Assembly: GCA_026388545.1 (NCBI GenBank)
Contig: JAPLJS010000044.1
Span: 1-60,634 of the forward strand
Direction of reading: 5' to 3'
Length of the DNA stretch: 60,634 bases
DNA from: Deltaproteobacteria bacterium
Lineage (GTDB): Bacteria; Desulfobacterota; Syntrophia; Syntrophales; UBA2185
Below are positions 1 to 60,634 of this stretch, piece by piece. The notes under the pieces were generated by a model that was not told the origin of the DNA, did no database searches, and was given only the letters and a program-made list of their open reading frames with translations. The position numbers were made by a program, and so were the translations under genes. The first letter of the stretch is position 1, and each line of letters starts with the position of its first letter.

Positions 1-31
1 ACGCAAAGGTCTCTTATAGCGGGAAAACGTA

Positions 32-814
32 ATGATCGATATTCAAAACCAGAAAGATAACAGAAATATAGATATTCAAAAAGTCGGCGTTAAGGGAATA
101 AAATACCCTATTGTCGTTCTTGACCGCGCCAACGGTACCCAGCACGTTAACGCAACCATCAACATCTATGTCAACCTTCCCCACCACTTCAAGGGGACAC
201 ATATGAGCCGTTTTGTCGAAATTTTGAATGAATTCAGGGGTCAAATCAACATTAAAACCTTAAATAAAATTCTCCAAAAGATCAGGAAAAAACTTCACGC
301 AGAATCGGCGCATATAGAGATTGAATTTCCTTACTTTGTTGAAAAAACCGCCCCTGTATCGGGGTCAAAAAGCCTCATGGACTATATGTGCTCCTTCAGT
401 GGACAAAACAACGGTAACAAAACCGCTTTTCTGGTCGGCGTTGTTGTGCCGGTCACTACGGTGTGCCCCTGCTCAAAGGAAATCAGCAACATGGGCGCTC
501 ATAACCAGAGAAGCATGGTAACCGTGAAGGTCAGGTTCAACAAGTTTTTCTGGATCGAGGATATCATCAGGATAGTGGAAGACTCGGCAAGCGGTGAAGT
601 GTACTCGCTTTTAAAAAGAGTGGATGAAAAATTCGTCACGGAAAAAGCTCACGAAAATCCGATGTTCGTTGAAGACGTAGTAAGAAATGTGGCCCAAGAG
701 CTCAACAGGGATGATAATTTCAGATGGTACAGCGTTGAGGCTGAAAATTACGAAAGTATTCATAATCACAGCGCTTACGCTTACGTAGAGAAAAATTGCA
801 AGACGGATTCCTGA
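32..814 (+). CDS. folE2: GTP cyclohydrolase FolE2 (type IB)
   Basis: Converts GTP to 7,8-dihydroneopterin triphosphate, the first step of folate and, in many bacteria, queuosine precursor synthesis. The 260-residue protein shows the FolE2 signature: the active-site CPCSKE motif at residues 145-150 followed by GAHNQRS at 155-161, which differs from classical FolE. Length fits the family. The ATG at 32 gives a protein beginning MIDIQNQKD, usual for FolE2; upstream context is cut by the window edge, so a slightly earlier start cannot be excluded. FolE2 is the metal-flexible isozyme often found where zinc is scarce. No zinc-repressor site can be judged because only 31 bases of upstream sequence are present. 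It is followed by a 164-base gap before nadE, so it is probably transcribed separately. Confidence 0.93.
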   Translation: MIDIQNQKDNRNIDIQKVGVKGIKYPIVVLDRANGTQHVNATINIYVNLPHHFKGTHMSRFVEILNEFRGQINIKTLNKILQKIRKKLHAESAHIEIEFPYFVEKTAPVSGSKSLMDYMCSFSGQNNGNKTAFLVGVVVPVTTVCPCSKEISNMGAHNQRSMVTVKVRFNKFFWIEDIIRIVEDSASGEVYSLLKRVDEKFVTEKAHENPMFVEDVVRNVAQELNRDDNFRWYSVEAENYESIHNHSAYAYVEKNCKTDS

Positions 815-846
815 TGGGCGATGACAGGAGTCTTCTTCATTTTCCT

Positions 847-875
847 TTGACAAAACCCTTTGAATCATTTAGAAA
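847..875 (+). promoter_or_regulatory. candidate sigma70 promoter upstream of nadE
   Basis: TTGACA (847-852), a 17-base spacer, then TAGAAA (870-875). The -35 is perfect and the -10 matches 4 of 6. It lies about 100 bases ahead of nadE in the gap after folE2. It is a consensus match only. Confidence 0.4.
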
Positions 876-978
876 ATCTGTTAGATTCCTCTTAGAAAGA
901 TTTGAAACAAAGCGACATGCATTTACAGTAACATCCGGTGGCGTGTGTGCATTGCGAAACGGGAAGGAATTGTAAACC

Positions 979-3048
979 ATGGAATCAAGTGACAAGCTAA
1001 CATTTTTTAACATATACAAGCAGGGATTCATAAGGGTTGCCGTCTGCATACCGGAGGTAAAGGTAGCCGACACGCCATTCAACGCCGCCGGCACAATCAA
1101 ACTGGCGAAGCAAGCTTCAGCTAACAACGCGATTTTTACACTCTTCCCTGAGCTCGGCATTACCGCCTATTCGAACGATGACCTGTTTCAACAGGATGCT
1201 CTCCTGAAAAGCGTCATCGACGAACTCAACGACATTCTCCAAGCCACGAAAGACCTGAATACAATTATAGTTATCGGCGCCCCCCTGCGGGTCGATTTTC
1301 GTCTATTCAACTGTGGCATTGTCCTCCACCGCGGGCGCATCCTCGGCATTGCAGTCAAATCCTATCTGCCTACCTATCGCGAATTTTACGAAGGCCGCCA
1401 GTTCAGTCCGGCTGAAGATGTTCAGTCCAAGACAATCGACATTTGCGGGCAGGCAAACATCCCTTTTGGAGCGGACATTCTCTTTGATGTCGAGAATATA
1501 CATAATTTTAAATTCTTTATTGAAATATGTGAAGATGTCTGGGTACCTGTCCCACCATCGAGCTTTGCCGCCATGGCCGGAGCAACTCTCATCGGGAACC
1601 TTTCCGCATCCAACATAACCGTTGGAAAATCGGAGTATCGCCATTCCCTTGCGTCCAGCCAGTCCGCACGCTGTATTTCTGCATACCTTTATGCGGCTTC
1701 AGGTCCGGGTGAATCCACCACCGATCTTTCATGGGACGGTCATGCGCTGATTTATGAAAACGGCAATCTCCTGTCAGAATCGGAACGTTTCTTCCATAAA
1801 TCCCAGGTAATCTATGCTGATGTAGATCTGGACAGACTGGCCCAGGACAGAATGCGTATGAACAGCTTTGGTCAGAATGCCCGCACCCATAAAGAAAGAC
1901 TCAAAGGATTCCGGAAAGTATCATTTTTCGTCGATCCTGTTGAAAAGAGAATATTGCTGACAAGGGAATATCCAAGATTCCCGTATATACCTGCAGATCC
2001 CGGAAAGCGTGACCAGCGCTGCTATGAAGCTTATAACATCCAGGTTCACGGGCTGGCCCAGCGGTTGAAATCATCAGACATCAAAAACGTAGTAATCGGT
2101 GTATCGGGCGGCCTGGACTCCACCCATGCCCTGATTGTTGCTGCGAGGACTATGGAACTCTTAAACCTCCCGTTATCCAATGTTAAAGCGTACACCATGC
2201 CGGGTTTTGCGACATCGGAGAAAACGTACACAAATGCACTCAGGCTGATGAGGGCAATCGGTGTTGAGTCGAACGAGATTGATATAAGACCCAGTTGTAT
2301 GCAGATGCTCAAAGATATCGGCCACCCCTATGCAGAAGGAGAAAAGCTGTACGATATTACTTTTGAAAATATTCAGGCCGGTGAGCGTACTTCCCATCTG
2401 TTTCGAATTGCCAATATGAGAAACGCCCTCGTTGTCGGTACAGGTGATCTCAGCGAACTGGCACTCGGATGGTGTACCTACGGTGTCGGTGATCACATGT
2501 CTCATTACAATGTGAACGCCAGTGTGCCAAAAACCCTTATTCAGCATCTGATCCGATGGGTTGCCCATTCTTCGCAGTTTACTGAGGAAACTTCCGAAAT
2601 CCTGCTTGACATTCTTGAAACAGAAATAAGTCCTGAGCTTATCCCGGGAAAAGATAGTGATCAACCCGCTCAAAAGACAGAATCTTCCATAGGCCCCTAT
2701 GACTTGCAGGACTTTAACAACTTTTATATAACCCGTTTCGGCTACCTCCCGACCAAAGTGGCCTTCATGGCCTACTGTGCATGGAGAGATAAAGCAAAAG
2801 GACTATGGCCCGATGTGCCTGAAGAAAAGAGGACTCAATACACGATTGGAGAAATAAAACAGTGGCTTGAAGTCTATCTGTACCGCTTCTTCAAGTTGAG
2901 CCAGTACAAACGCTCATGTATGCCGAATGGCCCGAAAGTGGGATCCGGGGGGTCTCTCTCTCCAAGGGGAGATTACAGGGCACCGAGCGATAGTGAAGCC
3001 ACCGTTTGGCTGGATAACGCTAAAAACATACCGGAAAAGGATGATTAG
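979..3048 (+). CDS. nadE: glutamine-dependent NAD(+) synthetase
   Basis: Amidates nicotinic acid adenine dinucleotide to NAD+, using glutamine as nitrogen donor. The 689-residue protein has the two-domain architecture of glutamine-dependent NadE. The N-terminal nitrilase-type glutaminase has its acidic residue in PELG near residue 58 and the nucleophile Cys about residue 184 in the EICEDVW motif. The C-terminal ATP-pyrophosphatase domain has the PP-loop SGGLDS at 376-381. The length is typical of the long form. Start is the ATG at 979, with a GGGAAGGA Shine-Dalgarno-like stretch upstream. It is followed after 5 bases by a small zinc-ribbon gene, so the two are probably co-transcribed. Confidence 0.95.
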
Positions 3049-3053
3049 ACACT

Positions 3054-3254
3054 ATGCAGAGGGAAACGTACAAAGACTTTGATGCCACGGAACTCTTTTG
3101 CCCCAATTGCAGGAGGGCCGTCCCGGTGAGAAAGAGGCTCCTGCTGATCCTGTCTAATGGCGATAAATATGATTACTCATGCGTATTCTGCGGAACGTCA
3201 GTAGGGGATAAAACGGTCTCACAGAAGGATAATTTCAGGATAGAGATAAAATAA
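3054..3254 (+). CDS. small CxxC zinc-ribbon protein
   Basis: A 66-residue protein directly behind nadE. Two Cys pairs (CPNC near residue 17 and CVFC near residue 43) are spaced like a zinc ribbon; the rest is basic and charged. I do not recognise a named family. Length, an intact frame and tight spacing to nadE support it being a real gene, but function is unknown; a nucleic-acid-binding or protein-binding zinc ribbon is the simplest guess. Confidence 0.7.
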   Translation: MQRETYKDFDATELFCPNCRRAVPVRKRLLLILSNGDKYDYSCVFCGTSVGDKTVSQKDNFRIEIK

Positions 3255-3260
3255 AAGTGA

Positions 3261-3734
3261 TCACCGATTTACCTTTTTCTCCATGGCTTTTTTCAATTTT
3301 TCTCCAAGAGAACCAGTGCCGGACGAAGAGGTATCTTTTTCGCCAACGTCCTTATAAATAAGACTGCTCTTTGCCCCTCCCGATTCCCCTTCCAGATAGT
3401 CTCCAAGAATGCCACGGCTATGAACATCCTCATGACAATACACGCAGAGATTCTCCCAGTTACTCCCGTCCAATGGATTGTTGTTATGGTTGCCGTCCTT
3501 GTGGTGAACGGTCAGCAGGTGCCGTTTCGACTCATCAAACTCCCTCCCGCACCGAGCACAGATAAGATCATAAAGAGCCAATGACCTTTCCCGGTAATCT
3601 TCACCCGGCAGTTTCTGCTGTTCTCTCTTCAGTTCACGGACAACATCTTCAGGAGATTTGCCGTCTTTAGACTTATCCTTGACAGTTATCGTACGGACAC
3701 GCCCCCATTTTTTCCCATACGTAGCCCGGGGCAT
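3261..3734 (-). CDS. YajD-like HNH nuclease
   Basis: HNH-family nuclease of about 157 residues. The zinc/HNH core is visible: CARCGREF, then HHKDGNHNNNP, then NLCVYCHEDVH, giving the two CxxC pairs and the catalytic His/Asn residues. This matches the YajD group of small HNH proteins, whose biological role is not firmly known. An upstream in-frame TTG at 3761 would add nine residues, but a GGAGG motif lies eight bases before the ATG at 3734, so I chose the latter (protein starting MPRATYGKK). The C-terminal tail is charged and low in complexity. It converges on the gene ending at 3254 with only a few bases between. Confidence 0.85.
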   Translation of the reverse strand: MPRATYGKKWGRVRTITVKDKSKDGKSPEDVVRELKREQQKLPGEDYRERSLALYDLICARCGREFDESKRHLLTVHHKDGNHNNNPLDGSNWENLCVYCHEDVHSRGILGDYLEGESGGAKSSLIYKDVGEKDTSSSGTGSLGEKLKKAMEKKVNR

Positions 3735-3790
3735 TCCATGCACCTCCACAATTCCAAACAAATTACAAAGAGTTTACTGTGATACGAGCG

Positions 3791-4186
3791 TTATTCGGAT
3801 CTACGGGAAGAGAAAAATACTTTCATAAAAGCTTTCACCCCCGTCGCAACCGCGAGAGCATTTCTGAGCGTTTTGAAAACGGGAAGACGAACAGCGGCGC
3901 GTAGGATATTTTCTACATCCAATACAATGCTCATGAGCCCCTGAATGCGTCTGGCTACAAGCGACAGCCCCTCAATCTGTTCATTGACCGTATGGGTCGC
4001 TTTGTTGATATTCGCGGTAATTTCTTCCAGATTCTTGAGGATACCGGGCAGACTTTCATTGAGCATGTGCAGGGTTTCGGTAATACCCTTTGCGGTCCGC
4101 CAGATCTGCAACAGAAAGGGGATGGACAATACAGCGATGAGGAGAAATACGATGCTTAAAATAGCCACACTGATTTCGAGAAACAT
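3791..4186 (-). CDS. DUF948-type membrane-anchored protein
   Basis: A 131-residue protein with one N-terminal transmembrane helix (about residues 3-28) followed by an amphipathic helical region resembling DUF948 proteins: repeated hydrophobic heptads around residues 40-95, with a basic C terminus. It lies just downstream of a YtxH-type gene on the same strand (41 bases apart). DUF948/YtxH pairs are common in envelope-stress-like loci, but no biochemical role is established. The assignment rests on overall layout, not on a catalytic motif. Confidence 0.75.
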   Translation of the reverse strand: MFLEISVAILSIVFLLIAVLSIPFLLQIWRTAKGITETLHMLNESLPGILKNLEEITANINKATHTVNEQIEGLSLVARRIQGLMSIVLDVENILRAAVRLPVFKTLRNALAVATGVKAFMKVFFSSRRSE

Positions 4187-4226
4187 TGATATCCCCCTCT
4201 TTTTTTAGCTAAGGCGCTTTTCATGA

Positions 4227-4604
4227 TTACGCCTTCTCTTTTTCTTCCTTAAAGGCTTCAACACCCGCATCTATCGCTTTCTTCAGGCGGCCTTTCGTGT
4301 CGAGCAGTGTGTCTTTTCCTCGTTCAGCCAGCCCTTCAACCTTTTCCTCCATTTCTCCTACTTTCTCCTTCGCGGAAGATTCCAGTTGTTTCAAGCGGCT
4401 AACGGCAGCATCGTAAGCTTTTTTACTTTTTTCCAGAGCCTGCTCGTATTCCTCCTTGGCCTTTTCCATCAATTCCTCTGCTTTCCTGCTGATGTCCTCC
4501 CGCGTTTCCTTACCGCTTTTCGGCGCATAGAGAATCCCGATAACGGCGCCAATCAATCCCCCAACAAGCAAACCTTTAATGAAATCATCGACTCTATTCG
4601 ACAT
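4227..4604 (-). CDS. YtxH domain-containing protein
   Basis: A 125-residue protein with a short N-terminal hydrophobic Gly-rich segment (GLLVGGLIGAVIGILYAPKSG), the hallmark of YtxH proteins, followed by a long Lys/Glu-rich helix likely to form a coiled coil (residues 30-125). The ATG at 4604 has a strong GGAGGTG Shine-Dalgarno. YtxH proteins are associated with general stress in Bacillus, but their molecular function is unknown. It forms a two-gene unit with the DUF948-type gene downstream. The 276 bases to the next gene (mazG, opposite strand) hold no other gene I can support. Confidence 0.85.
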   Translation of the reverse strand: MSNRVDDFIKGLLVGGLIGAVIGILYAPKSGKETREDISRKAEELMEKAKEEYEQALEKSKKAYDAAVSRLKQLESSAKEKVGEMEEKVEGLAERGKDTLLDTKGRLKKAIDAGVEAFKEEKEKA

Positions 4605-4880
4605 TTTTTCACCTCCTGATTTTATTAAAAATCCCTCAATTCCAGCCAGATGATTAAGTGGCCGGACTAATTTGTCTTCGAAACAGCAATAAACACTGAA
4701 TAGTGAGTCTACTTAATACTATAGTAGGTTTATACAGATTTACATGAAAACATGCAACCCCAAAATGAATGGGTAAAGAATTTTTCATTATTGAGTAGTT
4801 CAAAGATTTCTCTGATTGTAACGCCTTCGTGAATATGCTATCAAAATCCGATTTTAGTTCAAAACCCTTTAGGATAGAAT

Positions 4881-5681
4881 ATGAAAAAAACGTCTTGCCA
4901 GGCTGAAGCAGCTCTGAAGAGGCTTCTGGAAATTATTCAAACATTGAGATCTCCCGACGGGTGTCTCTGGGATAAAAAACAGACAAAGGAAGATATCGCA
5001 AAATACCTGCTGGAGGAAACCTACGAACTCATCGATGCCATAGACAGCGGTTCTCCGCTAGCCCTCAAAGAAGAAATGGGGGATCTTCTTTTTCAGGTTC
5101 TTTTTCTGGCACGTATTGCAGAAGAAGCGGGTGAATTTAACCTCTCCGATGTTATGGAATATGTCGCGGAAAAGATGATAAGAAGGCACCCCCATGTCTT
5201 TGGAAATACAAAAGTTAAAAATATCGAGGAGATCAAGGCAAACTGGGAGGACATAAAGAAATATGCGGAAAACAGAAATGAAAAACCGTGCGGCATTTTT
5301 GACAGGATACCGCAATCGATGCCGTCTCTCCTCAGGGCACAAAAAATAACCGAGAACGCCTCCAAAGTCGGTTTTGACTGGAAAAAAACGGAAGAAGTCC
5401 TGGCTAAAATCGAAGAGGAACTCAGTGAATTCAAGGCTGCCCTGAAAACCAATAACGCAAAGTATATCAGGGAAGAAATTGGCGATCTTTTGTTTTCACT
5501 CGTAAATCTCTGTCGATTTGTGGATGTAAATGCCGAAGATGCTCTGAAGGCCTCTCTTGAGAAATTTACCGACAGATTCTCTTACGTCCAAAAAAAGCTC
5601 ACGGAGCAGGGAAAGAGTCTTACCGAGGCATCACTCGAAGAGATGGATGATCTGTGGAATGAATCGAAATTAAAGGAATGA
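4881..5681 (+). CDS. mazG: nucleoside triphosphate pyrophosphohydrolase MazG
   Basis: House-cleaning enzyme that hydrolyses (d)NTPs to NMP and pyrophosphate. The 266-residue protein has tandem MazG domains, each with the metal-binding EExGDLLF motif (EEMGDLLFQVLF near residue 63, EEIGDLLFSLVN near residue 199) and preceding EE pairs such as LLEETYEL. Length is that of full two-domain MazG. It begins at the ATG at 4881. It is followed closely by the DUF2065 gene and queA, suggesting one transcript. Confidence 0.95.
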   Translation: MKKTSCQAEAALKRLLEIIQTLRSPDGCLWDKKQTKEDIAKYLLEETYELIDAIDSGSPLALKEEMGDLLFQVLFLARIAEEAGEFNLSDVMEYVAEKMIRRHPHVFGNTKVKNIEEIKANWEDIKKYAENRNEKPCGIFDRIPQSMPSLLRAQKITENASKVGFDWKKTEEVLAKIEEELSEFKAALKTNNAKYIREEIGDLLFSLVNLCRFVDVNAEDALKASLEKFTDRFSYVQKKLTEQGKSLTEASLEEMDDLWNESKLKE

Positions 5682-5688
5682 CGATACA

Positions 5689-5874
5689 ATGAAGTATTTT
5701 CTCTGTGTGTTGGGAATGGTTTTCATCATCGAAGGACTCCCCTACTTTGCCTTCCCGGAGAAGATCAAGACTTATCTCATGAAATTACAGGAAATGCCTG
5801 ACTCGACCCTGAGGCTCTTCGGGTTATCTGCAATTATAACGGGGCTTTTTCTCGTGTTTTTCGGAAGAAGTTGA
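5689..5874 (+). CDS. DUF2065 small inner-membrane protein
   Basis: A 61-residue protein with two hydrophobic helices (about residues 2-22 and 42-58) separated by a short charged loop containing the PEK and MKLQEMPD segments, the pattern of DUF2065 (YjeT-like) proteins. Function is unknown. It is wedged between mazG (7-base gap) and queA (3-base gap), which supports translation as part of the same operon. Confidence 0.8.
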   Translation: MKYFLCVLGMVFIIEGLPYFAFPEKIKTYLMKLQEMPDSTLRLFGLSAIITGLFLVFFGRS

Positions 5875-5877
5875 GAG

Positions 5878-6918
5878 ATGAGATTAAAGGATTTCGACTA
5901 CTATCTTCCGGAAAAGCTTATCGCCCAGCGCCCCTGTGATCTAAGGGACCATTCCCGGATGATGGTCGTCAGGAGAAAAACCGAAGAGGTTGATTGTAAA
6001 GTATTTCATAACTTCCCGGACTATTTACAAAAAGGCGATGTTCTGGTTATTAACGATTCAAAAGTAATTCCGGCGCGGCTCATTGGAAAAAAGGAAACAG
6101 GGGGAATGATCGAGATACTCCTTCTGTCAAGAAAATGCGAAGCTTCAGGACCGTTACCGACGTGGGAGGTATTATTAAGACCTGCAAAAAGAGTCCGTGT
6201 CGGAACCAGAATAGTGTTTGACGGCGATTGTGAAGCACGGGTTATCGACCGGGTGTCGGACAAAAAATGGATCGTCACATTTCTGATAAGCGTGGAGTTT
6301 GATCTTTTTCTGGAAAAATACGGAAGGGCACCTCTGCCTCCCTACATCAAACGAAACAAAGGCAGTGCAGAATCTCCTGAGGATATTGACAGATATCAGA
6401 CAATCTATGCGAAGCGGCCCGGCTCGGTTGCTGCACCAACCGCGGGTTTGCATTTTTCTCAGAATATCCTCGACACACTCAAAAAAAACGGTGTACACAT
6501 TGTCCCGGTTACACTCCACGTCGGTTACGGGACATTCCTCCCCATCGAGACAGATAGTGTTGAGAAGCATGTAATGGAAGAGGAGTTCTTCGAGATAACG
6601 AAAGAGGCAGCAGAGGTTATCAATGAAGCCAAAAGGGTCATTGCCGTAGGAACCACATCGACAAGGGTTATTGAATCGGCTGCTGACGAAACGGGGAGAA
6701 TAAAGCACTTTTCCGCGTATACCGGACTTTTTATCTATCCCGGTTACCGCTTCAGAAGAGTTAATGCACTGATCACTAATTTTCATCTCCCCAGATCTTC
6801 TCTGTTCATGCTTGTGTGCGCATTTGCCGGCGGAGATTTGATGGTAAAAGCATACAATCAGGCAATAGAAAATCAGTTCCGCTTTTACAGTTATGGGGAC
6901 TGTATGTTGATAGTATAA
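5878..6918 (+). CDS. queA: S-adenosylmethionine:tRNA ribosyltransferase-isomerase QueA
   Basis: Transfers and isomerises the ribose of SAM onto preQ1-tRNA to make epoxyqueuosine at position 34. The 346-residue protein shows the family features: N-terminal DYYLPEKLIAQ, the VINDSKVIPARL segment, PLPPYIKR, RPGSVAAPTAGLHF, and the C-terminal LITNFHLPRSSLFMLVCAF block. Length is normal. It lies directly ahead of tgt, so the two late queuosine steps are neighbours. About 90 bases of repeat-like sequence separate it from tgt. Confidence 0.96.
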   Translation: MRLKDFDYYLPEKLIAQRPCDLRDHSRMMVVRRKTEEVDCKVFHNFPDYLQKGDVLVINDSKVIPARLIGKKETGGMIEILLLSRKCEASGPLPTWEVLLRPAKRVRVGTRIVFDGDCEARVIDRVSDKKWIVTFLISVEFDLFLEKYGRAPLPPYIKRNKGSAESPEDIDRYQTIYAKRPGSVAAPTAGLHFSQNILDTLKKNGVHIVPVTLHVGYGTFLPIETDSVEKHVMEEEFFEITKEAAEVINEAKRVIAVGTTSTRVIESAADETGRIKHFSAYTGLFIYPGYRFRRVNALITNFHLPRSSLFMLVCAFAGGDLMVKAYNQAIENQFRFYSYGDCMLIV

Positions 6919-6921
6919 AAT

Positions 6922-6955
6922 GAGGAGGCAGAATACAGGGGGCAGAATACAGAAG
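6922..6955 (+). repeat. short direct repeat in the queA-tgt gap
   Basis: The gap between queA and tgt contains a near-tandem duplication built on the unit GGCAGAATACAG (copies beginning near 6926 and 6940), followed by AGAAGACAAAG. It resembles low-complexity intergenic repeats and has no coding potential I can see. Confidence 0.5.
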
Positions 6956-7002
6956 ACAAAGTACTCAATAATTATTACTGATGCCTGACTCCTAAATGTT
7001 AG

Positions 7003-8167
<1,165 letters not shown>

Positions 8168-8194
8168 TAAATCGCAAAAGAGGAGGACTTGACA

Positions 8195-8521
8195 TTGGAA
8201 GATATTGCTTACGCTATGGGGGGCGCCGGTGGAGGCGGGATCGCCGGAGGGGGAGATATTAGTTTTATCATCATGATGGCTGTTGTTTTCGCCATCTTTT
8301 ACTTTCTCATGATACGACCTCAACAACAAAAACAAAAAGAAATTAAGGTGATGCGTGAGAACCTCATTCATGGAGACATGGTCATGACCGTGGGAGGGAT
8401 TCACGGAAAAGTCACAGGTTTGACAGATACTCTTGTTACAATTGAAATTGCTGAGAAAGTAAGGATAAAAGTCTCACGAGAATTTATCGGTACTATTACT
8501 CAGAAAGCTGCAAAAGAATGA
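8195..8521 (+). CDS. yajC: preprotein translocase subunit YajC
   Basis: Small accessory membrane subunit of the SecDF-YajC complex. About 108 residues: a Gly-rich N terminus, one transmembrane helix (ISFIIMMAVVFAIFYFLMI) followed immediately by the diagnostic RPQQQKQKE motif, then a soluble C-terminal domain. A TTG at 8189 is possible, but the AGGAGG at 8181-8186 is better spaced (8 bases) to the TTG at 8195, so I place the start there. No ATG is available near this position. It is co-directional with secD (18-base gap). Confidence 0.93.
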   Translation: MEDIAYAMGGAGGGGIAGGGDISFIIMMAVVFAIFYFLMIRPQQQKQKEIKVMRENLIHGDMVMTVGGIHGKVTGLTDTLVTIEIAEKVRIKVSREFIGTITQKAAKE

Positions 8522-8539
8522 TGTCAAAAGAGGTAAAAC

Positions 8540-10144
8540 ATGCTTAAGGGTATTAAAATCAGGGCTGCTTTGGCATTCGTTGTCTGCCTTCTCGGAATAT
8601 TTTATCTTTTACCTTCCCTGACGCCGAATCTTCCGGACGTGTGGCAGAAATACCTGCCCACGGATAAAATCCACCTGGGTCTTGATCTTCAGGGAGGAAC
8701 CCATCTCGTTCTGGAGGTGGACACGGAGAAGGCGGTTGAAAGCACCATTGTACGATTATCCAATGACGTGAAGGAAACCTTGATGAGCAATAAGGTCCGC
8801 TTCATTCATCTTGAAGGGACAAAAAAGACAGACGTCATATCCTTCGAACTGCCTGACAGTGCATCGAGGGCTGCTTTTGATAAAGTCATCAAAGATAATT
8901 ATCCCGATTTAGAAGCTGTCTCGTCGGAAGTCCGGGGGGGTAAAGACACTGTTTCTCTCAAGATTAAGAGCAAACGAGCTGAAGATATCAAGAAAATGGT
9001 CATTGAACAGAGCCTTGAAACCATCCGGAACAGGGTTGATCAATTTGGTATTACGGAACCGGAAATCATCCCCGAGCGTAATGACCGTATCGTCATTCAG
9101 CTTCCCGGCATCAAGGATACGGAACGGGCAAAAAATCTTATCGGCAAGACGGCTCTTCTCGAATTCAAGCTTGTTGATGAAGAAAAAAGCATCGATAATG
9201 CACTGCGAGGCAATGTACCTGAAGGCGATGTCATTGCATATGAAAATCGCCTGGATAGACAAACCGGACGAAGAACAAGTACTCCCATTCTGCTCAAGAA
9301 CAGAACCCTCCTCACCGGTGGATACCTTGAAAGTGCCCAGGTAAAAATCGGTGACCGCTTTAATGAACCCTATGTGGCCATAAAATTCAACGCCCAGGGT
9401 GCGAAGGACTTTGACAGGATAACCGGGGAAAACGTGAAAAAGCGCTTGGCGATTGTTCTTGACGGCGTAGTACACTCGGCGCCGGTAATCCAGGAGAGAA
9501 TATCGGGAGGTGATGCCCAGATTACGGGTTCATTTACCCTGGACGAAGCAAAGGATCTGGCAATAGTCCTCAGGGCGGGAGCCCTTCCCGCACCGGTAAA
9601 TATTCTCGAAGAAAGGAGCGTCGGGCCTTCTTTAGGACAGGATTCCATCGACAAAGGGATGTGGGCCGCCATTCTTGGAGGCATCCTTGTCGGCTTGTTT
9701 ATGGTGGTTTATTACAGGCTCTCAGGAATTGTGGCAAATGTCGCTTTAATCATGAATATCGTAATCATACTTGGCGCATTAGCCGCCTTCAGGGCCACCC
9801 TGACCCTTCCCGGCATTGCGGGCATCGTCCTCATCATTGGTATGTCTGTAGATGCCAACGTCTTGATATTTGAGAGAATTCGTGAAGAGTTGAGGGCGGG
9901 CAAAACACCGAGAGCGGCTATTGAAACGGGATATGCCAAGGCTTTCATGACAATTTTTGACACAAACGTGAATGCATTAATTGCATCTCTGTTTCTCTTC
10001 GGTTTCGGTACAGGTCCGGTTAAAGGCTTCGCCGTTACTCTCAGCATAGGCATAATCGCAAGCCTTTTCACCGCTGTTTTTGTGACGAGAATTATCTTTG
10101 ACTATTTCATCTGGTATCGAAAAATCGAATCCGTTAGTGTCTGA
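8540..10144 (+). CDS. secD: protein translocase subunit SecD
   Basis: Membrane subunit that uses the proton gradient to help pull secreted proteins across the inner membrane. The 534-residue protein has one N-terminal helix, the LGLDLQGGTHLVLEV motif near residue 46, a large periplasmic domain, and five C-terminal helices including the IAGIVLIIGMSVDANVLIFERIREE block. Length is typical of SecD without fusion to SecF. It is followed by secF after 47 bases. Confidence 0.97.
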   Translation: MLKGIKIRAALAFVVCLLGIFYLLPSLTPNLPDVWQKYLPTDKIHLGLDLQGGTHLVLEVDTEKAVESTIVRLSNDVKETLMSNKVRFIHLEGTKKTDVISFELPDSASRAAFDKVIKDNYPDLEAVSSEVRGGKDTVSLKIKSKRAEDIKKMVIEQSLETIRNRVDQFGITEPEIIPERNDRIVIQLPGIKDTERAKNLIGKTALLEFKLVDEEKSIDNALRGNVPEGDVIAYENRLDRQTGRRTSTPILLKNRTLLTGGYLESAQVKIGDRFNEPYVAIKFNAQGAKDFDRITGENVKKRLAIVLDGVVHSAPVIQERISGGDAQITGSFTLDEAKDLAIVLRAGALPAPVNILEERSVGPSLGQDSIDKGMWAAILGGILVGLFMVVYYRLSGIVANVALIMNIVIILGALAAFRATLTLPGIAGIVLIIGMSVDANVLIFERIREELRAGKTPRAAIETGYAKAFMTIFDTNVNALIASLFLFGFGTGPVKGFAVTLSIGIIASLFTAVFVTRIIFDYFIWYRKIESVSV

Positions 10145-10191
10145 TACTCGGCACCGGAGCTTACTGCATTTTTTGCAAACAGGAGATATAA

Positions 10192-11100
10192 ATGGAACTT
10201 GTAAAACCGGGAATCAACATCAACTTTGTAGGGAGGTTAAAATACGCCATTGCCTTCTCGGTAGTGCTCACCATTATATGTATTATATCCATCTTTTGGA
10301 AGGGACTGAATTACGGAATCGATTTTGCCGGCGGAACCCTGGTGCAGATCAAATTTCACAAAGCAACTTCCGCGGATGATATCCGGAAAGTCTTAACACA
10401 GATCGGCATTGACGACAGTGTCATCCAGACTTTTGGCGCCGACGAGGTAATAATCAGAACAGCAAAGTCTTCTACGGAAATTAAAGGCCTCTCCGGCAAG
10501 ATCGAGGATTCATTAAATGCCGCATACGGCAAAGATGCTTTTCAGGTACAGAGAGTCGAGGTGGTCGGCCCGAAGGTTGGAAAAGATTTAACGCAAAAGG
10601 CGATTCTGGCTGTCATTTTCTCATGGGTTGGCATGCTCATCTATATTGCTTTCCGGTTCGAACTTCGTCATGCCGTAGGCGGCATCGTGGGTGTAGTCCA
10701 CGATGTTATTGTTACCGTAGGAATTTTTTCCATTTTCAACATTGAGTTCACTCTGACCATTGTTGCCGCGCTCTTAACCATTATCGGCTACTCCATTCAT
10801 GACACCATCGTAGTTTTTGACCGGGTCAGAGAAAACGTAAGAAAAAATACGAAGAAAGATCTTCCCACCATCATGAACGAGAGTATCAATCAGACGTTAA
10901 GCCGGACAATCCTGACTTCATTTACGGTGGTCCTTGTTGTTGCCGTTTTGTTTTTCTTTGGCGGCGCTGTTATCCATGATTTTGCCTTTGCGCTTCTGGT
11001 AGGCGTGATCTTCGGTACCTATTCATCCGTTTTTATTGCGGCTCCCGTTGTTCTCGCGTGGGAAAACTATAAACCATCGACACTGAAAAAGAAGAAATAA
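10192..11100 (+). CDS. secF: protein translocase subunit SecF
   Basis: Partner of SecD. The 302-residue protein has the N-terminal helix, the GLNYGIDFAGGTLVQI motif and the SecF-type IGYSIHDTIVVFDRVREN block near residue 200. Hydrophobic segments account for six helices. It starts at an ATG with an AGGAG Shine-Dalgarno at 10181. The downstream DUF456 gene starts three bases after its stop. Confidence 0.97.
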   Translation: MELVKPGININFVGRLKYAIAFSVVLTIICIISIFWKGLNYGIDFAGGTLVQIKFHKATSADDIRKVLTQIGIDDSVIQTFGADEVIIRTAKSSTEIKGLSGKIEDSLNAAYGKDAFQVQRVEVVGPKVGKDLTQKAILAVIFSWVGMLIYIAFRFELRHAVGGIVGVVHDVIVTVGIFSIFNIEFTLTIVAALLTIIGYSIHDTIVVFDRVRENVRKNTKKDLPTIMNESINQTLSRTILTSFTVVLVVAVLFFFGGAVIHDFAFALLVGVIFGTYSSVFIAAPVVLAWENYKPSTLKKKK

Positions 11101-11103
11101 GTA

Positions 11104-11616
11104 GTGACCCCTCTCGAAACTGCAGGACTAACCATTTTCATTCTCGTATTGTTTGTGGGAATCTTCTCCACAATCTTTGGTATTCCCGGAACAGTCATAA
11201 TTCTGATCAATGTGACCCTTTACGCCTTGATCACCGGCTTTGATAGAATTGGCATAACGATTATAATTATCCTATTAATGATCTCTATCTTGGCAGAAGC
11301 TACGGATTTTGTACTTGGAATGTCGGGTGCGGCAAGATTTGAAATTTCTAAAAGAGGAATATGGGTTTCCCTTATCGGTGGTTTTGCCGGCGCCATGGTG
11401 ATGACCCCGGTCATTTTCGGTTTAGGAACTGTCGTGGGAACCTTTCTCGGCGGATTTACCGGTGTATTGAGTGTTGAGCTGCTCCGTCAAACAAAGTTAA
11501 GACCGGCGCTGAGGGCAGGCTATGGTGCTATCTTGAGAAGAGTTATCGGAATCCTCGTAAAAGGATTTTGCGCCCTTGTAATGATAATTATCACAATGAC
11601 GAATATATACTCATAA
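11104..11616 (+). CDS. DUF456 integral membrane protein
   Basis: A 170-residue membrane protein with the DUF456 layout: alternating hydrophobic helices with Gly-rich turns (FGIPGTVIILINVTLYAL, GAARFEISKRGIWVSLIGGFAGA, GTFLGGFTGVLSVELL). It starts at GTG (11104), three bases behind secF. Function is unknown. Its placement between secF and lepB may reflect an envelope role or only operon economy. Confidence 0.85.
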   Translation: MTPLETAGLTIFILVLFVGIFSTIFGIPGTVIILINVTLYALITGFDRIGITIIIILLMISILAEATDFVLGMSGAARFEISKRGIWVSLIGGFAGAMVMTPVIFGLGTVVGTFLGGFTGVLSVELLRQTKLRPALRAGYGAILRRVIGILVKGFCALVMIIITMTNIYS

Positions 11617-11626
11617 AGGCTGAATC

Positions 11627-12238
11627 ATGACCAAAACCAAATCCAAAGTGCAAGAATACGCGGAGGCAATAATCATTGCCATCCTGATTGCCCTTTTTAT
11701 AAGAACCTTCATAATCCAGGCATTTAAAATACCATCAGGATCGATGAAGCCGACATTTCAAATCGGAGATCATATACTGGTGAGTAAATTCATCTATGGT
11801 ATAAAAATACCTTTTATCAGAAAGACGCTCATTTCTATTAGTGAACCAAAAAGGGAAGATATTGTGGTGTTTATATACCCTGAAGACCGATCCAAGGATT
11901 TTATCAAAAGGGTCATCGGGGTAAGCGGCGATACCATAGAAATAAGAAACAAGAAGATTTACTTAAACGGCTTGCCAATGAACGATGCCCATGGTGTTTA
12001 TACCGACGATTTCATCATACCGGGTTCTATACAACCTCGCGATAACTTTGGGCCGATCACCGTTCGTCCCGGCTCCATTTTTGTGATGGGTGATAACAGA
12101 GACCAGAGTTATGACAGCAGATTCTGGGGTTTCGTTGACCTGAAAGATGTTATGGGGAAAGCTTTTATTATTTACTGGTCATGGGATAAGGAAAACCACA
12201 GTGTCAGGTGGAACAGATTTGGCCAAATTCCCCATTAA
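11627..12238 (+). CDS. lepB: signal peptidase I
   Basis: Removes signal peptides from exported proteins at the periplasmic face. The 203-residue protein has an N-terminal membrane anchor (about residues 12-32) followed by the catalytic Ser in PSGSMKPT (Ser39), the general-base Lys in DFIKRVIG (Lys94) and the box E motif GDNRDQSYDSRFWG. Length is typical of the compact form. It is last in the queA-lepB co-directional run and converges on the Nramp gene. Confidence 0.97.
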   Translation: MTKTKSKVQEYAEAIIIAILIALFIRTFIIQAFKIPSGSMKPTFQIGDHILVSKFIYGIKIPFIRKTLISISEPKREDIVVFIYPEDRSKDFIKRVIGVSGDTIEIRNKKIYLNGLPMNDAHGVYTDDFIIPGSIQPRDNFGPITVRPGSIFVMGDNRDQSYDSRFWGFVDLKDVMGKAFIIYWSWDKENHSVRWNRFGQIPH

Positions 12239-12369
12239 TCCAGTATCTCTATCAAATTTATTTTATTCCCCCGCTCCCCGCCTTCACGGGGATAGGCATT
12301 AAATGTTACATACAAGCAGAACGTCTGTCCTGCTGCTACCCCCTTAGCCCTGATCCTTGATATCCCGGC

Positions 12370-13650
12370 TTAAATCAGAGAAGAAACAACCATTGCACCT
12401 GAGATAAAAATGAGGATAAAAACGGTCAACCAGGCAATGGTGTTCATCACAGGTCCATTGGTGTATCTCCCCATAATCCGCCGGTCGTTGATAAGAATCA
12501 GCATAGCAATCAGAACAAAAGGAAGAAGTGTCCCATTGATTACCTGCGAATAGAACATGATAGAGATCAATGGTATGCCGGGAAGAAGGATAATGCCTGC
12601 CCCTAAAAATATCATGAGGAAATACATGCCGTAGAATTGCGGCGCCTCGGTAAATTTACGATCAAGGCTTGATTCCCAGCCGAAAGCCTCGCAGATGGTG
12701 TAAGCTGTGGAAAGCGGCAAGATTGAAGCAGCAAACAGTGATGCATTCAGCAATCCAAAGGCAAACAGCAACGAGCAATATTTCCCTGCTAACGGCTCTA
12801 AAGCGAGCGCCGCATCCTTGGCTGTCTCTATTTTTATCCCGTTTTGGAAGAGGGTGACAGCACAAAGCATGATGATAAAAAAGGCAACGATGTTAACGGT
12901 GAAAGAGCCAAAGATCACATCCAGCCTGGTGTAATTGTAGTCGTCCGTCTTCAGTCCCTTGTCAACAATGGATGACTGGAGATAGAATTGCATCCACGGG
13001 GCAATGGTTGTCCCGATAATCGCTATAACCATGGTAAGAAAACGGGGATCAAAGCTAACAGTGGGCGTAACAAACGCCGACCCGATGGCGCTCCAGTCGG
13101 GCTTGCCCATAAAGCCGGAAACAATGTAGGATAGATAAAAAAGACAGGCAAAAAGAAACGCTTTCTCCACGGTTTTATATGTCCCCTTGACCACCAGCCA
13201 CCAGACAAATATGGCGCTCATGGGTACCGAGATGTATTTACTGACTCCGAATATTTCCATACTTGCCGCCACACCGGCAAATTCTGACCAAGTATTCCCC
13301 AGATTCGCAAGGAATAACAAAATCATCAAATAGAAAGTTACTTTAGCGCCAAAACGCTCACGAATAAGGTCGGATAGGCCCTTACCGGAAACCACCCCCA
13401 TACGGGCACACATTTCCTGGATAATAATAAGCACCAGTGTAATAGGGATCAGGGTCCAGAGAAGGGACAGGCCAAATTCAGCACCTGCTAAAGAATAGGT
13501 GGTAATCCCACCCGCGTCATTATCAACGTTGGAAGTGATGATCCCCGGGCCGAGAAGGGCGAAGAAAATGCCAAGAGACCTCCAGGTTCTTCTGGGGAAA
13601 ATGTTTTGAAGCATAGACCGGAACGATGTTTTTGAAGCACTGCTAACCAT
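12370..13650 (-). CDS. atypical Nramp-family divalent metal transporter
   Basis: A 426-residue multi-spanning protein with Nramp-family sequence throughout (GPGIITS near residue 34; IIQEMCARMGVVSGKGL after helix 2; the LQSSIVDKG region near residue 224). The metal-binding motifs differ from classical MntH: the helix 1 DPGN is DAGG (Asp45, Gly48), preceded by a second Asp43, and the helix 6 MPH is APW (Ala217-Pro-Trp219). Loss of the helix 6 Met is a known feature of Nramp-related magnesium transporters, so Mg2+ or another hard cation is more likely than Mn2+/Fe2+. This is inference. It lies 31 bases downstream of a soluble MgtE-like protein gene on the same strand, very probably one operon. 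Confidence 0.88.
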   Translation of the reverse strand: MVSSASKTSFRSMLQNIFPRRTWRSLGIFFALLGPGIITSNVDNDAGGITTYSLAGAEFGLSLLWTLIPITLVLIIIQEMCARMGVVSGKGLSDLIRERFGAKVTFYLMILLFLANLGNTWSEFAGVAASMEIFGVSKYISVPMSAIFVWWLVVKGTYKTVEKAFLFACLFYLSYIVSGFMGKPDWSAIGSAFVTPTVSFDPRFLTMVIAIIGTTIAPWMQFYLQSSIVDKGLKTDDYNYTRLDVIFGSFTVNIVAFFIIMLCAVTLFQNGIKIETAKDAALALEPLAGKYCSLLFAFGLLNASLFAASILPLSTAYTICEAFGWESSLDRKFTEAPQFYGMYFLMIFLGAGIILLPGIPLISIMFYSQVINGTLLPFVLIAMLILINDRRIMGRYTNGPVMNTIAWLTVFILIFISGAMVVSSLI

Positions 13651-13681
13651 GATTTTCTATCACCATCTTCGTCCATAGCCA

Positions 13682-14941
13682 TTATTTTCCCAGATGGGGA
13701 GCAACCACATCTAAAAGGTTTTTAAAGATGATTACCCCTTTAATTACGTTCGTTTCATCCACAACCGGTATGGCCATGATGCCATACTTGGCAAAATGCT
13801 CGGCAATTTCTTCTTTTTCCTCATCCAGAGACACGGAAACGACCCTTGTATCCATCAACTCAGAAAGCGCCGTCTCAGGCGAGGCTACCAAGAGCTCCCG
13901 CAGACTGAGCATACCTAGGAGGTGTTCATACTCATCAACCACATACAGGTAATAGATAAAATCCATATCCTCAGCTTCCTTGCGAATATGCTCCAGGGCT
14001 TCACCAGCGGTTTCCGACGGAGTGAAACACAAGAAAGAAGTGGTCATAAGGCCCCCGGCTTTTTCTTCCGGGTGAGACAGCAGTTCCTTGACATCTTCTG
14101 CAATATCTTTCTCCATTTCCATGAGGATATCCTCAGCCTTATCTTTAGGAAGATCTCCCAATAGATCCGCTGCCTCACTCAGAGACATTTCTTCTATGAT
14201 ATCAGAAGCTTTCGATACTTCCATATCTTCAATTAAACTAACTTGAATTTCCGGATCCGTTTCTTCAAGGGTTTCGGCGGCTGTCTCAACGTCCAGGGCT
14301 TGAAAAACGGCAGTTCTTTTATGAATATCGAGTTCCTCTATTATATCAGCAAGATCAGCAGGATGTAACTGGGATAATCGATTCTGAGAGATCTTAAGGC
14401 GCAGGAGGTCGGGAGAAGAAAGCGGCTGGACGAATTTCCAGGAAATAAACTGATCAGCAGGAACATAATCAAAAAATCCGCGTGAAAAAATATCCATAGT
14501 CTTTTCCAGACCCACACGCCGCATCAAGCCGCGAAAACCAACATCTACGTGCACTAAGTGAAGATATCCGCGCGCTTTCAGAAATTGAAGATCATTCACC
14601 CTGCGAACTTTTGCCCCATCGGTATCGACAATCTGCTTGTCCAACAGCGTATCCTTAAGCAAGCGTTCCCCATCACGAAGAACGGGTTCCGCAATATACT
14701 CTAAAGACTGAGGATCGGCAACAAATTTACCCCCCATCTCAGTAACACCTTGCCACGGCAGAGAGGCAAGCTTTTTCCTGTCGCCTTTCAAAAGTATATG
14801 CGTGATGATCGGATACGGTTCGGTCAGGCCGGCGATTACGTCAATGATCTTTCCCAGTGGCCTGCCTCTATCATCAGAAACATTTTTACCCAGGATACGG
14901 CTTAAAAATAAAAAAACCTGTGGTTCTGAATTCACTACCAT
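13682..14941 (-). CDS. PRC-barrel / MgtE N-domain / tandem CBS protein without transporter domain
   Basis: A 419-residue soluble protein. Residues about 10-160 look like two PRC-barrel-type modules (GRPLGKIIDVIAGL and the DGAKVRRVNDLQFL segment). Residues about 190-295 are an MgtE N-terminal superhelical domain (HPADLADIIEELD, ADLLGDLPKDKAEDIL). Residues about 300-415 are two CBS domains (EKAGGLMTTSFLCF, LSELMDTRVVSV). In MgtE this cytosolic part senses Mg2+ and gates the channel, but here the protein ends after the CBS pair with no membrane helices. A good GGAGGT Shine-Dalgarno precedes the ATG at 14941. Directly upstream of the Nramp-like gene, it is plausibly its cytosolic Mg2+-responsive regulator. 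Confidence 0.88.
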   Translation of the reverse strand: MVVNSEPQVFLFLSRILGKNVSDDRGRPLGKIIDVIAGLTEPYPIITHILLKGDRKKLASLPWQGVTEMGGKFVADPQSLEYIAEPVLRDGERLLKDTLLDKQIVDTDGAKVRRVNDLQFLKARGYLHLVHVDVGFRGLMRRVGLEKTMDIFSRGFFDYVPADQFISWKFVQPLSSPDLLRLKISQNRLSQLHPADLADIIEELDIHKRTAVFQALDVETAAETLEETDPEIQVSLIEDMEVSKASDIIEEMSLSEAADLLGDLPKDKAEDILMEMEKDIAEDVKELLSHPEEKAGGLMTTSFLCFTPSETAGEALEHIRKEAEDMDFIYYLYVVDEYEHLLGMLSLRELLVASPETALSELMDTRVVSVSLDEEKEEIAEHFAKYGIMAIPVVDETNVIKGVIIFKNLLDVVAPHLGK

Positions 14942-15071
14942 ACTTACGTACCTCCAGGCAGATTTGCTATAGCATTATTGAAAATATTAAAAAAGCTTTT
15001 TTTATCTCAATCGATGTGCTATAAATTAGCATAATAGAGCGGTAAAAAAGGTGATATAGAAACGTAGGATT

Positions 15072-15171
15072 GAGCCTTTTAATTTAATCCTGAGAGATTG
15101 AAAAAGGATATGAAATTAAGACATTTTTCAGCTTTTTAAAGCCTTCTCATCCAGTGGGAAGGCTTTTTTTA
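15072..15171 (+). promoter_or_regulatory. candidate PyrR-dependent transcription attenuator
   Basis: The leader of pyrR contains a stem-loop with paired TTAATTT/AAATTAA (15079-15085 with 15113-15119) and ATCC/GGAT (15087-15090 with 15106-15109) around the loop TGAGAGATTG. This resembles the PyrR binding loop consensus (CC-N-GNGAG). It is followed by an intrinsic terminator, AAAGCCTTC/GAAGGCTTT (15138-15146 with 15158-15166) and a T run to 15170, just ahead of the pyrR start. Together these form the expected binding loop plus terminator of a UMP-responsive attenuator. Confidence 0.65.
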
Positions 15172-15194
15172 TAATTACGGATGTGCAGAGGTGA

Positions 15195-15746
<552 letters not shown>

Positions 15747-15748
15747 GT

Positions 15749-15840
15749 AAGGTGCAAGGTGCAAGGTGCAAGGTTAGAGTTTCCTTGTTCCTTGAACCTC
15801 GAATCCTTTTTGCAACTTAATTGGAGAAGAACCAAATAAT
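15749..15840. repeat. dispersed intergenic repeat, copy 1
   Basis: Begins with three tandem AAGGTGC units (15749-15773), continues with CCTTGTTCCTTGAACCT, and ends in a block (15797-15840, starting CCTCGAATCC) almost identical to 37509-37553. The CCTTGTTCCTTGAACCT segment here is the reverse complement of AGGTTCAAGGAACAAGG at the left of the second copy, so the two define one palindromic repeat family. No coding potential. Confidence 0.7.
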
Positions 15841-15877
15841 ATATTCGCTATCTTAATGATTTGTTTGAGGTTCCGAT

Positions 15878-16801
15878 ATGAAGTTAACAAAAAAAGATAT
15901 TCTTGGCATAAAGGACCTATCTGTTGATGAAATTAATCTCATTTTGGATACGGCAGTGTCCTTCATCGAAGTCTCTACAAGGGAAATTAAAAAGGTGCCA
16001 ACCCTGAGAGGGAAAACAGTCGTCAATCTGTTTTTCGAGGCCAGTACAAGGACCAGAACATCTTTTGAAATTGCCGGGAAAAGACTAAGCGCCGATACCA
16101 TTAATATCTCCGCATCAACAAGCAGTGTCGTAAAAGGTGAAACTCTCATTGACACTGCTCGAAACTTAGAGGCCATGAATCCGGATGCCATAGTTATCAG
16201 GCATAGTGCAGCCGGGGCTCCCCATATTCTCGCCAGGATGGTGAAGCAGTCCATTATCAATGCCGGCGATGGAGCCCATGAACACCCAACCCAGGCCTTA
16301 CTGGACATGATGACCATACGAGAAAAGAAAGGGAAGGTTTCGGGTCTCAGGGTGGCAATTGTCGGCGATATCGCACATAGCCGGGTAGCCCGTTCCAACA
16401 TATACGGCCTTACAAAGATGGGAGCCCACGTTATTGTGGCCGGACCGGCAATGATGATTCCTCGAAACATTGAACGCATGGGAGTGACCGTTCATAACAA
16501 TCTGGAAGAAGCGATCAGGGATGTAGATATCATTATGATGCTCAGAATTCAGCTGGAACGACAGCAGCAGAAAACATTTCCATCGCTCCGTGAGTATTCC
16601 AACTATTTCTGTCTCAACAGATACAATATAAAGCTGGCAAAGGAGGACGTCCTGGTTATGCATCCGGGACCGATCAACAGGGGCATTGAAATCACTTCGG
16701 ATATCGCCGATGGTCCTTATTCTGTAATACTTGACCAGGTGACAAACGGCGTTGCTGTAAGAATGGCACTGCTCTATCTGTTGATAGGAGGCAAATCATG
16801 A
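15878..16801 (+). CDS. pyrB: aspartate carbamoyltransferase catalytic subunit
   Basis: Condenses carbamoyl phosphate with aspartate in pyrimidine synthesis. The 307-residue protein shows the carbamoyl-phosphate site [12 protein letters not shown] near residue 54, HPTQALLDM near residue 136 and the MHPGPINRG motif near residue 266. No pyrI regulatory gene follows, consistent with the PyrR-type, PyrB-only arrangement. Its stop codon lies inside a 17-base sequence repeated exactly before pyrC (16955-16971). Confidence 0.96.
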
Positions 16802-16971
16802 CGGCATCGTCAAAAGTCCATATACTGCGTTCCGCTTCATCATCCTTCGTCATTACGGCATACATCCCAGTATGCCTCATTCCTCAGGATTCGCGAGCCT
16901 TGCCTATGGACTTTTTACTTCGCCGTCTATCATACAATCGATTTTTCAGCTTTTTAGGAGGCAAATCATGA
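16785..16971. mobile_element. MITE-like palindromic insertion between pyrB and pyrC
   Basis: A 17-base exact direct repeat (starting TAGGAGGCAAATC; 16785-16801 and 16955-16971) brackets about 153 bases of noncoding DNA. Inside, GACGGCATCGTCAAAAGTCC (16800-16819) and GGACTTTTTACTTCGCCGTC (16911-16930) are imperfect inverted repeats. The direct repeat includes the pyrC Shine-Dalgarno and an ATGA that would once have overlapped the pyrB stop with the pyrC start. There is no transposase. This fits insertion of a small non-autonomous element, though the asymmetrical right flank (16931-16954) is unexplained. Confidence 0.6.
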
Positions 16972-18275
16972 AATTACTGCTTTCGGGTGGAAGGATTGTT
17001 GACCCTTCCCAGGATCTGGATGAACAGATGGACATCCTGATTGAAAAAGGAAAAATCGCCGCGATCGGGGGAAATATACAAAAAACCGGAACTAATTCCC
17101 GGAAATCAACAGCCGAAGAAATCAATGTCATTGACGTCAGGGGTATGATTGTGGTGCCGGGACTCATCGATATGCATACCCACCTGCGCGAACCGGGGTT
17201 TGAATATAGAGAAACAATCCAGACGGGGGGCGAAGCCGGTGCAGCCGGTGGATTTACGTCGATAGCCTGTATGCCCAATACGAATCCGGTCAATGACACT
17301 CGATCGGTAACGGAGTACATAAAGAGAAAGGCTGCTGCCAGTAATCTTGTTAACGTATACCCCGTTGCAGCTATTAGTATGGGATCGGAAGGGGCCGCTC
17401 TTACGGAATTCAGGGATTTAAAAGATGCCGGCGCCGTTGCATTCTCAGATGATGGAAAACCGGTCATAAACAGCGCTCTCATGAGAAGGGCTCTCGAATA
17501 TGCATCTTCCCTCGATATACCGATAATATCGCACTGCGAGGACATCCACCTGTCGGCAGGGAGTTCAATGAATGAAGGATTTGTAGCCACAGAACTCGGT
17601 CTTCAGGGAATTCCCAATATAGCGGAAGACATAATCATTGCGAGGGATATCATTATCGCTGATTATACCGGAGCAAACCTTCACATCGCCCACGTGAGCA
17701 CCGCGGGAGCCGTCAGACTGATCAGAGATGCCAAAGAGAGGGACATCAGGGTAACTGCGGAAACAGCTCCCCATTACTTTACTCTTACCGACGAGGCATT
17801 GAGGCAATTCGACACGAACGCGAAAGTCAACCCCCCTCTCCGCACAGAAGAGGATGTCAATGCTGTAAAAGAGGGACTTAAGGATGGAACCATTGATGCG
17901 ATCGCAAGCGATCACGCTCCGCATGCCTCAACAGATAAGGAAGTAGAATTTGAATACGCAACATTTGGTATTACAGGATTAGAAACCTCACTTGCTCTTA
18001 GCCTGAGACTTGTTGACGACGGCATCCTCACACTGAACCAGTTGATCTTCATGATGAGCAAAAATCCTGCCAAGATACTTAATATTCCCAAGGGAACTCT
18101 GAAAATAGGTGCCGATGCCGATATCACGGTGATTGATCGTGATAAGAACTGGATAGTTGATCGCAGCAGACTGCGTTCAAAAGGAAAAAACACACCCTTT
18201 CATGGATGGACAATGAAAGGAAAAGCCGTAATGACAATTATGGGTGGAAAAATAACCTATCAGGAATTACCATGA
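16968..18275 (+). CDS. pyrC: dihydroorotase
   Basis: Cyclises N-carbamoyl-aspartate to dihydroorotate. The 435-residue protein is the longer class I type: the metal motif DMHTHLREPGFEYRE is near residue 70, followed by the GGFTSIACMPNTNP, SHCED, HIAHVSTAGAV and DAIASDHAPH motifs carrying the remaining metal ligands. An open frame extends upstream to 16872, but AGGAGG lies just before the ATG at 16968 and the added residues come from the inserted palindromic element, so 16968 is the start. Its stop overlaps the recO start (ATGA). Confidence 0.95.
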   Translation: MKLLLSGGRIVDPSQDLDEQMDILIEKGKIAAIGGNIQKTGTNSRKSTAEEINVIDVRGMIVVPGLIDMHTHLREPGFEYRETIQTGGEAGAAGGFTSIACMPNTNPVNDTRSVTEYIKRKAAASNLVNVYPVAAISMGSEGAALTEFRDLKDAGAVAFSDDGKPVINSALMRRALEYASSLDIPIISHCEDIHLSAGSSMNEGFVATELGLQGIPNIAEDIIIARDIIIADYTGANLHIAHVSTAGAVRLIRDAKERDIRVTAETAPHYFTLTDEALRQFDTNAKVNPPLRTEEDVNAVKEGLKDGTIDAIASDHAPHASTDKEVEFEYATFGITGLETSLALSLRLVDDGILTLNQLIFMMSKNPAKILNIPKGTLKIGADADITVIDRDKNWIVDRSRLRSKGKNTPFHGWTMKGKAVMTIMGGKITYQELP

Positions 18276-19045
18276 ACACGCGGGTGGTACATAAGAGTCC
18301 GGCGATTGTCCTCCACGGCCTCGATTACGGAGAATCAGACCGGATTGTAACCTTTTATACCCACGATTTCGGTAAGATCAAGGGAATCGCAAAGGGCGCC
18401 CGGCGAAGCAGAAAAAGATTTTCCAATGCCCTTGAACCCTTTTCATACGGTAACATCATTTTTTCTAAAAAGGGACGCGGAACATTGGCTTTGATTGAAG
18501 GTATTGACATCATCAACCACCATGCAAAAATCAGGGAAGATCTCGGAAACACACTGATATCCTCGTATCTCATAGAATTAATTGATAAATTTACGCTGGA
18601 AGGCAAAAAAAATGCTAATTTATTTCAATTACTGCAAAGCTTCCTTGGACTCATTGATGCCGGTCGCCCGTCAGAGGCTTTAATCCGTTTTTTTGAAATG
18701 CGTCTCCTCAAACTTACAGGATATGAACCGGTATTAGACCAGTGCATGATCTGCAGGAAGCCTGTTAGTGAAAAAGTAACCTACTATTTTATCACAAGTG
18801 ATGGAGGCCTGAGATGCAATACGTGCTACCAGAATAACTCCCGTTCCCTTAACGTTTCTCTCGGAACCATTAAAACTCTCCTGCTGGGAAAAGAGATAGA
18901 TATTGAAAGAATCAAGATGGTTACCCTATCAGAGATGATGGCTAAGGAAAGCAGGGACATCCTCGTCGGCTTCATTCACCATCTCTTAGGGAAGGAATTA
19001 AAATCCCTCCACGTTCTCAACGAAATCCATAAAATGGGGATCTGA
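18272..19045 (+). CDS. recO: DNA repair protein RecO
   Basis: Mediates RecA loading and strand annealing in the RecFOR pathway. About 257 residues: an N-terminal OB fold beginning NTRVVHKSPAIVLHGLDYGES with GKIKGIAKGARRSRKRF, a helical domain and a C-terminal zinc site CMICRK...RCNTC. The in-frame extension to 18206 is rejected because the ATG at 18272 overlaps the pyrC stop in an ATGA and gives the normal RecO N terminus. It is translationally coupled to pyrC. Confidence 0.93.
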   Translation: MNTRVVHKSPAIVLHGLDYGESDRIVTFYTHDFGKIKGIAKGARRSRKRFSNALEPFSYGNIIFSKKGRGTLALIEGIDIINHHAKIREDLGNTLISSYLIELIDKFTLEGKKNANLFQLLQSFLGLIDAGRPSEALIRFFEMRLLKLTGYEPVLDQCMICRKPVSEKVTYYFITSDGGLRCNTCYQNNSRSLNVSLGTIKTLLLGKEIDIERIKMVTLSEMMAKESRDILVGFIHHLLGKELKSLHVLNEIHKMGI

Positions 19046-19074
19046 TCTTCATAGTAACGGTACCAAGTTTCATA

Positions 19075-19103
19075 TTGACACAGGTTTTTCCCCGTGTTAT
19101 GTA
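19075..19103 (+). promoter_or_regulatory. candidate sigma70 promoter for glyQ-glyS
   Basis: TTGACA (19075-19080), a 17-base spacer, then TATGTA (19098-19103) preceded by TG in the extended -10 position. A CCCGCC/GGCGGG hairpin (about 19148-19162) sits between it and the GTG start of glyQ. Confidence 0.45.
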
Positions 19104-19182
19104 CTGCTGTTAAATACCTATAAAAATCAAAGCAGAACCCCTTATCTCCCGCCTATGGCGGGTGATAACTTAGGAGGATACG

Positions 19183-20076
19183 GTGAACTTTCAGGAATTG
19201 ATATTCGCCCTCGATAAGTACTGGGCGGACTATGGATGCGTCATTCAACAACCTTACGACCTTGAGGTAGGAGCCGGTACCTTCAACCCCGCAACGTTTC
19301 TTCGGGCGCTTGGTCCCGAACCGTGGAACGTTGCGTATGTTGAACCTTCCCGAAGACCCACCGACGGAAGATATGGAGAGAATCCAAACAGGTTGCAGCA
19401 TTACTATCAGTATCAGGTAATACTGAAGCCCTCCCCCCTCGATATACAAGATCTCTACCTCAACTCTTTGAGGAGTTTCGGCATAGACCCCCTCGATCAT
19501 GATATACGCTTTGTTGAAGATGACTGGGAATCTCCCACACTGGGCGCCTGGGGGCTCGGATGGGAGGTCTGGCTCGATGGTATGGAAATAACGCAGTTTA
19601 CATACTTCCAGCAGTGCGGCGGCATCGACCTTCACCCCGTAAGCGGTGAACTGACGTATGGCATCGAGCGCATCGCCATGTACATACAAGAGATAGACAA
19701 TGTATACGACCTTAAATGGAATGACCAGGTCACTTACGGGGATGTGCACCACCATGGCGAGGTAGAATGGTCCTTCTACAATTTCCAACACGCAGACGTT
19801 GAGATGCTCAGAAAATTTTTTGACATGTGCGAGGCCGAATCCATCAGGATGGCCGAAAAGGAACTGGTTCTGCCCACATATGACTACTGCCTCAAATGTT
19901 CCCATTTATTCAACCTCCTGAATGCCCGGGGTGCAATAAGTGTAGCCGAACGAACAAGCTACATAGGCAGAGTGAGAAACCTGGCCAAGCTAAGCGCCGA
20001 AGGTTATCTCAAACAGCGGGAAAAGATGGGATACCCCTTGATGGGAAAGATGAAAAAACAACTAGATCACAGATAA
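19183..20076 (+). CDS. glyQ: glycyl-tRNA synthetase alpha subunit
   Basis: Catalytic subunit of the bacterial alpha2beta2 glycyl-tRNA synthetase. The 297-residue protein begins [18 protein letters not shown] and carries the class II motifs [34 protein letters not shown] and the [12 protein letters not shown] segment, all diagnostic of GlyQ. It starts at a GTG (19183) with a GGAGG Shine-Dalgarno. glyS follows after about 106 bases. Confidence 0.97.
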
Positions 20077-20182
20077 TAAATTATAAAGTCCTGAAAGATA
20101 CCAAAAATAAATTCCAAATACTTATAAGCACTTAGAGTGTAGATTTTTGAAATTATGATTCGATTAAAACTGGAGATGATTG

Positions 20183-22255
20183 ATGAACAAGGAACTTCTA
20201 CTTGAGATAGGAACGGAGGAAATACCATCGGCCTTCTTACCAAAGGCTATCAAAGACATGGACGATATCATCCGGAAGGAATTATCCCACAGGCGCATCC
20301 AACACGGCGATATCAAAACGATGGCAACACCCCGAAGGCTTTGTCTTTGTGTTGCCGACCTATCGAGTAAGCAGGAAGACCAGCTTATTGAAAAGATTGG
20401 CCCCGCTAAAAGAGTTGCCTTTGATGAAAACGGAAATCCAACCAAGGCCGCCGCAGGCTTCGCAGCGGGACAGGGAATAGACGCCTCGGAACTGGAGGTG
20501 GTCACGACGGAAAAGGGTGAATATATCTGCGCACGAAAAAAAATTGCCGGTGGAGACACGAGAGCCCTTTTACCGGAAATTCTCACGAAATTCATCACAT
20601 CGCTCCCTTTTAAGAAATCCATGCGCTGGTCTGACCTGGAAATTCGCTTTGCACGGCCGATTCACTGGATACTTGCTCTCTATGGGGATGAAACGATACC
20701 ATTTGAGATCGGAAATATCATGAGCGGAGACAGAAGTTATGGCCACCGCTTCATGAGTTCGAAATCATTTAAAGTCAAGAATATGAAAGATTACATAACA
20801 AATTGCAAAAAGCACTTTGTTATTGTTGATCCTGAGGAGCGGAGAAAAATTATACTTGCGGAAGCCGAAAAAACCGCAAAGACGGTTAACGGAAAAATAT
20901 TTTATACTGAATACCTTCTCGAAATAGTAACCTATCTTGTTGAATATCCGACGGCTGTCTGCGGAAGCTTTGACTCAGAATACCTGAAACTGCCCAAAGA
21001 GGTTCTCACGACCTCAATGATTTCACACCAGAAATATTTTCCTGTCGTTGATGAAAAGGGAAACCTACTGCCATATTTTATTACCATAAACAACACCCTT
21101 GCCCGAGATCCGTCAGTTGTCGCCCGCGGTAATGAAAAAGTAATACGCGCAAGGCTATCTGATGCGAAATTTTTCTTTGACGAAGATCAAAAAAAACCTC
21201 TTGATCATCACTTTGAGAAGTTGAACCAGGTTGTATTTCATACCCAGCTGGGCACTTCCTATGAAAAGGTCATGCAATTCAGAAAACTTGCCCAATACAT
21301 AACGGAACAGATCGATCCTTCTCTCAAAGATACGGTTGATCGCACAGCCGTCCTTGCCAAGGCCGATTTAGAAACGCAGATGGTCTATGAGTTCAGTGAG
21401 CTTCAGGGAATTATGGGGCGAGAATATGCATTGATAGCCGGTGAAAAACCTGTCGTGGCAAAGGCCATCCATGAACACTACCTTCCAACATCGGCAGGAG
21501 GTGAACTGCCGGAAACGGATGAGGGCGCCATTGTCAGTATTGCAGACAAGATGGACACTATCGTCGGATTCTTCGGCGTTAACCTGATTCCCACGGGAAC
21601 GGCAGATCCATACGCATTGCGACGACAGGCCATCGGAATTATCAATATAATCATCAACAAGCAGTACCCCCTGAACCTGGAGACCATAATCGATAAAAGT
21701 CTTTCGATTCTTGGCGATAAACTGAAGAGGCCGCATGAGGAAATCAAGACGGATGTGCTCGAATTCTTCAAGGGGAGATTTGAAAATCAACTCATCTCCA
21801 TGGGACGGCCCTATGATGTAGTAGACGCCGTTCTTGAGACCGGTGCGTCGGATATCGTTCGATCCGTTAAAATAATTGAGGCGATGGAAACGTTCAAATC
21901 CCATGCGGACTTCGAGCCACTGGCGATTGCCTTTAAGCGCGTCGGTAATATCATAAAGGATTTTAAAAACGGAACCGTTGATCCCTCAAGGTTCGAAACC
22001 GATGAAGAAAGGCATCTCCACAATGCATTTTTACGCACGAACAAGAATGTGGTTAACTATATTAAAGGAGATGACTATCGTTCTGCATTGATTGAACTTG
22101 CCGCTTTGAGAAAACCTGTAGATGATTTCTTTAATAACGTCCTGGTAATGGCAAAAGACGAATCTATACGATTTAACCGCCTTTCTCTTCTCAAGGAAAT
22201 ATCGAAGATTTTCCATATGATCGCTGATTTTTCAAAGATCGTCACGGAATCCTGA
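20183..22255 (+). CDS. glyS: glycyl-tRNA synthetase beta subunit
   Basis: Subunit that binds and positions tRNA-Gly for GlyQ. The 690-residue protein opens LLLEIGTEEIPSAFLPKA, typical of GlyS, and includes MRWSDLEIRFARPIHWI, TSMISHQKYFP, the HD-like ELQGIMGREYA region and the TADPYALRRQAIGII motif. The ATG at 20183 follows GGAGATG, so the TTG one codon earlier is unlikely to be used. Length is normal. Confidence 0.96.
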   Translation: MNKELLLEIGTEEIPSAFLPKAIKDMDDIIRKELSHRRIQHGDIKTMATPRRLCLCVADLSSKQEDQLIEKIGPAKRVAFDENGNPTKAAAGFAAGQGIDASELEVVTTEKGEYICARKKIAGGDTRALLPEILTKFITSLPFKKSMRWSDLEIRFARPIHWILALYGDETIPFEIGNIMSGDRSYGHRFMSSKSFKVKNMKDYITNCKKHFVIVDPEERRKIILAEAEKTAKTVNGKIFYTEYLLEIVTYLVEYPTAVCGSFDSEYLKLPKEVLTTSMISHQKYFPVVDEKGNLLPYFITINNTLARDPSVVARGNEKVIRARLSDAKFFFDEDQKKPLDHHFEKLNQVVFHTQLGTSYEKVMQFRKLAQYITEQIDPSLKDTVDRTAVLAKADLETQMVYEFSELQGIMGREYALIAGEKPVVAKAIHEHYLPTSAGGELPETDEGAIVSIADKMDTIVGFFGVNLIPTGTADPYALRRQAIGIINIIINKQYPLNLETIIDKSLSILGDKLKRPHEEIKTDVLEFFKGRFENQLISMGRPYDVVDAVLETGASDIVRSVKIIEAMETFKSHADFEPLAIAFKRVGNIIKDFKNGTVDPSRFETDEERHLHNAFLRTNKNVVNYIKGDDYRSALIELAALRKPVDDFFNNVLVMAKDESIRFNRLSLLKEISKIFHMIADFSKIVTES

Positions 22256-22431
22256 TTATCTTTATTGTAAAACCCAGCCTCCGCCACTGTTTCTGTAATA
22301 TTATACCGGGCGTGTTGCTGCTATTTTAAGAAACAAGTTTATATTGAATTATTTTTCATTCTGATTTAGCATGGTAACACTATAAATAATTCATGCTTAA
22401 TAGCTAAACAATCAATTTTCATACATACTCT

Positions 22432-24759
22432 ATGGAAATAAATACTCTTCAAGTAGGGAAAAAAGCAGTGAATGACCCTCTGATGGGCAGTCAGCAGGCC
22501 GCTCTTGAGGAGCAATTGCGCCTCCGCAAGGCATTGCAGGATATTACAAATCGTATTCATGCTGCACAGAACACGAAGCAGATACTTGTGGATCTGAGAG
22601 ACGGTATTCTCAACCTCTTTGACGCCCATTCAATCACTATCTACGTGGTGGACAAATTAAGAAATGAAATCTATTCCATGTTCCTCGTCGGCTCTCAGCT
22701 TAAAGAAATCAGGGTACCCATCAGCAATAAAAGCATCGCCGGTTACGTGGCCAACAGCGGGATATCAGTAAACATAGCAGACGTTTATGATACGACGGAG
22801 CTGAAAAGTATTGATAAAGAGCTGTCCTTTGATTACAGCTGGGACAAGAAATCCGGTTTCAGAACAAAACAGGTTCTGGCAGCCCCTGTTTTTTACGATA
22901 AGACCCTCAAGGGAGTAATACAGATACTGAACAGAAAAGTCGCCGGTAAATTTACAGAAGATGAACAGGGTTTCTTACTGGAGATTGCCGATGTTTTGGG
23001 AATCGCCCTCAACAATCAGGAAAGGTTCGTCAAGAGGAGAAAAACAAGGTTCGATTTCCTCCTTACTCGCGGTTTACTCAAAGAAGAAGAGCTGGATAAC
23101 GCATGGGATAAATCGAGAGAAGAGAAGGAATCGATGGAAACCTTCATGATGAATAAATATAAAATATCGAGGGATGATATCGTTAAGTCTTACGAAGAAT
23201 ATTTCCGCTGCAAAGTCATACCATTCAATGATAAATTCCCGATCCCGGGAGACCTGTTAAAGAATTTAAAGAAAGAATTTCTCCGCCGCGAGATGTGGGT
23301 TCCTCTTGAAAAAGTGGAAGGAAACATTCACGTCATTCTGGATGATCCCAACAACATCCTAAAACGGGATACGATTGAAAGTATCTTAAAAACGAAAGCT
23401 GTTAAATATGATGTAGCCTTTACAGAAGACATTATCAAGTTTATCAATCTTTTTTTCTCATCACACGAAGATGAGCACTCGATGGATGACATTCTGGGGA
23501 AAAATCTTGATTCTGATGAGGATATTGAAGAAGAAGATGGCGACGTTATTACAGAATCAGACAGTGTTATCATGCAGATTGTGAACAAGATCATTAACGA
23601 CGCATACGGACGGCGCTCATCCGATATTCACGTCGAACCAAATGTCGGCAAGAAAAACGTGGAAATCCGTTATAGAATCGACGGAGACTGCATGCTGTAC
23701 CAGACCCTCCCCTACAGTTATCGGGCTGCCCTCGTTTCAAGAATAAAAATCATGTCCAATCTCGATATCACCGTAAAGAGACTCCCTCAGGACGGAAAGA
23801 TAAAATTCAGGCGTTCCGGTGGTGATGAAATAGAACTTCGTGTGGCTACAATCCCTACTCAGGGCGGCGTAGAGGACGTGGTCATGCGAATACTCGCCAA
23901 GGGCTCAACCATGCCTCTTGAAGCCATGGCGTTATCGGAGAGAAACTACAAGGAACTTGTCAGTATTTCTGAAAAACCCTACGGTATGATACTGGTTGTC
24001 GGTCCAACCGGTTCCGGGAAAACGACAACACTCCACGCAACATTGCACCATATCAATACCCCGGACAAAAAAATCTGGACGGCGGAAGATCCCGTGGAAA
24101 TTACCCAGTATGGGCTCCGTCAGGTGCAGGTACAGCCCAAGATAGGATTCGATTTTGCCGCTGCCATGCGCTCCTTCCTCCGTGCCGACCCGGATGTCAT
24201 CATGGTCGGTGAAATGAGGGATTTTGAAACAGCAAAAACCGGCGTTGAGGCATCACTGACAGGACACTTGGTTTTCAGTACTCTCCACACGAACAGCGCC
24301 CCTGAAACCATCGTGAGGCTTCTCGATATGGGGATAGACCCCCTGAATTTCGCGGACTCTCTCCTGGGCATCCTTGCCCAGCGACTGGTGAGAACCCTCT
24401 GCAAGAATTGTAAAGAGGCATACCATCCGACGATCGAGGAATATAACGAAATAGTGGAAAGTTACGGGTCCGAGTCTTTCGCAAAACTCAATATTCCTTA
24501 TACCGACGAACTGACCCTCTACCGTCCGAAGGGCTGCGGCTCCTGCGACAATACGGGGTACAAAGGAAGAATGGGTATTCACGAACTCGTCATCAACACA
24601 GACCAGGTTAAACGATTGATCCAGAAGCATGAATCCGTTGAGGTGATCCGCGAAATGGCAATATCCGAAGGAATGACCACACTGCTTCAGGACGGTCTCC
24701 AGAAAGCATTCACGGGGCTCACAGACGCAAAACAGGTCCGCAGGGTCTGTATCAAGTAA
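22432..24759 (+). CDS. GAF domain-fused type II/IV secretion ATPase (GspE/PilB-like)
   Basis: A 775-residue fusion. Residues about 35-200 form a GAF domain (FDAHSITIYVVDK, VLAAPVFYDKTLKGVIQILN). Residues about 205-345 resemble the GspE/PilB N-terminal module. Residues about 375-775 are a secretion ATPase: Walker A GPTGSGKTTT at 524-533, DPDVIMVGEMRD, the LVFSTLHTNSAP box, and a four-Cys zinc site (Cys657, 660, 702, 705). The rest of a pilus or secretion system is absent here, so it is an orphan locus. The GAF domain suggests small-molecule control of ATPase activity; the ligand is unknown. Confidence 0.9.
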   Translation: MEINTLQVGKKAVNDPLMGSQQAALEEQLRLRKALQDITNRIHAAQNTKQILVDLRDGILNLFDAHSITIYVVDKLRNEIYSMFLVGSQLKEIRVPISNKSIAGYVANSGISVNIADVYDTTELKSIDKELSFDYSWDKKSGFRTKQVLAAPVFYDKTLKGVIQILNRKVAGKFTEDEQGFLLEIADVLGIALNNQERFVKRRKTRFDFLLTRGLLKEEELDNAWDKSREEKESMETFMMNKYKISRDDIVKSYEEYFRCKVIPFNDKFPIPGDLLKNLKKEFLRREMWVPLEKVEGNIHVILDDPNNILKRDTIESILKTKAVKYDVAFTEDIIKFINLFFSSHEDEHSMDDILGKNLDSDEDIEEEDGDVITESDSVIMQIVNKIINDAYGRRSSDIHVEPNVGKKNVEIRYRIDGDCMLYQTLPYSYRAALVSRIKIMSNLDITVKRLPQDGKIKFRRSGGDEIELRVATIPTQGGVEDVVMRILAKGSTMPLEAMALSERNYKELVSISEKPYGMILVVGPTGSGKTTTLHATLHHINTPDKKIWTAEDPVEITQYGLRQVQVQPKIGFDFAAAMRSFLRADPDVIMVGEMRDFETAKTGVEASLTGHLVFSTLHTNSAPETIVRLLDMGIDPLNFADSLLGILAQRLVRTLCKNCKEAYHPTIEEYNEIVESYGSESFAKLNIPYTDELTLYRPKGCGSCDNTGYKGRMGIHELVINTDQVKRLIQKHESVEVIREMAISEGMTTLLQDGLQKAFTGLTDAKQVRRVCIK

Positions 24760-24854
24760 GCCCACGATAATCTGACGAGTGAAGAAAAATTCTTTCGTTA
24801 AGCTTGACGGTTTCCTCTCTGCTCTCCACGCCCAAAATGGTGCTCTTATAAAAA

Positions 24855-27476
24855 TCAGGTAAGTTTGTCTTTCCAGGCGATGAGCTTCTGCAAGGCCTCA
24901 ATGGGGGTCATATTCAGGATATCCAGTGTCTTCAATTCGCTTACGATTATATCTTCCTCATCCATGAAGAGGCTTAACTGGGCCTTGTCCTTTGGCGCCG
25001 ATTTCCTGCCGCGGGCAATCTTCGGCATACCGACCTCGTCGAATTCACCCTTTTCAAGGTTTTTCAGGATTTCTCTCGCACGGGTAATAACCTCATCGGG
25101 CACCCCGGCGATCCTGGCCACCTGGATGCCATAGCTCCGGTTTGTTCCCCCTTCCATGATCTTTCTAAGAAAGATGATCCTATCCCCCCATTCCTTGACG
25201 GCGATATTGAAATTCTTTACCCCCTCCTTCGTTACGGCCAGGTCGGTCAACTGGTGGTAGTGGGTGGCAAAAAGAGTGCGCGCCCCGATATGTTTCTCGT
25301 CATGAATGTATTCCGCCGTCGCCCAGGCAATGCTGAGGCCGTCGAACGTGCTGGTCCCCCTCCCCACCTCATCAAGGATAATCAGGCTTCTGCGGGTGGC
25401 ATTCTTCAGGATACTGGCTACTTCATTCATTTCGATCATAAAGGTGCTCTGTCCCCTCGCCAAGCTGTCCACCGCACCGATACGGGTAAATATTCGATCC
25501 ACAACACCGATACGCGCCTCCTTTGCCGGTACAAAGCTTCCCATCTGGGCAAGAACCACAATGAGTGCAATCTGCCGGATGTATGTCGATTTTCCCGCCA
25601 TATTGGGACCGGTGATGACGAGAAGGCGGCTGCTCTCCAGATCAAGATAGATGTCATTGGGTACAAAGCCGTCCGGCAGAGGCATCCTCTCCACAACGGG
25701 ATGCCTGCCATCCTTTATTTCAATCCTGCCTTCACCGTCAACAACGGGGCAGCAGTAGCTGTACCGCTCCGCAACCTCCGCCAGGGATGTGACGGCATCC
25801 AGGCCGGCTATATGCGAAGCCGTGGTCTGGATCCTTTTTATTTCCTTCGAAATCTCTCCCCTGATCCCCACAAAAAGATTATATTCCCGTTCTCTCCGGC
25901 GGTCTTCTGCATTGAGAACCGTGTACTCATATCCTTTCAATTCCTGATTGATGTACCGTTCGGCATTCACGAGGGTCTGTTTTCGGATATAATCATCGGG
26001 AACGGATCCGGTGTTTGCTTTGGTAACTTCAATGTAATACCCGAAGACACTGTTAAATCCTACCTTCAGAGAATTGATCCCCGTCCTTTTTCTCTCTTTT
26101 TCCTCGAGGGCTGCAATCCATTTTTTTCCATCCCTGCTGATTGAGATCAATTCGTCAAGTTCTCGATCATAGCCTTCTTTAATGATACCCCCTTCACGAA
26201 TTGTCATCGGAGGATCGCCGGCAATAGCTTTTTCAATCAGGTCAAGGATATCCGGCATCTCGTCGATCCCTGCATAGATTGAGAGTAGCAGGGGTGATTC
26301 CAGATTACAGAGCAGTCCCCTGATTTCCGGCAGGGATTTCAGCGATGTCTTCAGCGCAATCAAATCACGCCCATTGGCGACACCCATAGACACCCTGCTT
26401 GCGAGTCTTTCAAGATCATAGACACGAGAGAGGGCCTTTCGCAGATCTCCCCTGAGTATATGATGTTCTTTGATTTCAGACACCGCGGCCAGTCTTTCTT
26501 TGATCTTTTCAGGATACATAAGAGGATAATTAAGCCACCACCGGAGCCTTCTCGCTCCCATTGACGTGACTGTGTCGTCGAGAATATGAAAGAGAGACCC
26601 TTCTTTACGGTTGTCCGTTATGGTTGCAAATAATTCGAGATTTCGCTTGGCAACATCATCCATGACGAGGTAACTATCCGTCTCATACCACTCGATAGCG
26701 TTAATATGACCGAGGTGGTCTTTCTGCGTCTCTTCCACATATCGGAGGATGGCGCCGGCTGCGGCTACCGTGGCCGGATGTTTTAATACACCCTCTCGAT
26801 TCAAAATATCGGGAGGAAAATACTCTCGTAACCGGGCCACAGCCGCATCATGATCAAAATAATCAGGTGAAAAATAATTTATTCTGAAACGGGGTTCTCC
26901 CTGAAATAACGCCTTCACAATAGCCTTTTCCGGAAAGTCCTCCTCGACAATGACTTCCCGAAAATCGAGACCGGTTATTTCCGCTATGAAGATATCCCTG
27001 TCTTGAGATTCCGTCACCCGGAACTCCCCTGTAGATATATCAAGAAATGCCAGGCCAAACCTGTCTTCTCTGCACGCGAGCGCCATCAAAAAGGCATTTT
27101 CCCTGATGTTCAGGTTATCTGCATCTACATAGAGCGCAGGCGTGATAATGCGCACCACATCCCTTTTTACAATGCCCTTTGCTTCTTTCGGATCTTCAGT
27201 CTGCTCACAGACAGCCACCTTGAAACCCTTCTCGATGAGCTTTGCGATATACGATGAGGCGGCATGGTAGGGGATTCCGCAGAGGGGAATGCTGTCATCT
27301 TTTCCCTTGTTCCTCGAAGTGAGAGTAATCTCCAGAATTTTTGAGGCGGTGACGGCATCTTCAAAAAACATCTCATAGAAATCCCCCATTCTGAAAAACA
27401 GGATGCAGTCCTTGTGCTGCTCCTTGATTTCCAGGTACTGTCGCATGGCGGGGGTTACATTCATCGTGACGGTCAT
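24855..27476 (-). CDS. mutS: DNA mismatch repair protein MutS
   Basis: Recognises mismatches and signals to MutL. The protein of about 873 residues has the mismatch-reading motif GDFYEMF near its N terminus, and the ABC ATPase with Walker [10 protein letters not shown] (about residues 623-631), the [14 protein letters not shown] Walker B/signature region and the ATHYHQL box. A GTG two codons earlier (27482) is possible, but the ATG at 27476 overlaps the upstream gene's stop in an ATGA, arguing for coupled translation from there. Length is typical of MutS1. Confidence 0.96.
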
Positions 27477-27874
27477 TCCCACCTGTCACCCTTTCTCTTT
27501 AAGTCGATATAATCCACCCGCTCTACCCTTCCCCTGTCACTGATGAAAGAATTGAGAAGCCAGCTTACGACGCTGATAATGAGGGAACCGAACACGGCTG
27601 TCCAGAATCCGTAAACCTCAAAACCGGGAATAACCCCTGATGCCATCTTCAACATCAGGGCATTGATTATAAAGGTGAAGAGTCCAAGCGTCAGAATGTT
27701 AATGGGCAGGGTGAGTAGTATCAGAATAGGTCTGAACAGAGCATTCAGGATTCCCAGCGCCGCTGCTGCAAAGAAGGCAGAGAAAAAACCACTGATGTGG
27801 ATACCTTCCAGCAGGTAGGAGGCAATGATAATTGCGACCGTCAGAATCAGCCAGCGTATTAAAAATCCCATCAT
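27473..27874 (-). CDS. phage holin family / YvlD-like membrane protein
   Basis: A 133-residue protein with four hydrophobic helices, matching the Phage_holin_4_2 (YvlD) family: [19 protein letters not shown], the [28 protein letters not shown] core split across two helices, and a final [10 protein letters not shown]. Despite the family name these are common chromosomal genes with no proven lysis role. Its stop overlaps the mutS start. Confidence 0.85.
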
Positions 27875-27882
27875 GAATACTC

Positions 27883-28380
27883 CTAATCAACCTTGGTAAA
27901 TTGTTCTTTCATTGCGCCGCAGACAGGGCACTCGTCAGGAAGGATGCCATCGGATACATAACCGCAGACTTTGCAGACATAGTATGTGGTTTCCCTCTCC
28001 TCCATGACATGGCCCATCGCCTCTTTATAGAGCCTGGCATGGACTTCTTCCACATCCTTACTTTGGCTGAAGTGAAGCACAGCCGCCATATTCCCTTCTT
28101 CTTCCGCCTGCTTGACGAACTGATCGTAGGCAACTTCGGCAACTTTCGACTCCGATTCAAAGCTTGCAGCAAGATTTTCCTCTGTGCTTTTCACTCTCCC
28201 TAAAACCTGAAGGGCACGCGCTCCGTGGATTTCTTCAGAGAAAGCAATTACCCGAAAGAGTTTGGCGATCTGGGGGTATCCCTCCCCTTCCGCCTTATCG
28301 GCGAAAACTTTCAGCCTCAGCGCGGCCTTGGCTTCACCCGTATACGCTTGATACAACGCATCTTCCGTTTTACTAGCCAT
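27883..28380 (-). CDS. rubrerythrin
   Basis: Non-haem di-iron peroxidase that detoxifies hydrogen peroxide in anaerobes. The 165-residue protein has a ferritin-like four-helix domain with the metal-ligand motifs AYTGEAKAALR, SEEIHGARAL and DVEEVHARLY, and a C-terminal rubredoxin-like domain with CKVCGY and CPVCGA holding Fe(SCys)4. Nine bases upstream of the YvlD-like gene and just downstream of rubredoxin, its likely electron donor. Confidence 0.95.
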   Translation of the reverse strand: MASKTEDALYQAYTGEAKAALRLKVFADKAEGEGYPQIAKLFRVIAFSEEIHGARALQVLGRVKSTEENLAASFESESKVAEVAYDQFVKQAEEEGNMAAVLHFSQSKDVEEVHARLYKEAMGHVMEERETTYYVCKVCGYVSDGILPDECPVCGAMKEQFTKVD

Positions 28381-28416
28381 TGTAAAAACCTCTCTTTACT
28401 TTAGCAGCCCACCACA

Positions 28417-28575
28417 TTACTCAGGAGCAAACTCGTCTTTTCCCGCCCCGCATATGGGACATACCCAGTCATCGGGAAGTTCTTTAAACGGAACACCAGG
28501 CGGAAGATTGTTCTCCGGATCTCCCTTGGCTGGATCATACACATAGCCGCACACACCACATACATACTTTTCCAT
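28417..28575 (-). CDS. rubredoxin
   Basis: A 52-residue iron-sulfur electron carrier. Reading the minus strand from the ATG at 28575 gives the two diagnostic motifs [17 protein letters not shown] and [15 protein letters not shown], four Cys in total. A longer open frame in another phase covers the same bases but has no recognisable sequence and is rejected. It lies 36 bases upstream of rubrerythrin and most likely passes electrons to it in oxygen or peroxide defence. Confidence 0.95.
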
Positions 28576-28727
28576 TTTTCCATCTCCCTTTCATTATTAG
28601 TAGATCAACAAATGTATACTCCACCATCTCCTTACAAATAGTTTTAAAGAATTGCAACAATTACAGGGCAGTGCGGAGGATGGATGTCTCCTTTCGTTAA
28701 AGAAAGTGAAAATGATACGAACATTTA

Positions 28728-28756
28728 TTGACAAGAAGATTGTCTTGTACTATAAG
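28728..28756 (+). promoter_or_regulatory. strong sigma70-like promoter, probably for tRNA-Asn
   Basis: TTGACA (28728-28733), 17-base spacer, TATAAG (28751-28756). A near-perfect match on the tRNA strand, about 137 bases ahead of the tRNA gene. It lies in the 317-base region between rubredoxin and the tRNA, where I see no gene. Confidence 0.6.
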
Positions 28757-28892
28757 GCGCACCTTAAATCGACTTTTTAATATCCACTTTGGAAGGATTT
28801 ATCAAGATTTTTCATTAAAGCGGGAAAACGTATAAGACGATAGTTGACTTTAGAAAGATCTTATACTAATGAGGACAAGTTAAATTGACTAA

Positions 28893-28968
28893 TCCCCGGT
28901 AGCTCAGTCGGTAGAGCAGATGGCTGTTAACCATCGGGTCCGTGGTTCGAGTCCGCGCCGGGGAGCCA
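28893..28968 (+). tRNA. tRNA-Asn (GTT anticodon)
   Basis: A complete 76-base cloverleaf including encoded CCA. The acceptor stem TCCCCGG pairs with CCGGGGA; the D-arm holds AGCTCAGTCGGTAGAGC; the anticodon stem-loop ATGGCTGTTAACCAT presents GTT; the T-arm contains GGTTCGAGTCC. A T-rich terminator hairpin follows immediately, so it is a single-tRNA transcript. Confidence 0.97.
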
Positions 28969-28976
28969 AACATAAT

Positions 28977-29012
28977 AAGGCCCGTTTCTAAAACGGGCCT
29001 TTATTATTTTTA
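28977..29012 (+). terminator. intrinsic terminator after tRNA-Asn
   Basis: Perfect 11-base stem AAGGCCCGTTT (28977-28987) with AAACGGGCCTT (28991-29001), a 3-base loop, followed by a T-rich tail. Confidence 0.9.
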
Positions 29013-29080
29013 TTTCCGATGCGTGGATGAGAATTATCTGGCATATTTACTAAAGTTCCGACTTTAAAAAGGATAGTTCC

Positions 29081-29308
29081 ATGAAATGTGTTATTTGTAA
29101 ACATGCTGAAACTAAACCAGGTACAACAACTGTGACACTGGAACGCGATGGTTTTACCTATGTTGTAAATGGTGTTCCTGCCCAGGTATGTCCCAACTGC
29201 GGTGAGGACTATGTAAATGAATCAGTAGCTGGAGAGCTTCTCACAACTGCGGAGCAGATGGCCAAGGCCGGTGCACAGGTTAACATCCGCCAATACAGAG
29301 CCGCATAG
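29081..29308 (+). CDS. YgiT-type zinc finger protein (antitoxin-like, orphan)
   Basis: A 75-residue protein with CVIC near residue 3 and CPNC near residue 37 flanking an ERDGFTYVVNGVPAQV core, the layout of YgiT-type (MqsA N-domain) zinc-finger proteins. These usually follow a small DUF4258-type toxin gene. Here the 68 bases between the tRNA terminator and this gene are too short for one, so it is an orphan. It ends with a short helical tail (AKAGAQVNIRQYRAA) and lacks the HTH domain of full MqsA. Confidence 0.8.
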   Translation: MKCVICKHAETKPGTTTVTLERDGFTYVVNGVPAQVCPNCGEDYVNESVAGELLTTAEQMAKAGAQVNIRQYRAA

Positions 29309-29427
29309 ATTTACTCAAAAAAAGAGCAGATTTTATTTACTCACTACCTGAAAAACTAATTTCTCCAAAAGTAAATTTACAATCGGTATTGTGTCCCCCG
29401 AAATCCCCCCGGATTCCCCATAAACCG

Positions 29428-29490
29428 GACAGTTTATGTGCTACAATACAGGACAGTTTACTTGCTTCTGACACTGTTATGACAAATTCA
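29428..29490 (+). repeat. tandem GACAGTTTA-type repeats, possible IS-end remnant
   Basis: GACAGTTTA occurs at 29428-29436 and again at 29452-29460 (period 24), each followed by a related TGC-containing tail, with a diverged GACAAATTCAC at 29481. Multiple short terminal repeats next to a run of C-rich sequence are typical of some IS ends, but no transposase is present. The 218-base gap around it holds no gene. Confidence 0.35.
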
Positions 29491-29491
29491 C

Positions 29492-29520
29492 TTGACATGT
29501 AACCAATTTATGATTACAAT
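29492..29520 (+). promoter_or_regulatory. sigma70 promoter for a leaderless toxin-antitoxin transcript
   Basis: TTGACA (29492-29497), exactly 17 bases, TACAAT (29515-29520). The -10 ends six bases before the toxin ATG at 29527, so transcription should begin at or next to the start codon. No Shine-Dalgarno is visible. Confidence 0.7.
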
Positions 29521-29526
29521 ATAACC

Positions 29527-29790
29527 ATGTACAAAGTTTTGGTCAAAAAGAAGACCATCAAAGAGATCGAAAAGCTGCCGATAGCAGTCCAAAACAAACT
29601 GGCTATGCTTATCGATGATTTGAAGGAACGGGGGCCAATCAGGTCTGATTGGCCAAACTATAGTAAACTTGAAAAGAATACATACCATTGTCACCTTGCT
29701 TATAAATGGGTGGCTTGTTGGTATTGTGAAGAAGATTCCGTTATTATCGAGGTGTATTATGCAGGCAGTCGTGAAAACGCCCCATATTGA
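29527..29790 (+). CDS. RelE/HigB-family toxin
   Basis: An 87-residue protein with the RelE-superfamily layout: an N-terminal beta strand (YKVLVKKKTIKEI), a helical hairpin, then beta strands KLEKNTYHCHLAYKWVACWY and VIIEVYYAGSRENAPY ending in the conserved YxxGSR-type tail. Such toxins cut mRNA on the ribosome. It overlaps the downstream HTH antitoxin by 32 bases, the toxin-first HigBA order. It probably has a leaderless mRNA. Confidence 0.87.
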   Translation: MYKVLVKKKTIKEIEKLPIAVQNKLAMLIDDLKERGPIRSDWPNYSKLEKNTYHCHLAYKWVACWYCEEDSVIIEVYYAGSRENAPY

Positions 29791-30133
29791 AATTAATATC
29801 AAGGGGGAGATGATACCTCAAAAGCTGATCTATCTTTTGCAGGAAGAGTACGGCGACGACGTAAAAGTTACCGAAAATGACGAAGATGATCTGGTCAACG
29901 TCGTTGAGACGCAGTGGTATAAGGGAATTAAAGAGAAACTGACGCCTGGCGGCGTAATGAGGATTTATCGGGAGAATCGCTCAATAACACAGACCCGGTT
30001 AGGCGAACTTCTTGGAGGGATTCCCAGGCAGCATGTTTCCAATATGGAAACCGGTAAAAGGCCGATCAGCCTAAACACCGCCAAGAAACTGGCGAAGCTT
30101 TTCAATATTCCTATTGAAAGATTACTGATGTGA
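29759..30133 (+). CDS. HigA-like XRE-family antitoxin
   Basis: About 124 residues. The C-terminal half (about 60-124) is an XRE helix-turn-helix: RENRSITQTRLGELLGGIP, the recognition-helix region RQHVSNMETGKRPISL and NTAKKLAKLFNIP. The N-terminal half is a charged strand-helix module likely to bind the toxin. The frame is open from 29669, but the ATG at 29759, preceded by a GAGG, is the likely start because earlier codons only shadow the toxin gene. It probably represses the promoter at 29492-29520. Confidence 0.87.
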   Translation: MQAVVKTPHIEINIKGEMIPQKLIYLLQEEYGDDVKVTENDEDDLVNVVETQWYKGIKEKLTPGGVMRIYRENRSITQTRLGELLGGIPRQHVSNMETGKRPISLNTAKKLAKLFNIPIERLLM

Positions 30134-30204
30134 AAGTTGATGCGAAATAGAAACAGGGTAGAATTAGGAGACAGATTTATTTTACGCTGGAAACAACCAT
30201 TACC

Positions 30205-30246
30205 AAAGCTGGGCACTCCATACGAGTGTCCCAGCTTTGTTTTTTT
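30205..30246 (+). terminator. intrinsic terminator after the toxin-antitoxin pair
   Basis: The stem AAAGCTGGGCACTC (30205-30218) pairs with GAGTGTCCCAGCTTT with one bulge, followed by GTTTTTTT. Confidence 0.85.
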
Positions 30247-31110
30247 ATACAATACCCACCATATTACTCGGCAAATATTGCCGGGTGCAGACAGGGAGGA
30301 GACGCATTTGCTTCCCATTGTTCATGGTACACACCCGTCATTTCTAAATTATCTGTTTGAATACATTGTAAAATCAGCATATTGGCGGCATCGCTGAAAT
30401 GGGCTTCTCTGGCATACAGTTTGCTTCCAAAAAGATTGGAGAAGATTGCATGCTGCGGGGGTGTGTCATTATCCAGTGCTCGAATCACTGCCACTGCGGA
30501 TTATATACTCTCAGAAACAATGAACATTAAGAGGATAGAGATAAGATCATGAACGAATATCCTGTCTCTGTTTTTTCTGCACGGTGAATCATGGACATTA
30601 AACCGCCGAACACCCAAATTCCCACTATTGTTCCTGCTGTATACCAACGAGCTGTCCAAACACTGCAACGCGCTGCCCTTCAAACCTTGCCGGTTTCTCC
30701 TGATGATATTATCCATTGTGTCGAAATAAATACGGGCAAACCTTCTCCTGCAAACACAAATATAATCAGATATAAACCTTCAGATAATCCTCCCATAAAG
30801 GGCAAAGGAACATTAATAGATATATTGATTTGATTTGATATCTGCATCCATACATTAACATTCCCCAGAGCAAAATGTCCGGCATGTATGACGTGCCAAT
30901 AAACCAACCCTTCAACCCTGATGTTATTATTAGATCATGATAAACGTACTTTCCCGCCCCGTGTTACATAACCGTGAGCTACTAACACTTTCCTTATTTA
31001 TTTAGCTTTATGAAATCCTGCGGAAGGTATGCTGAAGCGGAATAAATCGTTGATGGAATGACGGATGCTCAATATAAAACTTATAACTTAATTTCTAATA
31101 ACGCAAAAAA
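30247..31110. other. about 0.9 kb without a confident gene
   Basis: Short overlapping open frames occur on both strands, but none has family motifs or a convincing ribosome-binding site. The minus strand holds a membrane-protein-like frame with an internal TGA (listed separately) and, further along, a 76-codon frame (30264-30494, GTG start) of unclear status. The segment looks like decayed DNA beside the toxin-antitoxin module. Confidence 0.5.
30527..30907 (-). pseudogene. degraded small membrane protein with internal TGA
   Basis: Read from the ATG at 30907, the minus strand encodes a hydrophobic segment (about residues 33-60, MGGLSEGLYLIIFVFAGEGL) up to a TGA at 30680-30682. The same frame then continues with TARWYTAGTIVGIWVFGGLM, another membrane-helix-like stretch, and an amphipathic end, stopping at 30527. 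Two helices in one frame either side of the stop suggest a single inactivated gene of about 126 codons. I do not recognise the family; a chance hydrophobic frame is the alternative. Confidence 0.35.
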
Positions 31111-31224
31111 ATGAAAAGAATAATTTTTATCACTTTTATTCTCTTATTATTTTCGTTGGTCATTTTAAGGATAGGCGCTTATTTAATCCATGATACTAGT
31201 AAATCCGAATTTAATAATTATTGA
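31111..31224 (+). CDS. possible 37-residue membrane or secreted peptide
   Basis: ATG at 31111 opens a 37-codon frame with a basic start (MKRIIF), a continuous hydrophobic helix (about residues 4-26) and a short polar tail. No clear Shine-Dalgarno is visible and its end overlaps the convergent gene at 31218 by a few bases. AT-rich DNA makes chance hydrophobic frames common, so this is tentative. Confidence 0.3.
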   Translation: MKRIIFITFILLLFSLVILRIGAYLIHDTSKSEFNNY

Positions 31225-31454
31225 CTTTCTTTTTTAAAATCATCTTGCCTTTTTTTCATTTCTTCCATAAGTTCGTCAGCCTCTTTATAAAAAATATGAA
31301 TAATCGGTGCATCGTTTTGATTTGCTTTTTTACATATACGAACTAATTCGCTATAGTAATCCATAGCTTGATGGTATCCATTTGCTCCAGCATATTTATG
31401 ATAATATTTAATTTTATCCAACCGTTCCCTTGCTTTGGATATACTGTTGCTCAT
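31218..31454 (-). CDS. hypothetical small helical protein
   Basis: A 78-residue, highly charged protein predicted all-helical (ISKARERLDKIKYYHKYAG near the N terminus; EADELMEEMKKRQDDFKK near the C terminus). It has a normal start and an intact frame but no recognised family. The base composition is more AT-rich than the flanking operons, in keeping with an accessory patch. Confidence 0.5.
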   Translation of the reverse strand: MSNSISKARERLDKIKYYHKYAGANGYHQAMDYYSELVRICKKANQNDAPIIHIFYKEADELMEEMKKRQDDFKKESQ

Positions 31455-31510
31455 ATTTTTAATCCTTATGATTGTAATTTATAAAATATTTTGGTACTCG
31501 AGAGATATAG

Positions 31511-32074
31511 TTATTCAGGGACTTCGCCCATTTTCGCTATAGTTGCCTCCACGAGATATCCAGCCATTTGTTCAAGAGACGGCAAGACCTCCGCCACATC
31601 TTCATATTGAGATGTTGTCGAAAACAGTATATTTCCTGTTTCGACGCTCAATAATTTGCACTGGAACGTAACTGTATGGGTTTTTGAAAACAGTACGCCT
31701 CTTTTTTTATAGCTGATAACTTGACCTATGAGGACGGATCGAGCGCCGACCATGCGTCCTATCCTTATGGCGGTACTATCATCAGTTAAACCGGAAAGCT
31801 GAAATTGCTGCTCGTTAATTATGTCACGTATATTCATGCGATTGACAACACTGCATTTAGTCGTTGGAATCAACATTTCAAAATAGTTGCTGATTACTTT
31901 ACCGGCTATCTGCTCAGATGAATAATCAGGCGGGGCAAATTCCAGTACAGCTATCGGACATGTCGTGCTTATCATTAGAGGCTGTGGTTTGTGGTAAACA
32001 ATGTATGGCTTGCCCGCACACGCCGTCATTGCCAGAGATACGAAAAAAATTGATATTGCCCGTAGGAATTTCAT
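31511..32074 (-). CDS. CsgG/LpoB-like outer-membrane lipoprotein
   Basis: A 187-residue lipoprotein with a signal peptide (residues 1-18) and lipobox MTACAG giving Cys19. The mature part has the pattern of CsgG/HfaB/LpoB-type domains: IAVLEFAPPDY, a helix with EMLIPTTKCSVVNRMNIRDI, QFQLSGLTDDSTAIRIGRMVGARSVLIGQV, and a closing helix LPSLEQMAGYLVEATIAKM. This family includes curli secretion pores and penicillin-binding-protein activators; at this length, single-domain with no pore-specific segment, I call it a generic CsgG-like lipoprotein of unknown role. Confidence 0.75.
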   Translation of the reverse strand: MKFLRAISIFFVSLAMTACAGKPYIVYHKPQPLMISTTCPIAVLEFAPPDYSSEQIAGKVISNYFEMLIPTTKCSVVNRMNIRDIINEQQFQLSGLTDDSTAIRIGRMVGARSVLIGQVISYKKRGVLFSKTHTVTFQCKLLSVETGNILFSTTSQYEDVAEVLPSLEQMAGYLVEATIAKMGEVPE

Positions 32075-32247
32075 TTTTTATTTAATTTAAACCTCTTTTT
32101 ACCGGTTTTACAATCCCTGTACTTGCATATTTTTCTGATATAAATTCCTTTTTTTAGCGGTTTAAGTATAAGGGATTAGCTGCTTATATGTCAAGGCAAT
32201 TAGCCACTGCCAATTTTCACATCCACCGGGCAAGCCAAAAATTTACG

Positions 32248-32272
32248 AAGGGGCCATCATGGCCCCTTTTTT
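32248..32272 (+). terminator. plus-strand intrinsic terminator with no upstream plus-strand gene
   Basis: Perfect stem AAGGGGCC (32248-32255) with GGCCCCTT (32261-32268), loop ATCAT, then a T run. Neighbouring genes on both sides run on the minus strand, where the tail is not T-rich, so the orientation suggests a small plus-strand transcript. An extended -10-like TGATATAAA lies near 32137-32145. Confidence 0.7.
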
Positions 32273-32317
32273 AATTTCACTTCCCCCAAAGAAGGAAAAC
32301 CATTCTCTCTAATCACA

Positions 32318-33436
32318 CTAAGACACTACCGATCTTTCCAGTAGCAACTCGAAGCAATGAAGCCCTTTGCCGCCCGTCGCATCCTGGCACATAATCCACT
32401 GTCTCAGCTTTTCGATTGCCCGGTTGTTCTCAATTGCTTCACGGCTCATTTCGACACCTTTTCTAAGGCTGTCAGCTTTCCCCGCCGTATAGAGTATCGC
32501 GCCGGCATTCAGGCATGTAAAATCAATACACGCCACATGCTTCTTTCCGGAAAGAACCCGGACGAAGCGCAACGCTTCATCTGCGGGATTGTCGAGTGAG
32601 GCTATCTCATCAAAAGGTATCTGTTTCAGGCCCACATCCTCAGGGTGGAGAGTGTATTCACTCTGCGAATGACGAGTAAATTCAAATACTCCGGTTTCTC
32701 CTGATACGGAAAGCTCGTCCATGCCATACCCCGAATTCGCATCCTTCCCGTATACGACCATTCCTCTTTCATAGCCTATTAACCGCATGACCTCAGCGGC
32801 TTTATGAAGCAATTTCTCCGTATATACACCGCGCAGGCAGAGGGTCGGTCTGCATGGATTGGCAAGAGATGCGGCAATATTCAACGTTGAACCGAAACGT
32901 ATCTGGCTGAGTATTCGGCCGAGGGCTCCCGGATGCACTTTCGGGCTCATGCCGTTGAAAAGTCCTATTCCGGCCTTTTTTATGCTGTCTCCCACAACTT
33001 CCACATCGCATTCAACGTCTATGCCGACAGCTTCCAGAACATCAACAGTACCGCAGCGAGAGGTAATCGCTCTCGCCCCGTGGCGGGCCATGACGACACC
33101 GCACGCGGCGGCAACAACGGCAGCCGCACTGCTGACATTAAACGTCTTCAGCATATCCATTCCTGTCCCCGAATTTTCAAACAGGGCATCCGGCAGATCA
33201 GGCGCCACATGGACTGTATCCAACTCATCAATAGCCGTCCATGCCCCGACGATCTCTTCAACCGTTTCCCCTTTGGCTACAAGTGCGGCCAGGAAAGCGC
33301 CCTGCTGCAGGTCAGGCTGCCGGTTAAGGAGTACCTCCCTGAACATCCAGTATGTTTCATCCCGCGACAAATCCTGCCCCTCGATCAATCTCTGAATCTT
33401 TGTTCCAAAATCCTTTATTCTTGAAGCTTCCATCAT
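32318..33436 (-). CDS. TrpD-family (anthranilate phosphoribosyltransferase-like) glycosyltransferase
   Basis: A 372-residue type II nucleoside phosphorylase-fold protein. PRPP/Mg2+ features of TrpD are kept: SGTGMD (89-94) for GTGGD, KTFNVSS (97-103), the RHGARAITSRCG loop (118-129), DVLEA (132-136) and the acidic pair in MDELS (240-241). By eye, the anthranilate contacts are not: KHGN is RHGA, and the Arg before the FN(L/I)LGPL-type segment is missing (region near 175-192). The substrate is therefore probably not anthranilate. No trp genes are near. It is the second gene of a cobalamin-riboswitch operon. ATGATG at 33436/33433; AGGAGG spacing favours the second ATG. Confidence 0.8.
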   Translation of the reverse strand: MMEASRIKDFGTKIQRLIEGQDLSRDETYWMFREVLLNRQPDLQQGAFLAALVAKGETVEEIVGAWTAIDELDTVHVAPDLPDALFENSGTGMDMLKTFNVSSAAAVVAAACGVVMARHGARAITSRCGTVDVLEAVGIDVECDVEVVGDSIKKAGIGLFNGMSPKVHPGALGRILSQIRFGSTLNIAASLANPCRPTLCLRGVYTEKLLHKAAEVMRLIGYERGMVVYGKDANSGYGMDELSVSGETGVFEFTRHSQSEYTLHPEDVGLKQIPFDEIASLDNPADEALRFVRVLSGKKHVACIDFTCLNAGAILYTAGKADSLRKGVEMSREAIENNRAIEKLRQWIMCQDATGGKGLHCFELLLERSVVS

Positions 33437-33516
33437 ATCCTCCTGAACCTAAATAACTATAGATACCATTTTTATTTTATTTCTCTACCTACACGGAAAC
33501 TGGCGTCAATGTAAAA

Positions 33517-33535
33517 GACAGGCGGGACGCCTGTC
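33517..33535. repeat. short perfect hairpin between dehydrogenase and TrpD-like genes
   Basis: GACAGGCG (33517-33524) and CGCCTGTC (33528-33535) form a perfect 8-base stem with a 3-base loop; a related GGCGGGCGTCTTGTCC follows at 33550-33565. It sits in the 153-base gap inside the operon and looks like a dispersed GC-rich intergenic repeat, not a terminator (no T tract). Confidence 0.5.
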
Positions 33536-33589
33536 CTACCCCTCGGCAGGGCGGGCGTCTTGTCCAACACCGTCGTTAAGACCGCTTGT

Positions 33590-34555
33590 CTATGGATACA
33601 GGAGTATCTTCCTGCACTCCCGTTTTTCCAGCAATTCGAGGGCATGTTCGAGTTCCCACAACGATATCCTGTGAGAAATCATATCAATTACGTCTATTTT
33701 TCCCGTTCCGATATACTCCAGCGCACGTTCACCATGGCGATACGCACATCCGTAGGCGCCTGTAATGGTCTGTTCGAAATAATGGAGCTGATTGAAATCG
33801 ACATTGATGACGGACCTATCGGGGGAAAGTCCTGAAAATACGACAAGCCTCCCGCGCTTGTTGAGATGATTCAGCGCCTGACGGTACGCTTCTTCCGAAC
33901 CTACCGCCACGATACAGACATCAAAGCTCATTTCAGGCGGAGTCAAATATCCGTGCAGAAGGGAGCGCCGTCTTTCATCAGGCTCAATTATAAAGGGTCG
34001 GGCTTTCATTGCAATGGAAGCACGATGGAGAAGAGTGCCTGCCGTACCTCCTCCCCATATTCCTATCGTTTCGTCCGGTGTAATGTCCGCCAGTTCAAGT
34101 GCATTGAGGCAGCATGAGAGCGGCTCGGCAAAAACCGCCTCTTCGTCCGACAGGGTTTCGGGAATTGCAATAAGGCTTTTCTCTGGAGCAACGACGTACT
34201 CCGCAAAACCCCCATGACGGTGGAACCCCATGATCTTCATATCCCTGCACAAATTCTCAGCCCCGGCCCTGCACTGACCGCAGTAACCGCAGCTTGTACC
34301 GGGATAGACGTATACACGCTGACCCATCGAATATTCGGTGACGCCATCGCCCAATCCACATACAGTTCCTAAGACCTCTTCACCCGGAATGCGGGGAAGA
34401 ACAAGATCCCTGTGACCGGCCCGTATTATTTTCAAATCCGTTCTGCAAAGACCGGTAACATTGACATGCAGCAAAACATTGCCTGCAGCGGGCTTGGGAA
34501 CTTCGATTTCAATAATGGCAAAGGAACCTATTTCATTAACCATTACAGCCTTCAT
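33590..34555 (-). CDS. zinc-type medium-chain alcohol dehydrogenase (MDR) with altered catalytic site
   Basis: A 321-residue medium-chain dehydrogenase. The N-terminal half has the catalytic Cys in GLCRTD (Cys37) and the structural-zinc cluster (Cys89, 92, 95, 103). The Rossmann half has GIWGGGTAGTLL and a YPD/IIEPDERR-like acidic strand end consistent with NAD preference. The catalytic GHE motif reads GEE (residues 58-60), so the usual zinc-ligand His is Glu here. It is the first gene behind a cobalamin riboswitch. It could oxidise an alcohol linked to cobamide metabolism or be an isoenzyme of a B12-dependent route; the substrate is unknown. Confidence 0.85.
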   Translation of the reverse strand: MKAVMVNEIGSFAIIEIEVPKPAAGNVLLHVNVTGLCRTDLKIIRAGHRDLVLPRIPGEEVLGTVCGLGDGVTEYSMGQRVYVYPGTSCGYCGQCRAGAENLCRDMKIMGFHRHGGFAEYVVAPEKSLIAIPETLSDEEAVFAEPLSCCLNALELADITPDETIGIWGGGTAGTLLHRASIAMKARPFIIEPDERRRSLLHGYLTPPEMSFDVCIVAVGSEEAYRQALNHLNKRGRLVVFSGLSPDRSVINVDFNQLHYFEQTITGAYGCAYRHGERALEYIGTGKIDVIDMISHRISLWELEHALELLEKRECRKILLYP

Positions 34556-34581
34556 GAATCCTCCTCATCAGGTTAGTAAAT

Positions 34582-34626
34582 AAAAAAAGGGTTCCCGCGG
34601 ATGGAAACCCATCCACAGGAACCCTT
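34582..34626 (-). terminator. intrinsic terminator of the cobalamin riboswitch
   Basis: On the minus strand AAGGGTTCCTGTGGATGG pairs with CCATCCGCGGGAACCCTT across a short loop, followed by a run of T (34588 down to 34582). It lies between the riboswitch aptamer and the dehydrogenase start, so B12 binding should favour termination. Confidence 0.92.
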
Positions 34627-34639
34627 TACCATTAGATTC

Positions 34640-34812
34640 CCCGATATATCCGCCTCAGCAGGTCTTCTGGCTCTCGGATCATCCATCGGGCGGCCGCCTT
34701 CCCATCAGGGTGTTCCCGACAGTGGCGTTTCCTTATTCGCAGCCCATGTCCCCGATTACAGCGGCGGGACCGCCACGGTTTTTCACCGTGTTCCGGAATG
34801 CTGAAGCACTAA
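34640..34812 (-). promoter_or_regulatory. cobalamin (AdoCbl-type) riboswitch
   Basis: The minus strand reads, in order: GGTGAAAAACCGTGG, the GCCGCTGTAATCGGGGAC segment, the conserved core GCCACTG, GGGAAGGCGG, and GATGATCCGAGAGCCAGAAGACCTGC. These are the landmark segments of the cobalamin aptamer in the correct order. A terminator follows before the dehydrogenase gene. Regulation is expected to be OFF when adenosylcobalamin is high. Confidence 0.96.
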
Positions 34813-34856
34813 TATTTAGAGTAACTATTTGAGAACTATGTTTCTTGGCGCATGAC

Positions 34857-34883
34857 CATATAAGAAACGAACAGGTATGTCAA
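34857..34883 (-). promoter_or_regulatory. candidate promoter of the riboswitch operon
   Basis: On the minus strand TTGACA (34883-34878) is followed after 15 bases by TATATG (34862-34857), or after 17 bases by TATGGT. It lies about 45 bases upstream of the aptamer. Confidence 0.5.
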
Positions 34884-34950
34884 TGAGAAACAACCACCCC
34901 TTTTTCCACACGCAATCCTGCCGGCACGTATATTAAGATTATAATTTTAT

Positions 34951-35841
34951 TCATTGTTCTTTTTCTGAAGGTTTATCCTTCAACGAAGGGGAACTTTCTC
35001 GCTCATCACTACCTGCACTACTGTCGGCAGCTTTTGGGAAATGTTCAGCCGTAGTATCTCTGGTGTCCGATGGTAATGGTTCCTGGGGTGTTGCCTGATG
35101 TTCTTCATCAGCTCTCTGTGGTTCACTCATCACCTCTTCGTATTCCGGTATTACAATACCCCTTCTCACCATTATCTGATAGATTCGCTCGGAGCGGTTC
35201 TCAACAAACTTCGATGTACCTGTGGGATTGTACTTTCGGGGATTAGGAAGAACGGATGCCAGCCGCGCCGCCTCTTTGGCCGTCAGTTCTGATGAGGGTT
35301 TTCCAAAGTAGTTGCGGGCGGCAACCTCGATTCCAAACATACCCTCACCCCATTCCGCAACATTCAGATAAAGCTCGATAATCCTTTTCTTGGAAAGATT
35401 TTTCTCTATTCGCCAGGTGAGGATGGCTTCCTTTATCTTGCGGACAGGATTTTTTGAAGGAGTCAGATACAGGTTTTTTGCGAGCTGCTGGCTTATCGTA
35501 CTGCCGCCCACCGCAAATTTCCTCTTTTTGATGTCTTTTTCAATGGCCTTTTGCATGGCTTCATAATCGAATCCTTCATGAGTCCAGAATTTGTCGTCTT
35601 CTGCAATCAGCACCGCCTTGATTACATAAGGAGAAACCCGCGACAGGGGTATCCATTGCTGGACGATCTTTTTCTTTTTACCCTGCTTTTGCCACTCATC
35701 TTCCCGATACTCCATGAAAGCCGTTTTTTTCGGATATGACTTCTTCAGCTTTTCCACATCAGGGTAAATAAAATACACACCAATACTTAAAAAAAGTGCA
35801 GATATACTGATAACAATAAGAATTTTTAATAATTTCTTCAT
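34951..35841 (-). CDS. mtgA: monofunctional peptidoglycan glycosyltransferase
   Basis: Polymerises lipid II into glycan chains. An N-terminal membrane anchor (about residues 4-26) is followed by the GT51 motifs: IAEDDKFWTHEGFD, GGSTISQQLAKNL, RKIKEAILTWRIE and KKRIIELYLNVAEWG, including the catalytic Glu. The C-terminal 60 residues are a low-complexity acidic/Ser-Pro tail not needed for catalysis. ATG at 35841 is preferred to the GTG two codons earlier (35847). The 374-base gap beyond it holds only a promoter candidate for the divergent gene. Confidence 0.92.
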   Translation of the reverse strand: MKKLLKILIVISISALFLSIGVYFIYPDVEKLKKSYPKKTAFMEYREDEWQKQGKKKKIVQQWIPLSRVSPYVIKAVLIAEDDKFWTHEGFDYEAMQKAIEKDIKKRKFAVGGSTISQQLAKNLYLTPSKNPVRKIKEAILTWRIEKNLSKKRIIELYLNVAEWGEGMFGIEVAARNYFGKPSSELTAKEAARLASVLPNPRKYNPTGTSKFVENRSERIYQIMVRRGIVIPEYEEVMSEPQRADEEHQATPQEPLPSDTRDTTAEHFPKAADSSAGSDERESSPSLKDKPSEKEQ

Positions 35842-36086
35842 TATCACTAAACTTTTGAAACCATATGACCGAATAGTAAGGATGAATTATTTAAGAAATT
35901 TCTGCCGAAAAAAATTTAAGTCAAGTTGTTTTTCATATACCAAATTATAGCATAATGAAAGTAAAGCTTTGATTCAACATAAGCAAAACTCATCTTTATA
36001 TACTAAAATGCCTTATATTGTGGCTGTACAATGATTTGATTTCATTTGATTTTCTTCAATACTGTTCATTTGGGCGAAGAATTGCT

Positions 36087-36115
36087 TTGACTTATGAAAC
36101 TTTTTTCTGTAGAAA
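36087..36115 (+). promoter_or_regulatory. candidate sigma70 promoter for the NlpC/P60 gene
   Basis: TTGACT (36087-36092), 17-base spacer, TAGAAA (36110-36115), about 100 bases before the LysM-NlpC/P60 gene. It is the same hexamer pair, apart from one base, as the candidate ahead of nadE. Confidence 0.4.
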
Positions 36116-36215
36116 GTGTTGTTAGCTTTTCTGTGTGCAGTTTGTCATCCATTGTCAAAATCTGTGCACCGTTAACAAAATGGGGATCCCCCGAATGAAA
36201 AAGAGGAGGTGCTTC

Positions 36216-37181
36216 ATGATGAAACGGCAGATTTTCCTATGGATGGGACTGATTGTCCTGTTCACTGCATTTTGCCTCAGTCAGGAGGTTTTTGCAAAGG
36301 AATATAAAGTCAGACGTGGCGACTCTCTCGCCAAGATTTCAAAAAAGCTCGGTGTTACTACTCAGGCCTTGATGGAAACCAATGGTTTGACAAGCAATGC
36401 CCTCAAACCCAAACAAGTCCTTATCATTCCGGATAACGGCAAGAAAAAAATCGCAAAATCAAAGAAGGTTCATTCCAATAGAGCGGATTCCTATGTAGTC
36501 AAAAAGGGAGAGACCCTTCAAGTCATTGCGAAGAAAACCGGCTACTCGGTTAATGAAATCAGAAGGTTAAATCATGTAAATGCAAGATCCTTGAAAATAG
36601 GGCAACGGCTCGTCCTGACAAGGCATGGCCCCGTGAGAGAGTTGGCGGTGGCGAGAACTGATGAAACAGATGAATTTGTCGATGACGATGATCTGCTGGG
36701 TGACGATGAAGACCTTGTCATGAATGATGACTTGGTGAAAGCGGAAAATGACATTGAGACAAGCTCTGAATTATTAGGCACATGGAACAGCTCCCATGAA
36801 CGGTCATTATTCATCCGGGTTGCCAAAGGATTTATGGGCGCTCCTTATCGATTAGGGGGATCATCCGTCAGAGGGTTAGATTGTTCCGCATTCGTAAAAA
36901 AGATTTATGAATTTTTTGACGTCAGCCTTCCCCGAACAGCAAGGGAACAGGCACATGTAGGGAAGCACGTATCGAGAGATGAGCTGAAGGAAGGTGACCT
37001 TGTCTTCTTCAATACGAGACGGGCATTTGGCCATGTGGGAATATATATCGGAAACAACGAATTCGTTCATGCGTCATCTGGCCGGGGGAGAATGGTCAGG
37101 ATAGATACGCTCGACAAGCCTTACTACGACAAACGCTTTGTCAAAGCCGTCAGAATTAAAGGGTTGGATGGCGGAGTATAA
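36216..37181 (+). CDS. LysM-LysM-NlpC/P60 peptidoglycan endopeptidase
   Basis: A secreted cell-wall hydrolase of about 321 residues. Signal peptide (residues 1-28, ending VFAKE); two LysM modules (about 29-73, YKVRRGDSLAKISKKLGV, and 89-133, YVVKKGETLQVIAKKTGY) that bind glycan; a very acidic linker (about 148-170); and an NlpC/P60 domain with the catalytic Cys in LDCSAFVKK and the His in FGHVGIYIG. It cleaves peptide stems in peptidoglycan. The frame is open upstream to 36135, but AGGAGG at 36204-36209 fixes the start at ATG 36216 (or 36219). A terminator follows. Confidence 0.92.
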   Translation: MMKRQIFLWMGLIVLFTAFCLSQEVFAKEYKVRRGDSLAKISKKLGVTTQALMETNGLTSNALKPKQVLIIPDNGKKKIAKSKKVHSNRADSYVVKKGETLQVIAKKTGYSVNEIRRLNHVNARSLKIGQRLVLTRHGPVRELAVARTDETDEFVDDDDLLGDDEDLVMNDDLVKAENDIETSSELLGTWNSSHERSLFIRVAKGFMGAPYRLGGSSVRGLDCSAFVKKIYEFFDVSLPRTAREQAHVGKHVSRDELKEGDLVFFNTRRAFGHVGIYIGNNEFVHASSGRGRMVRIDTLDKPYYDKRFVKAVRIKGLDGGV

Positions 37182-37218
37182 TTCACCGCAATGCCCACAG
37201 TGTAAATAAAATATTTAA

Positions 37219-37250
37219 AAAATGGGACATACAAGTGTCCCATTTTTTTT
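37219..37250 (+). terminator. intrinsic terminator after the NlpC/P60 gene
   Basis: AAAATGGGACA (37219-37229) pairs with TGTCCCATTTT (37236-37246), followed by more T. Confidence 0.9.
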
Positions 37251-37354
37251 ACTTCACCACATCTATCATGACCGATCCAAAATCCACGTTCAACCCTTTT
37301 TTTATGTTGATTTATTTATGTTCCCTCTATATCCTTGGCCCCGTACTTCAGGTA

Positions 37355-37553
37355 CCAAATGTATAAGGTTCAAGGAACAAGGTTAAAGGTTAAAGGGGCA
37401 AAAATCATATCAGTTGTGTCTGGATATTTATAAGTTAACAAAAGGATCTCCCAAAGAAGAAGGATGCTCAAGGCACTTATAAAATCATTGGAAAACAAGC
37501 ACTTGAATCCTCGAATCCTGTTTGCAACTAAATGGAAGAAGAACCAAAAATAT
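37355..37553. repeat. dispersed intergenic repeat, copy 2 (interrupted)
   Basis: The left part AAGGTTCAAGGAACAAGG (about 37364-37381) is the reverse complement of a segment in copy 1, and the right block (37509-37553, starting CCTCGAATCC) is nearly identical to 15797-15840. About 120 unrelated bases lie between. This repeat and the terminator account for the 400-base gap before the OmpA-like gene. Confidence 0.65.
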
Positions 37554-37586
37554 TGTATCATCTAAATACATATGAAGGAGGCTAAC

Positions 37587-38447
37587 ATGCTTAAAAAATT
37601 ACTATCGTTCGGAATTATTCTAATGTTTTCCTTTTTTATGAGCGGATGCCTGGTAACCGAAGGGACGTACTTGAAGAAAGTTGCAGAGGCAGACGGTCAG
37701 GCAAAAGTACTCGCATCTCTCCAGCAGAGATACAGTGACCTTACAAAAGAAAATACCGCGCTGAAAGACAAGATCAAAAATCTGACGGCGGATAGAGATC
37801 AACTGAAAGAAGCTTTTGCCGGCGCGACCAAGGAAAAGGAAGAATTGGATAAGGTCTTAAAATCCAAATCTGATGATCTTTCAAAGATTATAACAGATAT
37901 GAGACAGAAAAATGCTAACCTCGAAGCTGAAAATTCAAAACTGAAGGAAAATATTGCTGAGCTGAAAAAGAAAGAGGAAGCGGTTGAGTCTGAGAGTAAT
38001 ACTTATAAACAGTTGATGCAGGAAATGAAGGGTGAGGTTGCCAAGGGGCAGATCACAATTTCAGAACTCAAAGGAAAACTGACCCTGGATGTGGTAGATA
38101 AAATTCTTTTTGCCTCCGGACAGGCGGAGGTAACAAGGGAGGGGCTGGCAGTTCTGCAAAGGGTCATCGATATCCTCAAAAATGTGAAGGATAAGGCAAT
38201 CCGAATTGAGGGGCATACTGACACTATAAAAATAAAAGGCATGCTTGCCAGACAGTATCCCACCAACTGGGAACTCTCGGCGGCCCGTGCCATCAATGTC
38301 ACAAAATATTTACAGCAGCAGGGAATTGATCCTGTACTCTTATCCGCCACGGCTTATGGTGAATACAAGCCGATTGCAGGTAACGACACTTCGGAAGGAC
38401 GGGCCAAGAACCGAAGAATTGCCATTATTCTCCTTCCAAAGGAGTGA
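37587..38447 (+). CDS. OmpA-family lipoprotein with coiled coil
   Basis: About 286 residues. Signal peptide with lipobox MSGCLV (Cys20), a long coiled coil (about residues 30-150, repeated K/E/L heptads), and a C-terminal OmpA-like peptidoglycan-binding domain: ILFASGQAEVTREGLAVLQ, IRIEGHTDTIKIKG, NWELSAARAINVTKYL and GRAKNRRIAIIL. It probably tethers outer membrane to the cell wall. The start is ATG 37587, with AAGGAGG immediately before, not the in-frame ATG at 37572. Confidence 0.92.
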   Translation: MLKKLLSFGIILMFSFFMSGCLVTEGTYLKKVAEADGQAKVLASLQQRYSDLTKENTALKDKIKNLTADRDQLKEAFAGATKEKEELDKVLKSKSDDLSKIITDMRQKNANLEAENSKLKENIAELKKKEEAVESESNTYKQLMQEMKGEVAKGQITISELKGKLTLDVVDKILFASGQAEVTREGLAVLQRVIDILKNVKDKAIRIEGHTDTIKIKGMLARQYPTNWELSAARAINVTKYLQQQGIDPVLLSATAYGEYKPIAGNDTSEGRAKNRRIAIILLPKE

Positions 38448-38462
38448 TGATAAAAATTGATC

Positions 38463-40400
38463 ATGGGCAAGACGATTACCGAGAAGATTAGTGAAGCGCA
38501 CATAGTCACCGGTAGATTCATTCCGGGCGTCGAACTTGGTATCAGAATCGATCAAACACTGACGCAGGATGCCACAGGGACGATGGCCTATCTACAGTTC
38601 GAGTCAATGAACATCCCGCGGGTCAGGACGGAGTTGTCGGTAAGCTATATTGATCACAATACCATTCAAATCGGGTTTGAAAATGCGGATGACCACAGGT
38701 ACCTGCAAACTGTCGCACAGAAGTACGGAATATACCTGTCGCGGGCAGGGAATGGGATTTGTCACCAGGTGCACTTAGAACGGTTTGGAAAACCGGGGAA
38801 AACCCTCCTTGGCTCTGACAGCCACACCCCCACAGGGGGAGCAATGGGCATGCTGGCCATCGGGGCAGGCGGCCTTGATGTAGCCCTGTCGATGGCGGGG
38901 GAGCCCTTCTTCCTTACGTGCCCTAAAATAGTCAGGATCAATCTTATCGGTACACTCCCCCCCTGGATCTCTGCCAAGGATATCATCCTGAAGGTTCTTG
39001 AGATATTTACGACAAAAGGAAACGTCGGGTGCGTTTTTGAATACGGGGGAGACGGTACGGCAACCCTGTCCGTACCGGAAAGGGCGACAATCGCGAACAT
39101 GGGAGCGGAATGCGGTGTAACGAGTTCTGTTTTTCCGAGCGATGAAATGACAAGGATTTTTTTAAAAGCCCAGCAGCGGGACGGCGACTGGCAGGAATTA
39201 AGAGCCGACCCTGATGCGGAATATGAACGGATCGTTGATATCAACCTCTCTGAACTGGTTCCCCTCACCGCAAGACCGCACAGCCCGGATAATATCAGCA
39301 CCGTGAGAGATGCAGGGAAAATTGAGGTGAACCAGGTTTGCATCGGAAGCTGTACGAATTCATCCTATAAAGACCTGGTAACGGTCGCGAAGATTTTAAA
39401 AGGAAAAGCGGTTCACCCAGGGGTCAGCTTTATCATCGCCCCGGGCTCAAGACAGGTTTTGGAAAATCTTGCCGAAGAGGGTTATCTTGCAGACCTCATC
39501 CGGGCAGGGGCACGGCTTATGGAAACTGCTTGCGGATTCTGCATCGGCAACGGCCAGAGTCCGCAGACAAAAAGTGTATCTCTCCGGACATCGAACAGGA
39601 ATTTCGTAGGCAGGTCAGGCACATTTGACGCGGAAGTTTATCTTGTAAGCCCGGAAACTGCGGCAGCCGCAGTTATTACCGGCAGATTCACCGATCCCCG
39701 TGACCTCAGCATCAGCTATCCTGAAGTGAGAATGCCCGAACGGTTCACCATTGATGACAGTATGATCATGAAGCCCGAAGACACCAGGGATCCATCCTCC
39801 ATAGAAATCTACAGGGGCCCCAATATCGGCGCCCCTCCCAGGAATGACCCCTTTCCCGATGTGATTAACGGTGAAGTAACGATCAAGGTTGGGGATAAAA
39901 TCACCACCGATCATATCATCCCCGCCGGCAAACGAATGAAATATCGATCAAACATACCCAAGTATTCAGAGTACTTTTTTGAAATTCTGGATGGGCATTT
40001 CTATAAACGTGCCCGAAAAATTCAGAATAAGGGAAGGCACAACATCATTGTCGCCGGGCTTTCATACGGGCAGGGTTCGTCGAGAGAACATGCTGCGATA
40101 TGCCCGATGTTTCTTAGTGTGAAAGCAGTTATTGCGAAGTCCTTCGAGAGAATCCATTCAGCGAACCTGATCAACTTCGGTATCCTCCCCCTCACCTTTC
40201 AAGACGAAGGAGACTACGACCGCATCAACCAGGGGGACAGCCTTGAGATACCGGATGTCAGAGAAATCATCGAGGCAAACAGCACAATGATCGTAAAAAA
40301 TGTCTCCGGGGGTGTATCATTTGAGGTCAGTTACGCTCTTTCCGACAGGCAGAAAAGGATACTGCTCGCAGGCGGCGCACTTAATCTGAGGCACACCTGA
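38463..40400 (+). CDS. aconitate hydratase
   Basis: Interconverts citrate and isocitrate with a [4Fe-4S] cluster. The 645-residue protein has the early GSDSHTPTGGAMGMLAIG motif, cluster ligands in CIGSCTNSS and ETACGFCIGNGQ, and the C-terminal swivel-domain motif GLSYGQGSSREHAA. At about 645 residues it is the shorter AcnA-like form common in deltaproteobacteria and archaea. Start is ATG 38463. Isocitrate dehydrogenase lies 1.5 kb downstream on the same strand, giving two consecutive steps to 2-oxoglutarate. Confidence 0.93.
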   Translation: MGKTITEKISEAHIVTGRFIPGVELGIRIDQTLTQDATGTMAYLQFESMNIPRVRTELSVSYIDHNTIQIGFENADDHRYLQTVAQKYGIYLSRAGNGICHQVHLERFGKPGKTLLGSDSHTPTGGAMGMLAIGAGGLDVALSMAGEPFFLTCPKIVRINLIGTLPPWISAKDIILKVLEIFTTKGNVGCVFEYGGDGTATLSVPERATIANMGAECGVTSSVFPSDEMTRIFLKAQQRDGDWQELRADPDAEYERIVDINLSELVPLTARPHSPDNISTVRDAGKIEVNQVCIGSCTNSSYKDLVTVAKILKGKAVHPGVSFIIAPGSRQVLENLAEEGYLADLIRAGARLMETACGFCIGNGQSPQTKSVSLRTSNRNFVGRSGTFDAEVYLVSPETAAAAVITGRFTDPRDLSISYPEVRMPERFTIDDSMIMKPEDTRDPSSIEIYRGPNIGAPPRNDPFPDVINGEVTIKVGDKITTDHIIPAGKRMKYRSNIPKYSEYFFEILDGHFYKRARKIQNKGRHNIIVAGLSYGQGSSREHAAICPMFLSVKAVIAKSFERIHSANLINFGILPLTFQDEGDYDRINQGDSLEIPDVREIIEANSTMIVKNVSGGVSFEVSYALSDRQKRILLAGGALNLRHT

Positions 40401-40472
40401 TACATTCTGAAATCTCTGGAAATAGTCACTTTGCCATTTCGACTGAGAGCCCGTGTTCTAAAACGACCTCCT

Positions 40473-40494
40473 TAATTCGAATATAACCGAATTA
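40473..40494. promoter_or_regulatory. operator-like inverted repeat
   Basis: TAATTCG (40473-40479) and CGAATTA (40488-40494) are perfect inverted arms with an 8-base spacer, about 90 bases ahead of the glyoxalase-methyltransferase fusion gene. No hairpin tail of T follows, so an operator is more likely than a terminator. Confidence 0.35.
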
Positions 40495-40582
40495 GATGAA
40501 AGTCACGGAGACCGATCATGCACCATTCCGCGGATTCCGTGTCGTGACATTTGAAATCAATCTCAACGTTAGAGGAAACGAA

Positions 40583-41818
40583 ATGTTTCAGTGTTTAAAA
40601 AGAGTAACTTACCGGGTTTCAGATATTGAAAAAGCAAAAAATTGGTATCGCACAATTCTCGATACAGAACCCACTTTTGATTCACCCTTTGCTGTGGTTT
40701 TTCCAATTGGAAATTCCGGTTTAGTCCTTACTCCAAATGCAAATTCCCCATCAAACAGCGATGACACTGTTGTGGCCTATTGGGGGATTGATGATATTGA
40801 TTTTGCGTATAAAAAGCTGCTTCAATTTGGCGCGGCTCCGCATACTGAAATTCATTCTGTTTTCGGTACAAGGGTAGCAACTGTATTAGATCCGTTTGGC
40901 AACATTTTGGGGATAATAACCACAAACGTAGATGCAAAAAAGAGGTCTGTTGAACAACAACCCTCAGAAACAGCTCTGGGGGCTGTCTTTTTGCGTACTC
41001 TTGCTTCTATTGATGAGAGAGAAGAGATTCGAGGCAATGATACCATCGCAGAAATATTTCTCACTGAGAGTCAAAGAATACGCCTGAAAGACCCCGCTGT
41101 AAGGAAATGGGTGATGAAAAACCCTCCCGGTATGTACGAATACTTAATTGCCCGCACAGCCTTCTTTGACGATATTGTAGAACAGGCCCTGCGGGAAAAT
41201 ATTCCTCAAATCGTATTTCTGGGAGCGGGATACGATAGCAGACCCTATCGTTTCAAGGACCTTATCAAAGAAACCAGGGTCTTTGAATTAGATATCCACA
41301 CTACTCAGCAACGTAAAAAGGAATTATTGCATCAAGCAAATATTTCACTACCGGAACAACTCATTTTTGTTTCCATCAATTTTAACAAAGACACCCTTAG
41401 AGATGTTTTATTTCAGGCAGGTTATGATAAAAATCAAAAATCACTTTTTGTCTGGGAGGGCGTCACATATTACCTGCCGGCCAGGGTTGTTGATGATACC
41501 CTGAATTTTATCAGGTCGAATTCACCTTCCGGCAGCACTATTTGCTTTGACTATAGTTCTCGATGGCCTGAGATGTTGGATTCATTTGGAGTGAGAGAAT
41601 TAATGGAATTTATGAAACGTAATCATCCCGGTGAACCTACCCAATTCGGAATAGAGAAAGGGAAAATAGTATCTTTTTTGTCAGATAGGGGATATAAAAT
41701 TATTGATCATCTGGAAGCATTGGATATGGAAAGGTTGTATCTAACACTCCGTGGCGGTTCATCTGTTGGGAAAGTGCCGGCCCTTCTCTGTTTTGTGAGC
41801 GCAGCGGTCTTAGATTAA
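40583..41818 (+). CDS. glyoxalase/VOC domain fused to LCM-type SAM methyltransferase
   Basis: A 411-residue fusion. Residues about 1-115 are a VOC/glyoxalase fold (LKRVTYRVSDIEKAKNWYRT, then ATVLDPFGNILGII). Residues about 135-411 are a leucine carboxyl methyltransferase-like (TIGR00027-type) SAM enzyme: the SAM-loop FLGAGYDSRPYRF, the acidic VFELDIHTTQQRKK strand end, and SLFVWEGVTYYLP. A longer open frame begins at 40496, but GAGG precedes the ATG at 40583 and the extra residues are not domain-like. The fusion suggests one substrate is bound or rearranged by the VOC half and methylated by the other; substrates unknown. Confidence 0.85.
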   Translation: MFQCLKRVTYRVSDIEKAKNWYRTILDTEPTFDSPFAVVFPIGNSGLVLTPNANSPSNSDDTVVAYWGIDDIDFAYKKLLQFGAAPHTEIHSVFGTRVATVLDPFGNILGIITTNVDAKKRSVEQQPSETALGAVFLRTLASIDEREEIRGNDTIAEIFLTESQRIRLKDPAVRKWVMKNPPGMYEYLIARTAFFDDIVEQALRENIPQIVFLGAGYDSRPYRFKDLIKETRVFELDIHTTQQRKKELLHQANISLPEQLIFVSINFNKDTLRDVLFQAGYDKNQKSLFVWEGVTYYLPARVVDDTLNFIRSNSPSGSTICFDYSSRWPEMLDSFGVRELMEFMKRNHPGEPTQFGIEKGKIVSFLSDRGYKIIDHLEALDMERLYLTLRGGSSVGKVPALLCFVSAAVLD

Positions 41819-41844
41819 ATTCATTAATTTGTAGTCGAATTGAC

Positions 41845-41874
41845 TTGACACCCAAGAACATCTTCCCCTATATT
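41845..41874 (+). promoter_or_regulatory. sigma70 promoter for icd
   Basis: TTGACA (41845-41850), 18-base spacer, TATATT (41869-41874), about 58 bases upstream of the icd start codon. Confidence 0.6.
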
Positions 41875-41931
41875 TCATAACACCGGAAGGAAATTCATAT
41901 CAAAAAATAAAAATCTTCAAGCGAGAAAACA

Positions 41932-43161
41932 ATGCCGTTGATGGAGAAGATAAAGGTCAGGGGTACCATCGTCGAGATAGATGGCGATGAAATGACCAGA
42001 ATAATGTGGAAGATGGTTAAGGACAAACTGCTTCTTCCCTATCTTGCGATGGACATTGAATACTACGATCTTCACATCGCAAACCGTGATGCAACCGATG
42101 ACCGGGTTACGATCGACGCAGCCAGGGCCATTATGAGGCATGGTATAGGAGTCAAATGTGCGACGATCACCCCGAATGAAGACCGGGTCAGTGAATACAA
42201 TCTCAGGCAGCTATGGAAAAGTCCGAATGGAACGATCAGGGCTATGCTCGACGGAACGGTATTCAGGAAGCCGATTCCCGTAAAAAATATCCGCCCGTCC
42301 GTTTCCACGTGGAAGAAACCCATCACCATAGGAAGGCATGCCTACGGCGATGTTTACAGCAATACTGAGATGCGCATACCCTCTCCGGGAAAGGCAGAGA
42401 TTGTTTTTACGCCCGATGGAGGAGGCCCGCCGGTCAGACACACCATCAAGGAATTCACAGGCCCGGGGATTGTCCAGGGCATCCACAATACCGACGAGTC
42501 CATAGAAAGTTTCGCTAAAGCCTGCTTTACCTTTGCCCTCGATCAGAAAATCGATCTATGGTTCAGCACCAAGGATACCATCTCCAAAACCTACGACGCC
42601 CGGTTCAGGGATATATTTGAGGAAGAATACGAGAAGAACTGGAAGGAAAAATTCGCACATTCCGGTATCTCATATTTTTTTACCCTCATCGATGATGCGG
42701 TGGCCCGAATCATAAAGTCGGAGGGAGGTATCCTCTGGGCCCTTAAAAACTATGACGGCGACGTGATGTCCGACATGATCGCGGCGGCAAACGGAAGCCT
42801 TGCCATGATGACATCCGTCCTCGTCTCTCCTCACGGCTCCTTCGAGTATGAAGCCGCCCACGGCACGGTACAGAAACACTACTACAAACACCTCAGGGGG
42901 GAGGAAACATCCACAAACTCCATGGCTCTCATCTTCGCATGGTCAGGGTGTTTACGCAAGCGCGGCGAGCTTGATTCCACCCCGGAGGTGGTTTCATTTG
43001 CAGACAAACTTGAAGAAGCAGCCATTTTAACCGTGACCTCCGGGATCATGACCGGTGATCTCCTCCTTGTAGCAGACAAGAACCCCAACAATATAAAAGT
43101 GCATACGGAAGGATTCATTGATGCCATTGCTGAAAACCTTCGAAAAAAACTTCTCTGTTAA
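41932..43161 (+). CDS. icd: isocitrate dehydrogenase (NADP-type, homodimeric class)
   Basis: Oxidatively decarboxylates isocitrate to 2-oxoglutarate. The 409-residue protein is of the eukaryote-like dimeric class, recognised by [13 protein letters not shown] at the N terminus, the [27 protein letters not shown] substrate motif region near residues 79-105, and [19 protein letters not shown] with [16 protein letters not shown] near the C terminus. Adjacent aconitase supports a TCA-arm role, probably biosynthetic in an anaerobe. Its end overlaps the rlmN start by 41 bases. Confidence 0.94.
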
Positions 43162-44191
43162 ACCGAACCTGAAAGACATGTCTCTCGAGGAGATCGAAGT
43201 CTTTATCTCGCATTTCGGCAAGGAGAAATACCGGGCGCGTCAGCTCATGAAGTGGCTCTACCAGTTGAACGCCGGATCCTTTGAGGAAATGACGAACCTT
43301 TCTAAGGCCTTCCGTATCCAGATACAAGAACTGGCCAGAATCGCAGACCCGGAGATTGAAAGAACACAGATTTCAAAGGACGGCACGAAAAAAATCCTCT
43401 TTAGACTGGAAGACGGTCTTTTTATCGAGAGTGTCCTCATTTCGGGGAAAAATCACTGGACAATTTGCGTTTCCACACAGGCCGGATGCCGGATGGGGTG
43501 CACATTCTGCATGACCGGCAAGCAGGGTTTTAAAAGAAATCTCCTCCCCTCGGAAATCACCGGACAGATAACCATGCTCCGGACCAGCATGCCGGAAGGA
43601 GACAATATCAAAAACATCGTGATGATGGGGATGGGAGAACCCCTGGCCAACTATGAAAATACCGTCAAGGCAATCAGGATAATCACTTCCGACTTCGGAT
43701 TTGGTTTTTCAAACAGGAAGATCACCGTATCCACCTGCGGGGTTGCGCCGATGATCGGGCAACTGGGAAAAGATATCTGCGTCAACCTCGCCATTTCCTT
43801 GAACGCACCGGATAATAAAACACGGGATATGCTCATGCCTATTAACAGGACATATCCACTTAAAATACTGCTTGACGCTTGCCGGAACTATCCCATGCCC
43901 GGGCGGAGAATGCTCACCTTTGAATATATCCTGATCGCGGGCATTAATGATTCTCCCGAAGATGCCCGGAAGCTGGCACTTCTTCTCAAAGGGATCAGAT
44001 GCAAGCTCAACCTGATCGCTTTTAATGAATATCCCGGCTCCACCTTCAGAACTCCTTCAGAGGAGAAAATTAAAGCGTTTCAGCACGTCCTTCTCAACCA
44101 CCACTACACATCGATCATCCGGGCAAGCAAGGGAAGCGACATCTTAGCGGCCTGCGGTCAGTTAAGCGGGCAAGCCAACGAAAGGGGGTGA
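43121..44191 (+). CDS. rlmN: 23S rRNA (A2503-C2)/tRNA methyltransferase RlmN
   Basis: Radical-SAM enzyme that methylates C2 of A2503 in 23S rRNA and A37 in some tRNAs. The 356-residue protein has the CxxxCxxC cluster motif in [11 protein letters not shown], the GMGEPLANY segment, and the FNEYPGS/C-terminal ACGQL region with the methyl-carrying Cys. GGAAGGA before the ATG at 43121 supports this start even though it lies within the icd coding end; the TTG before it is less likely. Confidence 0.94.
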
Positions 44192-44293
44192 TAAAAAACA
44201 TCCGGCTGTCTTAAATTAGGAATGACTGTATGTATGGCGTATGTTTGCGTGTATTTTTATTAACTACATGAGGATCAAAAGGAGGGACCTTAT

Positions 44294-45622
44294 ATGCCTG
44301 AAGTCTTCAAAGATTATGTCAAAAACAAGTTCAAAAAACCGGCGCCCCTTAAGGGAATCAGGGTAGTAGAGGTCTGTACTCTGCTCTTCGGACCGGCCGG
44401 TCCGTCATTTCTCGCCGAAATGGGAGCCGAAGTGATCAAGATCGAATTACCCCCTGCAGGAGATGTGACCCGTTCCCTGAACCCCTTCGGTTGGTTTTAC
44501 AAGGAACAGGGGCCCATGTTCATCCACATCAACCCATCGAAATATTACATGGCGCTGGATCTCCACATCGACATAGCGCAGAATATCTTCAAAGAGCTTT
44601 GCGCAAAAGCGGACATTGTCGAGTTCAACCTCCGCCCCGCGGTAACGAATCGATGGAACATCGGTTATGAAGATATCAAGAAAGTAAACCCCGGTATTAT
44701 TTACATTGAAAAGAACGGATTCGGCCAGTGGGGCCGTTATGCCGAGGAGGACCGCCCATCTAACGACGGTGCGGCCCAGGCCCTTTCCGGCTATGCCTGG
44801 TTATCCAGTTTTCCGAACCGGCCCCCGCTCAAGCAGAGCATCTGGATCTGCGACGTCTACGGGGCCATGATGGGAGAGGTTGCGGTGCTGGCGGCTCTCC
44901 ATCATAGGAAAAAAACGGGAAAAGGACAGTATATCGAAATGTCCCAGAGCGAGAATATCATGCGCGCCATGGGGTGGGTATGGCCCTACCAGCAGATGAC
45001 AGGCAAGGGAGCGGAACCTTCGGGAAACAGAGACCAGTGTATCTGCCCTGCCGATACATTCCTCTGTAAAGACGGAAACTTTGCGGCTCTTGCGGCTCCG
45101 GCGCCGGATGAATTCAAGGGACTCTGTACGGCTATAGGTAAGCTGGAATTGGCTGAAGATCCCAGATTTAAGGATCATGCGACCCGGCTTAAAGATGAAA
45201 ATGCCCTGACCATCCTTAAAATCATTGCCGACTGGGCAGTCACCAAAACGGCCGACGAGATTGAAAACCTTGGCAAGCACCACGGTTTCGCGGCGAGCCG
45301 GCTTCACACCGCCAAGGATGAATTTGAGGATACCCACCGCAGGGACCGTGGCTTCATCAAAGAGATCGACGACCCCCTCTACGGGAAGTACGTGGATCAC
45401 GAATTCCCCGTAATGATGTCAAAAACCCCGCCGAAACACCGCTGGGGTGTCAGACCCGTCGGTTTTGATAACGACTACATCATGACGAAGATTCTCGGGA
45501 GGAACCAGATCCAGCTCAACGAACTCTATGCACACGGGGTACTGGGAAAATGGAAGGACCAGCAGGGTCGCAGGCCGCCCTCAGATTGGGACGGACAATC
45601 AGGCGCTATATTAAGGAGGTGA
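44294..45622 (+). CDS. family III CoA-transferase, catalytic-Asp subunit
   Basis: A 442-residue CaiB/BaiF-family protein. Family features: GIRVVEVCTLLFGPAGPSF, LAEMGAEVIKIE, the LNPFGWFY segment, and the catalytic Asp in the ICDVYGAMMGEV motif (Asp187), which forms the acyl-CoA anhydride intermediate. Strong GGAGG before the ATG at 44294. It is followed after 6 bases by a paralogous gene whose catalytic position is not Asp, so the two probably form a heteromer like benzylsuccinate or phthalate CoA-transferases. The acid substrate cannot be read from sequence. Confidence 0.9.
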   Translation: MPEVFKDYVKNKFKKPAPLKGIRVVEVCTLLFGPAGPSFLAEMGAEVIKIELPPAGDVTRSLNPFGWFYKEQGPMFIHINPSKYYMALDLHIDIAQNIFKELCAKADIVEFNLRPAVTNRWNIGYEDIKKVNPGIIYIEKNGFGQWGRYAEEDRPSNDGAAQALSGYAWLSSFPNRPPLKQSIWICDVYGAMMGEVAVLAALHHRKKTGKGQYIEMSQSENIMRAMGWVWPYQQMTGKGAEPSGNRDQCICPADTFLCKDGNFAALAAPAPDEFKGLCTAIGKLELAEDPRFKDHATRLKDENALTILKIIADWAVTKTADEIENLGKHHGFAASRLHTAKDEFEDTHRRDRGFIKEIDDPLYGKYVDHEFPVMMSKTPPKHRWGVRPVGFDNDYIMTKILGRNQIQLNELYAHGVLGKWKDQQGRRPPSDWDGQSGAILRR

Positions 45623-45628
45623 TAAGCC

Positions 45629-46978
45629 ATGGCAGATTACAAAAGAGCAAAATGGGCGGACTGGGCGGACCACATCAGGTCACTGGACGATCCGGCGAAG
45701 ACCTTCGAGAAACCTGAAGCTCTGGACGACCTTGTGGTAATCGATATAAGTTCACGGAGTATGGCAGGGTGCTACTGTTCTTCACTGCTTGCCGAACTCG
45801 GCGCAGAGACCATTCGTATAGAGACGCCGGGAGGCGATCTGGTCAGGACCTATTCTCCAAACGGGATCATGGTGAAAGATACGGGCCTTGCATATCTCCA
45901 GGAGGGAAGAAACAAGTACCATATAACATTGAACCTGGAAACGGAAGAAGGAAGGGACATCCTCAGATCCCTTGTCGGTCAGGCGGACATCCTGATTGAG
46001 ACCTATCCTGCAGGGATCATGGATGAGTGGGGAATCGGCTATGAAGAGCTTTCCGCGATCAATCCCCGCCTCATTTTTACATCCATTTCCACCTTCGGCC
46101 AGTTTGGCCCGGAGAGTGGAAGAAAACAGTATGATTATGACAACGTATCCCAGGCCCGCTCCAGCATACAGTATGCGACGGGAGAGGTTTTGCCGGAAGG
46201 GAAAACCGTGGAAGAAATGCCGTACGCAGTTCCCACAAAAGCGGGACCCTGGATTGCGTGGTCTGTCTCCGGTACTTACGCGGCTATGGGCGTCCTGGCG
46301 GCCCTCTATTATAGAGACCTGACAGGGGAAGGCCAGGCCATCGATGTATCCACCCCGGAAGCCTATGGCCGCCTGAACGATTACCAACTCATGTGGTACG
46401 GCGAAGGCGGAGTTATCAACGAGCGCTTCGGTAGTCTTGACACGGCTTTATGGCTGTATGGTTTTTATCCGACTAAAGACGGCGGTGTCTTCCTCGGCGG
46501 TCTCCGTTTGGAGATGTGGAAGGCCTTCGTGGATATGATAGGAAAATACGATGAGTGGAAAGCCGAGGAATGGACTACCCTTGCGCCTTTCATGAAAAAA
46601 GACTGGCAGCTCAAATATCAGTCTATGATCGATCCATTAACTTCACAGTACACGAGTGAGGAACTCACAAAAAAATCGGTTGAATACGCGAAAAGCGGCC
46701 GGTTGGCGCCTATCACTCCGGTCGTGGCGGAGATCATGTCACCCTGGAAAGCGATGCACGATGAAACCTGGCTGGATCGGGGAATGTTCACACCGGTTCA
46801 GGATCCTGTCTACGGCTCTGTGCTGTGCGCCCAGGCGCAGTGGAAGGCGACGGAGACGCCGCCCCGAACCAAATGGGTATGCCGGCCTGTCGGTTACGAC
46901 AACGGATTTATTTATCTGAAGTATCTTGGATATGGTCCGGTAAAACTGAAAGAACTGGCAACTAATGGTATTGTCTAA
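45629..46978 (+). CDS. family III CoA-transferase, Asp-less partner subunit
   Basis: A 449-residue paralogue of the preceding gene, with LVVIDISSRSMAGCYC, LLAELGAETIRIETPGGD and the GQFGPESGRK loop. At the position of the catalytic Asp187 of its partner it has AWSVSGTYAAMG (Trp211 or Ser212 in alignment), so it is expected to be catalytically inactive or structural. The tight 6-base spacing and GGAGG signal indicate co-translation and stoichiometric assembly with the upstream subunit. Confidence 0.9.
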   Translation: MADYKRAKWADWADHIRSLDDPAKTFEKPEALDDLVVIDISSRSMAGCYCSSLLAELGAETIRIETPGGDLVRTYSPNGIMVKDTGLAYLQEGRNKYHITLNLETEEGRDILRSLVGQADILIETYPAGIMDEWGIGYEELSAINPRLIFTSISTFGQFGPESGRKQYDYDNVSQARSSIQYATGEVLPEGKTVEEMPYAVPTKAGPWIAWSVSGTYAAMGVLAALYYRDLTGEGQAIDVSTPEAYGRLNDYQLMWYGEGGVINERFGSLDTALWLYGFYPTKDGGVFLGGLRLEMWKAFVDMIGKYDEWKAEEWTTLAPFMKKDWQLKYQSMIDPLTSQYTSEELTKKSVEYAKSGRLAPITPVVAEIMSPWKAMHDETWLDRGMFTPVQDPVYGSVLCAQAQWKATETPPRTKWVCRPVGYDNGFIYLKYLGYGPVKLKELATNGIV

Positions 46979-47009
46979 ATAAATTACCAATCAAAAACTG
47001 GTTGAAGCG

Positions 47010-47048
47010 ATGTTCCGGCCGGAATTGTATCCTCACCGGCCGGAACAT
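47010..47048. terminator. convergent hairpin between CoA-transferase and kinase genes
   Basis: A perfect 13-base stem, ATGTTCCGGCCGG (47010-47022) with CCGGCCGGAACAT (47036-47048), loop of 13. There is no T run on either side. It sits between convergent genes and may block read-through from both sides or be a stem-loop repeat. Confidence 0.6.
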
Positions 47049-47085
47049 GAGGTTCCGTATAAGCCACTTCAGAAAATAAGGGACA

Positions 47086-50022
47086 TTACTTTACTGATAT
47101 ATCCAACACCTCCCTGACCCTCTGAGATAAGGACATAACGGTGAAAGGCTTCTGGATGAAGGCCCGACAACCCCTTTCCATGATCTTGTTCGCCTGACCG
47201 TTTAAAGCATATCCACTGGAGAGGATCACCTTAATATCGGGATTGATTTCCTTGAGATGGTCAAAGGTTTCCCCACCCCCCATTTCCGGCATGATCATGT
47301 CAAGAATAACGAGGTCAATCTCTTCTTGCTTCGCACTGTAAGCATTTATGGCTTCCCTGCCTCTCCCGGCTGTATGAACTTTGTAACCAAGACTCTCCAG
47401 CATTTCCCTGGTAACCGCAAGGATCATTTCTTCGTCGTCAATGATAAGAACGGTCTCCTTCCCCGTTAAGAATGTATCAGATACCTTCCTTTCCCGTATC
47501 ACCTCTTTCTCCGAAGCGGGGAGATATAGGTTAAAGGTCGTTCCCTGACCTTTTTCACTGTAAACATTGATGATTCCTTTGTGACCCTTGATAATGCCAT
47601 AGACCGTTGCAAGACCGAGTCCGGTTCCCCTGCCCATTTCCTTCGTGGTAAAGAAGGGTTCAAATATCCTCGCCCTGGTTTTCTCATCCATCCCTGTACC
47701 CGTGTCCGTTACGGATATTTTCACATACTTTCCGGGAGCTACGGAAGAAGCTTTTGCATAGTTTTCATCCAGGACTATATTGGCGGTCTCCAGGTAGAGC
47801 TCTCCGCCTCCCGCCATGGCCTGCCAGGCGTTGACATAAAGATTCAGGAGTACCTGCTCGATCTGCCCCCGGTCAACCTCCACCGGCCAGAGGTCTTCCT
47901 GGTATTTCTGGTGAATCGCTATCTCCTTCCTTGTCCTCCCGAACATGGTTGAGGTTTTCCTGACCACCTCATTTAAGTCTGTAGGTCTGATCTCATATCT
48001 TCCTCCCCGGGCAAATCCGAGGAGTTGCCCTGTCAGATCAGACCCGCTTTTGACCTGTTCCTCTATGCTTTTGAGCTTCTTGTAATAAGGATCACCAACA
48101 TCAGAATCTAAAAGTATTAACGATGCGTATCCCTGGATTCCCATGAGAAGATTGTTAATATCATGGGCAATGCCCCCTGCCAGTGTCCCGATCGCCTCCA
48201 TTTTTTGGGCATGGAGGAGCCCCCTCTCCAATTTCTCCTTTTCTTCTTCAGCCTTCTTGCCTTCAGTAACATCTTCAAGGGTCTCTATAGCGCCGACCAC
48301 ATTCCCCTGAGATTCCCTGATACCTACTGAGGTAAATCGCAGCCATTTCCCTCCTCCGACCATATCCGGGAAGTAATCTAAACCCTCATACGCATCTGCC
48401 ACTAACTTTGATTTTTTATACTTTTCCGAATACCAATGTGGGATTGTTTCCAGGGATTCATCGACCAGCAAATCCGCCATACAGGGTCTTTCTTCTTTGT
48501 AGAACGCCCTCCAGTGTTGGGTTGTGCCAACTACTTCTTCAGCTATTATGCTGCTGAGTTTTTCCAGCGCCGTATTCCAATATATGATTCTGTGGTCTTT
48601 TCCGATGACAAAGGTAGGAATAGCGGAGCCCTGGATAACTTTGTACAATCTCTGTTCACTCTCCCTGAGCTTTTCTTCTGCACGGATCCGTTCAGTAATG
48701 TCACGGTTCGTACCCCTGTAACCGACTGTTTTCCCCTCAGCATTAATTAACGGCAAACCCGTAGCCTCTATGTAAATCTGGTACCCATCCCGATGAAGCC
48801 TTCTACTGACAATGCGGAAAAATGCTTCATCTTTGTCAAAAAAGCCCTTTAATTCATGCCTGTGTTCTTCTCTTTCTTCGGGAATAAAGAAATCATAGTA
48901 ATGCTTTCCTATTATCTCTTCCGGCTCATAGCCGAGGATCTGCTTCACGGCCTGACTGGAATAGATGTACCGTCCTTCCCTGTCGGTCTGCCAGATCCAG
49001 TCCTGAGAACTCTGTGCCACCTGCTGAAACCGCTCTTCACTACTCCGGACAGCTTCCGCAGATCTGACAGTCTGATACGTGACGGCGAGGGGTATAATAA
49101 TAAGAAGGCATACGACAAGCGTTACTATCACGCCGACTGACTTATATATCGTGATGCTGTCCGTCGGGGTCATGAGTATAATCGACCATCCTTCGGGATC
49201 AATGACCTTACGTGAGGCGAGGTATGAAGTCCCCTGTAATGTGACTTCCGTTTTGTCAATAACTTCCTTTGGCATGACCGGATCGAATGGTTTTTCACCA
49301 AATTGTTTGGATGTAAGCAACTCCCGCTCGATTGCTTGATTTATCGGCCAGAGACTCTTCATGAGCAAATCCGGCTTGCTGGAGAGGAAAATTATACCGT
49401 GCTGATTGACGACGAAACAATAGGGGTAACTGCTCAACTGACGTTCCATCTCATCGAGATCCCTCTTCATCGCGACAACGCCAACAATCCTGTCTTTACC
49501 GTCCCGGACAGGAAAGCTCGCGTAAAAACCTCTCTTCAATGAAGTAATACCCAGGGCAAAGTAACGGCCCGGGTTGCCGTTCATCGCCTGTGTGAAATAC
49601 GGGCGAAATTGGTAGGATTTTCCAACGAAGCTGTCCGGATCGTTACGGTTGGAAGAAGCAACAGTCACCCCCGTGCTGTCGATAAGATAACTGACGGAGG
49701 CATCCAAGGCTGTGTTATACCTGTCTAACGCTGAGTTTGCCTGCACGATATCATGGTTCTTGCGTGAAATCAATGCCGAGACGATCCAGGGAGAACCTGC
49801 CATGGCCTTGACGGCTCCTTCAATCTTTTTCAACTCATCAGTCAGATGGGTTGAGCGTATTGATAGTGCAGATTCGTTGCCCCCGATTATTTCCTGCCTG
49901 GCTTTGTCGCCTAAATAAACCGTTACAAACCATCCGGCGACAACAACGGCAGAAAGAAGAATCAGGTGGATTATCATCCAGCGATACCGCAAAAGCCCAC
50001 TTTCATGAGAAATGAGACGCAT
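47086..50022 (-). CDS. Cache-PAS-PAS hybrid sensor histidine kinase
   Basis: A 978-residue membrane kinase. Helix 1 about residues 16-37; periplasmic Cache-type sensor about 45-290 (YLIDSTGVTVASSNRNDPDSF, FPVRDGKDRIVGVVAMKRDL); helix 2 about 293-315; two PAS domains about 330-455 and 460-590; HisKA with phospho-His620 in GGIAHDINNLL; HATPase to about 840 (GRGTGLGLATVYGIIKGHKG); and a receiver with phospho-Asp908 in LVILDMIMPEM. No separate response regulator lies beside it, so it is a self-contained hybrid kinase. The ligand is unknown. Confidence 0.93.
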   Translation of the reverse strand: MRLISHESGLLRYRWMIIHLILLSAVVVAGWFVTVYLGDKARQEIIGGNESALSIRSTHLTDELKKIEGAVKAMAGSPWIVSALISRKNHDIVQANSALDRYNTALDASVSYLIDSTGVTVASSNRNDPDSFVGKSYQFRPYFTQAMNGNPGRYFALGITSLKRGFYASFPVRDGKDRIVGVVAMKRDLDEMERQLSSYPYCFVVNQHGIIFLSSKPDLLMKSLWPINQAIERELLTSKQFGEKPFDPVMPKEVIDKTEVTLQGTSYLASRKVIDPEGWSIILMTPTDSITIYKSVGVIVTLVVCLLIIIPLAVTYQTVRSAEAVRSSEERFQQVAQSSQDWIWQTDREGRYIYSSQAVKQILGYEPEEIIGKHYYDFFIPEEREEHRHELKGFFDKDEAFFRIVSRRLHRDGYQIYIEATGLPLINAEGKTVGYRGTNRDITERIRAEEKLRESEQRLYKVIQGSAIPTFVIGKDHRIIYWNTALEKLSSIIAEEVVGTTQHWRAFYKEERPCMADLLVDESLETIPHWYSEKYKKSKLVADAYEGLDYFPDMVGGGKWLRFTSVGIRESQGNVVGAIETLEDVTEGKKAEEEKEKLERGLLHAQKMEAIGTLAGGIAHDINNLLMGIQGYASLILLDSDVGDPYYKKLKSIEEQVKSGSDLTGQLLGFARGGRYEIRPTDLNEVVRKTSTMFGRTRKEIAIHQKYQEDLWPVEVDRGQIEQVLLNLYVNAWQAMAGGGELYLETANIVLDENYAKASSVAPGKYVKISVTDTGTGMDEKTRARIFEPFFTTKEMGRGTGLGLATVYGIIKGHKGIINVYSEKGQGTTFNLYLPASEKEVIRERKVSDTFLTGKETVLIIDDEEMILAVTREMLESLGYKVHTAGRGREAINAYSAKQEEIDLVILDMIMPEMGGGETFDHLKEINPDIKVILSSGYALNGQANKIMERGCRAFIQKPFTVMSLSQRVREVLDISVK

Positions 50023-50077
50023 TACCCATTGTTCCTTAATGATTATAGTGATTTACAAATTATAATAACAAACTACG

Positions 50078-50233
50078 ACGCATTCGTAAGGAGCAAAAAT
50101 TCCTGTCACTCCCGCCCCCGACAAGAGCATTCGAGGGCAGGCTCCGGCGGGAGTCCAAAACTATTTAATATTACTGGATTTTCGCCTTCGCGGGAATGAC
50201 AATTTGAGGCGAATCCGACATTTTACGAAATCA
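50078..50233. repeat. palindromic intergenic repeat in the kinase-bamD gap
   Basis: TGTCACTCCCGC (50104-50115) and GCGGGAATGACA (50190-50201) are inverted arms, and an outer pair ATTCGTAA / TTTACGAA extends the symmetry to about 50081-50233. The inner part contains a second GC-rich palindrome (CTCCGGCGGGAG near 50142-50153). It fills most of the 295-base gap and has no coding potential. Confidence 0.6.
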
Positions 50234-50317
50234 TTAACTATGAATTTTACTTCTAAGATTTCAGAGCTTTAGCTTCAATGAGTATATTTCAGGAGTCTTG
50301 ATTGAAAACTGACGATT

Positions 50318-51034
50318 CTATTTTTTGATTTTTGATTCTTTTTTCACTTCCTCCTGGGCAAGCCGTTTCTTTGTTTCAACAATAAAGTAATTCACTTTAT
50401 AATCCAGACCAATGTTCGCATAATCGCGTGCGATTGTTTCAAATCTCTTCAGAGCGGCTTTATATTGCTTCCTCTTGAAATAAAATTCCCCCACGTAGAA
50501 CTCGTGTTCCCCAAGCCTCTTTTTACATTCTCTGAGTATCTTCTCCGCCATGAAAGAAAATTTACTGCCTGGAAACCGTGCAATAAGCCTTTCAAATTCT
50601 TTTCTGGCCTTAGCAGTCTCGGTCTGGTCCCGGTCTATGGTATACATCTGATTATAGTGACACATACCAAGCTGATACATTGCGTAGGGAATATTCTCAT
50701 TCGTTGGATGAAGGTTTATAAAATCATTATATGCCATCTCGGCTTCACCATACTCTTCATCACTGAAATAAGAATCAGCAATCCCCATTTCAGCAAGAAT
50801 GGCAAGCTTGCTCAGAGGATGCTCATCCCTTAGCCTTTGAAAATTTTCGATTGCCTTTTTGTAACGGCCATCCTGATATGCCTCAAATCCTCTCTGATAA
50901 AGCGCCTCGGGGGTGATTTTCGTTCTGTCGCCACGCCCCCATAGGTCCTTCCACCAGCCGCATCCGGACAGGGAGAATATGGCAATAAAGACAAAAATTA
51001 AAACTGTTTTTTTACCGCGTATTCCTTCGATCAT
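50318..51034 (-). CDS. bamD: outer-membrane assembly lipoprotein BamD
   Basis: TPR lipoprotein of the BAM complex that inserts outer-membrane beta-barrels. The 238-residue protein has a signal peptide and lipobox SLSGCG (Cys25), then TPR-like repeats (ALYQRGFEAYQDGRYKKAIENF, the EEYGEAEMAYNDFINLHP unit, EFYFKRKQYKAALKRFETI) and the MYQLGMCHYNQM segment typical of BamD. It shares a strand with trxA, whose stop lies 3 bases away. Confidence 0.93.
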   Translation of the reverse strand: MIEGIRGKKTVLIFVFIAIFSLSGCGWWKDLWGRGDRTKITPEALYQRGFEAYQDGRYKKAIENFQRLRDEHPLSKLAILAEMGIADSYFSDEEYGEAEMAYNDFINLHPTNENIPYAMYQLGMCHYNQMYTIDRDQTETAKARKEFERLIARFPGSKFSFMAEKILRECKKRLGEHEFYVGEFYFKRKQYKAALKRFETIARDYANIGLDYKVNYFIVETKKRLAQEEVKKESKIKK

Positions 51035-51037
51035 TGA

Positions 51038-51370
51038 TTACAGAGCCTTTTTCACCAATTCTTCAAGACGATCTTTAGGCACAAGTCCCACGACCTTATC
51101 CAGGGCATTGCCATTCTTGAAGAGGACAATGGTCGGTATGCTCATTACACCGTAGACTGTCGCGGTTTTGGGATTGTCGTCAATATTGAGTTTTGCAACC
51201 TTTACGCGGTCTTTGTATACTTCTGCCAAGTCTTCAACAACCGGCCCTATTGCCCTGCAGGGGCCGCACCATGGCGCCCAGAAGTCAACAAGAACAGGCT
51301 TTTCCGATTTGATAACCTCCTGTTCAAAATTATCGTCACTCACGTGAACTAAAAATTCCTCTTTACCCAT
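51038..51370 (-). CDS. trxA: thioredoxin
   Basis: A 110-residue cytoplasmic disulfide reductase with the redox motif WAPWCGPCR near residue 32 and the cis-Pro segment MSIPTIVLFKNG. Length and motif are standard for TrxA. It lies immediately upstream of bamD in a tight pair and diverges from the phosphorylase gene beginning at 51527. Confidence 0.97.
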   Translation of the reverse strand: MGKEEFLVHVSDDNFEQEVIKSEKPVLVDFWAPWCGPCRAIGPVVEDLAEVYKDRVKVAKLNIDDNPKTATVYGVMSIPTIVLFKNGNALDKVVGLVPKDRLEELVKKAL

Positions 51371-51526
51371 ACGAAATTCTCCTTATCACTATTGTTGGGG
51401 ATTATATGGCATAGAGAAGCAAATAATGTCAAATGCTATTTAATTATGGCCCTGTCCGTTTGACAGACCAACGTGAATCTGCTATAAGAACGCACATCAA
51501 TTACAGGAGTCTCGCAGGAAAATCAA

Positions 51527-52240
51527 ATGGAACCTCTTGGCGTCATCTCTGGTATTATTCTTCTGCAGCGAAAAGGCATCTTCGACAATCTGGAAGAAAG
51601 AGAAATGGTAACGGAGTTCGGCAAGGTGCTTCTTTTCTTTTCAGAGACCATTGCATTCATACCAAGACACGGTAAAGACCCCCAACACCACATTCTCCCT
51701 CACCTGATTAATCATCAGGCCAATCTGAAGGCGTTAAAGGACCTTAACATCAAAGAGGTCATCGGTATCAACTCTACAGGGTCTCTTAAGCCAAACCTTA
51801 AACCCGGTATGATCGCCGTGCCGGATGACTTTATCATGGTATCCGGAACACCAACGGCAGTTCACGGAGCAGCCTTCCATATCACACCAAAGCTCAGTTT
51901 TGAAGTCCGGCAGAAATGGATCGAGGCGTCCCGAGACTGCGGAATTGATGTCGTAAATGGAGGAACATACTGGCAAACAACAGGTCCGAGGCTTGAGACC
52001 AAGGCTGAGATCATGATGATGTCCCAATTTGCCGATCTTGTCGGGATGACAATGGCAAGCGAGGCGGTGGTTGCACAGGAATTAGGCCTGTCTTATGCTT
52101 CCTTATGTTCCGTAGATAATTATGGGCATGGTCTTGGAGAAAAGGAATTGACGGTAGATGAAATACTGCTGCATGCCCGGAGAAATGCTGATATCATATT
52201 TAAAATTGTCACGAGATACATCGAAAGGAGAACGCAATGA
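51527..52240 (+). CDS. MTA/purine-nucleoside phosphorylase family protein
   Basis: A 237-residue nucleoside phosphorylase of the MTA-phosphorylase/PNP type: PRHGKDPQHHILPH (phosphate and ribose site), GINSTGSLKP, TGPRLETKAEIMM and GMTMASEAVVAQELGL (base and 5'-substituent site). It probably cleaves 5'-methylthioadenosine or methylthioinosine; the specificity residues cannot be settled by eye. Its stop overlaps the ATG of the adenosyltransferase gene, so the two are coupled. Confidence 0.85.
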   Translation: MEPLGVISGIILLQRKGIFDNLEEREMVTEFGKVLLFFSETIAFIPRHGKDPQHHILPHLINHQANLKALKDLNIKEVIGINSTGSLKPNLKPGMIAVPDDFIMVSGTPTAVHGAAFHITPKLSFEVRQKWIEASRDCGIDVVNGGTYWQTTGPRLETKAEIMMMSQFADLVGMTMASEAVVAQELGLSYASLCSVDNYGHGLGEKELTVDEILLHARRNADIIFKIVTRYIERRTQ

Positions 52241-52752
52241 AATTTTCCACGAAAGGTGATGGCGGGGAAACAAGTTTATTAGGCGGGCAGAGAGTCCCGA
52301 AATACGATGCACGACCGGAGACTTACGGAACATTAGATGAGGCAAGCTCTGCACTTGGTGTTGCCAGAGCTTCAACAAAAAACCAAAATATCAAAGACGT
52401 TATCCTCAGCGTGCAGAAAGACTTGCTCACCATGGGCGCGGAGCTTTCCAGTCAACCGGAAGATACATCGAAGCTTACTCACAGAATCGGCGAAGGAGAT
52501 GTTCGGCGCCTGGAAAAAATCATTGATGAGCTGCAGGATACTATCACTTTAAAGAACGAATTTATCTACCCGGGGGAAACCCCTGTTTCAGCCCAGATCG
52601 ATGTGGGCAGAACCATTATAAGAAGGGCGGAAAGGAAAGCTGCCAGGCTTAAGGATGACGGACTCATCCACAATGCTGATATTCACAAATATCTCAACAG
52701 ATTAGCGGATATGCTCTTTGTGCTTGCGCGGTATGAAGAGCAGAACGGATAA
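52237..52752 (+). CDS. cob(I)alamin adenosyltransferase, PduO type
   Basis: Makes adenosylcobalamin from cob(I)alamin and ATP. The 171-residue protein has the N-terminal ATP-binding motif TKGDGGETSLLGGQRVPK, the GTLDEASSALGVAR helix and the C-terminal RTIIRRAERKAAR, DIHKYLNRLADMLFVLARYEE pattern of PduO-type ATRs. The enzyme supplies the ligand of the riboswitch found at 34640-34812. It is coupled to the upstream phosphorylase through an ATGA overlap. Confidence 0.95.
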   Translation: MKFSTKGDGGETSLLGGQRVPKYDARPETYGTLDEASSALGVARASTKNQNIKDVILSVQKDLLTMGAELSSQPEDTSKLTHRIGEGDVRRLEKIIDELQDTITLKNEFIYPGETPVSAQIDVGRTIIRRAERKAARLKDDGLIHNADIHKYLNRLADMLFVLARYEEQNG

Positions 52753-52754
52753 CG

Positions 52755-53189
52755 TCAAAAGGCCCCCAGTTGACAAGGCTTTACCTTAATCTTTAAGGCC
52801 TCGCATACCGATGAGACTTCCATTTTCGGAATGCCGAATCTTTCAGCAATATTCCAGGCAGCCGCACAGGGAAGGCGGTTGTTTACCAGATCGCTGCGTA
52901 TGGCCCTCTCCAGTTCGCCGGGGATGATTAAAGCGGGTGTAACAACGATTTTTTCCGTACTGTAACCGAAAAGTCCCAACTGGCATTTGCCGAGCCGAAT
53001 CTCCATCAGATCAAGAGTAACGCCAACCTCCTGCATCGTCACGTGTAAATCGCCGGCAATATCGCTGGAATCAGCACATGTAATTATTCTATCGACGGCT
53101 TTCTTCTCCACTGCCTGTGCAATTTTTGCATTGACCGTAACATCGGACGAATGTTTCGCTTTATAATTTCCTGCATCACTGTGAGTCAT
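52755..53189 (-). CDS. unknown protein made of two HTH-like repeats ending in CQLG[LA]F
   Basis: A 144-residue protein I do not recognise. Residues 31-74 and 101-144 align without gaps over 44 positions with about 13 identities, so the gene is an internal duplication. Each repeat has a Cys near its start (38/108), an HTH-like helix pair and a closing Cys-Gln-Leu-Gly-x-Phe (69-74 and 139-144). The four matched Cys could bind a metal or form a redox pair. It converges on the adenosyltransferase gene with 2 bases between and lies just downstream of the PaaK-type ligase on the same strand, probably one transcript. Confidence 0.75.
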   Translation of the reverse strand: MTHSDAGNYKAKHSSDVTVNAKIAQAVEKKAVDRIITCADSSDIAGDLHVTMQEVGVTLDLMEIRLGKCQLGLFGYSTEKIVVTPALIIPGELERAIRSDLVNNRLPCAAAWNIAERFGIPKMEVSSVCEALKIKVKPCQLGAF

Positions 53190-53217
53190 TTGTCTCTTCT
53201 CAACCCCCTGCTTTCAT

Positions 53218-54516
53218 CTATTCTTTTCTGTTATCGATAACCCGGACCGCTTTGCCTTCACTTATGGGAAGGCTCCTCGGCTCGACCAGGTTAACTTTCG
53301 GTGTAATCAAAATGTCCGCTTTCAATTCATCAACGATCCTTTTTTTTAAATTTTCAAGCTGTTTTAAATCACCGTCAAAGAATTCCTTCTGTACCTCCAC
53401 CTTGACAATCATATCATCATCATACCCTTCCCTTTCCAGAATAATGACAAAGTTAGTCCCCACGCCGGGTATCTCCATCAGCTTCTTTTCGATCTGGATG
53501 GGATAAATATTGACCCCCTTGAGAATCATCATATCATCGGTTCTTCCTTTGATACGGTCGATCCTCCGGTGAGTTCTCCCACATTCACACGGTCCGGGGA
53601 TAATACGTGTCAGATCCTTTGTCCGATATCTGATAACGGGCATACCCTCCCTCATCAGGGTGGTCAAGACAAGTTCTCCCTCTTGCCCATCAGAAACGGG
53701 TTTAAGGGTTATTGGATCGATGATCTCCACAAAATAATGATCTTCCCAGATATGCATCCCGTTCTGATAGGGACATTCAAAAGACACCCCCGGCCCATTC
53801 ATCTCGGAAAGGCCGTAGGAATTGTATGCTTTCAGCCCGTAAATCTCCTCAATTACTTTTCTCATCTTTTCAGAATGCGGTTCAGCCCCGATAAAAGCGA
53901 TCCTTAGTTTTGTATCTTTCCTGGGATCAACCTTTAATTCCTCAAAAACCCTTGAGAGATGAAGGGCATAGCTCGGTATTATATGGATAACCGTTGTCTC
54001 AAAATCACGCATCAGTTGAATCTGACGTTTGCTATTGCCCGCCCCTGACGGTATTACCAGAGCCCCAACTTTTTCGGCGGCATAGTGAAAACCAAGACCG
54101 CCCGTGAAAAGACCGTACGTCATCATGTTCTGGAAGACATCGTCCTTTCTCATGCCCGCCATATAGATGCAGCGGGCCAAGACATTCGTCCATGCCTGGA
54201 TGTCGCTTGCTGTATGAAATACTACCGTAGCCCGGCCGGTCGTTCCTGAAGACACATGCATTCTGATCAATTCAGACTTTGGAACAGCAAGAAGACCATA
54301 CGGCCAGTTTTCTCTCAAATCATCCTTTGTGGTAAAAGGAATCTTTTTGATAACATCAAGAGAGTCTATCTGTTCCGTATCCAGTCCAATGTCCCGGAAA
54401 AGTTTTCCATAATAGATGGATTTCTTCGCATTTTTGACGATCTCCTTAAATTGTGCGAGCTGGAAGGCCTCCAGCGTTGCTCGATCCATCGTTTCAATAT
54501 CTTTTTCCCAGTACAT
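53218..54516 (-). CDS. phenylacetate-CoA ligase-type AMP-forming enzyme
   Basis: A 432-residue acyl-adenylate-forming enzyme of the PaaK group: MYWEKDIETMDRATLEAFQ start, the phosphate-binding loop HVSSGTTGRATVVFHT near residue 89, AYNSYGLSEMNGPG, and the C-terminal TRIIPGPCECGRTHRRIDRIKGR region with its CxC and hinge, plus the MILKGVNIYPIQIE segment. It activates an aryl or arylacetic acid as CoA thioester. Many anaerobes carry several such ligases, so phenylacetate itself is only one possibility. Confidence 0.9.
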   Translation of the reverse strand: MYWEKDIETMDRATLEAFQLAQFKEIVKNAKKSIYYGKLFRDIGLDTEQIDSLDVIKKIPFTTKDDLRENWPYGLLAVPKSELIRMHVSSGTTGRATVVFHTASDIQAWTNVLARCIYMAGMRKDDVFQNMMTYGLFTGGLGFHYAAEKVGALVIPSGAGNSKRQIQLMRDFETTVIHIIPSYALHLSRVFEELKVDPRKDTKLRIAFIGAEPHSEKMRKVIEEIYGLKAYNSYGLSEMNGPGVSFECPYQNGMHIWEDHYFVEIIDPITLKPVSDGQEGELVLTTLMREGMPVIRYRTKDLTRIIPGPCECGRTHRRIDRIKGRTDDMMILKGVNIYPIQIEKKLMEIPGVGTNFVIILEREGYDDDMIVKVEVQKEFFDGDLKQLENLKKRIVDELKADILITPKVNLVEPRSLPISEGKAVRVIDNRKE

Positions 54517-54700
54517 ATCAGGCCTCCATGGTTCTCTCGGGTGTCACTCTTACAATTCGTTCAAAGTTTTATCAAGGCAAATCTATCAATAACTGCATTA
54601 ACCAATCTTTTAGACCTTGTAAACGGACACACCGGGGTAGAGAGGATTTTTTTGTTGCAACATGGAGTGATAAACTTGTATAGACAGCTAAAAATTTACC

Positions 54701-55837
54701 GTGAGTAGAAATTTGCGCGACTTCACCAGAACAGATAACCTCTCAGACAGGATAAAAAGCAGAAAACTCCAGGGCATCGCCGAAAAGGTCGTGAAGGGAG
54801 TACCGGTGAATGAGTCCGATACTCTTATCATGCTTGCCACACACGACATTCTGGAACTGGGATTGATCGCCCATTTCCTTAAGACAAAACTGCATGGCGA
54901 TGCTGTCTATTACAGTGTTAATATGAATCTCAATTATACCAATGTCTGCGAGTTGCGCTGCCCATTGTGCGCCTTTTCGCGTTCGGAGGATGCTGCTGAT
55001 GCATTCACCCTCACCCTGGACGAGATTGAGATCAAGGTAAGAAATGCGGCATCCTGCGGCATCGATGAGGTGCATATTGTAGGCGGTCTCAACCCGAAAC
55101 TGAAGATCGACTACTTTTTAGAGATGCTAAGAAGGATAAAGTCCATCAAGCCGGATATATTCATCGTCGCCTTTACCGCGGTCGAGTATGACTATTTCGC
55201 CCGGATCAATAACCTCCCCCTGGAGGAGGTATTTATTCTGATGAAATCGGCTGGCGTGGGCGCCCTTCCCGGAGGAGGGGCAGAGATTTTTGCCCCGGAA
55301 ATACGGGAGGTTATCGCCCCGAAGAAGATATCCGGAACGCGCTGGCTCGAGGTCATGCGCACCGCGCACAGGCTCGGATTGAAGACAAACGCCACGCTGC
55401 TCCATAACCACATTGAACGACCTGTCGATATCGCGGATCACCTGTTACAGATCAGAGCCCTTCAGGAGGAGACCGGAGGGTTCAAGACCTTTGTGCCGCT
55501 GGCCTACCACGACACCAATACGGATGTTCGTTCCCGACGGTCTGAGACCACCGGTTTTGGAGATATCCGCCTGTATGCTGCGAGCCGCATCGTCCTTAAC
55601 AACGTTCCGCACCTGAAAGCCCTGTGGATGTATGTCGGGGAGAAGATGGCGCAGACACTCCTCCATTTCGGCGTCGATGATCTCGGCGGAACCTACCACC
55701 ATGAAAAGATAGTACACGCGGCAGGAGCGTCCACACCCGACAGCGGAAGCGAGTCACACCTGCGAAGACTTATCGAGCTCTCAGGACTGAACCCGGTGAG
55801 GGCGGCTGCCAATTACGAAACGAGGAACACGCAATGA
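54701..55837 (+). CDS. mqnE: aminodeoxyfutalosine synthase MqnE
   Basis: Radical-SAM enzyme that joins SAM with 3-[(1-carboxyvinyl)oxy]benzoate to give aminodeoxyfutalosine. The 378-residue protein has the cluster motif CELRCPLCAF near residue 85, NYTNVC before it, and VHIVGGLNPKL, with the PGGGAEIFAPEIR segment typical of MqnE. It starts at GTG (54701), with no strong Shine-Dalgarno. It heads a five-gene overlapping menaquinone operon. Confidence 0.93.
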   Translation: MSRNLRDFTRTDNLSDRIKSRKLQGIAEKVVKGVPVNESDTLIMLATHDILELGLIAHFLKTKLHGDAVYYSVNMNLNYTNVCELRCPLCAFSRSEDAADAFTLTLDEIEIKVRNAASCGIDEVHIVGGLNPKLKIDYFLEMLRRIKSIKPDIFIVAFTAVEYDYFARINNLPLEEVFILMKSAGVGALPGGGAEIFAPEIREVIAPKKISGTRWLEVMRTAHRLGLKTNATLLHNHIERPVDIADHLLQIRALQEETGGFKTFVPLAYHDTNTDVRSRRSETTGFGDIRLYAASRIVLNNVPHLKALWMYVGEKMAQTLLHFGVDDLGGTYHHEKIVHAAGASTPDSGSESHLRRLIELSGLNPVRAAANYETRNTQ

Positions 55838-56694
55838 AGTTAGGCTACATCGATTACCTGAACTGCTATCCCTTCTACTACCACATGTTCGAGATCAGCC
55901 CCCTTCCGGATGTGCAGATATTTCCCCGCTACCCCAGTGAACTGAATCGGTTGATGGTAAAAGGGGAACTCGACATGAGCCCGATTTCCGCGGCAGCATA
56001 CGCCGAGCTAGAACAAGAGGTGGTGCTCCTTCCCGATTTCTGTCTCAGCTCAGTTGGATACGTGCATTCGGTAATCCTGAAAAGCCTCGTCCCCATTGAA
56101 GAGCTGGACAAAAAAAGAGTCGGGCTCTCCAGTGCATCGCTGACCTCCGTGGTGTTCCTGAAAATTCTCCTCGGAAGCTACTACTCTCTTGAACCGGTCT
56201 ATGTGGCGACAGGCCCCAACCCCTCCCTGAAAGATCAAGAGCTCGATGCCGCCCTTGTCATCGGCAATGAGGCGATGACACAGGGAGTTTCTCCCTATAC
56301 CTACGATCTCGGCGATCTGTGGTTGAGAAAGACGGGGTATCCCGTGGTATTCGCCGTATTCGCCATCCGGAAATCGGCCATTGAGAAAAATCTCTCAACA
56401 ATCGGGGCTGTCGTTGACTCCTACCACCAATCGCTGGCCTGCCTTGATCATAACCGGAAAACACTGATTCAAAAAGCGGAAGAAAGATACCCCTCCGTCA
56501 AATGGGACATCGACTCGTACTACCAGTCGCTGGAGTACACATTCACTTCCGAATTGAAGGGTGCACTGAATTTTTACCTCCGTCTCGCCGGTGAACTGGG
56601 CCTCCTCAAAAAAGTGAATGCCGTAAAATATATGGACCTTTTTGTGACAAAAGTGGAGCCAGGGCAAGCGCCGCAGGCCGGAGTTTTTCTATGA
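55834..56694 (+). CDS. mqnA: chorismate dehydratase MqnA
   Basis: Dehydrates chorismate to 3-[(1-carboxyvinyl)oxy]benzoate, the substrate of MqnE. The 286-residue periplasmic-binding-fold enzyme shows LGYIDYLNCYPFYYH at the start, the MSPISAAAYAEL motif and VLLPDFCLSSVGYVHSV. It overlaps mqnE (ATGA) and mqnC (ATGA). Confidence 0.93.
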   Translation: MKLGYIDYLNCYPFYYHMFEISPLPDVQIFPRYPSELNRLMVKGELDMSPISAAAYAELEQEVVLLPDFCLSSVGYVHSVILKSLVPIEELDKKRVGLSSASLTSVVFLKILLGSYYSLEPVYVATGPNPSLKDQELDAALVIGNEAMTQGVSPYTYDLGDLWLRKTGYPVVFAVFAIRKSAIEKNLSTIGAVVDSYHQSLACLDHNRKTLIQKAEERYPSVKWDIDSYYQSLEYTFTSELKGALNFYLRLAGELGLLKKVNAVKYMDLFVTKVEPGQAPQAGVFL

Positions 56695-57752
56695 ATGACC
56701 TTAAGGAAAAAATCTACGCGAGAAAGCGCATCAGCTCCGAGGAGGCCGTCGGTCTTTTCTCCTGGGATATTCTCGAGCTCGGCATGGCCGCGGATTATAG
56801 GACAAGGCTTGCATCCACTGATGATAAGGTGGGCTTTATCGTAGACCGTATCATCAACTTTACCAATGTCTGCGCGGCATCATGCGCATTTTGCGCCTAC
56901 CATGCGCGGGCGGGGCAGATCGAACCGTATGAACTTCCCCTCGACGATATCCTGCGTAAGGTGGAGGAACTGACGGCCATGGGCGGCACGCAGGTCATGC
57001 TCCAGGGCGGTCTGCATCCGGACTACACCCTGGATTTCTATACTACTATGGTAGCGACCGTCAAAAAATATTTCCCCGATGTCTATCTCCACTCCTTTTC
57101 ACCGGCGGAGCTGGTCCATATTGCCCGCCGGGGAGGCCTTTCGCTCGATGATGTGGTACAAAGGCTGAAAACGGCCGGGCTTGATTCCGTTCCGGGAGCT
57201 TCGGATCTCCTTGTGGACAGGATTCGCAGCAAGGTGAGTCCCGGAAAGCTTACGAAAGGAGAATGGCGCACGGTCATGGATACACTCTCGCGTCATGGCA
57301 TGAAATCGAGCGCCACCATGACCTACGGCATGGGCGAAACCCTTGAGGAGCGAATCGCCCACCTTGAAGTCGTGCGCGCCGTGCAGGACAAAACCGGGAT
57401 ACTCCGCGCCTTTATTCCCTGGTCCTTTTCCCCTGCGCGGACACGCATGGAGAATATGCAGCCTGCAACCGGAATCGACTATCTCAGGATTGTGGCAATT
57501 TCACGCATCTTCCTGGACAATATAACATATATCCAGGCGGGATGGCTTACCGAAGGCATGAAACTGGCGCAGATCGCGCTGGCGATGGGCGCCAATGATA
57601 TGGGCGGCGTGCTCACGGAAGAGGTGGTGGTGAAGGCCACCGGTATCAAGACCAGAACCAATATGGCGGAACTCATTGACGTCATCAGAGACGCGGGCAG
57701 GATTCCCGTCCAGCGGGATTCGGAGTATCGTGAGATAAGGACGTTCCAATGA
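56691..57752 (+). CDS. mqnC: cyclic dehypoxanthine futalosine synthase MqnC
   Basis: Radical-SAM cyclase of dehypoxanthine futalosine. The 353-residue protein has the cluster motif CAASCAFCAY preceded by NFTNVC, then MLQGGLHPDYTLDFY, and the PGASDLLVDRIRSKVSPGKL segment. It is a paralogue of mqnE and part of the same overlapping unit. Confidence 0.94.
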   Translation: MNDLKEKIYARKRISSEEAVGLFSWDILELGMAADYRTRLASTDDKVGFIVDRIINFTNVCAASCAFCAYHARAGQIEPYELPLDDILRKVEELTAMGGTQVMLQGGLHPDYTLDFYTTMVATVKKYFPDVYLHSFSPAELVHIARRGGLSLDDVVQRLKTAGLDSVPGASDLLVDRIRSKVSPGKLTKGEWRTVMDTLSRHGMKSSATMTYGMGETLEERIAHLEVVRAVQDKTGILRAFIPWSFSPARTRMENMQPATGIDYLRIVAISRIFLDNITYIQAGWLTEGMKLAQIALAMGANDMGGVLTEEVVVKATGIKTRTNMAELIDVIRDAGRIPVQRDSEYREIRTFQ

Positions 57753-58540
57753 ATATAGACGTTGCCTTTTCCCCGTGTCCGAACGATACCTTTATCTTCC
57801 ATGCATTGATCCATGGGTGCATCGATACTGCCCCCTTCCGTTTCACACCCCGTATCGCGGATGTCGAGGAATTAAATACCCTGGCCTTTGCCGGAACCTA
57901 CCCCGTCACCAAACTCTCTTTTTATGCATATTTGCTGCTTAAGGATCAGTACGAACTGTTAGATGCGGGATCGGCCCTCGGGTACGGGTGCGGACCGATC
58001 CTGGTCGCAAAGAAACCGCTTGTATCCTTTGAGGATGCCCGGATCGCCGTGCCCGGGCGCTATACCACCGCGTACCTGCTTCTCCAGCTCTGGGAGAGGG
58101 GATGCAGGCATATAGAGTTCACGCGGTTTGATCAAATCCTGCCCGGAATTGCCGGGGGCATGTACGATGCGGGGCTCATTATCCATGAAGGAAGGTTTGT
58201 ATACCCTGCATACAACTGTATAAAGATCGTCGATCTCGGCGAGTGGTGGGAGGCGCAGACCGGTCTGCCGATTCCCCTGGGATGCGTTACTGTCCGCAGG
58301 GATATATCGCGGCACAAGGACGCCGTCGAATCCCTGCTTAAGGCATCGGTCGCCCATGCCATGAATAAGCCGGCAGCCTCCAGAGACTTCATTAAATTGC
58401 ATGCTCAGGAACTCGATGATCAGGTGATCTCGGACCATATCTCGCTCTACGTGAACGACTTCACCCTCTCACTGGGCGAGACGGGCAGGAGAGCGATTAA
58501 AACCCTGGAGGAGATGGCACAATGTCAGGCGATCCTGTAA
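57749..58540 (+). CDS. mqnD: 1,4-dihydroxy-6-naphthoate synthase MqnD
   Basis: Cleaves cyclic dehypoxanthine futalosine to 1,4-dihydroxy-6-naphthoate. The 263-residue binding-protein-fold enzyme begins with the diagnostic VAFSPCPNDTFIFHALIHG, has SALGYGCGPILVAKK and GLIIHEGRFVYPAYN. It overlaps mqnC (ATGA) and the mqnB start by 19 bases. Confidence 0.95.
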   Translation: MNIDVAFSPCPNDTFIFHALIHGCIDTAPFRFTPRIADVEELNTLAFAGTYPVTKLSFYAYLLLKDQYELLDAGSALGYGCGPILVAKKPLVSFEDARIAVPGRYTTAYLLLQLWERGCRHIEFTRFDQILPGIAGGMYDAGLIIHEGRFVYPAYNCIKIVDLGEWWEAQTGLPIPLGCVTVRRDISRHKDAVESLLKASVAHAMNKPAASRDFIKLHAQELDDQVISDHISLYVNDFTLSLGETGRRAIKTLEEMAQCQAIL

Positions 58541-59142
58541 TCGGGCTGGTAATCGCTACCATGCTGGAGGCGGAACCTTTCATCAGCGGATTTTCTCTTA
58601 CGGAATGCGAAACGGAACCTTTCACAGTCTATGGAAGAGACCGCATATATCTCATTATTTCAGGAATCGGCAAGGCGAACGCCGCCATGGCCTGCGCCTA
58701 CCTTATCCAGCGCTATCGTCCGGTGTGCCTCTGCAATGCAGGCGCGGCGGGGGCTGTCAGTGCATCATACCGGCTTGGGGAATGCCGTCACATCACGAAG
58801 GTTATCGAGCCCGACCGGCCGGAGCTTAGGACAGGCGTCTACCATACTCATATCCCGGATGTTATAGACGGATTTCCGACCGCCATCCTGGCCACGCAGG
58901 ACAAGCCTGTGCGCGACTCCGCCGAAAGGCAGAGGATCGCCCCGGACGCCCAACTTGTCGATATGGAGGGGGCATCCGTGGTACAGGCATGCAGGAAATT
59001 TCACACGAAGTGTTATCTCTTCAAATTTGTCAGCGATACACCGGATCATATAGAAAGCCGCGATATCGAAAAGAATATCGTACTTTGCCGGGATTCGTTC
59101 TTCCATTTTTTCCGTGACAAGGTGTTGCCACAACTGAAATAA
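58522..59142 (+). CDS. mqnB: futalosine hydrolase MqnB
   Basis: Removes the base from (amino)futalosine before the MqnC step. The 206-residue nucleosidase-fold protein has the IGLVIATMLEAEPFI start, ISGIGKANAAMACAYLI, LCNAGAAGAVS and the VDMEGASVVQACRKF catalytic region. With mqnE, A, C and D it makes a complete early futalosine route in one operon; later steps (prenylation, methylation) are not in the window. Confidence 0.92.
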   Translation: MSGDPVIGLVIATMLEAEPFISGFSLTECETEPFTVYGRDRIYLIISGIGKANAAMACAYLIQRYRPVCLCNAGAAGAVSASYRLGECRHITKVIEPDRPELRTGVYHTHIPDVIDGFPTAILATQDKPVRDSAERQRIAPDAQLVDMEGASVVQACRKFHTKCYLFKFVSDTPDHIESRDIEKNIVLCRDSFFHFFRDKVLPQLK

Positions 59143-59209
59143 ACCCGATGCGTAATTTTGTCTTGTTTCAGTAAGGAGCTAAAATCCTTGATATTTACAT
59201 GGATGAAGA

Positions 59210-59235
59210 ATATACTCCTAAAAATAGGAGTATAT
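59210..59235. promoter_or_regulatory. perfect 11-base inverted repeat after mqnB
   Basis: ATATACTCCTA (59210-59220), loop AAAA, TAGGAGTATAT (59225-59235). There is no T run in either direction, so an operator or repeat is as likely as a terminator. Confidence 0.5.
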
Positions 59236-59262
59236 GAAATTTATTAACAGTTTTCCCTCTTT

Positions 59263-59670
59263 TTGTCTCTCGTTGTGGAGGAATTATGGAAGGAAAGAAG
59301 AGAAATAGTAAGGGCGAGAGGTGAAATTGCTTTTGTATGGAAGGATGGGACAAAATTCATTGGGGAATGTTCTTCCACAATATTCACTGACAAGAGTGGG
59401 CGCGAAAGGACAAGCATGATTATCCGCGATATCACTGCGCAGAAGACTGCCGAGCAGGCACAGCGGGAGGCTAATAAGCATCTTAACGCATTAATCGAAG
59501 CGATACCTGATATGATATTTTTCAAGAATGTACAGGGCAGGTATCTTATCGTCAATAAAAGATATTTAGATAAAAAATATGAGGATTATATGACATCAGC
59601 GAGTTATCCACAGCCGCGCCTGCCTTGCTTCAGAGAGGCAGCAGGCACGGCTGTGGATAACTCTTATTAG
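59263..59670 (+). pseudogene. truncated PAS-domain sensor fragment
   Basis: The frame, opened only by a TTG, encodes the second half of one PAS domain (WKDGTKFIGECSSTIFTDKSG, IIRDITAQKTAEQAQ) and the first third of another (LIEAIPDMIFFKNVQGRYLIV), then runs into a palindrome that supplies a chance tail and stop at 59670. The missing N terminus, missing kinase core and junction with the palindrome indicate a broken sensor-kinase gene. Confidence 0.7.
59601..59663. repeat. large palindrome with two inverted DnaA-box sequences
   Basis: GAGTTATCCACAGCCG (59601-59616) is exactly repeated in inverse at 59648-59663, with further imperfect GCCTGCC-type pairing inside. The arms contain the perfect DnaA-box 9-mer TTATCCACA at 59604-59612 and its complement at 59652-59660. 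It interrupts the PAS fragment. Confidence 0.75.
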
Positions 59671-59689
59671 GGGAAGATAAGCCGTTTTT

Positions 59690-59710
59690 TTATTATCAAC
59701 TTGATAATAA
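59690..59710. promoter_or_regulatory. perfect 10-base inverted repeat before the PAS protein gene
   Basis: TTATTATCAA (59690-59699), one central base, TTGATAATAA (59701-59710), preceded by a T run. Sixty-five bases ahead of the PAS protein start; operator-like, with a possible minor terminator role. Confidence 0.45.
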
Positions 59711-59775
59711 ACAATATTTTACAATAATGATAAGAAACTTTTGATGATTCGTCTCAACATACGGGGGGTAACCCG

Positions 59776-60634
59776 ATGGAAGATCAATCCAAGACAAAAA
59801 AGGTTTTGATCCAGGAACTGGATTCTCTAAGGCAGAGAATTGCAGAGTTGGAGCAATCGGAATTAGAGCGTCAGCAGGCGGAGAAAACGCTGCACGACTT
59901 CGAGAGACGACTACGGTTAGTGTTTGAGCATTCATCGGATGTTATATACACCCTGGATTGTGATTTTAGAGTGACCAGCGTATCACCCTCTGTAGAACGG
60001 TATCTTGGCTATCGCACAGAGGAACTCGTTGGAAAACCATTTAATGACATTAACGTGTTAGCGCCGGAGTCCCTTGAGGCTGCGTTTAAAGATGCCCTTC
60101 AGACTCTCGCCGGGGGTACCGTGCCCACGGCTGAATATGTCTTTATCCGGAAGGACGGTTCGAGGGTAATAGGTGAGGTAAGCGGTTCACCCTTAGTGGA
60201 AGACGGCAAAATCGTAGGATTGATATCTGTTGCACGCAACATCACCGACCGCAAGCGGGCGGAGGGAGCGCTGCGGGATAATGAAACCAAACTACAGGCA
60301 ATCTTCAATGCAGTAGGGACCGGTATTCTCATTATTGACAGGGACACTCAGATAATTATTGAAGCGAATCAGACTGCCATAGAAATGACCGGGCTGACCA
60401 AAGAGAGGATTATAGGACAGATCTGTCACTCATTGGTTTGTCCTGCCCAGGCAGGCAAATGTCCGGTCAAAGATCTCGGTCAAAGTGTCGATAACTCTGA
60501 ACGCAAGCTCATCCATGCTGATGGACATCTTAAAGACATCCTGAAAACCGTTTATCCTATTACCATCAAAGGAAGGGATTGTTATGTTGAAAGTTTTATC
60601 GATATCACCGACCGCAAGCGGGCTGAGGAAGCGC
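59776..60634 (+). CDS. PAS-domain signalling protein, partial (runs off window)
   Basis: ATG at 59776 after a GGGGGG-type ribosome site opens a frame that is still open at the window end (286 codons seen). An N-terminal coiled coil (about 1-45, QELDSLRQRIAELEQ) is followed by one PAS domain (about 48-170, VFEHSSDVIYTLDCDF, YLGYRTEELVG, VARNITDRKRAEGAL) and a second (about 175-286) with a Cys-rich insert, CHSLVCPAQAGKCPV, near residue 216. Such proteins are usually histidine kinases or diguanylate cyclases; the output domain lies beyond the window. Confidence 0.85.
   Translation, partial: MEDQSKTKKVLIQELDSLRQRIAELEQSELERQQAEKTLHDFERRLRLVFEHSSDVIYTLDCDFRVTSVSPSVERYLGYRTEELVGKPFNDINVLAPESLEAAFKDALQTLAGGTVPTAEYVFIRKDGSRVIGEVSGSPLVEDGKIVGLISVARNITDRKRAEGALRDNETKLQAIFNAVGTGILIIDRDTQIIIEANQTAIEMTGLTKERIIGQICHSLVCPAQAGKCPVKDLGQSVDNSERKLIHADGHLKDILKTVYPITIKGRDCYVESFIDITDRKRAEEA

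Follow-up and report, generated by a model that had tools for sequence, protein, structure and literature searches.

A cobalamin-riboswitch operon of two genes

Within the window, the whole stretch of 60,634 nucleotides that was analysed, a riboswitch and a terminator on the minus strand are followed by a dehydrogenase gene and then by a phosphoribosyltransferase gene. The first encodes a putative Zn/NAD alcohol dehydrogenase of the MDR family, 321 amino acids long (positions 33590 to 34555, minus strand; ADH_N 1.1e-26), and the second a 372 amino acid TrpD-like class IV phosphoribosyltransferase, here called TrpDL (32318 to 33436, minus strand; Pfam Glycos_transf_3 2.2e-50 and Glycos_trans_3N 2.2e-17). 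An earlier inspection of the letters, the sequence-only reading, had placed a riboswitch over a medium-chain dehydrogenase and a TrpD-like gene, and the domain matches confirm both ORFs. The 153 bp between the two genes hold a dispersed palindromic repeat, GACAGGCGTCCCGCCTGTC (33517 to 33535, unstranded), of which the genome has 13 exact copies as against 0 of a reversed control pattern; the repeat probably has no bearing on the function of the module. No gene for an acceptor-making enzyme was found within the operon.

In the leader, a putative sigma-70-like promoter, TTGACA-17-TATGGT, lies at 34855 to 34883 on the minus strand, where a consensus scan gave 10/12 matches, a consensus match only. 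The cobalamin riboswitch aptamer (RF00174) was located by cmscan at 34640 to 34820 on the minus strand and covers the full-length model, positions 1-189, with 77.9 bits (E 1.7e-17; gathering score 31.5). It is followed by an intrinsic terminator (34586 to 34627, minus strand), made of a 19-bp stem and then a T-rich tail, with a hairpin energy of −35.3 kcal/mol (z −6.4 vs shuffles). This terminator is likely the expression platform, and we infer that bound B12 leads to termination. The Infernal match to RF00174 and the strong hairpin bear out the B12 aptamer and terminator first read by eye; the span then given, 34812 to 34582, does include the terminator, while the aptamer proper runs from 34820 to 34640.

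TrpDL and its dehydrogenase partner

The fold and domain architecture of TrpDL are of the TrpD type (Glycos_trans_3N plus Glycos_transf_3), and the protein is homologous over its full length to the host's own canonical TrpD, at 33% identity. It scores 251.7 with the trpD equivalog TIGR01245 (cut-off 199; E 1.1e-74) and 34 bits with the YbiB model (1.5e-8; cut-off 185), and a PF02277 search for the CobT domain gave no match in the window protein. With a score so much nearer trpD than YbiB, an identity as the nucleic-acid-binding TrpD2, which the sequence-only reading had named as fatal to a cobamide link, was rejected.

The PRPP and Mg motifs are intact in TrpDL (GTGMD 90-94, NVSS 100-103 and MDE 239-241) and near invariant across its family (GTGxD, NxS[ST], DE). 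TrpDL departs from TrpD elsewhere: KHGN has become RHGA (118-121), with RHG[AS] throughout the core family, GPLTNP has become ASLANP, and two residues are inserted before the HP motif. In the alignment, Leu176 occupies the position of the anthranilate-binding Arg, which corresponds to Arg159 of TkTrpD, Arg164 of SsTrpD and Arg193 of MtbTrpD (PMC5537072), and this position is hydrophobic across the whole family. Kept PRPP/Mg motifs and lost anthranilate contacts had both been anticipated from the translation, and both hold. Since the curated trpD cut-off is passed, automatic annotation would call TrpDL a tryptophan enzyme, a likely misannotation.

The dehydrogenase shares the ADH_N and ADH_zinc_N domains with RspB and L-threonine 3-dehydrogenase, and its best NCBIfam matches are PRK10083 and tdh, yet it falls far under every equivalog cut-off. 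Its distinguishing conserved motifs are GHRDL and HYxE...G(A/S)YG. The catalytic Cys and the AEP motif are kept in nearly all members, the four-Cys structural Zn site is kept, and the GHE of the zinc site has its His changed to Glu (GEE) in the clade of the window and reads GHE in the other clades.

Conservation of the pair behind cobalamin riboswitches

The conservation of this arrangement was assessed in the phylum of the window itself, among genomes that each represent a species and in many cases are fragmented drafts. The dehydrogenase adjoins TrpDL in all 34 core loci, and RF00174 lies upstream of the operon in 33/34, at a median of 76 bp from the first gene. These 34 loci combine a first 24 with 10 from another class, the latter fetched once the pattern was known; in this second set the pattern was repeated, with the dehydrogenase in 10/10 and the riboswitch in 9/10. 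In the one exception, L163, even a lax threshold revealed no riboswitch. Canonical trpD loci had a cobalamin riboswitch in 0/11 cases, and chance occurrence, about 3e-4 per locus in a crude density model, was rejected in view of these controls and the 33/34 seen. The pair is thus conserved behind cobalamin riboswitches, the point on which the cobamide link had been said to depend. The major clades of the TrpDL and dehydrogenase trees are congruent, and the dehydrogenase and the repurposed tryptophan-pathway enzyme are co-inherited across many anaerobic bacteria. A contig scan with one query sequence returned one locus (L026), a plasmid collection yielded ordinary trpD only, at 35-37% identity, and no TrpDL was found in the viral contigs searched. 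For Chlorobium, trpD and a dehydrogenase have been listed with the genes of variable regions in which cobalamin genes are also present (PMC8620254).

Linkage to CobT and the nucleotide-loop genes

The partners of the pair come from cobamide nucleotide-loop assembly. CobT transfers phosphoribosyl groups to the base in cobamide synthesis, a type of transfer also predicted for TrpDL; it belongs to a different family (PF02277), takes NaMN as its donor and is present alongside TrpDL. Its gene lies directly downstream of the pair in five loci (L026, L062, L065, L068 and L070), in some of them followed by CobS, CobD and CbiB, and in eight others (L066, L069, L159, L160, L162, L163, L164 and L167) dehydrogenase and CobT form a single ORF of about 710 amino acids, so that 13/34 core loci are linked to CobT. 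A fusion of the dehydrogenase to TrpDL occurs in one locus (L030), and in L034 and L063 the pair has CbiR or CbiZ as a neighbour. The link of the module to CobT is well supported.

The sequence-only reading had asked whether cobT is missing where the pair occurs. It was found in 22/25 TrpDL-bearing genomes, and the catalytic Glu of its GEGTGA motif is kept where aligned. CobT was not found in three (G002, G026 and G132), two of which are drafts with 6-7% contamination; G026 is a member of a non-core subfamily. It also occurs in 11 of 19 hand-picked contrast genomes that have no pair, so CobT does not need the pair. The CobT of the host is 84-86% identical to those of relatives without the pair, and a comparison of CobT sequences gave no visible split between loci with and without it.

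Cobamide genes of the host and of related genomes

The host genome contains CbiR, BtuB and CobUTS, and BluB, a BzaF-like ThiC paralogue and CbiD are all absent from it; judged by these genes, the host is a cobamide remodeler with no known source of the base. Its other four riboswitches precede cobUTS, btuCD, btuB-cbiR-cobQ-cobB-cbiB-cobD and a metH-like gene, a set of targets that points to base supply as the missing step. More widely, BluB exceeded its cut-off in 0/44 genomes, and a second, BzaF-like ThiC is present in only 2/22 core genomes. CbiD is found in 10/22, for which de novo synthesis of the ring is probable. Lack of BluB and BzaF is widespread throughout the class and therefore does not mark out the pair-bearing genomes. 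Genomes without a base pathway could also be making purinyl cobamides, which counts against a reading in terms of base synthesis.

A precedent is the recruitment of a primary-metabolism paralogue to a cobalamin-riboswitch operon with cobT, as in the anaerobic benzimidazole pathway of BzaF/BzaABCDE, with its operon of the Geobacter cobUTSCB-thiC-2 type (PMC2700814). BzaF is a ThiC-type radical SAM enzyme, to which TrpDL and the dehydrogenase are unrelated in sequence, and most pair-bearing genomes lack the second, BzaF-like ThiC. Relatives of thiC-2 were later shown to be BzaF. One genome, G240, has a BzaF-CobT locus plus a separate locus with TrpDL and a dehydrogenase-CobT fusion; G257 too encodes a fusion of the latter kind. 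A further parallel is the BluB/CobT2 fusion, in which a base-making enzyme is fused to CobT (PMC4657239); BluB, which is above cut-off nowhere here, performs aerobic, oxygen- and flavin-dependent synthesis of DMB. In the main texts of the open papers searched, nothing was found that describes a TrpD or MDR protein as a partner of CobT.

Alternative explanations

Several other explanations of the operon can be weighed against these data. It is very improbable that TrpDL is an ordinary anthranilate phosphoribosyltransferase, a duplicate that has come under B12 control: the TIGR01245 score speaks for this, but the essential Arg is Leu, KHGN is RHGA or RHGS family-wide, and canonical trpD loci have no cobalamin riboswitch. 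Moreover, a complete trpEGDCFBA operon stands elsewhere in the genome, so TrpDL is not the host's tryptophan enzyme, and its own context is a cobalamin riboswitch with dehydrogenase and CobT partners, not a trp operon; ordinary TrpD was rejected on the changed residues and the separate operon. The idea that TrpDL attaches the base directly from PRPP in place of CobT, perhaps with the dehydrogenase inverting C1' via a 2'-keto intermediate, can draw on the kept PRPP motifs and on G002 and G132, where CobT was not found. It was nevertheless rejected, and is hardly credible, with CobT present, its catalytic Glu conserved, beside the pair in five loci and fused to the dehydrogenase in eight. The chemistry speaks against it as well: TrpD inverts alpha-PRPP to a beta-ribotide, and cobamides need the alpha form. 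The sequence-only reading, which had allowed that the pair attaches a ligand in CobT's stead, gives way here. It had also proposed a B12-independent stand-in, induced when cobamide is low, and genes for isozymes of B12-dependent enzymes are indeed recognised as one class under the control of cobalamin riboswitches (PMC3766115). A PRPP transferase and a dehydrogenase match no B12-dependent reaction, though, and the constant partners by linkage or fusion are cobT, cobS, cobD, cbiB, cbiR and cbiZ rather than substitutes for B12-dependent enzymes; on this gene context the isozyme was rejected, and we hold it to be highly doubtful.

Two further explanations keep CobT in its usual place. The pair might supply or recycle its ribosyl donor, with TrpDL using PRPP to make NaMN, or some other beta-ribotide whose leaving group is good, and the dehydrogenase preparing that leaving group. 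The beta-ribotide that TrpD chemistry yields from PRPP is the form of the CobT donor, and the linkage and fusion to CobT fit, but the loss of the carboxylate-binding Arg disfavours nicotinate, and the dehydrogenase would have no obvious role. NaMN is, in addition, a product of ordinary NAD synthesis, which makes a special supply needless, and we regard donor supply as unlikely. Slightly less probable still is a part in salvage, in which the pair would act after CbiR or CbiZ and process, for reuse, the alpha-ribazole or base freed when cobamides are remodelled. The host lacks CbiD and has CbiR and BtuB, and so remodels imported cobamides, alpha-ribazole is released by CbiR (PMC7733943), and CbiR or CbiZ stands beside the pair in two loci; against this, the 10/22 core genomes with CbiD are probably de novo ring makers, and the recurrent fusion partner is CobT, not CbiR.

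A proposed role in lower-ligand supply

What the gene context favours is supply of the base. We consider it reasonably probable that the operon serves cobamide nucleotide-loop assembly as a lower-ligand module repressed by B12, one that makes or prepares the base for CobT; the pair looks like an undescribed route of lower-ligand supply to that enzyme. The suggestion that it makes an unusual lower ligand is now the leading one, with a putative acceptor and product. When cobamide is scarce, the riboswitch would permit read-through of the terminator and the two enzymes would be made. TrpDL would then transfer the phosphoribosyl group of PRPP to a putative acceptor, an aromatic amine or base without the anthranilate carboxylate, and the NAD-linked Zn dehydrogenase would oxidise the adduct or a precursor of the adduct. 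The oxidation product would be the lower-ligand base or its direct precursor, which CobT would convert to the alpha-ribotide for CobS. The catalytic activity, the order of the steps and the identity of the product as a lower-ligand base are all three predicted.

It is a guess only that C1' of the added ribose might close an imidazole ring. The guess is drawn from likeness to two cases: closure of the indole ring by ribose carbons in tryptophan synthesis, and the ribityl carbon that BluB takes for DMB. More tentatively than the general role, TrpDL and the dehydrogenase may form a third, oxygen-independent lower-ligand route, unrelated to those of BluB and BzaF, in which an aromatic amine would receive ribose from PRPP, an imidazole-type base would be closed or freed by NAD-linked oxidation, and CobT, often part of one polypeptide with the dehydrogenase, would activate that base. 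It may be a base for which no pathway has so far been assigned.

Which cobamide a bacterium can use depends on lower-ligand structure, and the lower ligand could be predicted in no more than 58% of the predicted cobamide producers (PMC6461909). The fusion of dehydrogenase and CobT is a single protein whose assay could reveal what the dehydrogenase contributes. In anaerobes without BluB or BzaF, the conserved module of riboswitch, TrpDL, dehydrogenase and CobT is a concrete candidate, open to testing, for some of the producers whose lower ligand is still unexplained.

Operon Layout

The operon runs on the minus strand, with a cobalamin riboswitch at 34820-34640 (RF00174, 77.9 bits), a terminator hairpin at 34627-34586 (-35 kcal/mol, z -6.4), a gene for a zinc-dependent dehydrogenase (MDR, 33590-34555) and one for a TrpD-fold phosphoribosyltransferase (TrpDL, 32318-33436); a promoter-like site was seen at 34883-34855. 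The riboswitch predicted by the sequence-only reading was thereby confirmed, and its coordinates and motif readings for the operon were correct. A dispersed palindromic repeat, GACAGGCGTCCCGCCTGTC, lies at 33517-33535 and has 31 further genome matches, one within the trp operon (G000:C70:54452); 13 copies are exact and 23 have at most one mismatch, with none for a reversed control pattern. Elsewhere in the window, a weak match to the PyrR-binding site (RF00515, 15071-15172, plus strand, 55.6 bits vs 54) was unexpected in this genome and is possibly a chance match.

A TrpD Relative with a Probable Different Acceptor

TrpDL is homologous to TrpD over its full length: its best PDB match is an anthranilate phosphoribosyltransferase (2.5e-49) and it passes the NCBI trpD model (251.7, cut-off 199), with the YbiB/TrpD2 model a distant runner-up (1.5e-8). 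The retention of GTGMD, KTFN[VI]S[ST] and GMDE in the family alignment makes binding of PRPP and metal likely. In the TrpD of T. kodakarensis, contact with anthranilate has been attributed to the Lys of KHGN and to Arg159, equivalent to Arg164 in Sulfolobus and Arg193 in M. tuberculosis (PMC5537072). The suspected loss of these contacts was borne out, as KHGN is RHGA in the window protein and the Arg position is Leu176 when aligned to the PDB match. The core family shares the loss: its members have RHG[AS] for KHGN and a hydrophobic residue in place of the Arg, as well as ASLA[NS]P for the GPLTNP of TrpD. The host also has a canonical trpEGDCFBA operon with a TrpD of its own, which shares 33% identity with TrpDL. 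On these grounds together, TrpDL is very probably a distinct enzyme with another acceptor.

Conservation of the Riboswitch and Gene Pair

Relatives of TrpDL (38-79% identity), searched for within one phylum in genomes that were often drafts, have a patchy distribution: they occur in 14 of 155 genomes from the class, in 13 of 395 from a phylum-wide sample and, in a second class, in 13 of 85. Among the 34 core loci the pair proved conserved, with MDR adjoining TrpDL in all 34 and RF00174 directly upstream in 33, at a median distance of 76 bp; 32 of these matches exceed the gathering score, and the one in L069 reaches 28.3 bits (E 7.6e-5). The ten second-class loci, fetched once the pattern was known, repeat it (riboswitch 9/10, MDR 10/10), and RF00174 was absent from all 11 canonical trpD loci scanned. 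A riboswitch would be expected by chance at a rate of about 3e-4 per locus, an estimate that assumes an independence the loci do not have. The TrpDL and MDR trees have their main clades in common. The riboswitch-MDR-TrpDL system is real and conserved.

Three divergent loci without the riboswitch were left out of the core set: L072, and two that also lack MDR, L035:5203-8522 (G026) and L071:4026-7448 (G180). A molybdopterin oxidoreductase accompanies TrpDL in the latter two, and in L035 it is grouped with TrpC-, TrpF- and RibD_C-like genes; this subfamily may represent a second ribosyl-arylamine pathway. Near one core locus, on the opposite strand, is a c-di-GMP-I riboswitch (L164:3198-3282, 86.8 bits) that is probably unrelated to it.

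The system is also probably new, as a literature search found no description of the pair. Cobalamin riboswitch regulons were surveyed in 2013 (PMC3766115); the classes named there are biosynthesis, transport, cobalt transport and isozymes, and trpD goes unmentioned in the main text. A Chlorobium paper names trpD and a dehydrogenase among the contents of variable regions in which cobalamin genes are found as well (PMC8620254). The nearest precedent is the Geobacter cobUTSCB-thiC-2 operon, which sits behind a conserved cobalamin-operon leader and likewise places a paralogue of a primary-metabolism enzyme alongside cobT (PMC2700814).

Linkage to CobT and Cobamide Metabolism

The link of the pair to cobamides is strong. 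CobT, which activates the lower-ligand base, is encoded next after TrpDL in five loci (L026, L062, L065, L068 and L070), in some followed by CobS, CobD and CbiB, and the pair is adjoined by the remodelling genes CbiR in L034 and CbiZ in L063. In eight loci (L066, L069, L159, L160, L162, L163, L164 and L167) MDR and CobT form a single ORF of about 710 aa, both domains being confirmed by Pfam or NCBIfam in L069, L159 and L162 and by BLAST in the others, while in L030 MDR and TrpDL are joined. The catalytic GEGTGA motif is retained in the aligned CobT sequences. These pairwise fusions and the co-regulation make it most likely that the three enzymes work on successive intermediates.

The host has five cobalamin riboswitches, the other four preceding cobU-cobT-cobS, btuCD, btuB-cbiR-cobQ-cobB-cbiB-cobD and a metH-like gene. 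CbiD was not found in this genome, which therefore probably takes up cobamides from outside and reassembles their nucleotide loop, a kind of remodelling in which CbiR is a known first step (PMC7733943). The genome nevertheless retains CobQ and CobB, the cobyrinate a,c-diamide synthase (L037:5588-8610, G000:C108). The B12-dependent MetH-like protein (L038:7746-10465, G000:C80; 819 aa) covers positions 1-860 of 1182 of metH and so lacks the reactivation domain. Cobalamin riboswitches usually repress in the presence of B12, and one on a B12-dependent gene contrasts with this.

By its gene content, the host is missing a recognised source of the lower-ligand base, because BluB was not found over the cut-off in any of 44 genomes examined and the single host ThiC clusters with other single-copy ThiCs (58-82%), not with the BzaF-like second copy of G481 (44%). 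Such a second copy occurs only in G240 and G481 among 22 core genomes, and the absence of BluB and BzaF is widespread in the host's class, contrast genomes having been chosen by hand.

Proposed Role

The operon is read as a putative lower-ligand module. When cobamide is low, transcription would read through past the terminator; TrpDL would ribosylate its acceptor with PRPP as donor, MDR would perform an oxidation, and the product would pass to CobT. It had been suggested that the pair makes or attaches an unusual lower ligand. TrpD enzymes convert alpha-PRPP to a beta-ribotide with inversion, and cobamides contain the alpha-ribotide, the product of CobT. With CobT present and fused to MDR, it is unlikely that TrpDL performs the attachment. 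From the parallels of BluB and the tryptophan pathway we guess that ribose carbons might be incorporated into the base, an idea to which the TrpC-, TrpF- and RibD_C-like neighbours of the divergent TrpDL in L035 add a little.

The genome G240 (L138, L141, L142) has four CobT genes, one beside the BzaF-like ThiC and a methyltransferase-like ORF, another fused to MDR, a third beside CobC- and CobS-like ORFs and a fourth standing alone. That the BzaF-like ThiC adjoins its own CobT, separate from the locus with TrpDL and MDR-CobT, points to a different base for each of the two loci. With its four CobT genes, G240 is a natural system for comparing the base specificities of CobTs.
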